A DNA stretch of 64,000 nt from Ignavibacteriota bacterium (GTDB taxonomy: Bacteria > Bacteroidota > Ignavibacteria > SZUA-365): contig JACRFB010000012.1 of NCBI GenBank assembly GCA_016218045.1, positions 1 through 64,000 of the forward strand. The letters run 5' to 3'. The position numbers and the translations under genes are program-made. Positions 1 through 64,000 of this stretch are shown here, one piece after another. The number at the start of each line of letters is the position of its first letter. Position 1 is the stretch's first letter. The notes under the pieces were generated by a model, which saw only the letters and a list, made by a program, of their open reading frames with translations, searched no databases and had not been told where the DNA came from.

Positions 1-1
1 T

Positions 2-127
2 GGCAAGACGCCGATGCAGACCTTTCTCGATTCCATACCGCTTGCAAAAGAAAAACTCCTCGATACATTACCAACATCTTTTGAGTCTTCGAATAAGACA
101 GACCAACCTACCGTCTGTCAGGTCTAA
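2..127 (+). CDS. IS481-family-like transposase, C-terminal fragment (5' end outside window)
   Basis: An open frame enters from the left edge and stops with TAA at 125-127. It encodes about 41 residues beginning GKTPMQTFLDSIPLAKEKLL. A (G/R)(K/R)TPMQTF(L/V)-type sequence followed by a basic/acidic helix is what I know from the C-terminus of IS481/IS3-type DDE integrases, where it follows the last catalytic Glu region. The catalytic core is not in the window, so integrity cannot be judged. A small hairpin (GACAGAC at 97-103, GTCTGTC at 113-119) covers the last codons and may belong to the element's right end. The family call rests on a short motif. Confidence 0.6.
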   Translation, partial: GKTPMQTFLDSIPLAKEKLLDTLPTSFESSNKTDQPTVCQV

Positions 128-716
128 TCGTAGCTAGTACACGTGATGAGAGCAGCGTTTGTCAGCGTTGAAATGCTGCTTCCAAGTTGCTGTACACCGG
201 TCGTGCAACGCGGACACCGTGTCAGGGAGGTGGGAGAGTCGGTTGCCTGTGGCGGAGCACGGGATCATGTCATCGGACTGTATTTCTTCCGACAGGGAGC
301 GTGTGTCGGCAGATTGTGACACTGTGCGCACTGCCGTGGAATGTGTACTCCGCTCAGTATATCACGGAACCGGCCAGTGCAACAGACGTTTGTTACGTGC
401 GGAATCCGTTCCGTTCAGAGGGGAGGGTGTTTTGCCGGGCTTGGTGGAAGGGATGTGCGGGGCACTCTCTCTGCATACATATTCAAACAACCGTTCGTCG
501 CTTTGTATTGCTGCATTGTCACCCACGCCGCGCTGTTTCGCTTCATACATGCACCGATACTACGATGCAGCCCGTCTTTTGATTCCATCACCCTTGATCT
601 CATTCAAGATCAGGGTCGTAATTCATCAGGCCCCATCATCAGGGTTGTACAGTTGGGGTTGGCCGCGACATCAATTTGGGTGATGATACGTGCCCAATTA
701 AATCAAACGTCAGCCT
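128..716. other. Intergenic stretch with no supported gene
   Basis: About 590 bases between the transposase tail and the convergent methyltransferase gene. All open frames here are short, overlap each other on both strands and resemble nothing I recognise. The right end of the insertion sequence should lie in the first part, but I cannot see a partner terminal repeat because the left end is off-window. An imperfect hairpin lies at about 591-615 (TGATCT / AGATCA with flanking CCC/GGG and a bulged T). It could terminate transcription from either side but lacks a T-tract. Confidence 0.5.
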
Positions 717-1832
717 TCACGCTGGCGGTTTACCGCGCCGCCTTCTTGTAGTGCTTTGTCGTGCTTGATACTTTCCCTCTTCCTCAAGCAGCACCATCTG
801 TCTTGTTTCTTCTTGGGTGGCAATCAAGTCAACTCGTGTCACCTTTGCGTTGGATCCATTCGCTAGATTGCATACCACGTCTTCAAGGATAACGTTGGCG
901 TCATCCGACGCCAAAGCTGAGAGAATCCTTCGAACGACCTCGACCGGTCTTCCCTCAAGAAAACGGAATACCGAGGCCACCAAATAGTCTCTGCGTAGAT
1001 CGAACGTCATCCATTTGCGACCCAGCGCCTCTGCGGTAAAACCTGTTGTATTCGATCCCCCGAAGATGTCAAGCACCGTATCCCCTTCGTTCGTTAACAT
1101 CTTGATAAAGAATGCCGGCAATTCTGCTGGAAACCGCGCTGGATGTCGTTCCAGACCGAATTCCTTACACAGCCAAAGATAGGATGAATTACTGTCGGTA
1201 TTCGGGATACTCAGCAGATTCGACGGTATCGCGCCGCCGTTATCCTTACCGAAACCGGCGCTAATGTCGTGCCCTGATGGGCGCTTCTTCGGTTGATAGA
1301 AGCTTTCAGGGTCTTGAATCAGTTTCTTCATTCTGTCGGAGTACGGTGCGAGCACTTTCCGAACGTCAGCCTTTGGGAAGTCGGTCTTACTGAACCACCA
1401 AATCGTATTGACGGAGTCTTTTGCGCGAATCTTCCGCTTGTTCACCCACTCGATGGGAGAGGGGAGTTTTGCCGGATTGAACCAATAGAAATCCTCGGCT
1501 AAGTGAAAACCCACTTCGTCGCAAAGCGTCAGTAGCACTCGAAAATTGTATAGCGAACGAGATGGCACCCCTGCGCGATACGCCCCTCCAAGGTCAAGTA
1601 CAAAACTTCCAGTCTGTTTCAGAACCCTGAAAACTTCCTTGGCGAATGGCACGATCCACGCCACATACTCGTTCTCCTCAACATTCCCATACGATTTCTG
1701 CCGCCTCAGTGCAAAAGGAGGTGAGGTCATCACAAGATCGACGCTTTCGTCTTGGAGTTCACCCATGAGCGCGAAAGCGTCTCCTACAACGGCACGACCA
1801 TATCGGGTAGTGTATAATGGTTGGGATTGCAT
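717..1832 (-). CDS. DNA methyltransferase (N4-cytosine/N6-adenine type, motif order IV...X-I)
   Basis: A 371-residue SAM-dependent DNA methyltransferase. The catalytic motif IV TSPPF is at residues 36-40; SPP(F/Y) is typical of N4-cytosine enzymes and of some adenine enzymes. The motif X-like HPARFPAELPAFFIK is at 230-244, immediately followed by motif I (LDIFGGSNTTG, 254-264), the SAM-binding loop. Motif IV preceding X-I is the beta-class arrangement. The roughly 200 residues between motifs IV and X should contain the target-recognition domain. Its ATG lies one base after the stop codon of the upstream nuclease-like gene, so the two are almost certainly co-transcribed and translationally coupled. 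Base composition is visibly less GC-rich than the genes from 4 kb on, which fits acquisition with the neighbouring transposase. The modified base cannot be decided from sequence. Confidence 0.9.
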   Translation of the reverse strand: MQSQPLYTTRYGRAVVGDAFALMGELQDESVDLVMTSPPFALRRQKSYGNVEENEYVAWIVPFAKEVFRVLKQTGSFVLDLGGAYRAGVPSRSLYNFRVLLTLCDEVGFHLAEDFYWFNPAKLPSPIEWVNKRKIRAKDSVNTIWWFSKTDFPKADVRKVLAPYSDRMKKLIQDPESFYQPKKRPSGHDISAGFGKDNGGAIPSNLLSIPNTDSNSSYLWLCKEFGLERHPARFPAELPAFFIKMLTNEGDTVLDIFGGSNTTGFTAEALGRKWMTFDLRRDYLVASVFRFLEGRPVEVVRRILSALASDDANVILEDVVCNLANGSNAKVTRVDLIATQEETRQMVLLEEEGKYQARQSTTRRRRGKPPA

Positions 1833-1833
1833 C

Positions 1834-3513
1834 CTAAACCTCGGTCAGCCCATCAACCCAACTATCCAGAATCTGCCATAGAACGCAGGCAGCGAAATAG
1901 ACCTCTGGATCGGACTCTTGGATAGCTTCAATATCGCTCTTGGAAAATCGGGCCTTGCCGTATCCAAGAATGTAGCTGATCCATCTTCTGAGATTTGCAT
2001 CCGCAGATACGATCACGGAGTTCAAATCGAAACCGCCTGATCTAGCGAGGACCCATGAAATGCCGTCCCTCTGGTCAGGTGAGCATTTCCTGAGCAACTC
2101 GGCGACACTGTCGACTTGGGGCCCCGTGATTTTGAGTAGCGCTCTGGCTGCCTCCGTCTTCACGTCAAGTGCATTCGAGTTGAATGCGTCCACCAGTGCG
2201 CTTGCTGCAGTGCGGGTGGCACATTGTCCAAGTGCCCAGGCCGCACCTGCGCGCAGTTCTTCATCTCTCGTTGCATCGCGTAAGATCTCGATAAGGAGGT
2301 TCTCGCTCCTGATATTCGGAATTTCAGAGATGACAATGACAGTTTCCAATTGAGTCTCAAGGGGGACATCCAGCACTGCACTGCGCAGCTTACTCTCGAT
2401 GAACGCCCATCCTTCGGGATAGTTATGTGCAGCAAGTGCAGCAGCTGCCTCAAGTTGTACGTAGATGTCTTCTTCGGCGTGGATAATTCTGCCCGCTAGT
2501 GCAGGACGTGCAGACAAGTAACCTCGGTAGCGTAATGCCTTGGCGGCGGCATAGCGCTCGCTCAAGTTGATACTGGTGAGCTTGGCTACGAAAAAGTCTT
2601 CATCAACCGAGGAAGGGCGGGCAACGGCGACTGCTACTGGAACAGCGGCTGCAACGATCTGGTTTGATTCTACCGTATCCCCAACACGCACCTGCGGCTC
2701 CAGCGTGTTCTCCCCTTTGTTACGAACCAACTGAACGGTCTGAATATGTCCAGTAGGAGAATGTGTCAACCTGATTCGCTTTTCCGACACCTCGGTCACA
2801 GTTGACGGCTGGTTTGCTATTGCAGCCGTCCAAATTACGCGGATTTCTGAACCTTCCTCAACCCCCTTCGGCGTAGTGATGGACACGCGCTTTTGAGTAA
2901 ATGCGTCGCGTAAGTCCTTTACCTTTACGAACTGTACCGGTGAGACGCGTGTCACATCGATGGGGGACTCGGCGCTCTGCTGGAAGACGACAATCGAAAC
3001 GAAGTCATCGTCGCGCATTCCCGCATCCCACGCGCGCTTCGGGTCTTTCAGCGAGTGGGACATCGAAATTTCCGGCTTGGTCTTGCCTCTGGATTCAAAA
3101 CGCAGTCCCGTCTGGAGGCATAAAATGTCGGGTACACGGACGCGTTTGATCTTGATCTTCTTCCAAATCTTAAAGCCGGTCGAGCCGCGTTCCAACTCAA
3201 TCGGCTTAAAACCAAGCTCCTTCAGGCGGTCTATTGTTGCATTCGTCCCAGCGGCACCCACTGCAAGTTTTCTTAGGAAGCTATCATCACTCTTGAAGTT
3301 TGCCGCCACCATACCCCCTGCACTCTCGTATTCTTGCCTGTAGTTTCGTTGTGTTATTTTTTTCGCGTGATCGCGGTGAAAGTCATGACAACCATATCCG
3401 TGTGGTTTATCCCTGTAGACACACGTCAAAGTGTCAGCAGACGCGAAACGCAGCACCACAGCACCTTGATACGATGGCTCACCTACTTCGATCGTTTCGA
3501 GGAAGATAGCCAC
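1834..3513 (-). CDS. Putative restriction endonuclease: PD-(D/E)XK-like domain plus HEAT repeats
   Basis: A 559-residue protein encoded directly upstream of, and coupled to, the methyltransferase, where a type II restriction enzyme would be expected. Around residues 128-144 the sequence reads PDILCLQTGLRFESRGK: an Asp at 129, then E140, R142 and K144 on the next strand, resembling the PD...(D/E)xK nuclease core. The second acidic residue is followed by R rather than K at +2, so catalytic competence is uncertain. Residues 31-49 hold a Cys/His cluster (C31, H39, C42, H43, H46, H49) that might bind zinc. Residues of about 310-540 are Ala/Leu-rich helical repeats of HEAT/PBS-lyase type (for example LRAGAAWALGQCATRTAASALV). 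Translation starts at GTG; an in-frame TGA lies three codons upstream and no earlier start exists. The restriction role is inferred from context; a HEAT-repeat DNA-binding accessory protein is an alternative. Confidence 0.6.
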   Translation of the reverse strand: MAIFLETIEVGEPSYQGAVVLRFASADTLTCVYRDKPHGYGCHDFHRDHAKKITQRNYRQEYESAGGMVAANFKSDDSFLRKLAVGAAGTNATIDRLKELGFKPIELERGSTGFKIWKKIKIKRVRVPDILCLQTGLRFESRGKTKPEISMSHSLKDPKRAWDAGMRDDDFVSIVVFQQSAESPIDVTRVSPVQFVKVKDLRDAFTQKRVSITTPKGVEEGSEIRVIWTAAIANQPSTVTEVSEKRIRLTHSPTGHIQTVQLVRNKGENTLEPQVRVGDTVESNQIVAAAVPVAVAVARPSSVDEDFFVAKLTSINLSERYAAAKALRYRGYLSARPALAGRIIHAEEDIYVQLEAAAALAAHNYPEGWAFIESKLRSAVLDVPLETQLETVIVISEIPNIRSENLLIEILRDATRDEELRAGAAWALGQCATRTAASALVDAFNSNALDVKTEAARALLKITGPQVDSVAELLRKCSPDQRDGISWVLARSGGFDLNSVIVSADANLRRWISYILGYGKARFSKSDIEAIQESDPEVYFAACVLWQILDSWVDGLTEV

Positions 3514-3683
3514 AGGTGCTCAAGTCCTTCGATTCGATGTTCCGAATCTATGGACGAGTTTTGTTGTTTACAATGCCACTGTGAGAAATAATCGAGTCAG
3601 CGAAACGGCCTGCGAAACGCGGGGTGATTGATTCATCGTCTTCCCCCGCCCGCGCACCTGCGGCGCTTCGGGGGGCAGGCCTT

Positions 3684-3990
3684 CTGAACTCCCAACTCAG
3701 CAGTATCATCGCGCTTTCCCGCTAGCGGGACTCAGCGAGACACTACTTAGATGTGCCGCTCCGTCTTCCCAGTACCCAGTTCCCAGTACCAAGTACCCAG
3801 TGTCGTCGCACTTTCCCGCTAGCGGGACTCAGCGTGACACTACTTAGATGTGCCGCTCCGACTTCCCAGTACCCAGTGCCGTCGCACTTCGACTTCGCTC
3901 AGTGAGACACTACGTTGCTGTCTCGCTCTCCCATGTCCGAACTCCGAACTCCCAACTCCCTACTCCCAACTCCCCACTCCCGACTCAACA
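3684..3990. repeat. Modular repeat block: heptad arrays plus hairpin/CGAAGTCGAAG core modules
   Basis: The gene-free stretch 3514-3991 begins with about 170 bases without recognisable content, then turns into repeats. Two near-identical copies (about 3708-3760 and 3808-3860) read CGC(G/A)CTTTCCCGCTAGCGGG, then ACTCAGCG(A/T)GACACTAC. They carry a perfect TCCCGC-TA-GCGGGA palindrome and are followed by CCCAGTA-type heptads. A third copy (about 3886-3917) keeps the same flanks but replaces the palindrome with CGACTTCGCTCAG. The block ends in CCCAACT/CCCTACT/CCCCACT heptads (about 3935-3985). The same modules occur inside the TonB receptor gene at 8.9-9.37 kb and near 45.1 kb. The block lies between the convergent-facing ends of unrelated transcripts (the nuclease gene promoter and the 3' end of the surface-protein operon). 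Confidence 0.85.
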
Positions 3991-3991
3991 G

Positions 3992-5065
3992 CTAGCGCAA
4001 ATCGGTCGAGAGAATGAACCGCAGTATCCGATTGTTCTGTGTATCTGCGACGTAGAGCGTTTTGTCGAAGACGGCGATGCCTTCGGGGGCGTTGAACTGT
4101 GTGCGGCCACCGAAGGCCTGTGTGATAAAGCCGGAGGAGTTGAAGCGATACACGCTGTCGGTTTCGGCGTCAACGACAAAGACGTTGCCCGCGGCGTCGA
4201 CGGTGATGTCCTCGGGGCGTTTAAAGAGGGCGGGGCGCAGGAAGTCGATGGCGCCGTCGCGCGCGGGGGTGTAATACGATTCCCATTGCGACACGTCGCC
4301 GGTGGTGCGCATGGTGATCCACTGCGCGCGGAACAACGCGTTGCTGCCGCGTTGTGTGAAGAGGAAGTCGCTTGTGCGCCGCGGGAAGGTGGCCAGGGCC
4401 GTGGGGCGTGTGATGGCGGTAAGGCCCGTGCCGTCCACATTCAGCAGCGGCCAGGTGACACGTGGCTGCAACACACCGTTTTTATCGAAGAGCAACACGG
4501 CATCGTCGGGATCGACGATGCTGCTGTTGTTCGGTCCGGTGCGCGCCACGTAGAAACTGTTGTCGGCCAGCACGCCGATGCCCGTGTAGCGGCGCTGCGG
4601 CGCGAGCGGATCGAAGTACAGCCGTGTCACCGCCGCGCGGGTGATGTTGTGTGAGGCCGCAACCATATCGAGCGCGTACACGGCGCCGAAGGTGACGGTG
4701 GCGCCGTCCACCAGCGTGTCGAACTCCGCACACACCAGCAGGCGCAGGCGGTAATCCTGCGCCATCGCCACGGGATTCCGTATTTCGCGCGACGCGCCTA
4801 TCACGGCGCCCGCAAGATCCATCATCACGATACGGTTGTTGCCCGCGTCACACACGTACAGGAAGGGCTCGCGGCCGGCCAGCACGTCGGTGGGACGGTT
4901 GAAGCCGGTCCACACGGGCTGCTGCAGCACGTAGGAGGTGTCGCCGTACTGCGCGCCCGGTTTGGTTTCCCCGAGGTCGTCGAGTTCGAAGGGATCGCCG
5001 CATCCTGTGCCGAGGGCAAGCAGGAGGCAGACGGCGGGGAGCAGTATAGGGGAGTATCGGCGCAT
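3992..5065 (-). CDS. NHL-repeat beta-propeller lipoprotein
   Basis: A 357-residue protein with a lipoprotein signal peptide: MRRYSPILLPAVCLLLALGTGC, lipobox LGTGC with the lipidated Cys at position 22. The rest is a beta-propeller built of NHL-type blades, visible as recurring motifs such as FLYVCDAGNNRIVMMD, ITVDAAGNVFVVDAETDSVYRF and LYVADTQNNRILRF. NHL propellers mediate protein-protein or ligand contacts and are not usually enzymes. It is the last gene of the leftward surface-protein operon, seven bases after the PorV/PorQ-like gene. It therefore probably works at the outer membrane with that protein and the TonB-dependent receptor. The substrate is unknown. Confidence 0.85.
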   Translation of the reverse strand: MRRYSPILLPAVCLLLALGTGCGDPFELDDLGETKPGAQYGDTSYVLQQPVWTGFNRPTDVLAGREPFLYVCDAGNNRIVMMDLAGAVIGASREIRNPVAMAQDYRLRLLVCAEFDTLVDGATVTFGAVYALDMVAASHNITRAAVTRLYFDPLAPQRRYTGIGVLADNSFYVARTGPNNSSIVDPDDAVLLFDKNGVLQPRVTWPLLNVDGTGLTAITRPTALATFPRRTSDFLFTQRGSNALFRAQWITMRTTGDVSQWESYYTPARDGAIDFLRPALFKRPEDITVDAAGNVFVVDAETDSVYRFNSSGFITQAFGGRTQFNAPEGIAVFDKTLYVADTQNNRILRFILSTDLR

Positions 5066-5071
5066 CGTGGC

Positions 5072-6061
5072 TCAGAATCCGAGTGTCAGGGAAAGCCGGT
5101 GCACCGCGTCGAGCGTCTCGTGTGCGGTGAAGGCGTAGTCGAAGGCGGCGCGTGCAAAACCGACGGAGGTGGACATACCCGCGCCTAGGGCGAATTGTTC
5201 CTCGTCCACATTGATCTTGTAGCCGCCGCGGAGGTGGAAGAGTTTGCCCCAACTGTACTCGAGTCCCAGCGACACGTTCTCGCTGTTGTCGTTCGGGTGA
5301 TTGAGCTGCACGGAGGTGGTGAGGCGGTGTGTGTCGTCCTCGTAGGGCTCGAACGCAAAACCGATGCGGAACAGGGTGGGCGGCGAAAATTCCTGGAACG
5401 ACGACACCGGCGCGCCGCGCTGTGGTGTCACGGTGCCTTCGGGCGACACGTTGCCGCCGAAATTGGTCACGGCGACCGAGAACCGTGTGCTGCCGAGTCC
5501 GGTGTGATAGGCGGTGCCGAGATCCAGCAGCACCGCGCGTGTGTGCAGGCGGTCGATGGTCTCCTCCACATAACGCACCGTCGCGCCGAACGAGAACTGC
5601 TGCGTGAGCGCGCGCGCGTAGGTGAGTCCCACGGCCATGTCGCCGTACGAGAAGTAACGGCCCGTGCCGCCGGGTTGTGTCTCGGTGGTGATCTCCATGT
5701 CGTCGGTGGAAAGCGAGGTGAACGACACACCGACGGCGTCGGCGGACGACAGACGGTACACCGCGCCCACAAACGCGTGACGCAGATCGACAAACCAGGA
5801 GGTATGGGAGAAATGGACCTGATTCTCGGCGATGTTGGCGATGCCGGCGGGATTGTAGTGCAGCGCCGTCGCGTCGTCCACCACGGCCACGGCGGCTTCA
5901 CCCAAGGCCGCGGCGCGTGCGCCGACGCCGATCTTGAGGAATTGTAACGACGAGATGCCCGCGCGCTGTCCGCCGAGCAGGGGAATGACCTGCGCGCGCG
6001 TGGGGGCCGCGGCGCAGCACAGGCACACGAGAAGGACGGGGAGGATGTGTCTACGTTTCAT
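5072..6061 (-). CDS. PorV/PorQ-family outer-membrane beta-barrel protein
   Basis: A 329-residue protein with signal peptide MKRRHILPVLLVCLCCAAAPTRA. The mature N-terminus has the family signature FLKIGVGARAAALGEAAVA followed by ATALHYNPAGIA, matching the PorV/PorQ (UPF0164-like) barrels. PorV is the T9SS shuttle that carries cargo to the sortase. The protein ends in Phe (LSLTLGF), as outer-membrane barrels do. The ATG at 6061 was chosen because it opens directly into the signal peptide; the frame stays open upstream but that part is antisense to the receptor gene. It lies 11 bases after the TonB-dependent receptor stop codon. Family membership is clear; whether it is the PorV orthologue itself or a paralogue is not. 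Confidence 0.88.
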   Translation of the reverse strand: MKRRHILPVLLVCLCCAAAPTRAQVIPLLGGQRAGISSLQFLKIGVGARAAALGEAAVAVVDDATALHYNPAGIANIAENQVHFSHTSWFVDLRHAFVGAVYRLSSADAVGVSFTSLSTDDMEITTETQPGGTGRYFSYGDMAVGLTYARALTQQFSFGATVRYVEETIDRLHTRAVLLDLGTAYHTGLGSTRFSVAVTNFGGNVSPEGTVTPQRGAPVSSFQEFSPPTLFRIGFAFEPYEDDTHRLTTSVQLNHPNDNSENVSLGLEYSWGKLFHLRGGYKINVDEEQFALGAGMSTSVGFARAAFDYAFTAHETLDAVHRLSLTLGF

Positions 6062-6072
6062 GGGCGCCGGCG

Positions 6073-9383
<3,311 letters not shown>

Positions 9384-9387
<4 letters not shown>

Positions 9388-10844
9388 CGGGCGCCGAACT
9401 CCTGGGTGAAGATGCGCGAGATGACGTCGCCGGTGTTGCCGAGGCCGTCGAAACGATTGAGCGGTATGGAGAACAGCACAAAACGTTTGTCGCCGCTGCG
9501 TACGGCAACGACGGGATTGCCCTGCCAGCGTGTGTCGCTGCCCAGCCGGTACAGGTTCCGCGCGTTGATCTTGCGCGAGAGTCCGCGCACAAACGCCACG
9601 GGCTGTCCGCGTGTGTCGCGCTTGAGCTGTGGATAGCCGGGCGATTCGGTATCGGGCTCGAGCGGCGTGTTCATCGGAATGAACTGTATGGGCACGGGCG
9701 CGATGCTGTCGACCGGTGTGAAGTCGGTGATGCCTCCGCGCGGATCGACGGCGCTCTCGGGAAACGACGCCGTGTACAGCACGGTTCCGCCGGCCTGCTG
9801 ATACTGCGGCAGCGAGAGCTGCGCGAGGTCGAGCGTGGGATTGTTGTCGCTGTACCAGATCACGTGTTTAAAGAGTTTCAAGGTCTCGATGAAGGTCGGA
9901 TTGATGTAGGGCGGCACGTTGACACCCTTCTTTGTGGATGTCGCGCCCGCGCGCACGTCCAGCACGTCGGCGTTGCGGAAACGTCCGCCGAGCAACGTGT
10001 CGGTGATGGTGCGGTAGAATTGTCCGGTCTCGTCGATGGGACCGTAATCGTCCACGATAAGCAACTCGGTGCGTGGGAGGCGGACCTGCCACACATCACC
10101 CTCCGCGGGCATACGCACGATGCGGCTTTCGGCGCCGGCGATATCGACGGCCTTGATGTAGAACACGTTTGCGCCCTCGCGTATGCCGTCACGCGCGAAG
10201 AGGGTGAGGAAGGTCTGCGAGCGTGGCAGCGTCTTCCACGATGCGGCCGCAACGGTGTCGTTCAACGCGTAGCGGTATTCGCGTATCGATTCGTCGCCGT
10301 CAAGATCGGTGCCGGTCCACGCAAACGATGCCACGGGAAATGTGGTGTCGGGCACATCGGATCCCTTCACAAACTGCACCACGGGCGGAGAGTTCCGCAC
10401 GGGGATACGCAGCTCGGCGGGTGTCGGATCGGCGAGGCCGAGATCGGTGAACGATTCGGCTGCATCCCTCACGCCGTTTTTGTTTGTGTCGCTGTACGGT
10501 TCACCCGGATCATACACGCCGTTGCCCTGATCGTCCACCGCGCGCACGCGGAACACGTAGGCGCTGTCGGTGCCCGAGAGGGTGAGGGCAAAGACGCTGT
10601 CGTTTTTTGTGGTGAAGCTCCATGTCGCGCCGTCGAGACTCACGAAGTAGCCGCGCACGAGGCCGTCGGGATCGTCGCCCCACCAGTGCAGGTGCTGCCT
10701 GCTCGGCGTGGTGCGTAATGTGCTGTCGGGCACAAGCGACAGATGTGTCTCGGGCGCCAGATTGTCCGCGCCGGGTCCGCCGGGTGTGTCGGTGCACGAC
10801 ACCAACAGCAGGGCGCAGCCGAGTGCGAGCACTAGCTGCCGCAT
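9384..10844 (-). CDS. Large lipoprotein with fibronectin-like modules
   Basis: A 486-residue lipoprotein: MRQLVLALGCALLLVSC, with lipobox LLVSC and Cys at 17. Residues of about 25-130 and 155-230 look like fibronectin/Ig-type modules (HWWGDDPDGLVRGYFVSLDG, FAWTGTDLDGDESIREYRYA), a pattern common in Ignavibacteria/Kapabacteria surface lipoproteins. The C-terminal half (from about 240: TELLIVDDYG) has a Rossmann-like look, with IWYSDNNPTLDLAQL, and may be a glutamine-amidotransferase-like fold used for binding. The start was set at the ATG opening the signal peptide, 43 bases after the protease gene; the longer frame upstream covers the 3' end of that gene. It overlaps the TonB receptor start by four bases (ATGA), so the two are probably translated together. 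Specific function unknown. Confidence 0.8.
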
Positions 10845-10887
10845 GGTGACTGTGAAGGGTGCAGTGTGTGTCACGTCCGCTCCCGCG

Positions 10888-13800
10888 TCACTGTGCAAGC
10901 AGCATGTGCAGTGTGGAAACACCCTTAGCGTTGCGCAGGCGCGCGATGTAGAGTCCCGAGGCGCAGGCGCGGCCTGACGCGTCGGTGCCGTCCCACTGCA
11001 CGATGTGTGTGCCTTCACTCACCGTGCCCGAAAGCAGCACCGCGATTTCGCGTCCCATCACGTCGTACACACTCAGGCGTACATCACCCGCGCTCGGCGC
11101 TGTGAATCGTATCGACGTGGACGGGTTGAACGGATTCGGGTAATTGCCTTCAAGGATCCATGTGCCGCGTGCCGGAGCCGTTTCACCGATGGCGCTGGGC
11201 CGTAATCCGCGGCGGTACCAGATCGGATAGATGCCCGAGGGAACAAAACCCTGCGGCGCGCCCAGCGCCGTGACACGGTCGGCCGCCACATCCACGGTGT
11301 AAATGGAATCACGTCCGCTGCTCGACAAGGCGCTCGACGAGAACGACACGACGCGGTCGTCGCCGCGATACGACGGCGTGCCGGGTTCTGTGTGTGCGAC
11401 GCGCGCGATGAGGCTTACCTCGTCCGTGAGCAAGTTTGCTGCTGCGATAGCACCTTCGTTGCTGCCGTTGTCTTTCGCGTCGAAGACGATCACGTTCTGC
11501 GAATTGCGCGCAAACGTGGCGTTGCCGAGATCGATGCCCGTCTCCTGCGGGAACAGGCGATAAATAGTACCGGATCCGAAACTCGTGTTTTTGGCATCCC
11601 ACACCGACAGGAGGTTGATCTCCCAGAAACCGATGGGCGCCGTGCCGACGGTGATTTCGTTGTACACGTCGTACAGCAGCGAGGTGTTGTCGGGACTGAA
11701 GTCCATCGCGTCGGGATATTTCGCCACGTCGGGGAGTCCCTCGCCCGAGTATGTCGGGCAGTACAGAGTGAACTCGCGCGCGTCGGGTGTGGCCGCGCCC
11801 AGATCGATCACGTAGATGCTCGGTTCCTGCAGCAGCGAGGTGAGCGCAAGCAGGCGCTTGTCGCGGCTCAGCGCCAGCGAACCCCAGATGCCGCTGCTGT
11901 CGATGATCTGTTCGTTCGGGGCAGCCGGATCCAGACTCACCGCGCGGATGTTGCCCTCGAAGTCGATAAACACCGCGACGCTGCCGTCGTCGGCGACGGA
12001 CGGCCGCGAGAAAACGGGCGTGCTCGAGATGGATGTAAAATCGCTCGGTCCCGCGGGCGGCTGTACCGTCCACAGGTACACAGGATCACTGACGTCGGTG
12101 CTGACAAAGAGCAGACGATCCGCGCCGTTGACGGGCGGAAGATCCGCCGGCGGACGTGTGCCGCTGCCGTCCACGATGCCGACCTGATCACACGCAGCCG
12201 CACACGCGGCGCTTTCGGGAGATCCCGTGCCGTGCAACTCGTCGGCGCTGCGTATGAGGGCCAGGCGGAAATCGACAAAACGCGACTGCATGGTGAGTTT
12301 GGTCGTGAGGGCGCGGTACAGGATTTTTTCTGCCTTCTCCCTGCCTATCGATTGCGATAGCAGATATGCCGCGTGATTCGGGATGCCGCTGTTCACATGT
12401 ACGCCGCCGTTGTCCTCGGCGTCCGACAGTACCACAAATTCGTTCATGTGTTTGGGCTGCCAGGCGGGCGAGCCGCTCGAGGCGCCGTTGTGCGGGTCGG
12501 CCATGTCGCGCAGCGCGCCCGAAGGGTATGGCGTGCCGGTGCGGACCACGTCCTCGCCGATGCGCCAGTCGTCGCGGTCCACCATCGCGGCGAACATGTC
12601 GCTGAAGGCCTCGTTGAGGGCGCCGGACTGGCCGAGATACATCAAGCCCGCGCTGTGTTCCGTGACGCCGTGTGTCATTTCATGCGCCGCAACATCGAGT
12701 GCTCCGGCGAGCGGCTTGAAGGTGGCGCCGCCGTTGCCGTACACCATCACGCGGCCGTTCCAGTAGGCATTTTCCATCGGCTGCCCGTTGTCGGTGGCAT
12801 TGACGATCGAGATGATCGTGCTGCCGCGGCCGTCGATGCCGTTGCGGTTGTGCGTGGCGCGGAAGTACTCGTAGGTGTCGCCCGCGAAGGCGTGCGCCGA
12901 CACGGCCGAGGCATCGGTCCATGTGTTCGAGGCCGAGGTCACGTGACGGACGGAGGCGAGGTCGGTGTTCTGCGCGTCGAGTGTGAGAATGGCGCCCGCG
13001 GGTCCGTCGGGTATTGTGCTCTCACCCGCGCGGTACATGGGCCGCGAGGCGTCCAGCATGTAGTAGTTGCCCTGATGCAGATACACATCGATGTCGCGGG
13101 TGCGTCCGAGCAGATCCGTGGCGCTGCCCTTGGCCGGACCATCGGCGCACGCGGCATTGTAGCGCAGCAGCACGCGGCCGTCGAGCGCGTCGACAAACAC
13201 GATCCAGCGCGACGAGGCGGTGGGCGTGAATTCCACCTCGTAGGCGAGCGCCGCGGCATCGGAGGCCTCGCGCGCAAAACAGACGAGCCGTGCCTCGTGT
13301 TCAAAGCCGGGTGTGTTGGCCCCCGGCAGCGAGTTGTGCGCGGTCACCATCGCGTTGTACCGTGTAAGCGCGGGTGTGACGGAACACACGGGCGTGGGCC
13401 GCGTGCGTCCCATATACAGCACCAGGTCGCCGCGCGCGCTGAACTGCAGCACGGCCTCGGAACCCCACACGGCGACGCCGTTGTGATACTGCGCAAAACG
13501 CGCGTGGGACGCGCCCGATTCATCACGCGTGAGCGAGAGAAGACGGAATTCGTCGCTCGCGGCGTTCAACCGGAACAGTCCGGCAAAATCACTGAAGAAC
13601 TGCGCGGCAACCGCCTCCACATCCGCCTCGGCGGCCTGCGAGTATCCACGCGCAAGCACGGGGGCCGCGATGCTGATGGGCAGCGCGCCGCGCTCGTCCC
13701 ACGACACGCGCAGTCCGGCCACACGTCGCGCGATGCCGTCGTAGGCGAGGATCTGCGCGGGCGTGAGTCCGCGCGCCGCGCGCAATTCCGGACGCCGCGA

Positions 13801-14019
13801 GAGAACCTCCGACGATCGTGTCCATTCGCGCAGCGAGGCGCCCACCTTCTCCGCGGCGGCCGCATCGGCGGTGCCGTGAAAGGCCGCGCGGCGCTCCATG
13901 ATGCGGCGTTTAAATGCCGCCGGCTGCTGGGCGGGCACGGAGGCGGCAAACGTCGCGAGCAGTGCCAGGATCAGGCCCGGCCGCGCGGATGCGAGGAAAC
14001 GAAGGATGTGTGTGTACAT
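10888..14019 (-). CDS. Secreted M4 (thermolysin-family) metalloprotease with propeller and T9SS sorting domain
   Basis: A 1043-residue secreted zinc protease. Order: signal peptide (to about residue 30, ASVPAQ); FTP/PepSY-type propeptide (about 100-250; ARFAQYHNGVAVWGSEAVLQF); M4 catalytic domain with the zinc-binding HEMTH at 446-450, the third ligand Glu in GALNEAFSD about 20 residues on, and the C-terminal M4 His in the VHVNSGIPNHAAYL region; then a TolB/WD40-like propeller (about 640-930; PSVADDGSVAVFIDFEGNI, DAMDFSPDNTSLLYDV); and a T9SS type-A sorting domain starting GNYPNPFNPSTSIRF. Typical M4 enzymes lack the propeller, which may recognise substrate or the cell surface. It is probably autoprocessed and exported by T9SS. 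It sits between two lipoprotein genes in the leftward operon. Confidence 0.95.
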   Translation of the reverse strand: MYTHILRFLASARPGLILALLATFAASVPAQQPAAFKRRIMERRAAFHGTADAAAAEKVGASLREWTRSSEVLSRRPELRAARGLTPAQILAYDGIARRVAGLRVSWDERGALPISIAAPVLARGYSQAAEADVEAVAAQFFSDFAGLFRLNAASDEFRLLSLTRDESGASHARFAQYHNGVAVWGSEAVLQFSARGDLVLYMGRTRPTPVCSVTPALTRYNAMVTAHNSLPGANTPGFEHEARLVCFAREASDAAALAYEVEFTPTASSRWIVFVDALDGRVLLRYNAACADGPAKGSATDLLGRTRDIDVYLHQGNYYMLDASRPMYRAGESTIPDGPAGAILTLDAQNTDLASVRHVTSASNTWTDASAVSAHAFAGDTYEYFRATHNRNGIDGRGSTIISIVNATDNGQPMENAYWNGRVMVYGNGGATFKPLAGALDVAAHEMTHGVTEHSAGLMYLGQSGALNEAFSDMFAAMVDRDDWRIGEDVVRTGTPYPSGALRDMADPHNGASSGSPAWQPKHMNEFVVLSDAEDNGGVHVNSGIPNHAAYLLSQSIGREKAEKILYRALTTKLTMQSRFVDFRLALIRSADELHGTGSPESAACAAACDQVGIVDGSGTRPPADLPPVNGADRLLFVSTDVSDPVYLWTVQPPAGPSDFTSISSTPVFSRPSVADDGSVAVFIDFEGNIRAVSLDPAAPNEQIIDSSGIWGSLALSRDKRLLALTSLLQEPSIYVIDLGAATPDAREFTLYCPTYSGEGLPDVAKYPDAMDFSPDNTSLLYDVYNEITVGTAPIGFWEINLLSVWDAKNTSFGSGTIYRLFPQETGIDLGNATFARNSQNVIVFDAKDNGSNEGAIAAANLLTDEVSLIARVAHTEPGTPSYRGDDRVVSFSSSALSSSGRDSIYTVDVAADRVTALGAPQGFVPSGIYPIWYRRGLRPSAIGETAPARGTWILEGNYPNPFNPSTSIRFTAPSAGDVRLSVYDVMGREIAVLLSGTVSEGTHIVQWDGTDASGRACASGLYIARLRNAKGVSTLHMLLAQ

Positions 14020-14078
14020 GTCGGTGTCTCTCCTCGGCGGACGAATCCGTCCGGCACGTCTATCGGATAAAACGGTCT

Positions 14079-14555
14079 TTAATTCTGTTGTGTGTGCGCG
14101 GCGAGTGTGGAACGGAGCCGTTCCACCAGCGGCCGCAGCGGCGCGGGGACGGTGTCGGGATCACTTTCCGTTCCCGGCCAGGACCAGGTGTACACCCGCT
14201 CGCCGCGTTCGATGGTCAGCGTGGTGGTCATGTTTCCCGTGTCCGCAAGACGCAGATCAAATATGCCCGCGCTGTCGATCAGCGACGTCAGTGCGCGCAG
14301 CTCGTCGGTGTGCAGGCGTCCGGCCGGACGCACGGCGTCCTTCTTGCCGTACAGGCCTTCCCACCGCGTCACCACACCCCGCGCGTCGATAACCGCGCCC
14401 GTGTGCATGCCCGAAAATCCTCCGCCTGTCGAGAGGCCGACGACGTACGGGCTCGCGTAGTCATCCGCTCCGCGGGTGCCGTGGCATGCACACGCGGCCA
14501 TCACACAGGCGACGGCCGCGGTGCATATGCCCAGGACAAAACGACGATACGGCAT
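14079..14555 (-). CDS. Small hypothetical lipoprotein
   Basis: A 158-residue protein with signal peptide MPYRRFVLGICTAAVACVMAAC and lipobox VMAAC. The mature part contains GLSTGGGFSGMHTGAVIDARGVVTRW, then a Leu-rich segment (DELRALTSLIDSAGIFDL) and TLTIERGERVYTWSWPG. This resembles small lipoproteins in which a protonated/oxidised side chain tests a response value, but I do not recognise a named family. It is nine bases from the downstream stop of the OB-fold protein gene and 59 bases before the protease gene, so it is part of the same operon. A membrane-anchored accessory role is an inference from location only. Confidence 0.75.
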   Translation of the reverse strand: MPYRRFVLGICTAAVACVMAACACHGTRGADDYASPYVVGLSTGGGFSGMHTGAVIDARGVVTRWEGLYGKKDAVRPAGRLHTDELRALTSLIDSAGIFDLRLADTGNMTTTLTIERGERVYTWSWPGTESDPDTVPAPLRPLVERLRSTLAAHTQQN

Positions 14556-14563
14556 GTCGCCGG

Positions 14564-16699
14564 TCAGCGGATGATCAGCGATCCGCGCAGCAGCGCGGAA
14601 CCGGCGAGAAGCTGGTAGTGATAGACGCCCGGCGCGAGCGACGCGGTGTTGAAGGGCACGCTGTACTGGCCCGGACGCGTCTCACCCTCGAACAGTGTGA
14701 CGACGCGGCGGCCGAGCGCGTCGAACAGCGCAAGGGAGGCGCTGCCCGTTTCCGCTGTCTCGAAACGCAGCGTCGCGACTGATCCGGCGGCGACGGGATT
14801 CGGATAGCTCGCGTGTAATGTGGCGCGTGCGGGGCTGGCCGGTGTGTACGAGATGCCGGTCACGCCGTCGAAATCGCCCGCGTTGCGCGGCTCGAGTTTG
14901 TAGTTGCCGAAGTTGAAGAACATGATGCCCGTCAGCGAGGCAAGGCGTGTGCCTTCCTTCAACAGTGTGAGCGTGGTCTTGCTGGAATCGGTAGTGTACA
15001 CTTTTTTCCACGAACCGAAATCGTCCACACGCATGTCGCCGCTGCCGTCGGTCACGAGGAATTCGCCGAAGTTGCTCCCGGCGGGTGCGTCGGCATTACG
15101 TGCGGTGACGGTGAGCGTCGCGAAGCGCACAAGCATGCCTTCCCACTGTTCGGCGTCCGGCGTGCCGTCGGTCACCACGCCGCTGCGGAAGGCGCCGGTC
15201 GTGAGATTCACGGGTGCGGGCACCGCCGCGGTGCCGTGTTTGGTCACAACTGTCGCGTCGATGATCGCGGTGTTGCCGTTGGTGGCGCTGCTGTAGCCCT
15301 CGGCCACCTTGCCGCTGACGGTCACGTCCTCGCCGAGCGCGAGTGCGCGGATGGCCGCGTCGCCGCGCACCATGATGCCCGACCAGGGGGCGGTGTCGTC
15401 CATGATGTACACGAGACTGAGCGATGTCGAGTCGGCTGCCGACACGACGGTGCCGCGCACGCTCACGGTGGCGTCGAGACAGCCCGGCGCGCCGTCGCTG
15501 TACGGCGTGTACTGGATGTCGCGGATGCGGGTCGCGCCGTTGCGCACGATGAAGAACGGACGCGCCTTCGCGCCGGCTGCGGGATACAGCGCCGATTCAT
15601 TCTTGTCGTCGGTGGCTTTGAGGGTGTACCAGATTACCGCACCGTCGGCCTGCGCCGGAATCTTTCCCGTCGCGAGTTTGCTGGTGGCGTCCCATGTCAT
15701 CGTTACTTTGCCCAGACTCGTCGCGCCCTGGCCGTACTCGAGTTCGGCCGTGGCGATGCTGCCGCCCGGACGCGCGGTCTCGACGGTTGCCGTGACGGTC
15801 ACTTCCTGCGAGGAGGTCGGGATGCCGATGTCGCGCTTCAGACCACGGATGGTCGGCGGGAAACTGCCGAGCACGATGTCGCCGGGATAGATCGGGGCGA
15901 TGACGATGCCCTGGCCGGAGCTGGTGATGACGCCGCGGATGTAGGTGAGCTGTGTGCCCGCGGGAGGCGGTGCCCAGTTCGGATCGAATCCCTGTGAACC
16001 ACCGCGGAAATACACGCTCTGATCGTACACGCCGATCGAGTTGCCCTTGCCGTCGGTGACTGTCCACGTGTAGCGTCCGGTCGAGGTGTTTTTTGTCACC
16101 GTTCCGACGCTCGCGTCCTTGATCACCACATACGCGCCTTCCCACTGCTGCGATGCGGGAATGAAGGCCTTCGGGTCGCCGTTGACGAGGTCCGTGATCT
16201 TGATCTCTGTCGGTTCCGGACGGCGCGGTTTGGTGTCGAGCACCTCCACCTGGCGGTCGGCATTCCACGAGGCGATCTTGCCGATCTCGAACTGTGTGGT
16301 CGAGAAATACTGTGTCACAACACCCGTGATGCGCACCACGAAGCCCGTGTCGACGGCCGTGAGCAGCGTGCTTGCGGAGGCGACGGAGTCGGACGCGCGC
16401 ACGTTGAGGCCGCTCCATGCGCCGCCGTTCTCATCGACGATATACATCGTGTTGGCGTTGCCGAGAGCAAAAAGCAGCGGACCGCCCGGGCTGATGCGCG
16501 GCGCGGCGATCACGATGCCGGTCACGGTGACGGTGTCGCCGACGTACAACGAATTCTGTTTGCCCGCATTGAGCGAATCGTCGGGAACGTACTGCAACTG
16601 TTTGATGGTGAGTGTGTCGGAACGGAGCTGCGCAGAGGTGGTGAACGTACCTGCGAAGCACAGGACCGCGGCGAGAAGAAGACCGGCGCGAAGTTTCAT
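14564..16699 (-). CDS. Secreted OB-fold/nucleotide-interaction-like protein with T9SS sorting domain
   Basis: A 711-residue secreted protein: signal peptide MKLRAGLLLAAVLCFAGTFTTSA, then two copies of a domain resembling the YhcR-type OB fold. The first runs about residues 28-270 (TLTIKQLQYVPDDSL ... VGDTVTVTGIVIA ... WSGLNVRA) and the second about 390-600 (TRIRDIQYTPYSDG ... VSVRGTVVSA ... WSGIMVRG). Between them lies an Ig-like segment (EVTVTATVETARPGGSIATA). The C-terminus is a type-A sorting domain (ASYPNPVAAGSVATLRFE ... YHYQLLAG). No nuclease catalytic domain is attached, unlike in YhcR, so binding rather than cleavage is the safer reading. It is 28 bases downstream of the first operon gene. 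Confidence 0.8.
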   Translation of the reverse strand: MKLRAGLLLAAVLCFAGTFTTSAQLRSDTLTIKQLQYVPDDSLNAGKQNSLYVGDTVTVTGIVIAAPRISPGGPLLFALGNANTMYIVDENGGAWSGLNVRASDSVASASTLLTAVDTGFVVRITGVVTQYFSTTQFEIGKIASWNADRQVEVLDTKPRRPEPTEIKITDLVNGDPKAFIPASQQWEGAYVVIKDASVGTVTKNTSTGRYTWTVTDGKGNSIGVYDQSVYFRGGSQGFDPNWAPPPAGTQLTYIRGVITSSGQGIVIAPIYPGDIVLGSFPPTIRGLKRDIGIPTSSQEVTVTATVETARPGGSIATAELEYGQGATSLGKVTMTWDATSKLATGKIPAQADGAVIWYTLKATDDKNESALYPAAGAKARPFFIVRNGATRIRDIQYTPYSDGAPGCLDATVSVRGTVVSAADSTSLSLVYIMDDTAPWSGIMVRGDAAIRALALGEDVTVSGKVAEGYSSATNGNTAIIDATVVTKHGTAAVPAPVNLTTGAFRSGVVTDGTPDAEQWEGMLVRFATLTVTARNADAPAGSNFGEFLVTDGSGDMRVDDFGSWKKVYTTDSSKTTLTLLKEGTRLASLTGIMFFNFGNYKLEPRNAGDFDGVTGISYTPASPARATLHASYPNPVAAGSVATLRFETAETGSASLALFDALGRRVVTLFEGETRPGQYSVPFNTASLAPGVYHYQLLAGSALLRGSLIIR

Positions 16700-16727
16700 G
16701 GAGTTTCCTGTGTCGTTGTCGTGAGGA

Positions 16728-18866
16728 TTATTTGATGATTGCGAATTTTCCGCGGGTGATGTCGCCCGTGTCGAGATTTTTGACGGTGAAGAGGTAGAGG
16801 CCCGTTGCGACGGCCTGATCGTTGTCGGTCACAAGATCCCACGCGTGTTCGCCGCCGGCCAGAATCTGTGTGCCGTCGGCGTAGCGCGAGAACCACTGCA
16901 CGTCCGATCCGGTATACGTTGCCGCATCGTGCGACAGCGTGCGCACCAGATCGCCCGCGAGCGTGTACACGCGTATCTCGGCGCGCGCGGGGAGATTGGC
17001 AAAGTAGATTTTCCGCTGCCGCTCGCCGCCGCCGTCCCACACGGCATTGGCGTAATAGGGATTCGGATACACGCGCGGTTCGCGGCCTGCGGCGTCGGCC
17101 GGCGTGGTGCCGGGGAAAATGCGCCGCGCGTTCTGCAGGCGGCTGCTCTCGAGACTCTCGACGTTGTTTGCGGGATCGCCGCCGTCGAAGGCCGTGACCG
17201 AATAGAGGTACTGCCAGCCGTTGAGTTGATTGGGAATGTGGAATCGATACCAGTACTCGCGCGGATCACCGTCGAAACGTATCGGCGCGGGCAGACGTAC
17301 GGCGCCGAAACCGGTGTTGTAGAAGACGGTGTTGCCGGGCGTGTCGAATTCTCCGATCAGGACCAGCTTATCGCTTAATGCTCCTCCCGCGGCAAGATCC
17401 GCTCCGGCGTTCGAGCGGTAGATGCGGTAGCCCTCGAAATCACGTTTCCCCGAAATCGGGTCGACCGAGGACTCGGCGTCGCGGTCCCAATACACGGTGA
17501 CGCTGCGGTCGCCGGGAACAACACGCACGTGCGGGGCTGTCGGCGGGGCAGGGAGCACAAACCGTGTCAGGCGGCCGTCGCCGTCGAGGTCCTCGCCCGG
17601 ATCAAGCGTGTTGTTCCGGTTCTTGTCCTCGCCGTCGTAGGCCTGCTGCGCAAAGGTCCATGCACGCATGAGATTCACCCGCGCGTTGTCGGTGTCGAGC
17701 GCGGTTGCCTCGGCGCCGTATTTCTTCGCGCAGATCACCGCGTACACAATCTCGGTCGATTCGCCCGGAGCCAGCGAACGGAAGGGTCCGGTGGAGAGAA
17801 GCACCGAGCGGTTCGAGGGCGACTTGAGTCCGGGCAATTCCGACGCCGGCAGCGGCACACTCAGTTTTTCATAGCGCTCACGATCGGTCGCGGGCGAGAA
17901 GTAGAGCGGATCGGTGGTGTTGCGGAACTGCCAGGTGTTGAAGATGCCGTTGCTGCCCGGCGAGCCGCCGGGGAGGGTTTGCAGCGGCGTGCTGCCCAGC
18001 AGCGACAGGCCGATATACGAATCGGTGAAACCAGGATCGCCGTCGACGTCGAACTCGTACGCGAGGCGCGCCGAATCGATGTAGCCGTTGCCGCCGCGCG
18101 CAAAGTACGCGCTGCCGCGCGGAGGACTGATGTTGGTGTTCCGCACGACCATGTCGAGCCAGATGCCCGTGTACACGCTGTCAAGCTGTGTGGTCCCGGT
18201 GTTGCGCACGATGTAGCGCAGAAGGACAAAATTCTCCGCGAATGAGAAATTCCACGCATAGGCCTCGAGCCGCACTTCCACACCGAGAGGATTGTCGTGA
18301 TCGGGTATGGGGGTGCTTGTGCCGGGCACCACGGTATTCGAATCGGTGAAGACCGCCACAAGATCCTGATGGCTCACAGCCGTCGTGCTGTAATAGCGTG
18401 AATCGGGCAGGGTGGATCGTTCCTCCATCCTTGCCCCGGGTGCGTTGGTGAATTCGAATCCCGCGGCAATGTCGCGCACCGAACTCACGTCCACCGCGCC
18501 CGTGCTGACGAAGGGTCCGCGTCCCGCCTTGAAGGCGCCGATCCAGAAACCGCCCTCGAAAATGTGCTCGATACCCGATCCGGCCGGGTATTCGCAGTTC
18601 GGCTGCTGCGGCCAGCGGTTAAAACCGTGTCCCAGTGTGCCGAAGTTCGACAGAGTCAGGCGCAGATTGCCCACGTTGGTGAAATGGGATTCGTCGTCGT
18701 CGAGGGCCTTGCGCAGGCCCGAGGGACGTCCCTGTTGTGCGTGCAACGTCACCGCTGCAAGCAGCAGCAGGACGGGCAAAAGGGCGGCGGCACGGCGCCG
18801 GAGGGGTGTCGTTGGTTCTGGAATCAAGGAACTGATATCGGAGAGAAAAACGGAGGTTGCATTCAC
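16728..18866 (-). CDS. Large secreted protein with fibronectin-type and T9SS-type C-terminal domains
   Basis: A 712-residue protein starting at GTG (no ATG is available in frame before the hydrophobic segment). The signal sequence lies at about residues 25-44 (RRAAALLPVLLLLAAVTLHAQ), so the N-region is long and the true start is uncertain. The N-terminal 400 residues (HFTNVGNLRLTLSNFGTLG, GGFWIGAFKAGRGPFVS, LRYIVRNTG) match a family of uncharacterised secreted proteins in Ignavibacteria-like genomes. A fibronectin-type module follows (FEGYRIYRSNAG, WQYLYSVTAFD), then a sorting-like domain (VYPNPYYANAVWDGGG ... GLYLFTVKNLDTG). A calcium-loop-like run DKNRNNTLDPGEDLDGDGRL is near 430. The protein cut by the right window edge (62392 onward) has the same architecture. 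This is the promoter-proximal gene of the 15-kb leftward operon. Confidence 0.8.
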   Translation of the reverse strand: MNATSVFLSDISSLIPEPTTPLRRRAAALLPVLLLLAAVTLHAQQGRPSGLRKALDDDESHFTNVGNLRLTLSNFGTLGHGFNRWPQQPNCEYPAGSGIEHIFEGGFWIGAFKAGRGPFVSTGAVDVSSVRDIAAGFEFTNAPGARMEERSTLPDSRYYSTTAVSHQDLVAVFTDSNTVVPGTSTPIPDHDNPLGVEVRLEAYAWNFSFAENFVLLRYIVRNTGTTQLDSVYTGIWLDMVVRNTNISPPRGSAYFARGGNGYIDSARLAYEFDVDGDPGFTDSYIGLSLLGSTPLQTLPGGSPGSNGIFNTWQFRNTTDPLYFSPATDRERYEKLSVPLPASELPGLKSPSNRSVLLSTGPFRSLAPGESTEIVYAVICAKKYGAEATALDTDNARVNLMRAWTFAQQAYDGEDKNRNNTLDPGEDLDGDGRLTRFVLPAPPTAPHVRVVPGDRSVTVYWDRDAESSVDPISGKRDFEGYRIYRSNAGADLAAGGALSDKLVLIGEFDTPGNTVFYNTGFGAVRLPAPIRFDGDPREYWYRFHIPNQLNGWQYLYSVTAFDGGDPANNVESLESSRLQNARRIFPGTTPADAAGREPRVYPNPYYANAVWDGGGERQRKIYFANLPARAEIRVYTLAGDLVRTLSHDAATYTGSDVQWFSRYADGTQILAGGEHAWDLVTDNDQAVATGLYLFTVKNLDTGDITRGKFAIIK

Positions 18867-19261
18867 GTGTTTCGAAGCTGAAAGCTATACACAGGGGGGC
18901 TGAAAAACAAGGCGGGAGAACGGTGAATCACCTCAATTATACTTCCTCACTCCGGCTCCCTGTCCATCGCCGCCGTTTACCCTGATTCGACGCGGGCGGC
19001 GCGAACCGCCGAAATCAGCACAAAGGGTGAAAAATATTCAGCGGCACAGGTCCGGCGCCTGTTCACGATCGTTTCGGCTTGAAATACCTTGCGAAAAAAT
19101 CGGCCGTATAAGCTCAAAGAAAATAAGACGCATTTCATGTCCGAATATTACAGAATTGTGTGTTCTTCTATACGACGTAATCTTTGGTACGGGAATTGAA
19201 GCAAACGGTGGTGGTTTGGGTTCACATTTTGCAACAACGGAGACGGGCAGTTCCGCGTCGA
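18867..19261. other. Divergent promoter region between surface operon and kinase genes
   Basis: About 395 bases with no supported gene, markedly more AT-rich in its right half than the flanking coding DNA. It must hold the promoter of the leftward operon; a TATAATTG string on the minus strand (about 18936-18943) is one -7-like candidate without a convincing partner. A GGCGG/CCGCC hairpin lies at about 18992-19010. The right part holds the candidate kinase promoter listed separately. Confidence 0.5.
19156..19186 (+). promoter_or_regulatory. Candidate Bacteroidota-type promoter for the first kinase gene
   Basis: TTG at 19156-19158, 20 bases of spacer, then AATCTTTG at 19179-19186. This matches the Bacteroidota consensus (TTTG, 19-21 bases, TAnnTTTG) except for A instead of T at the first position of the -7 box. 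It ends about 75 bases before the ATG of the first kinase gene. Confidence 0.4.
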
Positions 19262-21460
19262 ATGCTTCAACAAGGCCTCATAATATCAGAATTGTTTACA
19301 CTTCTTGAGCGCCAGCATGGTGGCAGAATGGCCGAGGTGTGGCAAGCGAAGGAGGGGGATGCCTGTGTCGCGTTGAAGTTTTTTGAACCCGGGAAAGAAC
19401 TCGATCCCGTCGTGCTGCAGTTGCTCGCGACGGAATTCCTCTCGATGACCATCAAACATCCGAACGTGCTCATGCCCCAGGGGGCTGCGATGCACAACGA
19501 TATGCCCTATCTGCGCATGCCGTACATGTCGCGTGGATCACTGCGGGCGTATCTCCGCACCCGGACTGCACACAAACGTATCGGCGAAGATCAGCTCGTG
19601 CGTGTGCTGGGCCAGATGGCGGCGGCCGTCTCGTTTCTGCATAAAAATTCCTTTGTGCATCAGGATATCGCGCCCGAGAACATCCTGTTTACTGACAGCG
19701 GACACCTGGTATTGACGGATTTCGGGATCAGCCGCATCCTGCACAACATGTTGGGACACGACCTGGGTCCGAACCGCATCTTCCATCCGGCCTACGCCTC
19801 GCCCGAGCGCTTTGTCGCCACGTCGGCCACCTCCGCCGACGACATCTTCTCGATAGGGGCCATCATCTATGAAATGTGCACGGGACGGCCGCCTTGGGGC
19901 GACGACGGCGGCGCGGCACTGCTCGAGGACGAGACGGCGCCCTCCGTGCCCGGCGAATATTCGGATGATCTTATCGGAATTGTGGAGTCCTGCCTCAGCC
20001 TGCGTCCCGAGAGCCGCCCCGTCGCGGCCGACCTCGAACGCTGGGCGGAGGAGTATCCGCAACGTATGCGCGCGCTTCAGACGAAGTCCCACGGTGCGGT
20101 GCACGGATCCGAACACACACGCGCGCGCGCGGGCAGGCAGGCGGAACAGGCGCAGAAGCCGCGCACGACCTCCGTGGCGGCGTCGGAAGCGGTAGCGACC
20201 GGCGCGGCGCAGACGGCACGCGAAAACCATACGCCTGCGATGGAACATGGCACCCGTGAAAACGCAAGCGCGCGAGTGGAACAGGAAGAGGCGGCGCGTC
20301 TCGCGCGGGAGGCCGACGACAGGAAGTCCGTGATCGATTCCGTCCGCAAGGCGCGAGAGGAGGCGGAACTGCGCCTGCGCCAGGATCTCGAGCTGCAGCT
20401 CAAATCGGAGTTCAACGACCGGCTTCAGGCGGTTCTGAGCGAAGTGCACACACATGTGGAAAAGCGCGTCGGGGAGGCGGAGCGCAGCGCGCGCGAGGCG
20501 ATGGCGCGGGCGGAACGCGCGGAGAATGAGATGCGCGCGCGCGAGGCGAACGAGCGGCGCATGCGCAGCGAACAGCAGCGGCAGGCGCGGGATGCGTCCG
20601 TGCGCAATGCCGCGCTCGAGGCGGAGCGGCGCGCGCGGGAGGAGTCCGAGAAGGTTCGCCGCGCGGAGGCCGAACGAAAGGCGCGCGAACTGTCGGCAAA
20701 ACACACGCGGGAAGAGGCGGACCGGGTTGCGCGCGCCGAGGCCGAAAAGCAGCGCCGCGCCGAGGCCGAACGACTCGCGCGCGAGGAAGCGGAACGACAG
20801 GCGCATGCGGAGACCGAACGCCGGCGGAACGAGGAGAAGATCCGCGCCGAGCGCGAGGCCGCCGTAAAGCAGGCGCGTGTGCAGGAGGAGGAACGCGCGC
20901 GGGCCGAGGCCGAGAAATGGGCGCGCGAGGAGGCCGAACGACGTCGACGGCTGGACGAGGAACATGCCGCACGGGTCCAAGCCGAACGGCGCGCCAGGGA
21001 ATCCGAGGAAAAACTCGAGCGTGAACGCGAACTCGCACGCGTGCGCGAGGACGCGGAACATCGTGCCCGGGCCGAGGCGGAACGGACGCTGCGCGAGGAA
21101 CTCGAACAGTCGCTGCTGCCGGTTTTGCAGGAGCGCGCGCGGACCGAGGAACGCGCGAAGGCACGCGAGGAGTATGAACAGCGCCTGCGCGAGCGGGAAG
21201 AGCAGTGGCTGCGGGAAAAAACCGACATCCTGCTGCGCGCGAGACAGGAACGCGCGGCCCGCGATGCCGAATCGCTGCGTGTAATGTCCGAACTTGAACG
21301 CCGCGTGGCGGAGGCGGTGGCGCTGGTGTTCCGTGAAGAAACTGAACGTGTGCTGCTTGCGCTGCAGAAACACGAAACCGAGGCGTCCGACGACGTACGC
21401 CGCATGGTCGAAACACGTCCTGTCCCGCCGCTATTGTCGGAGTCCCGGCCCTCCGCGTGA
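19262..21460 (+). CDS. Non-RD Ser/Thr protein kinase with long Arg/Glu-rich helical tail (cytosolic paralogue)
   Basis: A 732-residue protein. Kinase domain about 10-275: VALKFF carries the ATP-binding Lys, FVHQDIAPENILF is the catalytic loop (HQD, so the usual HRD Arg is missing), LTDFGIS is the DFG motif and YASPERF the APE-like motif. The glycine loop is degenerate (ERQHGGRMAEVW). Residues of about 280-715 are an uninterrupted run rich in R, E and A (REEAERQA-like), predicted helical. The protein ends without membrane segment or ligand domain. The ATG at 19262 is preferred because it aligns with the start of the neighbouring kinase (LFTLLER / RFRLLER); upstream in-frame GTG codons add nothing similar. 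It is a tandem duplicate of the next gene over the kinase and proximal helix. Substrate unknown. Confidence 0.9.
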   Translation: MLQQGLIISELFTLLERQHGGRMAEVWQAKEGDACVALKFFEPGKELDPVVLQLLATEFLSMTIKHPNVLMPQGAAMHNDMPYLRMPYMSRGSLRAYLRTRTAHKRIGEDQLVRVLGQMAAAVSFLHKNSFVHQDIAPENILFTDSGHLVLTDFGISRILHNMLGHDLGPNRIFHPAYASPERFVATSATSADDIFSIGAIIYEMCTGRPPWGDDGGAALLEDETAPSVPGEYSDDLIGIVESCLSLRPESRPVAADLERWAEEYPQRMRALQTKSHGAVHGSEHTRARAGRQAEQAQKPRTTSVAASEAVATGAAQTARENHTPAMEHGTRENASARVEQEEAARLAREADDRKSVIDSVRKAREEAELRLRQDLELQLKSEFNDRLQAVLSEVHTHVEKRVGEAERSAREAMARAERAENEMRAREANERRMRSEQQRQARDASVRNAALEAERRAREESEKVRRAEAERKARELSAKHTREEADRVARAEAEKQRRAEAERLAREEAERQAHAETERRRNEEKIRAEREAAVKQARVQEEERARAEAEKWAREEAERRRRLDEEHAARVQAERRARESEEKLERERELARVREDAEHRARAEAERTLREELEQSLLPVLQERARTEERAKAREEYEQRLREREEQWLREKTDILLRARQERAARDAESLRVMSELERRVAEAVALVFREETERVLLALQKHETEASDDVRRMVETRPVPPLLSESRPSA

Positions 21461-21619
21461 GAGGCGGACGAAGTATGTGCACCGCCTCGGGAAACGGTGC
21501 GAAGTTTGTTGGAGCAGATTTTGAAGGATTTGCAACGAGACTGTGATTTGGGCCTGTCCGGACCTTGCGCGGGCACTATCTTCAATCAGGATATGAACAC
21601 GGTGAATAGCTGAGAACTC

Positions 21620-24600
21620 ATGGATATCAAGGCGGGATCATTGTTCGCGAATCGTTTCCGGCTCCTCGAGAGGATCCCGGGAGGGAATCGCACGCAAGTC
21701 TGGCGCGTGGAGGACGCGAAAAAGAGCAATGCGGTGTTTGCGCTGAAGCTCTTCGAATCAGACAAGGAACTCGATCCGGTCATCGTGCAGCTTCTGACAA
21801 ACGAATTTCTCTCGATGTCGCTGAAGCACACGAATCTGCTCATGCCCGCGAGTTTTGCCGCCTCCGGCAGTGTTCCGTATCTGGTTCTTCCCTATATGGA
21901 AAAAGGTTCGCTGCGAGGCCAGCTCCAGCGGTCGCCCGCGGGCGGCCGCGTGGGTGAAAAACAGATCGTACCCTTCCTTGCACAGATCGCCTCGGGACTC
22001 GCAGTCCTGCACAAAAACAACTTCGTGCATCAGGATATTGCGCCCGAAAATATTTTTCTCGGAGAGGGGGGCGTGTTCCTTCTCGGCGATTTTGGCATCA
22101 GCCGTATCCTGCACAACACGCTGTCGCATGAAGTGGGTCCGAACAAGATATTCCACATCGCATACGCCTCACCCGAGAGATTCATCTCGCGTTCCGCGAA
22201 TCCGCCCGACGACATTTTCTCCGTCGGTGTGGTGCTGGTGGAGATGGCGATGGGCAAGGTGCCTTTCGACGGACAGGGCGGCAAACCGATTCTCGAGGAG
22301 CAGGAGCCGCGGAAGTACCTCGATCTGAGCTTTTCGGATGAGTTTATCGAGATTGTGCAGTCGTGTCTGCAACGTAATCCCGACAAGCGTCCCACCGCGG
22401 CGGAACTCGAGAAGTGGGCGTTGTCGTTCACGCCACTGAGTCCGGAGGAACTACGTGCCGCGCGCGCGGAGAAGGCGCGGAAGGAGAAGGAGGCCGAGGA
22501 AGCCAAGGCCCGTCGCGCGGAGGAAATCAAGAAACAGACCGAATTGCAGCGCAAGTCGAAGGAGGATGTCGACAGGCGCATACGCGAGGCGGGCGAGAAA
22601 AAGGCCGCGAAGTCAAAGCCGCAGAAGACGCTGGCGGACTACGTTCCAGGGGCCGCGGCGGACGTCGCCGCCGAGAAGGAACAGCGCGCGCGCGAGGAAG
22701 CCGCCCGGAGCGAGCAGGAACAGAAGGCGCGCGAGGAGGCCGAGCGCAAGCTCCGCGAAGCGACTGAACGCGCGATACGCGAGGAGACCGAGAAGAAGGT
22801 CCGCCAGGAAACGGAACGCGCCCTGCGCGAGGAGGCCGAACGCCGCGCGCGCGAGGAGAAGGAACGGCGGGCACGCGAGGAGGCCGAACGCAAGGCACGG
22901 GAGGAATCGGAACGGCAGCAGCGCCGCGCGTTTGAAGAGCAGTTGAAGAAGGAACTCGACTCGAAGCTGCAGGAGGAACTCTCGCGCATTCGCAGCGCCG
23001 CCGAAACGCAACTGCAGGAAGCGGAGCGTCTTTCGCAGGAACTCGCGGAACAGCGCGCACGCGCCGAGGCGGAACGCAAACACCTCGCGGAAGAACAGCA
23101 GCGCCTGCGCGACGAGGCCGAACGCAAAGCCCGCGAAGAAGCGGAACGACAGGCCCGCGAAGAAGCGGAACGACAGGCCCGCGAAGAAGCGGAACGTCAC
23201 GCACGTGAAGAAGCGGAACGCCAGGCCCGCGAAGAAGCGGAACGACGGGCGCGTGAAGAAGCGGAACAACGGGCGCGCGAAGAAGCGGAACGACAGGCGC
23301 GCGAAGAGGGTGAACGACAAGCGCGCGAAGAGGCCGAACGACGGGCGCGCGAAGATGCGGAACGCCAGGCGCGCGAAGATGCGGAACGCCAGGCGCGCGA
23401 AGAAGCGGAACGTCAAGCGCGTGAAGAAGCGGAACGTCAAGCGCGTGAAGAAGCGGAACGCCAGGCGCGCGAAGAAGCGGATCGCAAGGCGCGTGAAGAA
23501 GCGGAACGACTAGCGCGCGAAGAAGCGGAACGCCAGGCGCGCGAAGAAGCGGAACGACAGGCGCGCGAAGAGGCCGAACGACAAGCGCGCGAAGAAGCGG
23601 AACGACAAGCGCGCGAAGACGCCGAGCGTCAAGAGCGGGAACGTGCTGAACGGCGGGCACGTGAGGACGCCGAGCGTGCGGAGCGTGAGGCCGCGGAGAC
23701 GCGTGTGCAGGAAGAAGCGGCACGCACGGCAAGGGAAGCGGAAGAACGCAACGAGGCCCAGTCGGCCATGCGCCGGGCGCGCGAGGAACTGGCGCGCCTG
23801 GAAAAGGCGGAGGCGGAACGACGCGCACGGGAGGCCGAGTCCATGCACGTTCGCGAGGAAGCCGACAGGCGCCTGCGTGAAGAGACGGAACGTCGTATTC
23901 GTGAAGAGATGGAGAAGAAACTCCGCGAGGAAGCGGAGGCGCGCGCGCGGGTGGAAATGGAAAAACGTCTGCACGAGGAGACGGAACGCCTGCTCCGCGA
24001 CGAGGCCGAACGCAAAGCGCGTGAAGAGGCCGAACGCAAAGCGCGTGAAGAAGCCGAGCGCAAGGCGCGCGAAGAAACCGAACGCGCGGCACGCGAAGAA
24101 ACCGAACGCAAGGCGCGTGAAGAAGCCGAACGCAAGGCGCATGAAGAAGCCGAGCGCAAGGCGCGCGAAGAGGCCGAGCGGTGGGCGCGTGAGGAAGCCG
24201 AGAAACGTGTGCGCGAAGAGGCCGAGAAGAAGGCAAGAGAGGAAGCCGAGCGGCTCATGCGCGAGGAAATTGAACGCCGCGCGCGTGAGGAGGCCGAGAG
24301 AATTGCGCGGGAGGAGACGGAACGCCGGCTGCGCGCGGAATTGGAAAAACGTGACGCGGAGGAGCGTGAACGGCGCGTCCGCGAGGAGGCCGAAAGGCGG
24401 CAACGCGAGGACGAGGAACGCCGCGCGGGCGAGGAGCAGGCGCGACGTCTCCGCGAGGAGATCGAGCAATCGATCCGGTCGGAACTGGAACAGCGCTTCT
24501 CGGCGGAACTGAGCCGCGTGCGCAACGAGACCGAGGAGCGGGCCCTGCGCGAGGCACAGCAGCGCGAGAAGGAACATGCGGAACTCGTCGCGCGTGAAGC

Positions 24601-26611
24601 GGCGGAGAAGGAACGTCTTGCGCAGGAGGCCCGGCGGGCCAAGGCCGAGGCGGAACGCCTGGCGCGCGAAACCGAACGTCTTGCGCGGGAGGAGACCGAA
24701 CGTGCGCGGCGGGAGGAGGAATTGCGGGCGGCTATCGCGGAGACCGAACAGCGCATTCGCGAGGAACTCGAGGCCCGGCTGCGCGACGAATCCCTGCGCC
24801 GCGCGAAACTCGAGGAGGTCCGCTCGGCCTCGCCTCTCGCAACAGGCGCGCTGCCCGAGGATCTGGTCGCCTCCATGCAGCGCGACACGGCGCGGCTGCG
24901 CGAGGAATTGGAGGCGCAGCTCCGCGGCGAGGTGCAGCGCGAACTCGATGTGAAACTCGCCACACTCGCGCCGGTCGAGGTGCCCGTCCATACAAACGGA
25001 CATGGTCACGAACCTCCGGGTCCGCCGCCACCGTCAGGGACGGATGCCGGCATGCAGGCGCTGCTCGACCAGATACAGCGGTCCACCGCGATTGTACCCG
25101 GACTGCCCGCGACCACGGCGCCCTTTGCTCCGGCCGAACTGCACGCGATGCAGGCGGAAGAAGCGGCTGCGAAGGTCGAAGAGCCGCGACGCAGGAAGGC
25201 GCGCAGCGAGGCGCCGAACGACGAACAGCGACGCGAGCGCCAGACGCTGCTTGCCGACGACACGCCGCTTCCGCCCAGCCCCTTCGACTCGCGGAACTGG
25301 CAGCGCGGTATCAAGATCGCCATCACGCTGGTGACCGTGGCCGTCATCGGATTTTTCTTGTACGGCGAACGCGATGTGTTGATGGATTCGAGACAGGTCG
25401 TGCGCCTCGGCGCCACCGCCGATCAGCGCGACCTCGCGGAAGCCATCGCCCGCGCGTGGCTGACGGAACGCGGAGTGCCTGCCCCGCGGTCGGCGACAAA
25501 CGACGACGGCTCGCTGCATCTGGAAGGCGCGGGCGCGGCCGACTCGGTGTTTGCCGTCGATGTGCTCGCGCTGGCGGACGATGCATTTTATCAGACAAAC
25601 GGATCCGATATCGACTTCCTGTTTGCGGGCGGACTCTCGTCCGGCGACGCGCGGCTGGTCGCGGCCACGCCGGAACTGTTCGACTACCAGACCGTACTCG
25701 GACTCGATGCCCTTGCCGTTGTGGTGCATCCCGCACAGAAGATCGACGCCATCGACGCCGGACAATTAACCGCCATCGCAAAGGGCGATGTGCGGGACTG
25801 GTCAGATCTCCGCGCGAAGCGCGGCCCTGTGACACTCTATCTGCCGGAGCGCGGCACATTCACCGGCCAGGCCATCGCGGCGCTGTTCCCCGAGTGGGGT
25901 GATGCCGCGGGCACACGTGTGAATGGCGACGCCGCGGTGCTCGATGCGGTGCTTGCGCAGCCGGGAGCCATCGGTATCGTCCGTATCAAGGATGCCGCGC
26001 GCGCCAGGATCCTCGCCGTCGGCGGCTTTGGTTTGGAGCCGGTCGCTCCCGATCCGGCACGTGTGCGGCTCGGACTCTATCCGCTCGCCGCCTCGCTCAG
26101 CGCGTACAGGCATACGGGTGCGCGTTCCGAGACCGCCGATCGGTTCCAGCGTTTCCTCGCGGGTGACGCGGTGCAGGAACTGGCCGCGGCGAGAGGTTTC
26201 ATCGATCTGCGTCTGCGCGAAGTGCCGGACAACGGCCGCGCCGTGAAGGGCGCCTTCGCGGATGCGACACGTGGCGCGCGGCGGCTTGGAGCCGATCTGC
26301 GCCTGCGTCCCGGCGCGTCGGATTTCGACGCGCTGGCGCGCGGCGACATCGAGCGCCTTGCGGCCTACGTCCGGTCGCATCCCGGTGAATCGATTCTGCT
26401 CTTCGGATTCTCCGACGCGATGAGCGCGGCGGAGACGGAAAAGCTCGCCTCGGAGACGCTTGCCCGGAAAGCCGCGGGCCGTCTGAAGGAACTCGGCGTG
26501 GACGCCGCAGCCGCCGAGGGATACGGAACGTTGCGCGCTGTGGCGCGGGACGACGCGGCGGGCGGCCGCGACCGCAACAGACGGGTCGAGATCTGGATCA
26601 CGCGCCGCTGA
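21620..26611 (+). CDS. Transmembrane Ser/Thr kinase fused to PstS-like and OmpA-like domains through a very long charged helix
   Basis: A single uninterrupted 1663-residue frame. Residues 10-275: kinase domain (FALKLF Lys; FVHQDIAPENIF catalytic loop, non-RD; LGDFGIS; YASPERF). Residues of about 281-1113: Arg/Glu/Ala-rich helix, including about 22 copies of an octapeptide REEAERQA. Residues of about 1115-1230: linker with a Pro/Gly stretch (HEPPGPPPP). Residues of about 1232-1251: one membrane helix (IKIAITLVTVAVIGFFLYG). Residues of about 1258-1555: PstS/PBP-like-2 domain (LDALAVVVHPAQKIDAID, AIAKGDVRDWSDL, LPERGTFTGQAI). Residues of about 1560-1663: OmpA C-terminal domain (ILLFGFSD ... LARKAAGRL ... 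GYGTLRAVA ... RDRNRRVEIWI), with the conserved Asp and Arg used to bind peptidoglycan diaminopimelate in OmpA. Topology: kinase in the cytoplasm, sensor domains in the periplasm. PBP-OmpA fusions are known to me; with a kinase and an 830-residue helix I know no precedent. Confidence 0.92.
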   Translation: MDIKAGSLFANRFRLLERIPGGNRTQVWRVEDAKKSNAVFALKLFESDKELDPVIVQLLTNEFLSMSLKHTNLLMPASFAASGSVPYLVLPYMEKGSLRGQLQRSPAGGRVGEKQIVPFLAQIASGLAVLHKNNFVHQDIAPENIFLGEGGVFLLGDFGISRILHNTLSHEVGPNKIFHIAYASPERFISRSANPPDDIFSVGVVLVEMAMGKVPFDGQGGKPILEEQEPRKYLDLSFSDEFIEIVQSCLQRNPDKRPTAAELEKWALSFTPLSPEELRAARAEKARKEKEAEEAKARRAEEIKKQTELQRKSKEDVDRRIREAGEKKAAKSKPQKTLADYVPGAAADVAAEKEQRAREEAARSEQEQKAREEAERKLREATERAIREETEKKVRQETERALREEAERRAREEKERRAREEAERKAREESERQQRRAFEEQLKKELDSKLQEELSRIRSAAETQLQEAERLSQELAEQRARAEAERKHLAEEQQRLRDEAERKAREEAERQAREEAERQAREEAERHAREEAERQAREEAERRAREEAEQRAREEAERQAREEGERQAREEAERRAREDAERQAREDAERQAREEAERQAREEAERQAREEAERQAREEADRKAREEAERLAREEAERQAREEAERQAREEAERQAREEAERQAREDAERQERERAERRAREDAERAEREAAETRVQEEAARTAREAEERNEAQSAMRRAREELARLEKAEAERRAREAESMHVREEADRRLREETERRIREEMEKKLREEAEARARVEMEKRLHEETERLLRDEAERKAREEAERKAREEAERKAREETERAAREETERKAREEAERKAHEEAERKAREEAERWAREEAEKRVREEAEKKAREEAERLMREEIERRAREEAERIAREETERRLRAELEKRDAEERERRVREEAERRQREDEERRAGEEQARRLREEIEQSIRSELEQRFSAELSRVRNETEERALREAQQREKEHAELVAREAAEKERLAQEARRAKAEAERLARETERLAREETERARREEELRAAIAETEQRIREELEARLRDESLRRAKLEEVRSASPLATGALPEDLVASMQRDTARLREELEAQLRGEVQRELDVKLATLAPVEVPVHTNGHGHEPPGPPPPSGTDAGMQALLDQIQRSTAIVPGLPATTAPFAPAELHAMQAEEAAAKVEEPRRRKARSEAPNDEQRRERQTLLADDTPLPPSPFDSRNWQRGIKIAITLVTVAVIGFFLYGERDVLMDSRQVVRLGATADQRDLAEAIARAWLTERGVPAPRSATNDDGSLHLEGAGAADSVFAVDVLALADDAFYQTNGSDIDFLFAGGLSSGDARLVAATPELFDYQTVLGLDALAVVVHPAQKIDAIDAGQLTAIAKGDVRDWSDLRAKRGPVTLYLPERGTFTGQAIAALFPEWGDAAGTRVNGDAAVLDAVLAQPGAIGIVRIKDAARARILAVGGFGLEPVAPDPARVRLGLYPLAASLSAYRHTGARSETADRFQRFLAGDAVQELAAARGFIDLRLREVPDNGRAVKGAFADATRGARRLGADLRLRPGASDFDALARGDIERLAAYVRSHPGESILLFGFSDAMSAAETEKLASETLARKAAGRLKELGVDAAAAEGYGTLRAVARDDAAGGRDRNRRVEIWITRR
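23112..23636 (+). repeat. 24-bp in-frame coding repeats (octapeptide REEAERQA)
   Basis: About 22 consecutive 24-bp units of the type GCGCGCGAAGAAGCGGAACG plus four bases. They use nearly identical codons throughout (GAA-GAA-GCG-GAA), whereas the surrounding helix uses mixed GAG/GAA and GCC/GCG. That uniformity suggests recent expansion by slippage or unequal crossover. A second, shorter tract of similar units lies at about 24000-24200. Lengths are multiples of three, so the frame is kept. Confidence 0.9.
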
Positions 26612-26646
26612 GCGCGCGGGAAGGCGGGGGAGAGGCCCAAATGAAG

Positions 26647-26679
26647 ATCGGCCGGTCCGGAAATTCCGGACCGGCCGAT
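26647..26679. terminator. Strong hairpin between convergent kinase and gdhA genes
   Basis: A perfect 15-bp inverted repeat, ATCGGCCGGTCCGGA and TCCGGACCGGCCGAT, with a three-base AAT loop. It lies 36 bases after the kinase stop and 28 bases after the gdhA stop on the other strand. No T-tract follows on either side, so it may act as a bidirectional terminator or as an mRNA 3'-end stabiliser. Confidence 0.75.
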
Positions 26680-26707
26680 GCGGTATCCAACACGAATGGT
26701 TCGCGGC

Positions 26708-28048
26708 TTACACGATGCCCTGCGCCATCATGGCGTCGGCAACCTTCACGAAGCCCGCGATGTTCGCGCCGTTCACGTAGTTGCCCGGCGTGCCGTATCG
26801 CGCTGCTGCGTCGATGCAGGCCTTGTGGATGTTGATCATGATCTGGTGCAGGTGACGGTCCACTTCTTCCGCCGACCAGGTCATGCGGATGGAGTTCTGC
26901 GTCATCTCGAGACCCGAGGTCGCAACACCGCCCGCGTTTGCCGCCTTCGCCGGACCGTACAGAATGCCGGCATCCAGGAACACCTTCGCGCCGTCGGGTG
27001 TGGTGGGCATGTTCGCGCCTTCACACACGCAGTAGCAGCCGTTTGCAAGAAGCGTCCTGGCATCGTTCTCATCGAGTTCGTTCTGCGTGGCGCAGGGGAG
27101 TGCGATGTCGCATTTCACTTCCCACGGACGCTTGCCGGCGACAAATTCCACACCGAAACGCTCGGCGTACGGCTGCACGATGTCCTGATTTGACGCGCGC
27201 AGTTCGAGCATGTAGTCGATCTTCTCGCCCTTCACTCCGTCGGGATCGAAGATGTAGCCGTCGGGACCGGAGAGGGTCACGACCTTCGCGCCGAGTTCGC
27301 CGGCCTTGATCGCCGCGCCCCAGGCCACGTTGCCGAAACCGGAGACCGCGACCGTTTTGCCTTCGAACGACTTGCCCTGCGACTTCAGCATTTCGTCGGC
27401 GAAGTACACAACGCCGAAACCGGTCGCTTCCGGACGGATGAGGCTGCCGCCCCACGTGATGCCCTTGCCGGTCAACACGCCTTCGTACACGTTGCGGATG
27501 CGCTTGTACTGCCCGAACATGAAGCCGATTTCCTGGCCGCCCACACCGATGTCGCCCGCGGGCACGTCGGTGTTTGCGCCGATGTGACGGTAGAGCTCGG
27601 TCATGAAGCTCTGACAGAAACGCATGATTTCATTTTTCGATTTGAACTTCGGATCAAAATCCGAACCGCCCTTGCCGCCGCCCATAGGAAGCGTCGTGAG
27701 ACTGTTCTTGAAGATCTGCTCGAAGCCGAGGAATTTCAGAATGCTGAGCGTAACACTCGGGTGGAAACGCAGACCGCCTTTGTACGGACCGATGGCGCTG
27801 TTGAATTCGATGCGGTAGCCGCGATTGACGCGTACTTCGCCGTTGTCGGCCACCCAGGGCACTCGAAACATGATCTGACGCTCGGGCTCGACCATTCGAT
27901 CGATGATCTTCGCTTTGCGGTACTCGGGGTGCTGGTCCAATACGGGGACCAAGGATTCGACGACTTCCTGAACTGCCTGGTGGAATTCCGCTTCGTTCGG
28001 GTTTTTCGCTCTGACTTCGGCCATGAAGTCATTGACAAAGGTCGACAT
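26708..28048 (-). CDS. gdhA: NADP-type glutamate dehydrogenase
   Basis: 446 residues, the normal length for hexameric NADP(H)-dependent GdhA. It interconverts 2-oxoglutarate plus ammonium and glutamate in the cytoplasm. Visible features: substrate-binding GPYKGGLRFHPSV (about 87-99), catalytic Lys126 in PMGGGKGGSDFDPK, the PAGDIGVGGQEIGFM segment, and the dinucleotide-binding VSGFGNVAWGAA (about 236-247). The C-terminal NAGGVATSGLEMTQN is typical of the family. The ATG at 28048 lies 65 bases downstream of a good Bacteroidota-type promoter. It is monocistronic and ends at a strong hairpin shared with the convergent kinase gene. NADP preference is inferred from overall similarity to the GdhA class. 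Confidence 0.97.
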   Translation of the reverse strand: MSTFVNDFMAEVRAKNPNEAEFHQAVQEVVESLVPVLDQHPEYRKAKIIDRMVEPERQIMFRVPWVADNGEVRVNRGYRIEFNSAIGPYKGGLRFHPSVTLSILKFLGFEQIFKNSLTTLPMGGGKGGSDFDPKFKSKNEIMRFCQSFMTELYRHIGANTDVPAGDIGVGGQEIGFMFGQYKRIRNVYEGVLTGKGITWGGSLIRPEATGFGVVYFADEMLKSQGKSFEGKTVAVSGFGNVAWGAAIKAGELGAKVVTLSGPDGYIFDPDGVKGEKIDYMLELRASNQDIVQPYAERFGVEFVAGKRPWEVKCDIALPCATQNELDENDARTLLANGCYCVCEGANMPTTPDGAKVFLDAGILYGPAKAANAGGVATSGLEMTQNSIRMTWSAEEVDRHLHQIMINIHKACIDAAARYGTPGNYVNGANIAGFVKVADAMMAQGIV

Positions 28049-28112
28049 GGATGTCCTTGAGGTTGTTGAATGAGGTGGGACGTATCGGATAGATCGTGTT
28101 CAATCCATCGTA

Positions 28113-28144
28113 CAAATGTAGCAGAAACCGTCGTGAAAAACAAA
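28113..28144 (-). promoter_or_regulatory. Bacteroidota-type promoter of gdhA
   Basis: On the minus strand TTTG (28144-28141), 20 bases, then TACATTTG (28120-28113). This is a perfect TAnnTTTG -7 element with correct spacing. Transcription would start about 28106, leaving a leader of about 57 bases. The remaining divergent space up to 28367 (the 319-base gap 28049-28367) is AT-rich around 28250-28350 and presumably holds the promoter of the hydrolase gene; no box there was convincing. Confidence 0.65.
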
Positions 28145-28367
28145 GTAAGTCGTGAAATAATTCCCGAAACGGGCGCGGGATCGTCTGCTGACGGGGTAAT
28201 ACGGCGTTGTCGTGTTGCGCGTGCTCAGGATATTTCCTCCAGTCCTGGTAAATAGTGCGATTTTTCGCGCAAATATCCTGTGTGATATACGGCGGTATGC
28301 CGCGTGGCAGTTTGTAACTCTGCCGCGTATGGACGAAATTTTCACCTCATACAATTCAGGAGATCGT

Positions 28368-29045
28368 ATGCCCACCCTGCGCTATTTCAGCCATTCGTCC
28401 TTCGCGCTTTCCGACGGGAAATACACCGTGCTGATCGATCCGTTCTTCACCGGCAATCCGACCTGTCCCGTGCGCGCCGAGGATGTGAGAGCCGATTTTA
28501 TTGTGCTGACACACGGGCACGGCGATCACATCGGTGACGGCTTCGCCATCGCCAAACGCGACGGAGCGACGGTGATCGCGGTGAACGAGCTGGCGAATTT
28601 TGCGGCGGAGGAGGGGTGCAGCGCGCACAACATGCACATCGGCGGCGCGTATACCTTCCCCTTCGGCCGGGTCAAATTCACCATCGCGCATCACGGTTCG
28701 GGAGCGCCGGACGGCCGCTACATGGGCGAACCCGCGGGTGTGGTGCTCAGCATCGGCGGACGCACGGTGTATCATACCGGAGACACAGGTCTTTTTCTCG
28801 ACATGCAGCTCATCGGCAAGCGCGACGCAGTGGACGTGATGCTGCTGCCGATCGGCGACAACTTCACGATGGGCATCGACGACGCGCTTGTTGCGGCCGA
28901 GTTCGTGCGTCCGCGCCTGGCCATACCGATGCACTACAACACCTTCCCGGTGATCAGCGCCGATCCGCATCTCTTCGCCTCGCGCGCGAAGGAGGAGGGC
29001 ATCGACGCCCGCGTACTCGAGTACGGAGAGACGATCGAACTGTGA
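28368..29045 (+). CDS. UPF0173-family metal-dependent hydrolase (beta-lactamase fold)
   Basis: A 225-residue metallo-beta-lactamase-fold protein of the YtkL/UPF0173 family. Metal ligands are visible in LTHGHGDHIGD (about 45-55), in the FTIAHHGSG segment, in YHTGDTGLF (Asp), and a C-terminal His in AIPMHYNTFP. It begins MPTLRYFSHSSFAL, a typical family start, preceded by AGGAG at 28358-28362; the upstream extension of the frame is not needed. Members are hydrolases of undefined physiological substrate. It is followed after about 80 bases by the glycosyltransferase gene, and may be co-transcribed with the lipopolysaccharide cluster without sharing its function. Confidence 0.92.
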   Translation: MPTLRYFSHSSFALSDGKYTVLIDPFFTGNPTCPVRAEDVRADFIVLTHGHGDHIGDGFAIAKRDGATVIAVNELANFAAEEGCSAHNMHIGGAYTFPFGRVKFTIAHHGSGAPDGRYMGEPAGVVLSIGGRTVYHTGDTGLFLDMQLIGKRDAVDVMLLPIGDNFTMGIDDALVAAEFVRPRLAIPMHYNTFPVISADPHLFASRAKEEGIDARVLEYGETIEL

Positions 29046-29091
29046 CGCGGCGCCGTTTTGCCGCGCCGCACAAATCCGCTAGATTGGAAGG

Positions 29092-29127
29092 ATGTTTCTT
29101 CAACACACCATAGCGGCGTATCCGTGA
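29092..29127 (+). CDS. Possible 11-residue leader peptide upstream of glycosyltransferase
   Basis: ATG at 29092 is preceded by GGAAGG and opens a frame MFLQHTIAAYP ending in TGA at 29125-29127. The stop overlaps the GTG proposed as start of the glycosyltransferase (GTGA, 29124-29127). This is the spacing expected for translational coupling. It may instead be a chance frame. Confidence 0.3.
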   Translation: MFLQHTIAAYP

Positions 29128-29990
29128 GCGGCGGACGCGGGGAAAAGACGGCGCAGTCGCTGTCGCTGATCGTCGCGGTGTACAACAGGCCCGACGCTCT
29201 GCGTCTCGTGCTCGCCGCCTGCGCGTTGCAGACCCTGAAGCCCGCGCAGATCGTCATCGCGGACGATGGATCCGGACCCGCAATTGCGGAAACAGTATAC
29301 GACGCCCGCAATCAATATATGCTCGACATCACCCACGTACGCCACGACGATCTGGGCTGGCGCAAAAATCGCATCCTCAACGACGCCGTGCGTGCGGCGG
29401 CGCGCGACTATCTCGTGTTCATCGACGGCGACTGCGTGCCGCACCGCCGCTTTTTCGAGGATCATGCCGCCGCGAGCGCACACCGCACCGTCGTCTGCGG
29501 ACGGCGCGTGGAACTGAGTCCCTCGTGGACAGCGCGTATCACCCTCGACACAATACGCAGCGGCGCGTATCAGCGCATCGGACCGGCGGCACTGTGGGAG
29601 GGAGTCCGCGGCCGCGCGTTGCGTCTCGAAGACGGCCTGCGCCTGCCTCTGCTCGCGCGGCTCGCGCATCGCGGTGCGCGCGGCATGCTCGGCAGCAATT
29701 TCTCGCTCTGGAAAGAAGATCTCGAGTCCATCAACGGCTTCGACGAAGAGTATGCCGGACCCGGCTGCGGCGAGGACTCCGACGTCGAGTACCGACTCGG
29801 CCTCGCGGGTGTCGCACCGCGTGTGGTGCGCCATCGCGCGATCCAATACCACCTCTGGCATCCGCGCGGCGTGATGTCGGAACAGTCGATCGCGCGTTTC
29901 GCCCGCGTGCGCGCAGAGGCGCGCGCCGTATGTGAACACGGGCTCGCCGAACGCCGTGTCCACGCGGCGCGCGCGGAGGAGCAGGCGTGA
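29124..29990 (+). CDS. Family 2 glycosyltransferase
   Basis: A 288-residue GT-A-fold glycosyltransferase, probably adding a sugar to lipopolysaccharide or another surface glycan in the cytoplasm. Seen: N-terminal nucleotide-sugar fold LSLIVAVYNRPDAL, IVIADDGSGP, the metal-binding DGDCVPHRRFFEDH, and a galactosyltransferase-like C-terminal segment GSNFSLWKEDLESINGFDEEYAGPGCGEDSDVEYRL, split here only by description (G-S-N-F-S then the ED acid pair). Start: GTG at 29124 places the domain about 12 residues in; the frame is open back to a TTG at 29058, so the start is uncertain. It overlaps the ABC exporter start by four bases (GTGA). Confidence 0.85.
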   Translation: MSGGRGEKTAQSLSLIVAVYNRPDALRLVLAACALQTLKPAQIVIADDGSGPAIAETVYDARNQYMLDITHVRHDDLGWRKNRILNDAVRAAARDYLVFIDGDCVPHRRFFEDHAAASAHRTVVCGRRVELSPSWTARITLDTIRSGAYQRIGPAALWEGVRGRALRLEDGLRLPLLARLAHRGARGMLGSNFSLWKEDLESINGFDEEYAGPGCGEDSDVEYRLGLAGVAPRVVRHRAIQYHLWHPRGVMSEQSIARFARVRAEARAVCEHGLAERRVHAARAEEQA

Positions 29991-31810
29991 AAAACGTCGT
30001 CCGCATCGTCCGCTATCTGAAGCCGTACAAGCGCAACCTTTCGCTTGCCTCGCTCTCGATGTTCCTCTTCGTCGTGTTCAACATGGCGACGGTGGTGCTG
30101 ATCATCCCCTTCATCAATGTGCTCTTCGACCGCTCGGCGCCCGTGGTGCGTCCCATGCCCGCGCTGTCGCTCGACACCTTCCGTGAATGGGCGCTGACTG
30201 GCCTGAGCAATCTGCTGGCTTCGAGCGATCCGGTCACGGCCCTGAAATATCTGTGCGGTCTTATCGTTCTGAGTTTCGTGCTCAAGAACATCTTCCATTA
30301 TCTGCAGACCTGGTTCATGGGGCCGGCCGAGCACGGCATCGTGCGCGACCTGCGGCAGCAGCTCTTCGAACATCTGACGAAGCTGTCGCTCAGCTATTTT
30401 TCGGAGGAGCGCAAGGGCGTGCTCGTGTCGCGCATCGTCAACGATGTGAAGATGGTGAACGACTCGGCCATCGCCGTCGTGAACAGCGTGTTCCGCGATC
30501 CGCCGCAGATCATCACCTACACGATCATTCTGTTTGTCATCGACTGGAAGCTCACGCTGCTCGTGCTCGTGATGCTGCCCGTGACGGGATTCATCCTCGC
30601 AAAAATCGCGGAGAAACTGCGCCGTGAAAGCGGGCGTCTACAGACGGCCATGGCCGACATCACCGCCGCTCTCGACGAGGCGCTCACGAGCATGCGCATC
30701 ATCAAGGCCTTCCGCACCGAGAAGCTCGAAACCGAACGCTTCCGCGTGCACAATCAGAATTACTACCGCACCTACGTGGGCATACTGCGCCGCAGCGAAC
30801 TGACCTCGCCCATCACCGAGACCATCAGCGTGCTGGTCGTGGTGATCATACTGTGGTTCCTGGGCGAATCGATTCTGAAGGGCAGGGGAGGCATGACCAG
30901 CGGCGTGTTTGTGGCCTACATTTTTGCGATGCTGCAGATGATGCAACCGCTGAAATTTTTCGGGCAGATGATCAGCAGTCTGTCGCAGGGTCTCGCGGGC
31001 GCGCAGCGAGTGTTTGCCGTGCTCGACATTCCGCCGCGCATCGTCGATGCGCCCGGCGCCACCGCCATCGAGCGCTTCACGGGGAGCATCGAATTTCAGG
31101 ACGTGCGTTTCCGCTACGACACGGGCGACGAAGTGCTCGCAGGGGTGACACTCGAGATACGCGCGGGTCAGACCGTCGCCGTCGTCGGACCGAGCGGCGC
31201 GGGCAAGAGCACCCTGGTCGATCTGGTGCCGCGTTTCCACGACATCACGGGCGGGCGCATCCTGATCGACGGCCGTGACATCCGCGACGTCACCGTCTCA
31301 TCCCTGCGCGGCCTGATGGGCATCGTCACGCAGGAGACCTTTCTCTTCAACACCACCATCCGCGAGAACATCGCCTACGGCATGCCCGACGCGACACTCG
31401 ACGATGTCGTGGCGGCGGCGCGCGCGGCGAACGCGCATCAGTTCATCATCGAGTCGGCCGAGGGCTACGAGACTGTGATCGGCGATCGCGGCGTGAAACT
31501 CTCCGGCGGTCAGCGCCAGCGCATTTCCATCGCGCGCGCGATACTGAAAAATCCGCCGATCCTGATCCTGGACGAGGCCACCTCGTCGCTCGACACCGAG
31601 TCGGAGGTGCTCGTGCAGGAGGCGATAGAACACCTGATGGCGGGACGCACCTCGATAGTGATTGCGCACCGGCTGTCCACCGTGCAGCGCGCCGATGTGA
31701 TCTACGTGATCGACGCGGGGAAGGTGGTCGAAAGCGGATCACATGCCGAATTGATGGAGCGCGCGGGCGGCATGTACCGGCGGTTGTACGAACTGCAGTT
31801 CCTCGTCTAA
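29987..31810 (+). CDS. MsbA-type ABC transporter (lipid/oligosaccharide exporter)
   Basis: A 607-residue half-transporter with an N-terminal six-helix membrane domain (about 15-330) and a C-terminal ATPase (about 345-600). Walker A is GPSGAGKST (about 402-410), the signature LSGGQRQR is near 505, and Walker B ILILDEATSSLD precedes the H-loop IAHRLS. This is the MsbA/exporter arrangement that flips lipid A-core or lipid-linked sugars across the inner membrane; the homodimer is the working unit. It starts at GTG 29987, overlapping the glycosyltransferase stop, and lies upstream of an O-antigen ligase-like gene. An lipopolysaccharide-precursor role is therefore likely but a different lipid-linked substrate is possible. 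Confidence 0.93.
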   Translation: MKNVVRIVRYLKPYKRNLSLASLSMFLFVVFNMATVVLIIPFINVLFDRSAPVVRPMPALSLDTFREWALTGLSNLLASSDPVTALKYLCGLIVLSFVLKNIFHYLQTWFMGPAEHGIVRDLRQQLFEHLTKLSLSYFSEERKGVLVSRIVNDVKMVNDSAIAVVNSVFRDPPQIITYTIILFVIDWKLTLLVLVMLPVTGFILAKIAEKLRRESGRLQTAMADITAALDEALTSMRIIKAFRTEKLETERFRVHNQNYYRTYVGILRRSELTSPITETISVLVVVIILWFLGESILKGRGGMTSGVFVAYIFAMLQMMQPLKFFGQMISSLSQGLAGAQRVFAVLDIPPRIVDAPGATAIERFTGSIEFQDVRFRYDTGDEVLAGVTLEIRAGQTVAVVGPSGAGKSTLVDLVPRFHDITGGRILIDGRDIRDVTVSSLRGLMGIVTQETFLFNTTIRENIAYGMPDATLDDVVAAARAANAHQFIIESAEGYETVIGDRGVKLSGGQRQRISIARAILKNPPILILDEATSSLDTESEVLVQEAIEHLMAGRTSIVIAHRLSTVQRADVIYVIDAGKVVESGSHAELMERAGGMYRRLYELQFLV

Positions 31811-31822
31811 GCGGACGGCGCG

Positions 31823-32998
31823 ATGGTGCTCGGGACACTCGACAGGAAACTTGAAGCGGCGCTGTGGATCTGCGTCGCGGCCACCCTCGCCACGCTCATC
31901 TTCTCCACGGCGTTGAGTCAGGCGGGCGCCTCGCTGTCGGTGCTGCTCTGGATCGGCCTTGCGGCGCGCGGCCGTGTCACGTATCCGCCACGAATGCTTG
32001 TGGTGCCCTTCACCGCGCTGTACCTGACGCGTGCCGCGAGCATCGTCTTTTCCGTTGTGCCGGACGAGAGTGTGCGGCTGCTCTACACCGAAACGGTGTT
32101 CGGGATTTTTTTCTTCGCCGTGTATTCGGTGCTTGCATCCAGGACGGAAGCGCGCAGCATTCTCCTTCTGCGCATCCTGACCGCTGCAGGCGCGGTCGCG
32201 GCGCTGGTCGGTCTCGCGAGATACATCTTCGTCGAAGCCACGCGCATCACCTCCACCACCTCGGGGTACTACACACTGGGTATGTTCCTGCTGGTGGTGT
32301 TGCTGCTGCTGCTCGCCGTCGGACCGTCAAAACGCCTGCTGCCGCACCCGGCGCTGTGGTGGATTTCGAGCGGACTGATGTTCGCGGGCATTGTCTTCAC
32401 GCAGAACCGTATACACATGGCCCTCGCGGGTGTGGCGGTGCTCGGATTTTCGCTGCGGCGTTCGCCGTGGATGGCGCTGGTCTTTGTGGCGCTTGCGGCC
32501 GGCTTGTATTTCGCCAGCCCTGATTTCCTGCGGCAGGCGGGGGAACGGTCGATGGCTCCGGGCGCGATGTCGGGCCGCGAGGTTTTATGGTCCACCGCGT
32601 GGGATATGGCGGGCGACAGACCCCTGACCGGCTACGGGCCGCGCAGCTTCCGCAGCATATTCCCGCGCTTCGACGATCTGGCCGACAAGGGTGTGGGAAG
32701 CTGGCACAACGACGCGATTCAGGCCTATATGGACAGCGGCGCCATGGCCCTCGCCGCGATGCTCGCATTGTACGCCGCGGCGTTCGTTGGTTTTGTGCGG
32801 GCGTGGAGGCGGACCCGCGACGGACACACACGCGACGTGCTGCTCGGCAGCGCCGCAGCCATTGCCGCCTATTTGCTCGCCGGTGGAATATTCGACGTGC
32901 TGCTCTCGCTGCTGTTTTTCACCGTGCTCGCCATCGCCGCGGCAGCCGCGCCGCCTCTTGATGCCGACGCGCGCACCACATCCTCGGAGGCCGCATGA
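31823..32998 (+). CDS. O-antigen ligase/polymerase-like membrane protein (Wzy_C family)
   Basis: A 391-residue protein with about ten to eleven hydrophobic helices and one periplasmic loop (about 235-310) containing GREVLWSTAWDMAGDRPLTGYG and SWHNDAIQAYMDSG, the H-N-(x)-Q/L pattern of the WaaL/Wzy_C domain. These enzymes transfer undecaprenyl-linked glycan to lipid A-core, or polymerise O-units, on the periplasmic face. The ATG at 31823 is 12 bases after the exporter stop. Its last codons overlap the next glycosyltransferase (ATGA at 32995-32998). Ligase and polymerase cannot be separated on sequence alone. Confidence 0.85.
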   Translation: MVLGTLDRKLEAALWICVAATLATLIFSTALSQAGASLSVLLWIGLAARGRVTYPPRMLVVPFTALYLTRAASIVFSVVPDESVRLLYTETVFGIFFFAVYSVLASRTEARSILLLRILTAAGAVAALVGLARYIFVEATRITSTTSGYYTLGMFLLVVLLLLLAVGPSKRLLPHPALWWISSGLMFAGIVFTQNRIHMALAGVAVLGFSLRRSPWMALVFVALAAGLYFASPDFLRQAGERSMAPGAMSGREVLWSTAWDMAGDRPLTGYGPRSFRSIFPRFDDLADKGVGSWHNDAIQAYMDSGAMALAAMLALYAAAFVGFVRAWRRTRDGHTRDVLLGSAAAIAAYLLAGGIFDVLLSLLFFTVLAIAAAAAPPLDADARTTSSEAA

Positions 32999-33759
32999 AC
33001 CCTGTGTCGGTAATTGTGATCGCGAGGGACGAGGAGCGCAATATTGCCGCATGCCTGGAAAGTGTCGCCTGGGCCGCGCAAGTGATAGTGGTTGTCGACG
33101 ACCGCAGCACCGACGCGACCGCCGAACTGGCTCGGAAGAGCGGCGCCGACGTGTATGTGCGCCCGTGGCTGGGTTACGCGGGAATGAAGTCCGCCGCTTT
33201 GCAGCACGCCTCACACGAATGGGTGCTGTGGCTCGACGCCGACGAGCGCGTGCTGCCCGAACTCGCGCGCGAGATTGACACGGTGCTCGCAACATCACCT
33301 CCCGAGACCGCATTCCGTGTTGCGCGCCGCGCGTATTTCCTCGGGAAATGGATACGCCACTGCGGCTGGTATCCCGGCCATGTGACCCGCCTGTTCCGGA
33401 AATCACACGCGCGCTTCAGCAGCTCGGCCGTGCACGAGCATCTCGAGGTGGACGGTCCTATCGGCACACTGCGCAACGACTTGCTGCACTTCACCGACGA
33501 CGATCTCGAGCACTATTTCGAGAAACTCAACCGTTACACCTCACTCGCCGCGCAAGAGCTTGTGGAGGCCGGCCGCCGCGTGCGCGCGCGGGACCTGCTC
33601 CTTCGGCCCTGGGCCATCTTTGTGAAAATGTACGTGCTGCGCGGCGGTTTTCTGGACGGCACACACGGCTATCTGCTCTCGCGCCTGTCCGCCGCCTATG
33701 TTCTCACCAAGTACGCCAAGGCCTGGCAGTCGCAGCGTGACGCCGGGACAGGGTCATGA
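32995..33759 (+). CDS. WaaE/KdtX-like lipopolysaccharide core glycosyltransferase
   Basis: A 254-residue family-2 glycosyltransferase: PVSVIVIARDEERNIAACLESV, VVVDDRSTDAT and the metal-binding LWLDADERV (about 77-85). The rest, including FRVARRAYFLGKWIRHCGWYPG (here about 102-123) and RLFRKSHARFSS with the VHEHLEV segment, matches the WaaE/KdtX type that adds glucose to the heptose core. It starts in a four-base overlap with the ligase gene, completing a tightly packed cluster. Sugar specificity is not decided by sequence. Confidence 0.88.
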   Translation: MNPVSVIVIARDEERNIAACLESVAWAAQVIVVVDDRSTDATAELARKSGADVYVRPWLGYAGMKSAALQHASHEWVLWLDADERVLPELAREIDTVLATSPPETAFRVARRAYFLGKWIRHCGWYPGHVTRLFRKSHARFSSSAVHEHLEVDGPIGTLRNDLLHFTDDDLEHYFEKLNRYTSLAAQELVEAGRRVRARDLLLRPWAIFVKMYVLRGGFLDGTHGYLLSRLSAAYVLTKYAKAWQSQRDAGTGS

Positions 33760-33805
33760 CTCCGCGGGCCGGGCACTCACAGAAAATATCAGACACACCG
33801 CTCCG

Positions 33806-34018
33806 ATGTCCAACGAGAAAGATCCTCGCGTCCTCCGTCCGCCGTTTCCAAACGCCGAGGCGATTCCGCCCCATTGTGATTTTTCCTGCCAGTACGCCGC
33901 CTTCGGCGATCCCTCCGCCGTGGGCGCCTGCAGGCGCGATGTGGGCGTCTGGTGCAAGGCGGCGATGCGGTACAACAACAAACACGCGCGCTGCCTGTTC
34001 GGGGGCGAGACGCGCTGA
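33806..34018 (+). CDS. Small cysteine-rich protein, unknown function
   Basis: 70 residues beginning MSNEKDPRVLRPPFPNAEAI, with five cysteines and a His in the pattern HCDFSCQYAAF ... CRRDVGVWC ... CLF. Spacing of C-x3-C and the later pair is compatible with metal or cluster binding but matches no family I can name. It lies 46 bases after the lipopolysaccharide genes and 48 before the histidine kinase. The ATG at 33806 is preferred over upstream in-frame codons because the sequence before it overlaps the previous gene. No clear ribosome-binding site is seen. Confidence 0.55.
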   Translation: MSNEKDPRVLRPPFPNAEAIPPHCDFSCQYAAFGDPSAVGACRRDVGVWCKAAMRYNNKHARCLFGGETR

Positions 34019-34066
34019 GAGCGGGGCATTTCCCGCTGGTCCGCGAAAGCGCTACCTTGCCGTGTC

Positions 34067-35911
34067 ATGAGAAGTCTGCGAATCAAGATCGGCCTGGGAT
34101 TTTTTGTGATCGTGGGCATCAGCATCGCGACCGGAGTGCTTGTGCTCGTGAACGTGCAGGCGCTGCGCGACGAGATGGAGCGTGTGACACGCACGCGCTA
34201 CGGCGCGCTCATCGCGGCCGAAAACATGGTGAAGGCGGTGCAGCTTCACGAGAGCGCGCATTTCACGATGCTCGTGCAGGACGTGGACATGGGCCGCATG
34301 ATGCTCAACGAGAACCGCGACCGCTTCCTGGCGTGGTACGACCGCGCGTATCGCTCGAGTGTCGAGACCGACAGGCCCACGCTCGACAGTCTCTTTGCCA
34401 CGTACCGCGACTATCTGGGCACCGTCGATTCGCTGCAGGTGATGATCGAGGCGCACCGCCCGATGGCTCTGCTGCGCGACTTTCAATTCTTTGTGATACG
34501 ACCGCTGGCGGAGCGGCTCAAGGAACTGTCGTTCCACGTGCTCGATCAATCCCAAAACGCGATCGTGCGCGCGAACCGCGAAGCCGAGGAAAGCGCCAAA
34601 CAGTCGGCGTTTATCATCATCGGCGCCGCGGCCATCAACCTCGCGCTGAGCCTGATCGCCGCGCTGTCAACCACACGCACCGTCGTGCGGCCGCTGCTGC
34701 GGCTCACCAATTCCGTCCGCGCGATAGGCAGCGGACGCCTCGATCAAAAAATCGACGTCAGCTCGAACGACGAGATCGGCGTGTTGAGCGTCGAATTCAA
34801 TAAAATGACCGAGCGGCTTCGCGCCTTCGAACAGCTCAACATCAACGCGATCATCTCCGAGAAGACACGCGGCGAGGCGATACTCGAGAGCATCAGCGAT
34901 CCGATCATCGTGACAAACGAGGCGGGCGCGGTGCTGCGCATGAACCATGCGGCGCGCGCGCTGGCCCTGCTAGATGCGGGGACCGACGTCACCACACGTC
35001 CGCTCGCCGACGTGCTGCCCGACGAGTCGTGGGCGCGGCATATCGGACCGCATGAACCCGAGCGGGATCCCTCGCACGAGGACCTTGTGCAGCTCGAACA
35101 CGATGGACACGTCTCGTACTATCGTCCCGTGCGCCGCGCGGTGAAAGGCGGCGGGGGCGCCATGGCGGGTGTGGTGACCCTGTTCCAGGACGTGACGCGG
35201 TTCAAACAGATTCAGCAGATGAAGTCCGATTTTCTCGCGGCGGTCTCGCACGAGTTCCGCACGCCGCTGACCTCGATATCCATGACCGTCGACATCCTGC
35301 AGCAGGGGCTGCTGGGCCCCTTGAACGAGCGGCAGACCGACCTGCTCGAGGGTGCAAAGACCGACACCGAACGCCTGAAAAAACTGGTCGAAGAGCTGCT
35401 CGCACTCTCGAAGCTCGAGTCCGCGCGCGGCAGTGTGGCCGCGGCTCCGGTCTCGCTGCGCCGTGTGGTCGAGGATTCGCTGCGTCCGTTGCGCCACCCC
35501 GTCGCCGAGAAGGGTCTCGACGTTCGTGTGGAGATCGACGACACAGTGCCCGACGTGCGCGGCGATTTCCAGCAGCTCTGCTGGGTGTTTGTCAACCTGC
35601 TCAGCAACGGCGTGCGCTATTCGCCCGCGGGAGGGCTGCTGCGCGTGTCCGCCCGCCGCGAGGGGCGTCACGTGCTGGTGGCCGTCGCGGATCAGGGCCG
35701 CGGGATTGCGGCCGAGGATCTCGAATCGATCTTCGACAAGTTTGTGCAGATCAAGCATCCCGACGATGTGACGCCCGGCAGCATCGGTCTGGGCTTGACC
35801 ATCGCGCGGCAGGTCGTCGACAATCACGGCGGACGCATCTGGGCCGAGAGCACGCCGGGCGCGGGCAGCACCTTCTGTTTCACGCTGCCCGTCGCGGAGG
35901 AGGGAGCATGA
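34067..35911 (+). CDS. Sensor histidine kinase (four-helix sensor, HAMP, PAS, HisKA, HATPase)
   Basis: A 614-residue membrane kinase. Two membrane helices (about 8-30 and 183-205) enclose a helical periplasmic sensor. A HAMP linker follows (about 207-260), a PAS-like domain (about 270-385; [16 protein letters not shown]), HisKA with the phospho-acceptor His395 in [10 protein letters not shown], and the ATPase with N-box [11 protein letters not shown]1 VADQGRGIA and G2 GSIGLGLTI. It overlaps the downstream response regulator by ATGA, so it is its cognate kinase. The signal is unknown; the sensor resembles four-helix-bundle (MCP-like) input domains. Confidence 0.94.
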
Positions 35912-37233
35912 GCGCCGACAGGCCCCTGGTGCTCGTCGTGGACGACGAGGTGAATATCCTCAAGACCATCGGCATCAGTCTCGACGCCATCGGTTACGAC
36001 TGCGTGCAGTTCTCGCGGCCGCAGGACGCCGTCGAGGCGCTGCGCATCCGCCGTTTCGACCTCGCGTTTGTCGATCTCAAGATGGCGCCCATCGACGGCA
36101 TGCAGGTGCTCGACGAGATCATGACACATTCGCCCACCACCACCGTCGTGATGATGACCGCGCACGGCAGCATCGACAGCGCCATCGCGGCCGTGCGCAA
36201 GGGCGCGTTCCACTACCTGCAGAAACCGTTCGACCTCGCCGAGCTGCAGCTCTTCGCGCAGAAGACGCTCGAGCATCACCGGCTGGCGATGGAGGTGCAC
36301 GACCTGCGCGAACAGCTCGAACAGCGCAACGACGACGAGGAACTGATCACACGCAGCCGCGGCGTGCGCGAGCAGCTCGACCTCGCCGCGCGTGTCGCCG
36401 ACAGCACGATGAGTGTGCTTATCGAGGGCGAGAGCGGCACGGGCAAGGAACTTGTGGCCTCGTACATCCATCGGCGCGGCAACCGCGCCGACAAACCCTT
36501 TGTGCGTGTCAACTGTGCCGCGCTGCCCGAGCAGCTTCTCGAAAGCGAACTCTTCGGCCACGTGCGCGGCGCCTTCACCGGGGCGGTGCGCGACCGCGAG
36601 GGGCGCTTCGAGGCGGCGGACGGCGGCACAATCTTTCTCGACGAGATCGCCGAGCTGTCGACGGCACTGCAGGTCAAACTGCTCCGCGTCCTGCAGAACC
36701 GCGAGTTCGAGCCCGTGGGCACGAATCAAACGCGCCGCGTGGATGTGCGTGTGATCGCCGCGACAAACCGCAATCTCGACCAGGCCCTGAGCGAGGGCAG
36801 CATCCGCGAGGATCTCTTCTACCGCCTGAATGCCGTGCGCATCAAACTGCCGCCGCTGCGCGAGCGCCCCGAGGATATCCCGCTGCTGGTCCAGCATTTT
36901 CTGAACCGCTTTGGTCCGGAAAAGGCCATTCGTGTATCGGACGACGCGCTGCGCGCCCTGCGCGCGTACCGGTGGAGCGGGAACGTCCGTGAACTCGAAC
37001 ACGTGATCGAGCGCGCGGTGCTGCTCGCCGTCAACGGGCTCGTCGATCTGACGCAGTTGCCGCCGGAAATCCAGGAGCACGCGAACCAGGTGGCGCCGCT
37101 GTCGCTCGAGGAGATGGAGAAGCAGCACATTCGGCGTATACTCGCCACCGCGCGCGATTACGACGAAGCAGCCCGCATCCTGGGTATCGACCCGGCCACC
37201 CTGTGGCGCAAAAGGAAAAAATACGGATTGTAG
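35908..37233 (+). CDS. Sigma-54-dependent response regulator (NtrC family)
   Basis: 441 residues: receiver domain (1-120) with phospho-acceptor Asp56 in [15 protein letters not shown]+ activator domain (about 145-380) with Walker A GESGTGKE (173-180), the sigma-54 contact loop GAFTGA (about 221-226) and Walker [12 protein letters not shown]; and a C-terminal Fis-type helix-turn-helix ([24 protein letters not shown]). It activates RpoN promoters when phosphorylated by the overlapping histidine kinase. A GG-N10-GC element that could be its target lies about 90 bases downstream of its stop. Confidence 0.96.
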
Positions 37234-37256
37234 ACGGCAGCGCGGAGTGTGCCCCC

Positions 37257-37348
37257 ATTGCATTTTGCACGGCACCATAACCGCTGTAATATCAACGCTC
37301 TGGACGCCATGGGGGAGTACGGCCGGAAAGGGGATTGCATTTTGCACG
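37257..37348 (+). promoter_or_regulatory. Candidate sigma-54 promoter with duplicated ATTGCATTTTGCACG box
   Basis: The 288-base gap 37234-37521 contains two exact copies of ATTGCATTTTGCACG at 37257-37271 and 37334-37348, 77 bases apart. Each holds an inverted TGCA-TTT-TGCA. The second overlaps a GG (37325-37326), ten bases, GC (37337-37338) arrangement, the -24/-12 spacing of RpoN promoters. The NtrC-type gene ends just upstream and the STAS/ExbBD genes start downstream. Both elements are candidates only. Confidence 0.4.
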
Positions 37349-37521
37349 ATGGGACCGTTTCCAAGCGGAAAAACCTGCGTTTTTTCGCTGATTTAGGCAA
37401 GAATTTATGGCCCCAGATTTGAAGTGGTGCAGGTGGAGCGGGTCGACAGCCCGCGCCGCACAGCCCCGAACAAGACGATACAGAGTTTCAACGTCGAACT
37501 CATCTATAGAGGAGCCACATC

Positions 37522-37878
37522 ATGGCAATCAAATCCACAACGTTCAACAATCTTCAGATTGCGGTGCTCGAGCCGCGCGGATCGATCATCGGAGGGGACG
37601 AAACCGACGAGCTGAAGCAGAAAGCGAAGGATTTCCTCGATCAAGGGAACAAGAAGCTCATCCTCGATCTCTCGAACGTGACGTACCTGAACAGCTCGGG
37701 TATTGGCGCGGTCGTGAGCATCCACACCGCGTACGCCAAAGCGGCGGGCAAGGTGAAGGTGTGCGGCCTTGACAAGGGCGTCAAAAACGTGTTCGTGATC
37801 ACCAGTCTGACCCGCGTCATCGACGTCGAGGAGACCCGTGACGACGCATTGAAAAACTTTGAAGTCGAAATTCAATAA
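37522..37878 (+). CDS. STAS-domain anti-sigma-factor antagonist (SpoIIAA/RsbV-like)
   Basis: A 118-residue single STAS domain: LQIAVLEPRGSIIGGDETDEL, then LILDLSNVTYLNSSGIGAVV with the phosphorylatable Ser at 58/59, and KVKVCGLDKGVKNVF. Such proteins cycle between phosphorylated and free forms to bind an anti-sigma kinase. It is preceded by AGGAG at about 37511 (GAGGAGCC in the leader) and lies 33 bases upstream of the exbB-like gene. No anti-sigma kinase (RsbW-type) is nearby. The two Ser/Thr kinases at 19-26 kb are possible upstream partners, but that is speculation. Confidence 0.9.
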   Translation: MAIKSTTFNNLQIAVLEPRGSIIGGDETDELKQKAKDFLDQGNKKLILDLSNVTYLNSSGIGAVVSIHTAYAKAAGKVKVCGLDKGVKNVFVITSLTRVIDVEETRDDALKNFEVEIQ

Positions 37879-37911
37879 CTACTCCCATTTCACCATCCGA
37901 GGTAGAGACAC

Positions 37912-38640
37912 ATGAAACAGTCACTCTTTATCACGCTCCTGCTGATCTTCGCCTTTGTCGTCGCAACGTTGATCTTCATGTTCGCGCTGCCCGATTTCAT
38001 CAAGGACGGCGGTCCGCTCGTCATCGCGCTTATCGCGCTCACAATCATGGTCGTCGCGTTTATCCTCGAACGCGTGTTCTCGCTGCGCAAGGCCCAGGGC
38101 CGCGGCTCCCTCACCGCCTTCCTGAAGAAGGTCCAGACGGAAATCAACGCCGGCAACATCGACGCCGCCATCGAAGCATGCGACAAGCAGCGCGGTTCCT
38201 GCGCCAACGTGCTCCGCACCGGACTCGAGCGCTACAACATGCTCCATCTCGCCGGCAAGCTCCATGAGGAGAAGGAAGTGATGGAAGACGTGCAGGGTGC
38301 GATCTCCGAAGCGATGATGCTCGAAGTGCCCCTTCTTGAGCGCAACCTCGTCGCCATGTCGACGATCGCCTCGATCGCAACCATGGTCGGTCTGCTCGGC
38401 ACCACCATCGGTATGATCCGCTCGTTCCGCGCGCTCGCGAATGCAGGCGCCCCGGACGCGATCCAGCTCTCGATCGGTATCTCCGAAGCTCTTATCAACA
38501 CCGCGGGTGGCCTTATCGCCGCCATCGCCGGCATCGTCGCGTACAACTTCTTCACGACGAAGGTCGACAATTTCACGTACATGATCGATGAAGCCAGCTA
38601 CTCGATCATCCAGTCCCTCGCAATCCGCGGCAAGAAATAA
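37912..38640 (+). CDS. exbB: MotA/TolQ/ExbB proton channel protein
   Basis: 242 residues with membrane helices at about 5-25, 33-53, 140-165 and 180-205. The conserved channel segment PLLERNLVAMSTIASIATMVGLLGTTIGMI (here about 143-172) identifies the ExbB/TolQ family. It forms the pentameric stator that, with ExbD, couples the proton gradient to TonB. It opens the ExbB-ExbD-ExbD-TonB cluster and is followed after 27 bases by the first exbD. Confidence 0.93.
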   Translation: MKQSLFITLLLIFAFVVATLIFMFALPDFIKDGGPLVIALIALTIMVVAFILERVFSLRKAQGRGSLTAFLKKVQTEINAGNIDAAIEACDKQRGSCANVLRTGLERYNMLHLAGKLHEEKEVMEDVQGAISEAMMLEVPLLERNLVAMSTIASIATMVGLLGTTIGMIRSFRALANAGAPDAIQLSIGISEALINTAGGLIAAIAGIVAYNFFTTKVDNFTYMIDEASYSIIQSLAIRGKK

Positions 38641-38667
38641 TGCGGCCTCCGCGCAAGTGAGGACCCA

Positions 38668-39129
38668 ATGGTACGCAAGAAAAAACGCATCAGCATCAAG
38701 ATCGACATGACGCCCATGGTGGACGTGGCGTTCCTGCTGCTGACATTCTTTATGCTCACTACGCAGTTCAAGGCGCCCGACGACGTGCAGCTCATCCTGC
38801 CCTCGTCGCACTCCGCCTTCAAACTGCCGGAGACCGACGTCATGGTCATCTCCATTGAGAAAAACGGCAAAATCCACCTCGGTGTGGACTCGCCGAATGT
38901 CCGCGTAAAACTCTTCGGTCCGGCCGGCGTGAAGACGCTGAGCGCCGAGGTCGATGTGAAGGATCTCCCGAACCTCCTGATCCAGGCCCGCATGGCGAAT
39001 CCCAAGCTGCGCACTGTGATCAAGGGTGACAAGGAAGCCCCGTATGGTCCCGTCGAAGACGTGATGAACATCCTGCAGAAAACCAAGATCACGCGGTTCA
39101 ACCTCGTGACCGATCTGGAACGCACCTGA
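38668..39129 (+). CDS. exbD: ExbD/TolR family protein, first copy
   Basis: 153 residues: short basic cytoplasmic tail (VRKKKRISIKIDM), one membrane helix with the proton-conducting Asp (PMVDVAFLLLTFFMLTTQF, Asp about 24), and a periplasmic domain. It pairs with ExbB to energise TonB. Two different ExbD proteins in tandem is usual for this cluster in Bacteroidota. It is ten bases ahead of the second copy. Confidence 0.93.
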   Translation: MVRKKKRISIKIDMTPMVDVAFLLLTFFMLTTQFKAPDDVQLILPSSHSAFKLPETDVMVISIEKNGKIHLGVDSPNVRVKLFGPAGVKTLSAEVDVKDLPNLLIQARMANPKLRTVIKGDKEAPYGPVEDVMNILQKTKITRFNLVTDLERT

Positions 39130-39139
39130 GGAGACAGCC

Positions 39140-39637
39140 ATGGCAGACGTCGAAGTAAAAGAATCAGCGGCCGCGAAACGCGGCGGTAAAAAGAAAAAAC
39201 ATCGGATCAATATCCGCGTGGATATGACCCCGATGGTGGACGTGGCGTTCCTCCTCCTGACGTTCTTCATGCTGACCACCGTGTTCAGCAAACCTCAGAC
39301 GATGGAGATCAACCTTCCGCCCGACGCGGAGACCAAGGTCGAAGTCGCCGAGTCCAACCTCCTGACCCTCCGTGTCGATACTGACGGCGTCATCTGGTTC
39401 AACACCGGAACGGACGAGGTGAAAAAGGTGGAGTTCAAGAATCTGCGCGCCCTTCTCGTCGAGCGTATCCGCGCGAATCCCAAACTGATCACCCTGATCA
39501 AGGTTGACCGCGACGGGAAGTACACGATGATGGTCGACATCATGGATGAATTGAACCTCGCGAACATCACCCGCTTCACCCTTGCGCCGATGCTGCCGGA
39601 GGACAAGGAAATGATCAAGAAAGCCAAGACGGCATAA
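39140..39637 (+). CDS. exbD: ExbD/TolR family protein, second copy
   Basis: 165 residues with a longer N-terminal tail (MADVEVKESAAAKRGGKKKK) than the first copy, then the same membrane segment PMVDVAFLLLTFFMLTTVF carrying the Asp. The periplasmic part is distinct (MEINLPPDAETKVEVAESN ... MMVDIMDELNLANITRFTLA), so the two ExbD proteins have separate sequences and may form a heteromer. The next gene, tonB, starts 16 bases on. Confidence 0.93.
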   Translation: MADVEVKESAAAKRGGKKKKHRINIRVDMTPMVDVAFLLLTFFMLTTVFSKPQTMEINLPPDAETKVEVAESNLLTLRVDTDGVIWFNTGTDEVKKVEFKNLRALLVERIRANPKLITLIKVDRDGKYTMMVDIMDELNLANITRFTLAPMLPEDKEMIKKAKTA

Positions 39638-39653
39638 GGAAGGAGTGTGGGTT

Positions 39654-40406
39654 ATGGCACAGGACGCATTTGTCATAAACACCGGCCCGTACGGCGGTGT
39701 CGACCTGAAGAGGAACTACCAGAAATACATGTCCTTCGCACTGTTTCTCGCCGCGCTGTTCCACATCGTCGGCGTGAGCGGATACTGGCTGACCATCTGG
39801 CTGACCACCGAAGACGAACCCATGATGACGGTGCGCATTCTCAAGTACAGCGAGCTCGGTCCTCCGCCCTCGCTGACGAGTGATGCGCCCGCCGTCGCGG
39901 TGTCGGGTCCGGCCGTGAAACCGACCATCGGTATTCCGGTGCCGGTGCCCGATGCCGAGGTGAGTCCGGAACAGACCATCGCCACGCAGGCCGAACTCGG
40001 CGCGATGTCCGCACCGGGCGACGGCACGGGCGCGGGCGGCACCCAGATCACGCAGGATCTCAAGATCGATGAATCGGTCGCGAAGGACTTGCAGCTCGAC
40101 GCCGAGCCCGAGGACTTTGTCGCCTACGAGAACGAGCCGACGCCGGTGAAACAGGTGCAGCCCAAGTACCCCGACATCGCGCTCCGCGCGGAACTCGAGG
40201 GCACCGTGTACCTGAAGGTGTGGGTCACGAAGGAAGGCAAGGTCAAGAAGGCCGTGGTCCTAAAAACGGACTCCGAGGTCTTTAATCAGTCGGCCATCGA
40301 CGCCGCGATGCAGTGGGTGTTCACACCCGCGTTGCAGCAGAAGAAGCCGGTGGACGTGTGGGTTGCGATTCCGTTCCGTTTCCGTCTCAAGGACGCGGGC
40401 AGGTAA
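39654..40406 (+). CDS. tonB: TonB energy transducer
   Basis: 250 residues: one N-terminal membrane helix (about 25-47; FALFLAALFHIVGVSGYWLTIWL), a Pro-containing periplasmic linker (about 60-160) and a C-terminal TonB domain with VQPKYPDIALRAELEGTVYL and MQWVFTPALQQKKPVDVWVA. It transmits energy from ExbB-ExbD to outer-membrane receptors. ATG 39654 is chosen over GTG 39645 because GGAAGGAG at 39637-39644 sits nine bases before the ATG but touches the GTG. A strong hairpin follows. Confidence 0.93.
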   Translation: MAQDAFVINTGPYGGVDLKRNYQKYMSFALFLAALFHIVGVSGYWLTIWLTTEDEPMMTVRILKYSELGPPPSLTSDAPAVAVSGPAVKPTIGIPVPVPDAEVSPEQTIATQAELGAMSAPGDGTGAGGTQITQDLKIDESVAKDLQLDAEPEDFVAYENEPTPVKQVQPKYPDIALRAELEGTVYLKVWVTKEGKVKKAVVLKTDSEVFNQSAIDAAMQWVFTPALQQKKPVDVWVAIPFRFRLKDAGR

Positions 40407-40428
40407 TCGCGCGTATGTATCCGAGGAA

Positions 40429-40459
40429 GGGCGCCGTTCCGTCCGTCGGGACGGCGCCC
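40429..40459 (+). terminator. Strong hairpin between tonB and the downstream PstS/TPR genes
   Basis: GGGCGCCGTTCC (40429-40440), loop GTCCGTC, GGGACGGCGCCC (40448-40459); the stem has 12 pairs including one G-T. No T-run follows, so it may attenuate rather than stop transcription. The 150 bases after it, before the next ATG, hold nothing else recognisable. Confidence 0.65.
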
Positions 40460-40609
40460 GGCCCGGAGCAAAAAGGGGACAGGCCGCGTCCCTGATTCAG
40501 GACAGCGCAGCGTTGATACACCCCGGAAACGTCCGCAGCGGCCTTGTGGACGCGGATACGGCCGGGCGCCATCCGGGCACGGTGTTTGCGACTCGATACG
40601 TGAAGCAAC

Positions 40610-40825
40610 ATGGCACAGAGCAGATTCCATAGGACATTCGGTTACTCCCTCGCGGTGATCACCGCGGCCACGGCCGTGGTCATCATCACGGGTTTCCTTC
40701 TGCCGGACGGAGTACCCTCGCAATTCCGCATCATGTTCGGCGTGGTGTTGTTCCTGCTCGCCGGCTACCGTGCCGTCATCACCTATTTTCAATCCCGCCA
40801 GACGGACCGAGGCAGCCATGAATAA
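40610..40825 (+). CDS. Small two-helix membrane protein of the ExbBD-TonB/PstS cluster
   Basis: 71 residues with two membrane helices (about 12-31, SLAVITAATAVVIITGFLLP, and 40-58, RIMFGVVLFLLAGYRAVITYF). It ends in a polar tail QSRQTDRGSHE. I know small membrane proteins at this position of the conserved Bacteroidota cluster, without a defined function. Its stop overlaps the start of the PstS-like gene (ATGAATAA), which supports it as a real gene. Confidence 0.75.
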   Translation: MAQSRFHRTFGYSLAVITAATAVVIITGFLLPDGVPSQFRIMFGVVLFLLAGYRAVITYFQSRQTDRGSHE

Positions 40826-41738
40826 TCCGCGCATTCTTCCGGCGCTCGCAGTGCTGGCCGTGCTCGTATTCGCCGCCGGCTGCGAGGAGCGGAAAAAGGA
40901 CGAGACTCCGACGAGCGGCAAGCTGCAGATACTTGCCTGCGAGTCGCAGTCCGAAATCATGCGCGAGCAGGTGGATCAGTTCTCGCGCCTGTATCCTCAG
41001 GCCGCGCTGCGTATGCAGACGACATCGACACGCGACGCCATCGTGCAACTGCTGAACGACAGCGTGCGGCTCATCTGCGTCGACCGCGCCCTGAACGACG
41101 AGGAACGGGCCGTGGTCGAGCGCGCCGACATCGACATCGAACAGGTGCATGTGGCGCAGGACGCCCTGGCGTTTGTCGTGCATCGCGACAATCCGGCCAC
41201 GCGTATTTCACACGCGTCGATACGCAACATCCTCGCGGGCAATGCGCGCGACTGGAAGGAGATTCCCGACTCGGAAGGCAGGGGGCGCATCCTTCTCGCG
41301 ACGACGGGCCGCAACTCTGGCACCTTCGAGCTGCTGACCCAGCGGTTTTTCCCGGGCGATTCGCTGCCCAAACTTTCCCATATCGGCAAGACCCAGCGCG
41401 ACGTGCTCGACTTCGTGCTGCGCAATCCGCGCGCGCTGGGAGTGGTGTCGGTTGCCACCGTGCGCGACACGTCGCTGCCGTTCCGCGTGCTCCAGGTCGA
41501 GCATGTCGATTCGGCCACGAGCACCATCTCGTACGTGCGCCTGCATCAGGCCAACATTTACCAGGGAACCTATCCCTATCAATATCCGGTGTACGTGTAT
41601 TATTCCTCGCGGAAGGTCGGGCTCCCGACCGGGTTCAGCACCTTCATCGCGAGTACGCCGGGACAGAAGATATTCTTGAACGCGGGTCTCGTTCCCATGA
41701 GGCAACCCGTTCGATTGGTTCAACTACGTGAGGAGTAA
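40818..41738 (+). CDS. PstS-like substrate-binding lipoprotein
   Basis: 306 residues. Lipoprotein signal MNNPRILPALAVLAVLVFAAGC (lipobox FAAGC). The mature part is a PBP-like-2/PstS-type domain: LQILACESQSEIMREQVDQF, DALAFVVHRDNPATRISHA, ILAGNARDWKEIPD, and the ligand-loop-like TTGRNSGTFELL. No PstCAB permease is present, so it is unlikely to feed a classical phosphate importer; its cluster suggests a role with the TonB machinery. The periplasmic domain of the kinase at 21.6-26.6 kb is of the same family (compare ILAGNARDWKEI with AIAKGDVRDWSDL). ATG 40818 was chosen because it opens the signal peptide; it overlaps the preceding gene by eight bases. Confidence 0.88.
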   Translation: MNNPRILPALAVLAVLVFAAGCEERKKDETPTSGKLQILACESQSEIMREQVDQFSRLYPQAALRMQTTSTRDAIVQLLNDSVRLICVDRALNDEERAVVERADIDIEQVHVAQDALAFVVHRDNPATRISHASIRNILAGNARDWKEIPDSEGRGRILLATTGRNSGTFELLTQRFFPGDSLPKLSHIGKTQRDVLDFVLRNPRALGVVSVATVRDTSLPFRVLQVEHVDSATSTISYVRLHQANIYQGTYPYQYPVYVYYSSRKVGLPTGFSTFIASTPGQKIFLNAGLVPMRQPVRLVQLREE

Positions 41739-41742
41739 CGTC

Positions 41743-43395
41743 ATGAAAGCACTTCGCTGGATCATTGCCGCCGGGCTGTTCTGCATTGCGCTGCCCGCGA
41801 TCGCGCAGGTCGATCTGCAGCGGCTTTCGGATCTCGTGCGCGTCGGTCGCGCGGCCGAAGCAGTGCCTGAACTGCAAAAATATCTCGGCACCAATCCCAA
41901 GAGTGTCGACGCCTGGTCGATTCTCGGCAGGGCATTCATACAGCTCGAGCGCCTCGACGAGGCCGCCACGGCGGGCAAACAGGCGATCGATCTCAACGAC
42001 GAACGGCCCGAGGGCTACATCGTCATGAGCCGCGTGCAGGTGCTGCAGAAGAAAAACGCCGACGCCTACGCGACACTTCGCACGGGCCTCAAGAACAAGA
42101 AAAACGATCCCTCGCTGCAGACCGAGATGGGCTTTGTGCTGCTCGCCATGGATTCGCTGAGCCAGGCCGTCGTCGTGTTCACGCGGGCGAAGGACAACGA
42201 TCCGAAAAACATGCGCGCGGTCGAGGGACTCGGCGATGCCTACATGCAGCAGAACATCCCGACCATGGCCGCGCTGCAGTACGAGCAGATCATCGCCGTC
42301 GATTCGCTCGACGCCGAGGTGAACTACAAGCTCGCCAGCTCCTACATGAAGGAGAAGCGCTACGGTGAGGCGGCGCTCGCCTACGAGCGTGTGCTCTCGC
42401 AGGACAGCACCAATCAGACGGCGATCCTCAACCTCGCGAAGCTCACCTTCGCGGCGGGTCAGTACGAGCGTTCCGCGGGGCTGTTCAAAAAGCACCTCGA
42501 GCGCAAGCCCGACGACAAGGACATGCTGCCGATCTACATGGAGGCGCTCTATCTCAGCCGGCAGTTCGAGCAGGTGCTCGCCGTCGCCGAACGCGTGCTC
42601 GCCAACGATCCCTCGAACGTGAAGGCGCTGCGTCGCGCGACGCGCGTCTCGTACGACATGAAGAATTGGGAAAAGGCCATCGGGTATCTGGGCCGTCTTG
42701 AAAAGCTCGATTCACTCACGCTCGACGAACTGTACCAGTACGGACGCTCGTACATCGAACTCAAGAACGACTCCCTCGGCGTGATGCAGCTCGAACGCAT
42801 CATCATGCGCGACCCGAAGCAGGACCGCGTGCTCGGCGAAATCGGCGCGGGCTACATGCGCATGAAGAAGTTCGACCTGGCAGCGGACGCTTTCGAAAAG
42901 CGGTACAAGCTCGATCCGAATTCCACGGGTTCGATATTGAACTACAGTCTGTCGTGCATGCAGCTCGGTCGTTGGGAACAGGCCCGTGTCGCACTGCGCC
43001 AGGTTACCGTGCAGAAGCCCGACTACCTGCCCGGTCATCTGAATCTCGGCCGCTGCCTCTCGCAGATGGACTCGCTGAAAAACGCGGTGCCCGTGTACGA
43101 GACGGTGCTGACGCTCGGCGCGGCCGATCCTGAGAAGTTCAAGATGGAACTTGCCGAGGCATACAAGATGATCGGCGTGTACAACCTCATCAACAAGGCC
43201 TACGAGAAGGCGCTGCAGAACCTGAACAAGTCGATTCAGCTCAGGGACGATGATGCGCAGACCCACTTGTGGAAGGCGCAGACACTGCAGAACCTCAACA
43301 AGAAGGATGAGGCAGTGAAGGAGTACAAGAAAGTGCTCCTGCTCGATCCCAAGAACAAGGAGGCGAGGAAGGGCCTCGAGGTTCTCGAAAAGTAA
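41743..43395 (+). CDS. Secreted tetratricopeptide-repeat protein
   Basis: 550 residues: signal peptide MKALRWIIAAGLFCIALPAIA, then about thirteen tetratricopeptide repeats with typical W/L-G-Y-A-F-A-P positions (SVDAWSILGRAFIQLERLDEAATAGKQA and so on, split across residues about 45-75). TPR solenoids scaffold protein complexes; here in the periplasm, probably with the PstS-like lipoprotein and TonB machinery. ATG 41743 is preceded by AGGAG (41731-41735) at good spacing, unlike the in-frame GTG at 41728. A terminator follows the stop. Confidence 0.92.
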   Translation: MKALRWIIAAGLFCIALPAIAQVDLQRLSDLVRVGRAAEAVPELQKYLGTNPKSVDAWSILGRAFIQLERLDEAATAGKQAIDLNDERPEGYIVMSRVQVLQKKNADAYATLRTGLKNKKNDPSLQTEMGFVLLAMDSLSQAVVVFTRAKDNDPKNMRAVEGLGDAYMQQNIPTMAALQYEQIIAVDSLDAEVNYKLASSYMKEKRYGEAALAYERVLSQDSTNQTAILNLAKLTFAAGQYERSAGLFKKHLERKPDDKDMLPIYMEALYLSRQFEQVLAVAERVLANDPSNVKALRRATRVSYDMKNWEKAIGYLGRLEKLDSLTLDELYQYGRSYIELKNDSLGVMQLERIIMRDPKQDRVLGEIGAGYMRMKKFDLAADAFEKRYKLDPNSTGSILNYSLSCMQLGRWEQARVALRQVTVQKPDYLPGHLNLGRCLSQMDSLKNAVPVYETVLTLGAADPEKFKMELAEAYKMIGVYNLINKAYEKALQNLNKSIQLRDDDAQTHLWKAQTLQNLNKKDEAVKEYKKVLLLDPKNKEARKGLEVLEK

Positions 43396-43409
43396 CCGCG
43401 ACCGCCGCA

Positions 43410-43446
43410 GCCCCCCGAGCGACACGCCGGGGGGCGCGTTATTTTC
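43410..43446 (+). terminator. Rho-independent-type terminator of the ExbBD/TPR operon
   Basis: GCCCCCCG (43410-43417), ten-base loop, CGGGGGGC (43428-43435), then GCGTTATTTT. The stem is perfect and a T-rich stretch follows. It lies 15 bases after the TPR gene stop. Confidence 0.85.
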
Positions 43447-43488
43447 CGTCTCCCACAAAACCGCCCACATTTATTCTGGAGGCCTGTG

Positions 43489-43890
43489 ATGAACACACGC
43501 CGCGTGACCGCCATTGTCCTTCCGGTGCTGTGCCTGCTCGTTTGTCTGTCGATACAGGTGCGTGCACAAACCGATACGTCAAAGTCCGCCTCCGGCGCCC
43601 CCGACTTCGATACACCGCCGCGCGTCACCATTCAGGCCCCCGCCACCTATCCGCCGCAGGCGTTGAAGGACGGCACGGAGGGCACGGTGTACGTCCAGGC
43701 CGTGATCACCGAGAAGGGCCGCGTGCAGTCGACCACGGTGTTGAAGACCGAAGCCGAAGTCCTCAACGACGCCGCCTGCGCCGCGGTGAAAAACTGGCGC
43801 TTCACTCCCGCCACCAAGGACGGGAAAAACGTCGCGGCAACCGTCACCATTCCCTTCAAGTTCAAATTGAACAAGGACGGATCGAAGTAG
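43489..43890 (+). CDS. Secreted stand-alone TonB C-terminal domain protein
   Basis: 133 residues: cleavable signal peptide (MNTRRVTAIVLPVLCLLVCLSIQVRAQ) and one TonB C-terminal domain: PATYPPQALKDGTEGTVYVQAVITEKGRVQ in the YPPxA...G.V...V form, ending in VKNWRFTPATKDGKN and TIPFKFKL. There is no membrane helix or linker, so it cannot contact ExbBD like a true TonB; it may bind receptors' TonB boxes or partner proteins in the periplasm. GGAGG at about 43478 precedes ATG 43489. A terminator follows. Confidence 0.88.
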   Translation: MNTRRVTAIVLPVLCLLVCLSIQVRAQTDTSKSASGAPDFDTPPRVTIQAPATYPPQALKDGTEGTVYVQAVITEKGRVQSTTVLKTEAEVLNDAACAAVKNWRFTPATKDGKNVAATVTIPFKFKLNKDGSK

Positions 43891-43922
43891 GCGGCGGCTG
43901 AACGCAGCTTCCGCGTGGCGCG

Positions 43923-43952
43923 GCGCGGGAGCGGTCCGCGCGCGTTTTTTTT
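43923..43952 (+). terminator. Terminator after the TonB-domain protein
   Basis: GCGCGG (43923-43928), seven-base loop, CCGCGC (43936-43941), then GCG and eight T residues (43945-43952), a classical intrinsic terminator. Confidence 0.8.
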
Positions 43953-44015
43953 CCTCCCGCGTCGTATCTTTCGTTTTCCCGTGACTCATCCATCCACTTT
44001 CAACCCGACCCGATC

Positions 44016-45026
44016 ATGAAATCTCTTCGTACCGCCGCGCTGTCCCTCCTCGCGCTCCTCGTTGTCGCAGGTTGCGGCAAGAAGGCGGAGCCCGTCAGCA
44101 TCGCCGCCTGGGACCAGTACACGGATCCCTATTACCGCATTTCGTTCAGCCATCCGCAGGGCTGGAACGTCAGTGCCGACGGCAGCATTTTCAAGGTCTA
44201 TTCCTCGCAGGAAGCGGCCGAGAAATTCTTCGATCCGTACTCGAACAAAAAGGACGGCGTGGAAATCGTCGTCGGTCGGGAAAAGCTCGACACGCTGCAG
44301 ACGCTCGAAGGGTACATGAACGCGTACAAGGAAGAGCGCACAGCCGCGCAGTTCCTGGTCAAGACCGTCGAGCCGAAAAAGCTCGAGGACTTCGACGGCA
44401 TGATGATCGTGTACTCCGGCGCGTACACTAAGGAGAATAAAGTCACAACCGCCCGCGTGGTGACGATTCAGGATTCGACGATGTACTACGTGCAGTACTC
44501 GGGCTTCAACGAACTGTACGATTCGTACAAGGTCGTGTTCGACTCGCTGCTGGCGTCGGTGCGTTTGCCCAAACCGAAGAGCGCGGCCGAGACCGCCGAC
44601 CCGAGCATCCCGTCGTCGGAGTTCGACACCTTCGACAACTTCGCGGTGAAGTTCCAGTACCCGAGCAACTTCGACGTGGCCACGCCGCGTCCGAAGGGCG
44701 AGAACACCTTCTCGGCCGAAGTGAAGGGTATGCGTCAGGATTGTTCGATCCGCATCGACATTTTCCCCGCGAAGGGTCTGTCGGTCGAAAAGGTCTTCGA
44801 GCAGAATGAGAAGTTCTACCGTGCGACGGGCAAGGGATCGTCGACCATCGACGGTCTGAAGGCCCCGTATCTCAGCTACGCGCCGATGAAGGGTGTGGAC
44901 AGCCGCGCATACTTCGTCGTGAAAAACGACAAGGTGATCCGCACCATCGTCAACTACCACTCGCCGATGAAAGCCCAGTTCCTGCCGGCCTTCGAGCGCA
45001 CCGTGCAGTCGATGAAAATCAAATGA
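44016..45026 (+). CDS. Lipoprotein with two PsbP/DUF1795-like domains
   Basis: 336 residues: MKSLRTAALSLLALLVVAGC with lipobox VVAGC. Two tandem domains of the same kind follow: residues about 36-190 (YRISFSHPQGWNVS ... VKTVEPKKLEDFDGMMIVYSG) and about 205-336 (FAVKFQYPSNFDVATPRP ... IDGLKAPYLSYAP). The pattern of an aromatic-P-xx-W/F strand near the start and a late LL..V..S strand is seen in PsbP/DUF1795 lipoproteins. Function unknown. It is monocistronic, after a terminator. Confidence 0.85.
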   Translation: MKSLRTAALSLLALLVVAGCGKKAEPVSIAAWDQYTDPYYRISFSHPQGWNVSADGSIFKVYSSQEAAEKFFDPYSNKKDGVEIVVGREKLDTLQTLEGYMNAYKEERTAAQFLVKTVEPKKLEDFDGMMIVYSGAYTKENKVTTARVVTIQDSTMYYVQYSGFNELYDSYKVVFDSLLASVRLPKPKSAAETADPSIPSSEFDTFDNFAVKFQYPSNFDVATPRPKGENTFSAEVKGMRQDCSIRIDIFPAKGLSVEKVFEQNEKFYRATGKGSSTIDGLKAPYLSYAPMKGVDSRAYFVVKNDKVIRTIVNYHSPMKAQFLPAFERTVQSMKIK

Positions 45027-45031
45027 CGGTT

Positions 45032-45140
45032 GGAATGGTAGATGGTAGATAGTAGATGGTAGACGGTAGTTTCGGAGACGGAAGTATACGTGCCGTGTCA
45101 CCTTGAGTCCCGCGAAGCGGGAGAGGGTGGAACGGCACGA
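45032..45140. repeat. GGTAGAT heptads and hairpin module 3' of trmO
   Basis: 45032-45069 is an imperfect heptad run (GGTAGAT, GGTAGAT, AGTAGAT, GGTAGAC). At about 45098-45140 follows GTGTCACCTTGAGTCCCGCG, then AAGCGGGAGAG: a TCCCGC-GAA-GCGGGA hairpin with the same CTTGAGTCCCGC start as the modules at 3.7 and 9.0 kb. The 176-base gap to the trmO stop holds nothing else. Confidence 0.8.
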
Positions 45141-45202
45141 TACTTTGATAGTGAATCCCCCTCCTCCGTTCCTCCCTGTGCAAACGTGCACCGAGCGGAG
45201 AA

Positions 45203-46006
45203 CTACTCACCGCGCCAGGCGATGAAGGCGCGGTGGAGCTGTTTGTCGGCGTACGGATCGTCAGCGTCCGGCGCGAGTTCGGCGGCGGTATAGCCCGAGC
45301 GCACACCCAATACTGTGACGAGGCGCGCGGGCTCGTCGATGTGATACACGATGCGCCAGGTGCGGTAGGCGATGGCATGTGTGGCATCGGTGAGACCATA
45401 TAGCCCCGGGGCCGCGGTGATGCGCTTGCGGCGTGTGTTGTGCGGATCATGCCGCAACTGCACGTCGATGAATCCCGCGAGATTGATTCCGGCCTCCGCG
45501 CGGATCCATGCGATCTCCGTTTCGGCCGCGGAGTCGAGCCGCAGATCGTACTGTTCGTCGAGCGCGTCGCGCACCCAGGCCGTGCCCGCGTCGGGAAAGG
45601 AATCCGCGTAGGGGAGGTACGGTTTGACATCGAGCACCGGCGTGCCGTCGAGCAGGTCGCATTCGCTGACGCGCAGAAGCAGGCCGTCGCGGCCCTCGAC
45701 ACGCACGCAGGAAAGTCCGATTGGATTCGGCCTGTACGGAGCGCGCGTTGCGAAGACGCCCACCTTGTCGCTGCGGTGGCGCGGCACACGCACCTTCGGG
45801 CGCCAGCCCGTATTGCGGTGGAACACATACACGATCCACAGACGCTCGAATTGTTCGAGTCCCTCCAGCGCCTGCTCGAAATTTCGATGCGGCGCGAACT
45901 CGATCACACCCCCCGCGTCCCGCGCCAGCACTCCCTGCCGTGGCGTTTCGTAGCGGTACCTGCGCTCGCCGTGAAACACGCCGACCGCCTCGAAGTGTAT
46001 CACCAT
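45203..46006 (-). CDS. trmO: TrmO/TsaA-family tRNA (m6t6A37) methyltransferase-like protein
   Basis: 267 residues. The core has the family signature TRAPYRPNPIGLSCVRV (about residues 84-100) within a small beta-barrel, plus DVKPYLPYADSF. It belongs to the TsaA/TrmO group that methylates threonylcarbamoyl-adenosine 37 of certain tRNAs using SAM. A C-terminal domain (GLYGLTDATHAIAYRTWRIVYH) is present as in longer members. Start: ATG at 46006 has AAGGA nine bases upstream and begins MVIHFEAVGV like the family; ATG at 46024 is an alternative. Upstream the frame runs into heptad repeats, which are not coding. It is flanked on both sides by repeat arrays. Confidence 0.85.
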   Translation of the reverse strand: MVIHFEAVGVFHGERRYRYETPRQGVLARDAGGVIEFAPHRNFEQALEGLEQFERLWIVYVFHRNTGWRPKVRVPRHRSDKVGVFATRAPYRPNPIGLSCVRVEGRDGLLLRVSECDLLDGTPVLDVKPYLPYADSFPDAGTAWVRDALDEQYDLRLDSAAETEIAWIRAEAGINLAGFIDVQLRHDPHNTRRKRITAAPGLYGLTDATHAIAYRTWRIVYHIDEPARLVTVLGVRSGYTAAELAPDADDPYADKQLHRAFIAWRGE

Positions 46007-46058
46007 GTCCGCCCGTTCCTTCATGCCCCAAACTCGCCCCCCGCCGCATGGGAAACAA

Positions 46059-46216
46059 GGGAGTAGGGAGTGGGGAGTGGGGAGTAGTGAGTAGTGAGTA
46101 GGGAGTTTTTCCTCCTGTCTCCTTTCTCCTGTCTCCTCACACGATCTACGCAGATCCATCTACCCTCTACCTATCTACCAACTACCATCTACCGATCCAC
46201 CGATCCACCGATCTAC
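46059..46216. repeat. Heptad arrays (GGGAGTR, then ATCTACC) 5' of trmO and before corA
   Basis: 46059-46106: GGGAGTA/GGGAGTG units, some AGTAGTG. 46108-46146: CTCCTGTCTCC-type units. 46150-46216: ATCTACC/GATCCACC units, the reverse complement of the GGTAGAT array on the other side of trmO. The rest of the gap to corA (to 46327) includes an AT-rich 46220-46260 stretch that may hold its promoter. Confidence 0.85.
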
Positions 46217-46327
46217 CCGCCTTGTTCATTCAACCAAGAAGATCGATATTACACGATTCCTCCCGTGAGTGTCCGCGCAGTCCGGGCACTCGAATCCCCC
46301 CACCTTGTCGTATCGGGAATTGACGCG

Positions 46328-47275
46328 ATGATCGAATTCTTCTACTCCTCGGAAAGCGAGCGCTTCACGCCCATCGAGCAGATCCGCAAGGGCTGCTGGA
46401 TAGACATGCTCGCGCCGACGGAAACGGAACTGCAGGAGATCTCGCGACTGCTCGAGGTGGAGCTCGATTTTCTGAAGGATCCGCTCGATTCCGAAGAACG
46501 CTCGCGCGTGGAATTCGAGGAGGGACAGATGCTGCTTATCTTCGACATCCCCATCGTGGATTTTTCGGGCGAAGGCGAGGCGACGGACTTCACCATCGAA
46601 ACGCTGCCGCTCGGCGTCATTTTTCTTCCGGACCACATCATCACGGTGTGCCTGAAAAAAACGCCGATCATCGAGGAATTCAAGATGAACCGGATCAAGC
46701 AGTTCAGCACGCGGAACAAGAACCGCTTCCTGCTGCAACTGCTGCAAAAGACGGCCACCTACTACCTCCGCTATCTCCGCCATATCAATCGCAAGACGGA
46801 GGAAAACGAATTCAAGCTGCATCAATCCACCAAAAACGCGGAACTCTTCGAACTCCTCAACCTCGAAAAGACGCTCGTGTATTTTACCACGTCACTCCGC
46901 TCGAATCAGAACGCCATACGGCGCTTGACGCGTTCGCGGCTGTTCCATTGGACGGAGGAGGATGAGGAACTGCTCGAGGACGTGACCATCGAATTCGATC
47001 AGGCCATCGAGATGACGCAGATCTACAGCAGCATCCTCACCGGCCTCATGGACACCTTCGCCTCGGTGATTTCGAACAATCTCAACATGGTGATGAAGCT
47101 GCTCACGTCCATCACCATCGTGCTCGCCATTCCCACCATGATATCGAGCTTCTTCGGCATGAATGTCGGGCTCCCGATGCAGGACCATCCGTTCGCGTTT
47201 CTCGGGATTATCGGCCTCACCATCGTCCTTGTCGCGGGCGCCGTGTTCTACCTGAATCGGAAAAACTTGTTTTAA
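46328..47275 (+). CDS. corA: CorA-family magnesium/cobalt channel
   Basis: 315 residues: large cytoplasmic domain, then two C-terminal membrane helices. The first ends in FFGMNVGLP, the GMN selectivity signature (G277-M278-N279), the second is FLGIIGLTIVLVAGAVFYL. The pentameric CorA channel admits Mg2+ across the inner membrane. ATG 46328 (MIEFFYSSESERFTPI) matches a normal CorA start; the upstream frame consists of repeat DNA. Monocistronic. Confidence 0.93.
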   Translation: MIEFFYSSESERFTPIEQIRKGCWIDMLAPTETELQEISRLLEVELDFLKDPLDSEERSRVEFEEGQMLLIFDIPIVDFSGEGEATDFTIETLPLGVIFLPDHIITVCLKKTPIIEEFKMNRIKQFSTRNKNRFLLQLLQKTATYYLRYLRHINRKTEENEFKLHQSTKNAELFELLNLEKTLVYFTTSLRSNQNAIRRLTRSRLFHWTEEDEELLEDVTIEFDQAIEMTQIYSSILTGLMDTFASVISNNLNMVMKLLTSITIVLAIPTMISSFFGMNVGLPMQDHPFAFLGIIGLTIVLVAGAVFYLNRKNLF

Positions 47276-47482
47276 TTGTGGGATAATACCTGCTGTCTTC
47301 TGGGAAGGATGGCGAGGGATAAGAGCTTGCTGTATAACGAATTACGTTGCGCAGTTCGAGTCCGTTGTAGGATGCGGTCCGAATTTTGCTCTTGAAACGC
47401 AGTATCCAATTGTACAGATTGTGTGATCGGCACGCTTCCGTCCGGAAGTCCGTATTACGCATGTAGACAAGGAGAGGAAACG

Positions 47483-48184
47483 ATGCGGGCGATGATACTG
47501 GTTTGCTGCCTGATGTGGGTGTACACGGCGGCCGCGCAGGAGAAGGAATATCTCGAAATCTCGATCTTCAACGACAGTGTGGTGGTGGCGAATGTCAATG
47601 TGTACGAGAACTGCGCCGCGCGTTTCGACGTACGGGTCGATACCACCGAGACGGGATTTTTAATCACACAGACCGACACCGTACGCGAGAAGATGCGTTG
47701 CATGTGTGTGTTTCGGATCGAAACGGTTTTCCGCGGACTCGAGCCCGGGATGTACCCCGTGCGTGTACGGCGGCAATACCTGACGAAGTACGGCTACCCC
47801 GCGGATTCGCTCCGTTTTATTCAGGACGGCACCATCCTCGTCTCGTCACGGCGCCTGGCGCGGTCCATCGACTCGCGGCAAGGTCCGTGTACTCCGCTCG
47901 GTCTCGATCCTGTGATCACACCGCGGGCGCCGGTGCTGACTGTGCATCCGAATCCTGCAACAGATTTTACGTCGCTTCAGGTAACCCTGTCCGAAGCGCG
48001 TCGTGTTGATGTGACCTTGTTCACGGTGGAGGGCGCGCGGATCCGCAGCCTGTATTCCGCTGAGTGCACGGGCGGATCCACCACGATATCACTCGACACG
48101 GGCATGCTGCCCGCGGGTGCGTATTATCTGGTGGTGGAGAGCGGCGACGGAATCAACGCGGCGCCGTTACACATCGTCCGTTAA
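47483..48184 (+). CDS. Small secreted protein with T9SS sorting domain
   Basis: 233 residues: signal peptide MRAMILVCCLMWVYTAAAQ, a central region of about 140 residues with four Cys (CAARF, CMCVF, GPC) and no recognised family, then a type-A sorting domain (LTVHPNPATDFTSLQVTLSEARRVDV ... LPAGAYYLVVESGDG). AAGGAGAGG precedes ATG 47483. The preceding 205-base gap contains no other feature I can name. It ends six bases from the convergent decarboxylase gene. Confidence 0.85.
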   Translation: MRAMILVCCLMWVYTAAAQEKEYLEISIFNDSVVVANVNVYENCAARFDVRVDTTETGFLITQTDTVREKMRCMCVFRIETVFRGLEPGMYPVRVRRQYLTKYGYPADSLRFIQDGTILVSSRRLARSIDSRQGPCTPLGLDPVITPRAPVLTVHPNPATDFTSLQVTLSEARRVDVTLFTVEGARIRSLYSAECTGGSTTISLDTGMLPAGAYYLVVESGDGINAAPLHIVR

Positions 48185-48190
48185 ACGCGC

Positions 48191-48964
48191 CTAACGCGCG
48201 GCGAGCGCGATGTGGCCGATGCCGCCGAAGGTGGCCGACACGACATCGCCCGGCGCGACGGGCACTGCTTCGGTGATGCCACCGGTGAGAAGTACAAAGG
48301 ACGGCGGCAGTTCCACGCCATGCTCCGCAGCGAGGTTCAGCACAAAGGCCGCCGAGGCGAAGGGGCTGCCGAGCACCGCGCCGGGTGTGCCCGTGTGCAC
48401 GATGTCGCCGTTCTTGCGCAGCACCACACCCGCGAGGTTCAGCTCGTCGAAGGGGAGCGGCTGCAGATCGGGCGACACGATATACCGGGAGGACGAACAG
48501 TTGTCCGCAAACACGTCGGCGGCGGAGAACTTGAATTTGCGATAGCGGCTGTCGATCACCTCGAGGGCGGGGGCAAACGCCGACGCGGCGAAGGCGACAT
48601 CCACCGCCGTCATGCCCGGCGTGTAGTCAAAGTTGTGGAAAAAGAGCGCAATTTCCGGTTCGACGCGCGGGTGAATCAGTTCGCTGCACACGATGGAGTC
48701 TTCGCAGCGCATGAAGGGCAGCAGCGTGCCAAAACCCGGCTGGTCGACACCCATGGCCTTCTGTTTCGCCGCGCTGGTGAGCGCGGCTTTCAGACCGACA
48801 AGCGGCTGATCGTAGAGCGCGACCAGCGCGCGCTGAATGCGGTAGGCGTCGGCCGTGCCGAGCGCGGGCCATTCGGCGATGAGCGGATCGATGTCGCTGC
48901 GTGAGCGTTCGGCGTCGTGCAGACGACGCGCGGCGTCCTGTATCTGATCGGGCGTAAGTGTCAT
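48191..48964 (-). CDS. 4-oxalocrotonate decarboxylase (2-oxo-3-hexenedioate decarboxylase)
   Basis: 257 residues of the hydratase/decarboxylase family (MhpD/XylI fold). Visible: [23 protein letters not shown] near 58-80, metal-ligand region VEPEIALFF with the two Glu, [14 protein letters not shown], and [13 protein letters not shown]. It should decarboxylate 2-oxo-3-hexenedioate to 2-oxopent-4-enoate, a magnesium-dependent step. Last gene of a four-gene meta-cleavage operon; its ATG overlaps the aldolase stop by four bases. The assignment as decarboxylase rather than hydratase is from its place beside a distinct hydratase, so the two could be swapped. Confidence 0.8.
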
Positions 48965-49986
48965 GATGCGTCCTTGTTTCGGGAGAGTTCCACGGCTACG
49001 TCGAGAATCATGTCCTCCTGGCCGCCCACCATGCGCCGGCGGCCGAGTTCCACGAGTATGTCGCGCGCGTCGAGGCCGAAGCGTTCGGCGGCGCGCTGCG
49101 CGTGGAGGAGGAAGGAGGAATAGACGCCCGCGTAGCCGAGCGAGAGGCTGCGTCCGTCGATGCGCACCGAGCGTCCGGCGCGCTCGAGCATGGGGCGGAC
49201 GAGTTGGTCGGCGGCGTCCATCAAGGCGTAGAGTCTGCATCCGGTCTCGAAGCCCTCGCGTTCGGCCACGGCGGCGAACACCTCGAGCGGCGCGTTGCCC
49301 GCGCCCGCGCCGAGTCCCGCCAGCGAACCATCGATGCGGGTCGCGCCGTGCCGGGCGGCGATGATGGAGTTGGCGACCCCGAGGCCGAGATTGTGATGCG
49401 CGTGATACCCGACCTGGCACGACAGGCGCTGCCGCAGCGCATCGACACGATCGGCCGCGTCGCCCATGAGCAGGGCGCCGGCCGAATCGACCACGTACAC
49501 ACAGTGTGCGCCGTAGGATTCCATCAGCGCGGCTTGCTCGGCGAGTGCCGCGGGGGGAATCATGTGCGACATCATGAGGAAACCGACGGTGTCGAGTCCG
49601 CGCCTCACCGCGTACCGTATATGCTGCTCGGCGATGTCGGCCTCGGTGCAGTGCGTCGCGATGCGCACGGTGCCGATGCCCCAGTCCGCCGCGCGCTCGA
49701 GATCGTCGATGGTGCCGATGCCGGGGAGGAGCAGGGCGGCGAGCTTCGCGTGTTGCAGGACGCCCGCGACCGACACGATGTATTCTTCCTCGGTGTGTTT
49801 CGAAAAGCCGTAGGTGAGGGCGTTGCCACCCAGCCCGTCGCCGTGCGACACCTCGATGATGTCGACACCCGCGTCGTCGAGCGCGCGCGCGATGGCGAGC
49901 ATGTCGTCGAGTTCGAAGCGGTGCGACAGTGCATGCATGCCGTCGCGCAGCGTCACGTCGCTGATGATGAGCCGCTGTGTGGTCAT
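48961..49986 (-). CDS. mhpE: 4-hydroxy-2-oxovalerate aldolase
   Basis: 341 residues. HMG-CoA-lyase-like TIM barrel: [17 protein letters not shown] (about 8-24, metal-binding Asp), [11 protein letters not shown], and the metal-ligand [13 protein letters not shown] near 196-208. It cleaves 4-hydroxy-2-oxovalerate to pyruvate and acetaldehyde, in complex with the dehydrogenase encoded immediately upstream, through which acetaldehyde is channelled. Both ends overlap neighbours by four bases (ATGA). Confidence 0.95.
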
Positions 49987-50933
49987 GGCTGCGCTCCCTC
50001 CGCGCCGCGTCCCGCGCCGGCGAACAACTCGCCCGTGCGCAGCGCGGCCGCGGTCATGATGTCGAGATTGCCCGCGTAGGCGGGCAGGTAATGCGCCGCG
50101 CCTTCCACCTCGAGCAGCACGCTCACCTTGAGGCCGCGCAGCGTCTCGCCGCCGGGCAACACGACGGGCGCCTGTTCAAGATCCTCGAAGAGGGGAGGCG
50201 CCACAAACCTGTAGCCCGGCACATAGGCGCGCAGGGCCGCCTCCATGTCGGCGAGCGAGGAGCGGATGGCGGACTCGTCGCCATCGGGCACAACGGCGTA
50301 CACGGTGTTGCGCATGATGCGCGGTGGTTCGGCCGGATTCAGGATGATGATGGCCTTGCCGCGCGCGGCGCCGCCCACGCTTTCGAGCGCGCGCGCCGTG
50401 GTCTGCGTGAACTCGTCGATGTTCTGGCGTGTGCCCGGACCCGCGCTTTTGCTCGCGATCGAGGAGATCATCTCGGCATAGGTCACGGGCGCGGTGCGCG
50501 AGATGGCGTACACGATGGGAATCGTCGCCTGCCCGCCGCAGGTGATCAGGTTTACGTTTTGTGCGTCGAGATGCGCGCCGAGATTCACGGCGGGCACGAT
50601 GGGCGGACCGACCGCGGCGGGAGTCAGATCGATGGCGGTCTTGCCATGCGCGGCCAGTATGCGCGCGTGCGCGTGATGCGCGGCCGCCGAGGTTGCGTCG
50701 AACACGATATCGATGGAATCGAACAACGCGGCGTCGGCGAGCAGGCCCTCGAGTCCACCATGCGTCGTCGCGACACCGAGACGTTCCGCGCGCGCGAGAC
50801 CTTCGGACGCGGGATCGATGCCCGCGAGCGCCCGCAGCGACAGCGACCCGCGGCTGCGCAGCACCTTGATCATCAGATCGGTGCCGATGTTGCCGCTGCC
50901 CAGAATGGCGCAGCCGACGGACGCGGTGCTCAT
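49983..50933 (-). CDS. mhpF: Acetaldehyde dehydrogenase (acetylating)
   Basis: 316 residues. N-terminal Rossmann [12 protein letters not shown] (about 9-20), catalytic Cys in [12 protein letters not shown] (about 131), [15 protein letters not shown] segment, and the dimer/aldolase-binding C-terminus. It oxidises acetaldehyde to acetyl-CoA with NAD+ and CoA, working as a complex with the adjacent aldolase. Length is normal for the DmpF/BphJ/MhpF family. Confidence 0.95.
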
Positions 50934-51715
50934 GCCTCGAAGCGCGCCGCGACGATGCCGAGCGTCTGCATGTGCATCTCGATCCAGTCGCCCGCTGCGG
51001 GTATCACCGGCGCTGCGAGTCCGCCCGACAAGATGACGTCGCCTGCGCGCAGCATGCCGCCGTACCCGCGCAGCGTGTTGGCGAGCCAGGCGACGGCGGC
51101 AACCGGATTGCCGAGGCAGGCCGCGCCCGCCGCGGTGGATATCAGCGCGCCGTTGTGAAAAAAGCTCATGCCGATGTGGCGCAGGTCGAGTCCGTCCACC
51201 GGTGTCGCAGTACCGCCCAGCACAAACATGCCGCTCGAGGCGTTATCGGCGATGGTGTCGCCGAGTGTGATGCGCCAGTCGGTAATGCGGCTGTCGATGA
51301 TCTCGAGGGCCGGCATCACGAAGGCGGTGGCGCGCAGCACGGTGGCTTCGTTCACGTACGGGTCGTCGAGATCCCGGTCCAGCACAAATGCAATTTCGCC
51401 TTCTACCTTCGGCTGTATGAGAGCGGAGAGGGGCACGGGCCGGTGTTCCGGCACATGCATGGTGTCGAGCAGCACGCCAAAATCGGGTTCGTCGACGCCG
51501 AGCGCGGTGCGTATGGCGGCCGAGGTCAGGCCGATCTTTTTTCCGACCACTCGCGCACCCCGCGACTTGCGGCGCGCGATAAAGGCGTCCTGCACCGCGT
51601 ATGCCGTCGCGAGGTCGAGCACGGCGCCGCGCGCGCTCAGGGGCTCGATGGGCTGCCGCGCCCCGAGGGCCTGGTCGAGTTCTTCGGCGTACTGTTCCAC
51701 ACGCTGTGATGTCAT
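50930..51715 (-). CDS. mhpD: 2-oxopent-4-enoate hydratase
   Basis: 261 residues, same fold as the decarboxylase at the operon's other end: [32 protein letters not shown] with metal-binding Glu, [26 protein letters not shown]. It adds water to 2-oxopent-4-enoate, giving 4-hydroxy-2-oxovalerate for the next enzyme. ATG 51715 has AAGGA nine bases upstream; the frame upstream of it reads into the promoter region and is not needed. First gene of the operon. Confidence 0.9.
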
Positions 51716-51981
51716 GCGCTGCTGTCCTTTCGGTGATCCGCTGCCGCGGAATTCTTGGTCGGAGGAAACGTAAAATGTACGATTCCGCTGCGTTTTTCCC
51801 AACTGGATAGCGCGTGTCAGGATTTGCGGCGTAGCGTGGTCACAGGCGGAAAGCAGCGCCGACATCCACCGCGGATCCGCGTCACGTACCCGCGCCGCGG
51901 ATGCGCCGTCGCACCCGCGGACAGTTGCGAATGAGACCGCGGCGTCCCATTTTCCGCCGTCAATCCTATATCGGAGTTCCC

Positions 51982-54819
51982 ATGTCCCATCTACACGAGA
52001 GGTTCCGCCGCGCACGCACCGCGTACGCTCTTGCCCTTTTTGCAGCGCTGCTTCCCGTCGGAATCCATGCGCAGCCGTCGCAGTGGACCCTGACCGGACC
52101 CGGCGGCGGAGGCGCCTTTTACCTGCCCAGCATCAGCCCGCACAATCCCGCCATACAGTACGTGGGCAGCGACATGAGCGGCGCCTACCGCAGCGTCAAC
52201 GCCGGTCGATCCTGGACGATGCTCCCGCATACACAACTGCAGGGAGGCAACACGGGCGCGCGCGTGGCGTTTACGAGTGATCCCGCGGTGCTCTACGCCG
52301 TGACCACCGCGCACGACCTGCGCGTGCCGGTGAAAAGTCTTGACGCGGGACAGACGTGGTCCGCACTCGCATCGGATCCGACGGGCGGCGGCGTGTACAG
52401 CATCTGGGCCGACCCCGCCTCCACGCAGCGTGTGCTGCTGTCGGACTATACGCGGCTCTATTTTTCGAACGACGGGGGCGCGACATTCTCGCAGAAGTTT
52501 TCGAGCAACACCAACGGATCCGGCTGCCATATCGGCGGCGTGCACTTCGAGGGATCGAACATCTGGATCGGAACAAATGCCGGACTGCTGCTCTCGACGA
52601 ACAGCGGACAGACGTTCGCGCTGACCGCGGTGAGCGGCATACCAGCGGCACAGTCCATCGTGTCGTTCGCCGGCGGTTCCTCCAACGGCATCACACGGTT
52701 TGTCGCCGTCACGCTCGGCGTCAACGACGTGTACGCGGGTGTGACAGGGGCCGAGTATGCGAACTTCGAAGACGTGTACGTCCTGCAGGCGGGTCAGAAT
52801 ACATGGATCCCGGCGAACAATGGGATATCCGGAGCCGATTATCCGTTTTTTGCGGGCATGGCCTCGAACGACGCGAACATCATGTACCTGGCCGGAGGCA
52901 GCGACGGCAACGCCCCCATCGTGTACCGCAGCACAAACGGGGGACAGGTCTGGACGCCGGTATTTCTGACGGGAAACAACCAGAACATCAACACCGCGTG
53001 GTGCGGTTCGGGCGGCGACCGCGCATGGTCCTATCCGGAATACGCACTCGGATTCGCGGTGGGGCCGCGTGATGCGTCGACGCTGATGTTCACCGACCTC
53101 GGCTGCGTCCACGTGAGCAGCAACGGCGGGCAGTCGTGGGCGCAGGCCTATGTCGATCCGCGTGATGAAAACCCGGCGGGTTCGCCGACGCCCACAGGCC
53201 GCGCCTACCGCTCCAACGGACTCGAGGACACAAGCGTCTGGTGGCTTGCGTGGACCGATCCGCAGAAAATATTCGCCGGGTACACCGACATTCGCGGCGT
53301 GCTCTCCACCGACGGCGGCGTGAGCTGGTCGTTCAACTACACGGGACACACCAACAACACGATGTATTGCGTGGTGAAACACCCGGGCAGCGGAAACCTG
53401 TACGCGGCCACATCGTCGATACACGACCTCTATCAGAGCACGTATCTGCAGGATTCACGCATCGACGTGGGCGCGGGGCGCGTGCTGTTTTCGACCAATG
53501 GCGGCAGTGTCTGGCAGACGCTGCACGACTTCCAGCATCCCGTGGTGTGGGTCGCGCTCGATCCGGCGAATCCGAACCGTCTCTATGCCTCCGTGGTGCA
53601 CAGCAGCGCCGGCGGCATCTACGTGTCGAGCAACATACAGCTCGGCGCGGCGTCCACCTGGGCGCGGCTCGCATCACCTCCGCGGACGCAGGGGCATCCG
53701 CTCGCGATACATCTGCTGCGCGACGGTTCGCTGCTCTGCACGTATTCGGGCCGGCGCGCGGGCAGTCCTCTTGCGTTCACCAACAGCTCGGGTGTGTTCC
53801 TGAGCAGCGATGGTGGCGCAACATGGAGCGACCGATCCGGACCATCGATGGTGTACTGGACGAAGGACATTTCCATCGATCCCGCCGACGCGACACAGTC
53901 CACCTGGTACGCCGGTGTGTTCGGCGGCTGGGGCGGTCCGCCCAACGGTCTCGGCGGCCTGTACAAAACAGTGAACCGCGGCACGACATGGATCAAGGTG
54001 TTCGACAACAACTACGTGGAGGGCTGCGCCTTTCCGCCCGCGCAACCCGGCGCGATGTACGTGATGACCGAGCAGGACGGGCTCTGGCACACGACAAACC
54101 GGAACGCCGCAACACCCGTGTTCACGCAGCTCGCGGCCTTTCCGTTCCGCCATCCGCTGCGCATGTTTTTCGCGCCGCTCGATTCGACCGAGATGTGGGT
54201 GACCACGTTCGGCGGCGGGTTGTGGTACAGCGGCGGGCAGAAGGTGCCCGTGGAACTCACGTCCTTCGCCGCGACGGCCGAGCGCGAGGGCGTGCGGCTG
54301 CGTTGGACCACGGAATCGGAAACGAACTGCCTTGGCTTCGACATCGAGCGCCGCGTGGCTGCGGAAAACGGCGTGGCGCCCGGAGCGTGGATGGTCTGCG
54401 GCGCGCGCGCGGGACAGGGCACAAGCACGGCGCGGCACGACTACGAGTACTTCGACAACACCGCGCCCGGCGCCGGGTTGCTCGACTATCGCCTGAAGCA
54501 GATCGACGCCGACGGCGCGTTCCAGTACTCGCGCGTTCTCACACTCGCGCGTGAAGCACCTCTGGATTTGCGCATCCGCCACGCCGAGATACACAACCGG
54601 CGCGTCGTGGAACTCGTGCTCGAAGCACCGTTCGATGCCACCGTCACCATGCGCCTCGTGGCTCTCGACGGACGCGTGCTTGCACAACAGACCGTATCCT
54701 GCAGGACGGGAATTCAGACGCTGAACATGCCTCTGGGCACGGCCACGTCGGGAGTCTACATCGTGACCGCGGAGGGCGGCGGCCGCGCACATTCGACACG
54801 TGTCGTGCTGACGCAGTAA
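51982..54819 (+). CDS. Secreted BNR/Asp-box beta-propeller protein with T9SS sorting domain
   Basis: 945 residues: signal peptide (about 1-30, ending GIHAQ); a two-propeller-sized region with many Asp-box (BNR) motifs of the S-x-D/N-x-G-x-x-W kind, for example STNGGQVWTP, SSNGGQSWAQ, STDGGVSWSF, STNGGSVWQT, SSDGGATWSD (to about residue 740). A fibronectin-like linker is followed by a type-A sorting domain (VTMRLVALDGRVLAQQTV ... SGVYIVTAEGG). GH74 xyloglucanases and sortilin-type proteins share this fold; catalytic residues are not obvious, so carbohydrate or protein binding is as likely as hydrolysis. ATG 51982 has GGAG shortly before it. The 266-base gap to the hydratase gene probably holds both divergent promoters. 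Confidence 0.88.
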   Translation: MSHLHERFRRARTAYALALFAALLPVGIHAQPSQWTLTGPGGGGAFYLPSISPHNPAIQYVGSDMSGAYRSVNAGRSWTMLPHTQLQGGNTGARVAFTSDPAVLYAVTTAHDLRVPVKSLDAGQTWSALASDPTGGGVYSIWADPASTQRVLLSDYTRLYFSNDGGATFSQKFSSNTNGSGCHIGGVHFEGSNIWIGTNAGLLLSTNSGQTFALTAVSGIPAAQSIVSFAGGSSNGITRFVAVTLGVNDVYAGVTGAEYANFEDVYVLQAGQNTWIPANNGISGADYPFFAGMASNDANIMYLAGGSDGNAPIVYRSTNGGQVWTPVFLTGNNQNINTAWCGSGGDRAWSYPEYALGFAVGPRDASTLMFTDLGCVHVSSNGGQSWAQAYVDPRDENPAGSPTPTGRAYRSNGLEDTSVWWLAWTDPQKIFAGYTDIRGVLSTDGGVSWSFNYTGHTNNTMYCVVKHPGSGNLYAATSSIHDLYQSTYLQDSRIDVGAGRVLFSTNGGSVWQTLHDFQHPVVWVALDPANPNRLYASVVHSSAGGIYVSSNIQLGAASTWARLASPPRTQGHPLAIHLLRDGSLLCTYSGRRAGSPLAFTNSSGVFLSSDGGATWSDRSGPSMVYWTKDISIDPADATQSTWYAGVFGGWGGPPNGLGGLYKTVNRGTTWIKVFDNNYVEGCAFPPAQPGAMYVMTEQDGLWHTTNRNAATPVFTQLAAFPFRHPLRMFFAPLDSTEMWVTTFGGGLWYSGGQKVPVELTSFAATAEREGVRLRWTTESETNCLGFDIERRVAAENGVAPGAWMVCGARAGQGTSTARHDYEYFDNTAPGAGLLDYRLKQIDADGAFQYSRVLTLAREAPLDLRIRHAEIHNRRVVELVLEAPFDATVTMRLVALDGRVLAQQTVSCRTGIQTLNMPLGTATSGVYIVTAEGGGRAHSTRVVLTQ

Positions 54820-54850
54820 AGGCCTGCTTCACAGAACCGCTATAAAACAG

Positions 54851-54875
54851 GAACGCCCCGCAAGACGGGGCGTTC
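54851..54875. terminator. Bidirectional terminator between convergent genes
   Basis: Perfect 10-bp stem GAACGCCCCG / CGGGGCGTTC with a CAAGA loop, followed by TTGT on the plus strand and CTGTTTTATA on the minus strand. Sits between the BNR-protein stop and the mdh stop. Confidence 0.9.
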
Positions 54876-54899
54876 TTGTGAGCGGGATGGACGCGGGAA

Positions 54900-55886
54900 T
54901 TATCCGAGCAGATCGGCCACCACGGTTTTTTCGTCGCGGAGTTCCTGCAATGTCACGGCAATCTTGCCTTTCGCATACTCGCTGAGCGGCAGACCCTGCA
55001 CGATCTCGTAGTTGCCCGCGCCGTCGTAGCGGACGGGGAAGGAGAAGATGAAGCCCTCGTCGATACCGTAGCTGCCGTCGGAAGGCACGGCCGCGGAGAC
55101 CCATTCGCCGGCGGGTGTCGCCGTGATCGAGGCGCGCACATGTTCGATGGTTGCATTGGCTGCCGACATGGCCGAGGAGCTGCCGCGCGCATTGATGATC
55201 GCCGCGCCGCGCTGCTGAATGATCTTGATGAAGTCGCCCTGCAGCCACGCAGTGTCGGTGATCACGTCGGTAAGCGGCTTGCCGCCAATACGCGCGTTCT
55301 CGACATCGGGATACATGGTGGCCGAGTGGTTGCCCCAGATCGCGACATGCGAAAGTTCCGTTGTGTCGACGCCGGCCTTTTTGGCGAGCTGCGCGACGGC
55401 GCGGTTCTGATCGAGACGTGTGAGGGCGCTGAAGCGCTCCTTCGCGACGCCCTGCGCGTTCGCCATCGCGATAAGCGCGTTGGTGTTGCAGGGATTGCCG
55501 ACCACCACCACGCGCACGTCCGACGCCGCCTTGCTGGCGATCGCCTTGCCCTGGCCGACGAAGATCGGACCGTTGTCCTTGATCAGGTCGTTGCGCTCCA
55601 TGCCCTTGGTGCGCGGTTTCGAGCCGATGAGCAGCGCCCAGTTCACGCCCTCGAAGGCCGTTTCGGTCTGATCGGTGAGCACCACGCTGTCGAGCAGCGG
55701 AAAGGCGCAATCCTCGAGTTCCATCGCGACGCCTTCCAGCGCGCCCATCGCGTGCGGAAGTTCCAGCAGACGCAGTGCGACGCGTGTGTCGGGTCCGAAC
55801 ACCTGTCCTGATGCGATGCGCGGCAGTATCGCGTATCCGATGGCGCCCGCGGCGCCGGTCACTGCTACATGTACGGTCTTGGCCAT
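54900..55886 (-). CDS. mdh: Malate dehydrogenase
   Basis: 328 residues. NAD-binding [17 protein letters not shown] (about 10-26), substrate Arg region [13 protein letters not shown], nucleotide loop [14 protein letters not shown], catalytic His in [12 protein letters not shown] (about 186-197). It interconverts malate and oxaloacetate in the TCA cycle. The GAAG-type loop and length fit the cytosolic-type MDH used by many bacteria. The upstream in-frame codons precede a clear ATG at 55886. Ends at a shared terminator. Confidence 0.95.
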
Positions 55887-56084
55887 GACGATCCCGTTCC
55901 TCGTGAAATGTGAAAGTAATCCGTGAAGTGGAAGAGAAGAATATCGCTTCAATAGCGATCAGTAATGTAGGGATTTCCGCAGAACGATGGAAGAGGCCGC
56001 GGCGGCGGGGATGTTCCGAATCACCGGGGAATTGCGCACCTTGCGCGCATGAGTGCTTCCGATCACATTGCAGACGGTGCGACC

Positions 56085-56588
56085 ATGCGGCGACACGTGA
56101 TGCTGCTGTCCCTGCTCGTCCTGACCGCGGCGGCCTGCCTCGGCTGCGGCGGCGGAGCGGACGCCGAGGCGGTGAAAACCTATGCCGACAACACGCTCCC
56201 GCCGTTGCGCGAGAGTCTGAACGCGGCGCTGGAACGGTACGACAACGTCTCCGGCGGAAATTTTGTGGACGAGGCCACGACCTACGAGACCGTGCGCGAC
56301 ATGATTCTTCCCGGTTTGAAGGAACTTGTCCTGCAGGCCGAAGCGGTGCATCCCGCCACGGCCGATGTCACGCGTGTGCACGATTCGTTCCTCGCCGCGG
56401 TACGCCGCTATGTGTCGGCCTTCCAGCTCTTCCTTCTCTCACTCGATCAACAGAACATGGCCAACACGGCGGTCGCCCTCGAGGAACTCGAGGAGGCGCA
56501 CATTCTCCGGCGCACGTTTGAGCAGCGCTTCGAGGATGTGTGTGGCGAATATGGGATAGTGCTTGGAGCCCCCGCACCCGCGCGTTGA
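56085..56588 (+). CDS. Small helical lipoprotein, unknown function
   Basis: 167 residues: MRRHVMLLSLLVLTAAACLGC with a lipobox-like ACLGC, then an all-helical mature part (AEAVKTYADNTLPPLRESLNAAL ... LEELEEAHILRRTFEQRFEDV). No family recognised. The start may instead be ATG 56049 (12 residues longer); 56085 gives the more normal signal peptide. It lies divergent from mdh and converges with the GH-like gene. Confidence 0.7.
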   Translation: MRRHVMLLSLLVLTAAACLGCGGGADAEAVKTYADNTLPPLRESLNAALERYDNVSGGNFVDEATTYETVRDMILPGLKELVLQAEAVHPATADVTRVHDSFLAAVRRYVSAFQLFLLSLDQQNMANTAVALEELEEAHILRRTFEQRFEDVCGEYGIVLGAPAPAR

Positions 56589-56612
56589 CGCCGCGGCGGC
56601 GCCGCCCAAGGA

Positions 56613-58181
56613 TCAGAGCGGCGGCAGCAGAATTGTTGCGGAACCCAGCCCGGCGCTTTCGAGCGTCACATACAGCATCAGACGGGAAACGGTGCCGCGT
56701 GTGATGGATACTTCGTGCTGTCCCTGCGACGGCACACCGACGGAGCGCGCAAAAACAAGACGCCCGAGCGCGTCATACACCCGAACCTTCGCCTCACACG
56801 CGCGCGGCGCTGTGAAACGGAGGATGGCCGCGCCGCGGGATCCGGAGGGACGCACACTCTCGATCCGGAAGCCGCTTCCGCCGGGAGCCGGCGGCGGCGT
56901 GGCGTCGGTGCGCAGCAGCATCGCCCGCACGGCGGTACCGGTGGGCGACAATGCGTTGAGCACGATGTTGCGCGCCGCGACACTGTCGGCGGTGCGGAAG
57001 GCGGCGGCGGGGGGCAGCGCGCGTGTGCGTGTGTCGTATTCCACATAGCCGTAGAAGAAACGCATCCAGAACAGCGAGGCGAAGTCCATTCGCGTCAAGT
57101 GCGCGAGACCGTGTATCAGTTCCGCAAACTGTATGTCGAGCGGACTCCAGAAACTGAAGATGTCGCGCGCGAACACGTCGGCCGCCGTGGCGGCGGGTCC
57201 GCCCAGTTCGCTGTCGCGGACCTTGTACAGCCAGGATTCACCGAGGACGAGACGTTTGTTCGCGCGCGCGACGAGTGCCGCGATGTCGGCGACACGTTCG
57301 AGCACGAACTCGCGCTGAATCGGATATACGTGCAGGTCTATGTAGTCGAGCGACGTCTCCTGCGCGAGGCGTCGGCAGAACACCGGATCGTCCCACGTGC
57401 CCGCGCCCGCGCCCAGTTTCACGTTACCGCGCTGCACGGAATCCGTTATCGTGTGCACGATTCCGAGCACGGTCTCGACCGTGAAGGGGAGTCCCGTGTT
57501 CATCTGCATCGTCTGCGGTTCGTTCTCGATGGTGAGATAATCCGGACCGATCGATCCGATAATATCCCTGACCATGCGGATCTTGTCGCGCGTGTATTTC
57601 TCTATGGTGAGGCCGCTGTAATCGACGGGAAGACTGCTGAAGGCGGGATTCGGGAAAATGGTCTGCGCGCCGATATGCAGGGACATGCCGCGGCTGCGCA
57701 CTTCCTGCGCCACCCGGCGGTAGAAGTCCAGATACTCGGCCGCGCGTGGAAACTCCGGAACGAGGATGGGGTAATCGACGGCAATCGAAATACCGCGAAA
57801 GCCCATGTCCTTGAGCCGGTCGAGTGTGAGTGTCACGCCTGTCATGGTCTGCGGCGCGAGCAGTGCCTCTCCGCGGTTGCTGTTCGCGACCAGCAGTTCC
57901 GTCGCCCAGGTCACCGGATGTGTTGCGCCCGCGCGCCGCGCGCTCACGGCGCTGTCGAGTGCCGCGAGCTGTGCGTCGAGTTCGTCGTACATGGCGCGGT
58001 ATTCAGCGGGCACCTGCGCCGCGGATGAAGGGATCGCGCCGCTCTGCGCGTGCAGCGCAACAGGAAGCAGAAACAGGACGGCAACGAGAATGCTCGAGGT
58101 TCGCGCCGCGGCGTTGGCGCAACGCGGTCCCAAGACGGTTGCTGCGACAGCGTGCTCGAAAGTGAGACCCAGGATCCGCAT
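56613..58181 (-). CDS. Secreted GH-A-clan-like glycosidase with sorting-type C-terminus
   Basis: 522 residues. A signal-like hydrophobic segment lies at about 31-45 (ILVAVLFLLPVALHAQ), so the true start may be slightly downstream. The TIM-barrel body carries LTIENEPQTM (NEP acid/base Glu at about 213) and VLGESWLYK (nucleophile Glu at about 318), the two-Glu spacing of clan GH-A. The C-terminus (about 430-522) looks like a sorting domain (VRVYDALGRLVFARSVGVP). Substrate unknown. An upstream in-frame start exists, but the region is antisense to the flanking gene. Confidence 0.75.
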   Translation of the reverse strand: MRILGLTFEHAVAATVLGPRCANAAARTSSILVAVLFLLPVALHAQSGAIPSSAAQVPAEYRAMYDELDAQLAALDSAVSARRAGATHPVTWATELLVANSNRGEALLAPQTMTGVTLTLDRLKDMGFRGISIAVDYPILVPEFPRAAEYLDFYRRVAQEVRSRGMSLHIGAQTIFPNPAFSSLPVDYSGLTIEKYTRDKIRMVRDIIGSIGPDYLTIENEPQTMQMNTGLPFTVETVLGIVHTITDSVQRGNVKLGAGAGTWDDPVFCRRLAQETSLDYIDLHVYPIQREFVLERVADIAALVARANKRLVLGESWLYKVRDSELGGPAATAADVFARDIFSFWSPLDIQFAELIHGLAHLTRMDFASLFWMRFFYGYVEYDTRTRALPPAAAFRTADSVAARNIVLNALSPTGTAVRAMLLRTDATPPPAPGGSGFRIESVRPSGSRGAAILRFTAPRACEAKVRVYDALGRLVFARSVGVPSQGQHEVSITRGTVSRLMLYVTLESAGLGSATILLPPL

Positions 58182-58203
58182 CGTGAGGTACGTATGACAG
58201 GTG

Positions 58204-58608
58204 TTACCTGTCGCCCCGGCGTTCGCGGAAACGCTCGCGGCTCTTTTCCCGGATCTCCTCTTTCACCTTTTCGAAGGGCTCCTTCTGCGCCTCGGTGAGG
58301 TGCACCGCGATCGAATCGTACATTGCCGCGCTGCGTGTGCGCATGGATTCCATCATGGCCTCGCGGTCGCCGCGCAGCGCCTCGCGGTCGGCGCGCAGTT
58401 CCTCCTGCCAGCGTTCGATGATCTCCTTCACCTTTGCGCTCTGATCGTCGCTGAGCGAGAGGCGCTCCTTCATCAGATCGAGCATCTCCTGCGCGCGTTG
58501 CGACCGACCGCCGCCGTCGGGCTGCGCGAGCAGGGGGCGGGAGAGAAGCACGCTGAATACCAGCGCGGCGAGGACAAAGAGAGCGGTGTGCAGCGTTTTT
58601 CCAGGCAT
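58204..58608 (-). CDS. Spy/CpxP-like periplasmic protein
   Basis: 134 residues: signal MPGKTLHTALFVLAALVFSVLLSRPLLAQ and an amphipathic helical domain with two LTxxQ-type motifs (LSLSDDQSAKV and HLTEAQKEPF). LTxxQ proteins are ATP-independent periplasmic chaperones/stress sensors (Spy, CpxP). CGGAG precedes ATG 58608. An envelope-stress link is inferred from family only. Confidence 0.85.
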   Translation of the reverse strand: MPGKTLHTALFVLAALVFSVLLSRPLLAQPDGGGRSQRAQEMLDLMKERLSLSDDQSAKVKEIIERWQEELRADREALRGDREAMMESMRTRSAAMYDSIAVHLTEAQKEPFEKVKEEIREKSRERFRERRGDR

Positions 58609-58676
58609 GGGTGCTCCGGCGAAAGGTGAATACAGGACTGCGTGCTCCCTTGAAGACACACGCGCGCCGCGCGGGT

Positions 58677-59186
58677 TTAATCCATCCCGTGACGCAACTG
58701 ACGCGGGGAGGTCCAGAACTGCAGCGTACAGCCCCCTGGCTGCGCCGCCTCACGCCATGTCGCGGCGGTGCTGCCAAGACAGGCAACGGCGCAGGTGGGC
58801 ATGTGCCGCGGCGGCTCGCTGGTGAGCACGGCCGAGGCGTCGCCGATGCCCGGACTGTGCGCGACAAGCATGATGGTGTCGACAGTGTCGGGACATGCGG
58901 CAACAGCGGCAAGAATGTCGGCGGCAGGTGCGAGATACAGCGAGGGCAGTGTGTGGATGCGGGCGGCATCCACCGACATGGCGTCCGCCAACGCCTGCGC
59001 CGTGCTTGTTGTGCGCACGGCGCTGCTGGCGAGGATAAGATCGGGGCGAATGCCGCGGGCGAGCAGGTGCGCTCCCATCGCCGGCGCATCGTGTGCGCCG
59101 CGGGAATTCAGAGGACGGTTGTGATCCGAACCGTCGAGGTTGTCCCACGCGGATTTGGCGTGGCGCACGAGCAAAAGTTTCTTCAT
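58677..59186 (-). CDS. SixA-like histidine phosphatase
   Basis: 169 residues, the short form of the histidine-phosphatase superfamily: LLLVRHAKSAWDN (RHG motif with the catalytic His), SRGAHDAPAMG, SSAVRTTSTAQAL and the second His in LVAHSPGIGD. E. coli SixA dephosphorylates phospho-His of a phosphotransfer protein. The histidine kinase at 34 kb is a possible but unproven substrate. ATG 59186 opens the family start; the longer frame is not needed. Confidence 0.88.
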   Translation of the reverse strand: MKKLLLVRHAKSAWDNLDGSDHNRPLNSRGAHDAPAMGAHLLARGIRPDLILASSAVRTTSTAQALADAMSVDAARIHTLPSLYLAPAADILAAVAACPDTVDTIMLVAHSPGIGDASAVLTSEPPRHMPTCAVACLGSTAATWREAAQPGGCTLQFWTSPRQLRHGMD

Positions 59187-59391
59187 CGGGTGTGGGGTAG
59201 AGCGCCCGTGGGCGCGGTGTCTCGCGTAAATATACGAAAGAAGCGGGCGCACGCTGCCAGGTCGTGTTACCTTTCCGCGGCTCTCGTGTCTTGCATGTGA
59301 GAACGCGATCAAGGCGCGGGACAGGGGACGCAGGACCCGCGCGTCATTCATTCACCATTCCTCATCATCGATGTATGCTGTGGAGGACGTC

Positions 59392-62346
59392 ATGCACATC
59401 CGTGTACCAGGGTGTATTCTGTTCATTGTCCTGTTGACCGCCGTTGCGGCGGCGCAGACGGGAAAAATTTCGGGAAAAGTTTTTGACGACGAGACGGGTG
59501 ATCCGATCTGGGCAGCCAACGTCCGAGTCGAAGGCACCTCACGCGGCGCTTCCACGGGCCAGGGAGGCGAATTTGTGATTCTCGACGTGCCCGTCGGCAA
59601 GGTCACGCTTGTTGTGACACACGTCTCGTATCAGAAGATGACCGTGCGCGACGTGCTCGTGAAAAGCGGCGAGACGGCCTTCCGCGAAGTGCGCCTCTCG
59701 ACAACCGCCAAAACCGTCGACGAAGTTGTGGTCGTCGCCGTACGCCCGCTCGTGGATCCGGGGCAGGCCACAGGCAAGGAGACGCTCACGATGGAGGATA
59801 TCGAGAACCTCCCAGTGCGCAGCATCGAGGGGATCATCGGCATGCAGGCCGGTGTAGTCGCGACAGGCGGCGGGCTCAGCATACGCGGCAGCCGCACCGA
59901 TGAAACCGGGTATGTTGTGGACGGGTACAACGCGAGCAATCCGCTGTTCGGCGGGCGCACGGTGAGCGTGATCAACAATGCCATCGCCGAAATCAACATG
60001 CAGGCCGGCGGGTACTCCGCCGAACACGGCGGCGCGAACGCGGGACTCATCGGCACCACGACACGCACGGGCGGCCCGCGCCTGCGCTTCGAGGCCGAAA
60101 CGTACACCGACCATTGGGCGGAACCGGGCAACAAGACACTCGGCACATACAGCACGGGCAGCAGCGTGCATGTGCTCACGGCGGGTGGTCCGATCGTGGG
60201 TCCGCTGCGCTTTTTTATCGCCGGCCAGAACGCGTTTTCACGCACGCCGGCATCCGGTTTCCAGCTTCCGTACAATCTCACCGACAAGTACGACGCGCTG
60301 CTGCGCAACACGCCGGCGCATGCGCTGCTCTCGCCCGAGGAACAGGCCAAGCCGGGCATCTTCGATCCGCAGCTCGGCTCCTCTGCGAAAAAAATCGACT
60401 ACCGTTTCCCCGGCGGCATGCTTCTCAACGCCGCGAGCGAGTCGTGGACCTTCAACGGCAATATCACCGCCGACCTGGGCAACGTGAATCTGCGCGCGAT
60501 CGGTTCCTACGCCTTCTCGAGCGGCAGGGGCGGCGCGGGACTCACGACGCGTGAGAACGAGCGGCGCGCCTCGCTGTCGGAGAGCGAGGATTACAGCGCA
60601 ACGATGAAGCTGACGCATTTTCTTTCGACAAACACCTTCTACGAATTGTCCGCCGTGTATCTCGGAAATTTTGCCGTGACGATGGACAACGATCACCGGC
60701 ACAACATCTTTTCGTACGGCGATTCGATCGCCAACGCGCAATACGGCTATCAGTTCCGCGCGGACGGCCTGCCGCAGCTTGCGTCGACGCTGTTCGGCGC
60801 GAATTTCACGCCGTTCGGATCACCCATGGCCGGCTACGGGAAAACCCGCTTCACGTCGATGCAGGCGAAGCTGAACCTCCTGCACCAGATCGGGAACACG
60901 CACGAGATCAAGACGGGCGGCGAAGTGGTCACGTACAGCATTCGCAGCTTCGGCATCGACGCCTTCGGCCTGAAGAACTTCATGCGTGAAAATCCTGATG
61001 CCACCGCCCTCGAAATAGCGGGAAGCGCGGGCACGAACTACTACGGCTACGACATGTACGGCAGGGAAGTGGATAGTGGACCCGACGGTCCGAAAAGGCC
61101 GGTGTTCGGATCCTTCTACGCGCTCGACAAAATCGAGCTTGCGGATCTGGTGCTCAACGTGGGTGTGCGCTACGATTACATCAACACCGCGTCGAAGGAA
61201 TTTGTCGATCCGCACAACATCAAGTTCACGAGCGAGGGGCTTGTGGATCAGAGCGAGGCGAACATGAAGTCCGTCGCCGCGTCGCACACGCTGAGTCCGC
61301 GCCTCGGCTTCTCGTTCCCCGTGACCGAGCGCACGGTGTTTTATGCGCAGTACGGCGTGTTTGTGCAGCAGTCCCGTCTGCGCGACATCTACCTCGGCAA
61401 CGCGGTGATTTCGAGCAACCTGAAGGGCGGGTACGCGGTGTCCGCGCCCGTCGGTTTCGGCCTGCGCCCCGAGCGGACCACGCAGTACGATTTTGGTTTC
61501 CGTCAGCAACTCGGCGAGAATCTCGCCTTCGATATCGGCGCATATTATCGCGACATCCGCGACCTGATTCAGCAGCGCCAGATCACGGCCGCGCCGGGCG
61601 CGGAGCATCCGGCGTATTACGCGTGGGTGAACGGCGACTTTGCCACGACGTCGGGCGTCTCGCTGCGCATCGACGTGCGGCGGGTCGAGCGCGCGCAGGT
61701 GTCGGTGGATTACACGTACGCCGATGCCCGCGGCACCGGGTCGAGTCCGTCGTCGGCCTTCCGCGCGCTGTGGCTCTCGCCCACCGAAACACCGTTCCTG
61801 CCGAAGTATCCGATGCTGCTCGACTTCGACGTGACCCACAAGGGTTCGATGAATCTCGACTACCGGTTCAGGGCCGACGATGGTCCCGCGATCGGCGACA
61901 TCTACCCGTTCGAGCGTATGGGATTGAACCTCGTGTTCGCGTTCAACAGCGGCAGACCGTACACACGCGTCAACGAGTTCAGTTTCGGCGACCGCCGCAC
62001 GCCGGTCGAGGCGATCAACTCGTCACGCACGCCGTGGACGTTTCAGCTCGACGGCCGTCTCGACCGCTCGTTCCGCGTCGGACCTGTCGACCTCAACGTG
62101 TACCTCTGGGTCGTGAACATTCTCAACACCAAGAACGTGACCGGCGTGTACGCGACATCCGGCAGCGCGAACGACAACGGCTTCCTCTCGACCGACGAGG
62201 GGCAGAACCGCATCGCCAACTACAGCCGGTACGGTGATGTGTTCGGCGAGTTGTACAAGGATTTCTACTACCAGTCGTATCTCATGAACGCGGGCGTGTA
62301 TGGCGCGCCCCGCAGAATTTACCTCGGTCTCCGCGCCACGTTCTGA
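59392..62346 (+). CDS. TonB-dependent receptor
   Basis: 984 residues: signal peptide (MHIRVPGCILFIVLLTAVAAAQ), carboxypeptidase-like domain (GKISGKVFDDETGDPIWAAN), plug (about 100-220; GGLSIRGSRTDETGYVVDGYN), then a beta-barrel ending IYLGLRATF. GGAGG (59382-59386) precedes ATG 59392; the upstream in-frame ATG at 59371 has none. It is followed after 45 bases by a secreted protein of the same family as 16728-18866, so this is a second receptor/secreted-protein module. Substrate unknown. Confidence 0.93.
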   Translation: MHIRVPGCILFIVLLTAVAAAQTGKISGKVFDDETGDPIWAANVRVEGTSRGASTGQGGEFVILDVPVGKVTLVVTHVSYQKMTVRDVLVKSGETAFREVRLSTTAKTVDEVVVVAVRPLVDPGQATGKETLTMEDIENLPVRSIEGIIGMQAGVVATGGGLSIRGSRTDETGYVVDGYNASNPLFGGRTVSVINNAIAEINMQAGGYSAEHGGANAGLIGTTTRTGGPRLRFEAETYTDHWAEPGNKTLGTYSTGSSVHVLTAGGPIVGPLRFFIAGQNAFSRTPASGFQLPYNLTDKYDALLRNTPAHALLSPEEQAKPGIFDPQLGSSAKKIDYRFPGGMLLNAASESWTFNGNITADLGNVNLRAIGSYAFSSGRGGAGLTTRENERRASLSESEDYSATMKLTHFLSTNTFYELSAVYLGNFAVTMDNDHRHNIFSYGDSIANAQYGYQFRADGLPQLASTLFGANFTPFGSPMAGYGKTRFTSMQAKLNLLHQIGNTHEIKTGGEVVTYSIRSFGIDAFGLKNFMRENPDATALEIAGSAGTNYYGYDMYGREVDSGPDGPKRPVFGSFYALDKIELADLVLNVGVRYDYINTASKEFVDPHNIKFTSEGLVDQSEANMKSVAASHTLSPRLGFSFPVTERTVFYAQYGVFVQQSRLRDIYLGNAVISSNLKGGYAVSAPVGFGLRPERTTQYDFGFRQQLGENLAFDIGAYYRDIRDLIQQRQITAAPGAEHPAYYAWVNGDFATTSGVSLRIDVRRVERAQVSVDYTYADARGTGSSPSSAFRALWLSPTETPFLPKYPMLLDFDVTHKGSMNLDYRFRADDGPAIGDIYPFERMGLNLVFAFNSGRPYTRVNEFSFGDRRTPVEAINSSRTPWTFQLDGRLDRSFRVGPVDLNVYLWVVNILNTKNVTGVYATSGSANDNGFLSTDEGQNRIANYSRYGDVFGELYKDFYYQSYLMNAGVYGAPRRIYLGLRATF

Positions 62347-62391
62347 GACGCAGCGAGTCCTCCATCCAGCGATAGCACACCAGGAGCCATC

Positions 62392-64000
62392 ATGATACGT
62401 ATCACACCGTTTCTCCTGTCCGCGCTGCTTGTGTTTCCGCTTGCTGCCGCGGCCGAAAATCCGGAAGGCCCCCAGAAGGGTGGCCTGTCGAAAACCCTTT
62501 CGAACGACCAGTGGGACTTCATTTCCGTCAACAACATCCTGATGTGGATGTCGAACAACGGGCGTATGTCGCACAATCCGCTGTCGGATCAGTCCGGCTG
62601 CGAATGGCCCAAGCGCAGCGCGAAGTACGTGATCTTCACCGACGGCATCATCTGGGGCGGGAAGATACAGGGTCAGCGGCGCGTGGGCGGCGCCACGTAC
62701 AATGCGGGCCTGCAGGCCGGGCCGATACTGCCCGACGGCAAGGCCGCCGATCCCAGCGATCCGCGCTACCGCATCTTCAAGATTCAGCGCGTGAATGCCG
62801 AGCAGTTCGCGGCGCTGTCGGCCGCGGATCAGCAGCGGCTGCAGAAGGACTTCGTGGAATGGCCCGCGGGTCCGCCTCCCGGTGGATCGGGTGCGCCGTG
62901 GCGCGACAGGAACGGCAACGGCATCTACGAGCCGAATTTTACGGACTGGCTGCAGTACGGCGATTCGACACGCAGCGACATACCGCTGCTGCCGGGCGAC
63001 GAGAACATCTGGTTCGTGTCGAACGATCTCGACTCGCGCCGCACCGTGAACCTCTACGGATCACCGCCCATCGGTATCGAACTGCACACGCTGGTGTGGG
63101 CGTACAAGCGCACCGGACCACTTTCGAACATCGTGTTCACGCGATACACCATCATCAACAAGGGCACCGACGATCTGCTCGAGGCGTATTTCTCGAAATG
63201 GTCCGATCCCGATCTCGGCGACGCGTGGGACGACTTTGTGGGTATCGATACAACGCTCAGCCTGGGTTACGCCTACAACGGTCTCTCGAAGGACGAAGTG
63301 TACGGCGTGCCGCCCGCGGCGGGATACGATTTCTTCCAGGGGCCGATCGTGCCCAGTCCGGGCGATTCTGCGCGATACAATTTCGGCATCCGCACGGGTG
63401 TGAAAAATCTGGGCGTGTCGAGCTTCGCATTTTACATCAACGGCAGTTCCGTGTACCGCGATCCCGATCTGAAGGATCCTGCGGGAGCGGAGCAGATGTA
63501 CAACTACATGCAGGGGCGCCTCTACAACGGAAGGCAGTATGTGGATCCCACCACCGGGCAGATCGTGCGCATGTGCCTGCCGGGTGATCCAATCACCCGC
63601 GCCGGATGGATCGACGGCATCGTGTCGACACCGGGCGACCGGCGTTTCCTGATGACGTCGGGTCCGTTCACGCTGGCGCGCGGCGACACGCAGGAGGTGG
63701 TCGTCTCGACGATCGTGGGCCGCGGATCAGACCGGCTCAACAGCATCAAGGTGCTGAAGTACTTCGACCGCTACGCGCAGATCGCCTTCGACAACAATTT
63801 CGACCTGCCGCAGGCGCCGCCCTCGCCCATCGTGCGTGCGTCGCTGCACAACCGCCAGGCGGTGCTTACTTGGGGCGATCCCGACATCGTGGCGCGTGTC
63901 GAGAAACACAGCGACCGCGGCTACCGCTTCCAGGGGTACAACGTGTATCAGTTCCGCAAGGCGAGCGATCCGCTCGACGACGCCGTGCGTCTCGCGACCT
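62392..64000 (+). CDS. Large secreted protein, truncated by window end
   Basis: At least 536 codons, open to the right edge. Signal peptide MIRITPFLLSALLVFPLAAA, preceded by CAGGAG. The body (WSNNGRMSHNPLSDQSGCEWP-like N-part, VFTRYTIINKGTDDLLEAYF, GRGSDRLNSIKVLKYFDRYA) and the fibronectin-like segment starting VRASLHNRQAVLTWGDPDIV match the architecture of the protein at 16728-18866 (FRLRYIVRNTG, then YRIYRSNAG). A T9SS-type C-terminus would be expected beyond the edge. Confidence 0.85.
   Translation, partial: MIRITPFLLSALLVFPLAAAAENPEGPQKGGLSKTLSNDQWDFISVNNILMWMSNNGRMSHNPLSDQSGCEWPKRSAKYVIFTDGIIWGGKIQGQRRVGGATYNAGLQAGPILPDGKAADPSDPRYRIFKIQRVNAEQFAALSAADQQRLQKDFVEWPAGPPPGGSGAPWRDRNGNGIYEPNFTDWLQYGDSTRSDIPLLPGDENIWFVSNDLDSRRTVNLYGSPPIGIELHTLVWAYKRTGPLSNIVFTRYTIINKGTDDLLEAYFSKWSDPDLGDAWDDFVGIDTTLSLGYAYNGLSKDEVYGVPPAAGYDFFQGPIVPSPGDSARYNFGIRTGVKNLGVSSFAFYINGSSVYRDPDLKDPAGAEQMYNYMQGRLYNGRQYVDPTTGQIVRMCLPGDPITRAGWIDGIVSTPGDRRFLMTSGPFTLARGDTQEVVVSTIVGRGSDRLNSIKVLKYFDRYAQIAFDNNFDLPQAPPSPIVRASLHNRQAVLTWGDPDIVARVEKHSDRGYRFQGYNVYQFRKASDPLDDAVRLAT

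Follow-up and report, generated by a model that had tools for sequence, protein, structure and literature searches.

Can a Ser/Thr kinase, a very long charged helix, a membrane helix, a PstS-like ligand domain and an OmpA domain really be parts of one bacterial polypeptide, and if so, what could such a protein sense and how could it signal? The question is raised by a gene on a contig of an Ignavibacteriota bacterium, of which a stretch of 64,000 nucleotides (the window) was analysed.

One gene, one polypeptide

The single open frame described in the original prediction is present exactly as described, uninterrupted over its 1663 codons (Table 1). Specifically, Pfam places Pkinase at residues 19-263, and the C-terminal piece, for which a domain search and a structure prediction had been proposed, matches PBP_like_2 above the curated cut-off (E=2.6e-8), OmpA just below the Pfam cut-off (7.7e-6, 26.6 bits against 27.2) and OmpA-type NCBIfam families down to 2.5e-10. 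Hydropathy finds a sole transmembrane helix (TM; Kyte-Doolittle 2.1). An AlphaFold2 model of residues 1226-1663 (TM-PBP-OmpA), run with a 20-row alignment, has a mean pLDDT of 89 and a pTM of 0.83, and a Foldseek search with the ectodomain model returns phosphate-binding proteins first, the best being the phosphate receptor 1twy (E=1.6e-17, TMt 0.82). The ectodomain thus has the two-lobed PBP fold, and both the OmpA fold and its NRR motif are present. These results confirm that a kinase, an E/R/A helix of about 800 residues, a flexible linker, a TM, a PstS fold and an OmpA-like domain are joined in one chain, as had been predicted, and the interpretation of the protein as a receptor-like kinase in the membrane is supported too. 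The charges flanking the TM do not clearly fix the orientation of the protein, and a C-terminus-out topology is inferred from domain logic.

Table 1. Features of the receptor-kinase-like gene and its neighbours in the window
Feature	Position	Strand	Basis or remark
Upstream flanking gene	16728..18866	-	Conserved in G003, 74% identity
Tandem paralogue: kinase and shorter charged helix	19184-21460	+	TTG start as listed, true start uncertain
Receptor-kinase-like gene, one open frame	21620-26611	+	ATG to stop, 1663 aa
Hanks-type protein kinase domain, aa 1-272	21620..22435	+	Pfam Pkinase 1.3e-34, motif alignment
Charged helix of ~800 residues, single-alpha-helix type, aa ~276-1075	22445..24844	+	i,i+4 charge-pair statistics
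Pro/Gly-rich linker, aa 1076-1228	24845..25303	+	Composition, sequence
Single transmembrane helix, aa 1230-1250	25307..25369	+	Hydropathy; helix 2-23 of AlphaFold2 model
PstS-fold PBP domain, degenerate anion pocket, aa ~1258-1528	25391..26203	+	PBP_like_2, AlphaFold2/Foldseek, motif count
OmpA-like domain, aa ~1564-1660	26309..26599	+	Pfam/NCBIfam matches, AlphaFold2, residue alignment
Downstream flanking gene, glutamate dehydrogenase family	26708..28048	-	Conserved in G003, 88% identity

A few observations fall beside this architecture. Apart from this gene, a single PBP-type gene was noticed in the window; it encodes a separate, canonical PBP_like_2 protein (40770-41738, + strand; 1.1e-33) and is directly followed by a gene for a TPR protein (41728-43395, + strand). 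Two proteins of secreted type (10888-16699, - strand), one of them a thermolysin-family peptidase, weakly match the C-terminal sorting domain of the Por secretion system. The AlphaFold2 model of 25295-26608 also matches an uncharacterized Pandoravirus protein of 723 aa (E=1.5e-10), so that this giant virus apparently encodes a protein with the PBP fold.

A gene of this kind could be an artefact of assembly, and homologues that split the frame into separate genes, or a join or frameshift at about 24.9-25.4 kb, would point that way; neither was found. The architecture search among genomes of the class recovered the same gene in G003 (same family) and helix-TM-PBP-OmpA in G013 (same order). In G003 the gene lies between the same flanking genes and is broken only at contig ends inside the repeat: contig C40 carries the upstream-neighbour homologue (74%), the kinase (54%) and then octads up to its end, and contig C55 starts in octads and continues through linker, TM, PBP and OmpA (34% to the window) to glutamate dehydrogenase (88%) and a metallo-beta-lactamase-fold gene (68%), in the order of the window. 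An exact overlap of the two contigs was sought and only a 65-bp repeat match was found, so the join relies on synteny and on both halves remaining open frames to the contig ends. In G013 an E/K-rich helix, TM, PBP and OmpA share one contig, whose start removes the N-terminus; a kinase to account for the missing part was looked for in G013 and not found, the kinases of that genome being of other types. The only complete gene of this type that was seen is the one in the window. Across the equivalent of 24.9-25.4 kb, helix-TM-PBP-OmpA is unbroken in both relatives. Moreover, the longest exact repeat within the gene (44 bp) fits inside one short read, which, along with the synteny in G003 and the contiguous relatives, leads us to reject an assembly chimera.

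A variant kinase on a very long helix

The kinase retains the Hanks hallmarks, namely the beta3 Lys (K43), the catalytic Asp (D139, in HQDIAPEN), the Asp of DFG (D157) and the Glu of APE (E186), together with N144. The HRDxK pattern is altered, with Gln in place of the HRD Arg and Ala in place of the catalytic-loop Lys; in the alignment the loop reads HQDIA in this kinase and in the paralogue, and HQDIV in G003. It is a non-RD variant with its catalytic residues kept, predicted to be active. With PASTA receptor kinases of the PknB/StkP type it shares an N-terminal Hanks kinase, a single TM and an extracytoplasmic sensor of a kind tied to the wall. Unlike them it has a PBP-OmpA ectodomain and the long helix, and no PASTA repeat was matched in the 1663 residues: the NCBIfam PASTA-kinase model NF033483 covers residues 6-337 only, at 128.9 bits against a cut-off of 450. 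A role as a phage-defence kinase was considered and rejected, since the PADLOC matches depend on the generic kinase region.

The shorter paralogue that had been predicted next door, without membrane or ligand parts, is indeed such a gene: its kinase is 51% identical and is followed by a charged helix, and TM, PBP and OmpA are absent by Pfam and hydropathy. Among 284 genomes of the class, the close kinase subfamily occurs in the window (two copies, K1 and K2) and in G003 only. In G003 the upstream gene and the kinase gene lie too close together to leave space for a further kinase, so the paralogue reflects either a duplication in the window's lineage or a loss in G003, and the kinase identities (K2-G003 54%, K1-K2 51%, K1-G003 49%) do not decide between them.

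The charged helix is built on the octad AREEAERx and is free of Pro between residues 345 and 1071. Over this stretch, R follows E at i,i+4 170 times and E follows R 176 times (z~18 against shuffles), with only 5 like-charge pairs at that spacing (z -15); a strong period of 4.0 residues follows from the octad, the 3.5-residue period is absent, and ILVMF make up 1% of the octad core. Dense opposite charges at i,i+4, few hydrophobics and no heptad are the marks of a single alpha-helix (SAH), and the helix looks like one, predicted to be monomeric; a coiled coil was rejected, as the heptad signal is absent.

This bears on the predicted rod of roughly 120 nm, of which the length stands (the contour is ~120 nm) and the transmission along it is unlikely. 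SAHs have a persistence length of the order of 15 nm, from which the root-mean-square end-to-end distance is estimated at ~55 nm, and at such a length the helix would be semi-flexible, not a rigid rod. In addition, a Pro/Gly-rich linker of ~150 residues stands between helix and TM and would decouple them, which argues against direct mechanical transmission. The helix is therefore better read as a tether or spring. It has the E/R-rich i,i+4 charge pattern of SAH domains and runs to ~800 residues, against ~200 for the longest reported in myosins (PMC5378345). Such a length, and the finding that SAHs act as constant-force springs (PMC4183817), would suit a mechanosensor in which the ectodomain grips the envelope and the kinase end grips a cytoplasmic structure, but no candidate for the cytoplasmic anchor is known and canonical wall binding is doubtful (see below), so that we consider this very improbable.

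Lost sites on conserved folds

The anion pocket of PstS and PBP_like_2 proteins is marked by the conserved motifs GSNTIG, HGSxTAF, MASR and ARDxxSGT. Seventeen other members of the family, each scored against the rest, retain 16 to 18 of 18-20 pocket columns; the window protein retains 3 of 18, G003 1 and G013 2. Outside the pocket, these three keep 48-58 of 85 conserved columns (48 in the window). The domain shares its fold with PstS phosphate-binding proteins and differs from them in having lost the pocket motifs, in being membrane-tethered and in its fusion to OmpA. In the OmpA-like domain, D1599 and L1614 correspond by alignment to D271 and R286 of A. baumannii OmpA, both of which are needed for diaminopimelate (DAP) binding (PMC6572160); the Asp is kept and the Arg has become Leu. 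With 15-17 of 18 pocket positions gone in the window's order and the Arg replaced, phosphate sensing and canonical wall binding by the window protein are unlikely. The folds of the ectodomain persist all the same, so that nature offers here an example of a protein that lost its ligand site and kept its fold.

The original prediction, that the PBP-OmpA part is a direct sensor for phosphate or some other small anion, with the receptor positioned by wall binding, draws on the PstS fold, on the pocket motifs kept by the 17 other members (kinase fusions of Verrucomicrobiota and Geobacteraceae among them) and on the PhoX and phytase-like genes that adjoin some family members. Against the pocket counts in the window, G003 and G013 and the Leu of the window's OmpA domain, it appears improbable for this protein; it may apply to other phyla. 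The same losses could mean that the ectodomain is a mere anchor, or that it is decaying. A pure localisation device, with a functional membrane-tethered kinase that the long helix spaces from the envelope or for which it scaffolds partners, would agree with the degenerate sites, the flexible linker and a fast-diverging ectodomain (34% identity to G003, where the kinase reaches 54% and the flanking genes 68-88%). The non-pocket columns kept in three diverged relatives and the joining of related ectodomains to other signalling domains speak against it, and we regard it as rather unlikely.

These related ectodomains were collected by a profile scan of GTDB genomes, plus phylum-wide scans around two matches; a scan of genome contigs with the window protein alone as query found nothing, and a plasmid search found no member. 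The TM-PBP-OmpA module is present in Pseudomonadota, Verrucomicrobiota, Thermodesulfobacteriota, Myxococcota, Ignavibacteriota and elsewhere, and within the class a PBP-OmpA match at 1e-11 occurs in 4 of 391 sampled genomes (the window's, G003, G013 and G233). That PBP-OmpA fusions are known, as the original prediction states, is borne out by proteins of Pseudomonas, Psychromonas, Colwellia and others, which have the same TM/signal-PBP-OmpA module as the window protein but begin with a signal peptide or with a short N-terminus that is mostly unassigned; their anion and DAP-contact residues are retained. The N-terminus is a signal peptide only in Pseudomonas and others; elsewhere it consists of (i) short or unassigned cytoplasmic segments, (ii) Zn-ribbon-like CxxC pairs (L042, L075, L088, L164-L166, L170-L172), (iii) REC-DUF4388 (L173; DUF4388 above its cut-off, REC slightly below its own) or (iv) a probable TIR domain (L084), an assignment based on a sub-threshold Pfam match (TIR_2, E=7e-4, below the curated cut-off), as the single-sequence structure model is uninformative (pLDDT 42).

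Kinases occur there as well. Kinase-TM-PBP-OmpA proteins in the same domain order are found in Verrucomicrobiota and Geobacteraceae/Desulfuromonadaceae (L079, L087, L150, L162; L077, L086, L169), so the combination is not unique to this gene and exists in at least two other phyla, there without the SAH rod. These fusions differ from the window protein in a short linker, a kinase only ~20-25% identical and pocket motifs that are kept in 5/5 tested. Three of them (L077, L086, L169) have HRG instead of HRD, and L077 and L086 also GFG for DFG, and are likely pseudokinase receptors. When kinase presence is mapped onto a tree built from 39 ectodomains, three changes are needed, and a single kinase clade is rejected (AU p=0.022); this suggests at least two origins of kinase fusions, tentatively so given the long branches of the window's order. 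The idea that signalling forms always lack the OmpA Arg (at first 9/9 versus 2/74) was discarded, because L169 (kinase) and L173 (REC) keep the Arg; independent pairs are too few for a statistical test.

Several members have neighbours or additions of their own. The Zn-ribbon-like gene L075:2336-5335 adjoins a Tubulin_2 (FtsZ-like) gene, and OmpA-like proteins and kinases near FtsZ-like genes, with an FtsZl1-OmpA association, have been described (PMC2875224), which fits L075, not the window gene. In an alphaproteobacterial PBP-OmpA protein (L113:4516-7020) the PBP is preceded by a second region that resembles SBP_bac_3, and in Plasticicumulans a 1599-aa WD40-repeat protein (L072:274-5070) is encoded directly upstream of a TM-PBP-OmpA gene.

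A proposed tethered receptor in a family with exchangeable outputs

Receptors typically combine one ectodomain with various output domains, and the exchanged N-termini of the module elsewhere therefore support a receptor reading of the window protein, which falls within the family, here defined by TM-PBP-OmpA together with a cytoplasmic N-terminus that can be exchanged. We give about an even chance to a single-pass inner-membrane receptor-like kinase that is SAH-tethered and switched by clustering or recruitment of a re-purposed periplasmic PBP-OmpA module. The module would read, or anchor to, some envelope component; having lost the ancestral anion pocket and wall-binding clamp in the window's lineage, it would probably recognise another partner, e.g. 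an envelope protein or glycan. In the cytoplasm, the kinase would sit at the end of the SAH, beyond the flexible linker, and would thus search a large volume or pull on a soft spring. Switching would most likely occur through clustering or recruitment of the periplasmic module and not by rigid transmission along a rod, and the tandem paralogue may be a soluble companion.

The separate parts of an SAH-tethered kinase are already known. What seems new is an ectodomain of PBP-OmpA type whose outputs can be exchanged, as well as the form of it that bears a kinase on an SAH tether; no published description of the combination or of a modular receptor family was found in the open-licence literature, a partially covered source. 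TM-PBP-OmpA is apparently an undescribed modular receptor family in which a sensor is paired with varied inner signalling parts. With somewhat less than even confidence, we propose that it forms the ectodomain of widespread envelope receptors whose outputs (kinase, pseudokinase, TIR, REC-DUF4388, Zn ribbon) are freely exchanged, and that in the window's lineage it was re-purposed to a new ligand, its kinase carried on the longest SAH tether in a receptor known to us. To our knowledge, the signal has been established for few bacterial Ser/Thr kinases. The PBP-OmpA ectodomain, which recurs under different outputs and in most members has its anion-pocket motifs intact, offers a directly testable class of sensors across several phyla, to which the window's version contributes a receptor tether of extreme length and a ligand site lost while its fold was retained.

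Follow-up and report, generated by a model that had tools for sequence, protein, structure and literature searches.

The REEAERQA octapeptide tract is predicted to form part of a very long single-alpha-helix (SAH, ER/K-type) rod that would serve as a semi-stiff leash in a single-pass membrane kinase. Judged from the sequence, this reading has a probability of roughly 0.6. The tract is encoded in the window, by which we mean the whole stretch of 64,000 nucleotides analyzed here, and the features of its gene are collected in Table 1. A charged rod of ~730 residues lies between an N-terminal kinase and a single transmembrane (TM) segment, and the PBP-like and OmpA-like domains beyond the TM segment are assigned to the periplasm. 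The main tract is a strong SAH candidate, set in a charged rod that is exceptionally long and belongs to a receptor-like kinase. A Cornifin Pfam match to the rod was below cut-off and was put down to composition.

Table 1. Position of the kinase–rod gene, its domains and repeats, and its tandem paralog in the window
Feature	Position	Strand	Basis
Kinase–rod–TM–PBP–OmpA gene, 1663 aa	21620..26611	+	ORF and domain matches
Protein kinase domain, aa 19–263	21674..22408	+	PF00069, E 1.3e-34
Charged helical rod, aa 340–1070	22637..24829	+	i,i+4 pairs 346 opposite : 5 alike; AlphaFold2 helix
Short octad array, 4 units, aa 403–434	22826..22921	+	
Main array of 24 octads, 11 of them exactly REEAERQA, aa 497–688	23108..23683	+	
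Second array of 14 octads, most frequent type REEAERKA, aa 793–904	23996..24331	+	
Hydrophobic cassette 1, F438-L442-L446-L450-L454-I457, spacing 4-4-4-4-3	22931..22990	+	
Hydrophobic cassette 2, L944 to V967, spacing 4-4-4-4-4-3	24449..24520	+	
Hydrophobic cassette 3, L1093 to L1116	24896..24967	+	
Predicted transmembrane segment, ~aa 1230–1248	25307..25363	+	Mean Kyte-Doolittle 2.1 over 19 residues
PBP_like_2 domain, PstS-like solute-binding fold, ~aa 1359–1514	25694..26161	+	PF12849, E 2.7e-8
OmpA-like C-terminal domain, ~aa 1564–1654	26309..26581	+	PF00691, E 8.3e-6
Upstream tandem paralog, 758 aa, kinase and charged rod	19184..21460	+	49% identity over kinase part

Octads were counted when at least five of eight residues matched REEAERQA, consecutively and in frame. 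The first-pass annotation had described a tract at 23112–23636 in which the glutamates at positions 2 and 5 face an arginine four residues later. This pairing (E2 to R6, and E5 to R1 of the following unit) is present as described. The tract consists of 24 in-phase octads. The coordinates captured most of the main array but missed its ends, the arrays of 14 and 4 octads, and the rest of the rod. TRF delimited a 24-bp array at 23107–23619 with 21.4 copies, 87% matches, and a score of 690. The charged fraction is 0.66 in the main tract, where the positive charges are nearly all Arg and Ala makes up 24%, and 0.61 in the rod as a whole.

The same annotation had taken uniform codons as a sign of recent expansion. 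Codon use is indeed skewed for Glu (GAA:GAG 58:9 within the tract versus 111:118 in the remainder of the gene), but it is not uniform for Arg-6, Gln-7, and Ala-4. Adjacent units among the 20 central ones of the 24 resemble each other more than in shuffled order (0.884 versus 0.861, p 0.0064). From this likeness and the GAA bias, we conclude that the main array grew locally. The units are, however, only ~80% identical, and the between-unit pN/pS is 0.18 with a pS of 0.52 (0.30 with a pS of 0.68 in the second array). With synonymous sites this divergent, the main array is unlikely to have arisen very recently.

The rod is rich in Glu and Arg/Lys, as is typical of SAHs, and its opposite charges are paired through i,i+4 alone. 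In the main tract, 103 i,i+4 charge pairs are opposite and a single one is alike. Over the rod (aa 340–1070), 346 i,i+4 pairs are opposite and 5 alike, while the i,i+3 pairs are divided into 121 opposite and 134 alike. Coiled-coil arms of SMC from the same genome gave i,i+4 ratios of 16:17 and 26:14, and a RecN region gave 17:11. For a natural helix fragment of myosin-VIIa, an SAH that had come up in the PDB search, the ratio was 21:3. Taken four residues at a time, positive and negative charges alternate without interruption through a chain of 50 residues (aa 497–693). No such chain exceeded 9 when the rod was shuffled 200 times, so the pattern far exceeds chance. The number of alike i,i+4 pairs, 5 in the rod, never fell below 106 in 2000 shuffles. 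The upstream paralog, in which no PBP or OmpA match was found, likewise carries a rod with 106 opposite and 7 alike pairs. A DNA-binding, KER-like role was set aside because both the tract (net charge −19) and the rod (−39) are net negative.

The charge rule extends to those parts of the rod that contain few octads. As a reference, the decay of perfect octads was simulated until they were as degenerate as the real stretch. For aa 905–1070, the observed ratio was 63:1, versus a mean of 33.9:25.8 in the simulated decay, and each of 150 runs yielded at least 14 alike pairs. For aa 689–792, we observed 40:1 versus a simulated mean of 23.3:15.3. The exclusion of like charges four residues apart appears to be selected independently of the repeat sequence. 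Taken together, the lattice ratio, the decay simulation, and the repeats of the relatives described below support an SAH rod and selection on its charge lattice.

Since the classical E4(R/K)4 helix itself has an eight-residue period, the period alone cannot decide between an SAH and a coiled coil. The best heptad a/d register of V/I/L/M/F/Y/W in any 28-residue window reached 0.12 in the main octad tract, whereas the maxima of the SMC arms, determined with the same measure, were 0.88–1.00. With maxima of 0.12 and 0.25, the octad arrays have no hydrophobic seam. At the heptad period of 3.5, the power in the octad array was 1.0 for VILMFYW and 0.19 with Ala included, and no coiled-coil a/d pattern was found. 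The combined Ala and hydrophobic signal instead peaked at a period of 4.0 (power 57.2; at most 0.3 at 3.5–3.75). Such an Ala stripe would turn by 40 degrees every four residues and is not a heptad seam. The earlier statement that a dimeric coiled coil is not favored consequently holds for the octad tract. The broader claim of an SAH rod rather than a coiled coil is supported for the tract, with its 103:1 lattice and missing heptad seam, but is qualified by the three hydrophobic cassettes elsewhere in the protein.

The cassettes may be pairing or docking sites; their 4-4-4-4-3 spacing corresponds to ~3.8 residues per turn. A seam does occur there, for example with a maximum of 0.62 at aa 435–496, and seam-bearing windows lie in aa 435–496 (0.34) and aa 1075–1118 (0.71). 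Cassette 1 resembles cassette 2 (score 53) and one in the paralog (score 45), where the 95% level of shuffled sequences was 42 and the largest of 200 shuffles was 51. These similarities and seams would fit an oligomeric coil in which two or more chains associate through the cassettes and the drifting Ala stripe, possibly including the rod of the paralog. The octads would then act as spacers within a dimer that joins two kinase domains. Designed helices point in the same direction: in PMC5347031, Ala-substituted 7-residue repeats formed multimeric helices. De novo 7-residue repeats with more Arg aggregated there, which speaks against an SAH in this Arg-rich tract, although the authors confine the warning on Arg to 7-residue designs. 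The arrays, however, lack a heptad seam, their Ala signal is restricted to a period of 4.0 and its stripe rotates round the helix, and the SMC and RecN coils used for comparison follow the intrahelical i+4 rule less strongly. We consider the oligomeric arrangement rather unlikely.

AlphaFold2, run on a single chain without alignment, predicted helices at aa 346–563, 597–735, 749–1070, and 1080–1116 (mean pLDDT 71.4, pTM 0.26), so that the modeled rod is nearly all helix, at modest confidence. A non-helical gap at aa 564–596, with a pLDDT of ~56–64, falls inside the main tract. The model covers one chain only and says nothing on dimers.

The genome sets searched for the tract contain one genome per species. 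Among the 150 of 466 candidates scored in the own genome, matches at E ≤ 1e-6 were confined to the 1663-aa gene and the upstream paralog. With at most eight candidates scored per genome, the tract occurred in two of 381 genomes of the class at E ≤ 1e-20 (its own and the sister-genus genome G003) and at E ≤ 1e-18 in one of 395 genomes of the phylum sample, its own. The G003 protein shares 55% identity in the kinase and 34% in the C-terminal half, and its neighbors match those of the gene in the window (a glutamate-dehydrogenase-like gene and a secreted protein, named by eye). Its octads are of the REEAERKA type with Lys or Ile at some positions and show 99 opposite and 5 alike i,i+4 pairs. In a same-order relative, G013, the C-terminal half (26%) stands behind a charged helix at a contig edge. 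The two kinase matches of G013 were rejected as the head of this C-terminal half, as they are located in other proteins. Heptads of the type RRKEEEL replace the octads in G013 (L043, 2–450), with 71 opposite and 7 alike i,i+4 pairs; this layout is near that of the designed AEEEXXX SAH repeats in PMC5347031.

At E ≤ 0.001, only one sequence in the PDB matched the tract: 9hcj, where residues 1122–1259 of chain V0, a WD40-like protein, form an octad tract of the same layout with a 59:0 ratio at i+4 (85 residues counted). A literature search by the code 9hcj found no paper. In searches that covered subscription journals thinly, the octad peptides REEAER, AREEAER, and EAERQARE were not printed in any of the matches listed, and nothing relevant, by title or start of the abstract, appeared for a bacterial kinase with an SAH or for a kinase with PBP/OmpA.

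The G003 gene bears on two further explanations. It is split over two contigs that both end inside octads, with 7 complete octads on one side and 16 good octads on the other; no exact overlap of 16–200 nt was found between the contig ends. A four-unit (96-bp) higher-order pattern recurs there, the two ends share up to 65 nt of exact repeat, and the 265 residues between rod and membrane segment do not follow the charge rule (22:19). This higher-order repeat, the loss of the helix rule, and the signal of local duplication in the main array could reflect neutral, low-complexity growth of a GC-rich 24-mer, in which the encoded stretch is tolerated as helix or disordered linker while its length and stiffness are unselected. 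This explanation is already weakened by the between-unit pN/pS of 0.18, by a charge rule in the degenerate parts that exceeds simulated decay, and by a relative that retains the rule although its repeat differs in length, and we regard it as quite improbable. Tandem repeats often misassemble, and the break of the G003 gene within the tract might point to an artefact in which the array was collapsed or inflated during assembly. In the main array, however, the longest exact repeat is 44 nt and the units differ at many synonymous sites, so that ordinary reads should suffice to resolve the array, and the reading frame stays open throughout. An artefact is therefore hardly credible.

Inspection of the kinase domain by eye revealed the motifs ALK (aa 41–43), HQDIAPEN (137–144), DFG (157–159), and SPE (184–186). 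The HRD arginine and the catalytic-loop lysine are replaced: the 1663-aa protein, its paralog, and the sister-genus protein carry HQDI(A/V)PEN instead of HRDxKxxN. A pseudokinase is thus conceivable, and the protein would then serve structurally, tying the envelope to the cytoplasm through a load-bearing rod. Yet the VAIK-like ATP-binding Lys, the catalytic Asp, the Asn, and the DFG motif are retained as judged by eye, and the PF00069 score is strong. We consider such a tether unlikely; an SAH leash on a kinase is the preferred reading.

For the periplasmic half, the PF00691 match scored 26.5 bits against a cut-off of 27.2 and was above cut-off in both relatives. The NCBIfam PstS model matched the 1663-aa protein weakly (36.4 bits, cut-off 206.6), and the AlphaFold2 model of the C-terminal part had a pLDDT of 57.8, too low for comparing folds. 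The pair of PBP_like_2 and OmpA is widespread. We scanned 34 proteins (33 of 80 loci plus G233); all 34 carry the domain pair, and none has a kinase match at E ≤ 0.001. The TM–PBP-like–OmpA module (window 25262–26608; L052 of G233, L093, L097) is joined to differing cytoplasmic heads: the kinase in the window, and in G233 a weak TIR match (E 0.0084, below cut-off). A head composed of a response regulator and DUF4388 occurs in two of the 34 scanned proteins. TM–PBP-like–OmpA may be a general envelope-sensing module.

Other repeats are present in the window. GGGAGTA-type heptanucleotide repeats lie at 8929–9323, and also at 3768–3986, 45035–45069, and 46058–46217. At 8929–9323, they are embedded in a 99-bp unit of 3.9 copies that also contains CTGAGCGAAGTCGAAG, a 16-mer with five occurrences in the window (at most one mismatch) versus zero expected. 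On the minus strand at 22527–25009, open frames as long as 569 aa lie antisense to the rod and probably derive from its GC-rich repeated codons.

In the proposed arrangement, the periplasmic half would be fixed to the envelope, where it may act as a ligand sensor, and the cytoplasmic rod would be a semi-stiff leash that sets the reach of the kinase from the membrane. We infer this leash function by analogy. If continuous at 0.15 nm per residue, the rod would measure ~110 nm, and the main tract alone 29 nm. Octad duplication would provide an easy route to a longer rod, and the short hydrophobic cassettes would be possible pairing or docking points. A more specific version is possible but doubtful: a bacterial one-chain counterpart of the INCENP/Aurora B leash with a kinase radius of up to ~100 nm, lengthened by octad duplication, in which selection holds only the i to i+4 lattice and leaves the repeats free to change in sequence and period. 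SAH rods have been described chiefly in eukaryotic motors and kinetochores, and the rod of this bacterial membrane kinase would be several times longer. If the leash is real, it would be a simple system for varying the length in steps of whole octads and measuring how far the kinase reaches. Genome annotation would also benefit, since the charge rule would help to distinguish a long helix from a coiled coil.

Among known systems, the PASTA receptor kinases PknB and Stk1 likewise combine a cytoplasmic kinase, one TM segment, and envelope-facing domains. The protein described here differs in its PBP-like and OmpA domains in place of PASTA and in its very long rod. The NCBIfam PASTA-kinase model scored its kinase part far under the cut-off (134 bits against 450), and no PASTA repeats were found in Pfam searches at E ≤ 0.01 (full protein) and E ≤ 1 (C-terminal part). 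Stand-alone PBP_like_2 and OmpA proteins of many bacteria have the same periplasmic domain pair, but in the 34 scanned members the N-terminal parts are short, or in two consist of the response regulator and DUF4388 mentioned above, and gave no kinase match. With the SAH/CSAH/ER/K domains of myosin and INCENP, the rod shares a high E/R/K content, opposite charges at i,i+4, the missing hydrophobic seam, and a role as the long connection that joins a catalytic domain to its anchor. Known SAHs are typically near 75 residues long, with a maximum near 200 in myosin, according to PMC5378345, whereas the rod here comprises ~730 residues, is almost purely i+4 paired, Arg- and Ala-rich, and belongs to a bacterial receptor-like kinase. 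A functional parallel may be the INCENP "dog leash" (PMC4571873), in which an SAH ties Aurora B, a human cell-division kinase, to a fixed anchor and its length tunes substrate reach, shifting which Aurora B substrates are phosphorylated. In the protein of the window, the sequence is unrelated, kinase and rod form one polypeptide, and the TM segment and periplasmic domains would be the anchor of the presumed leash.
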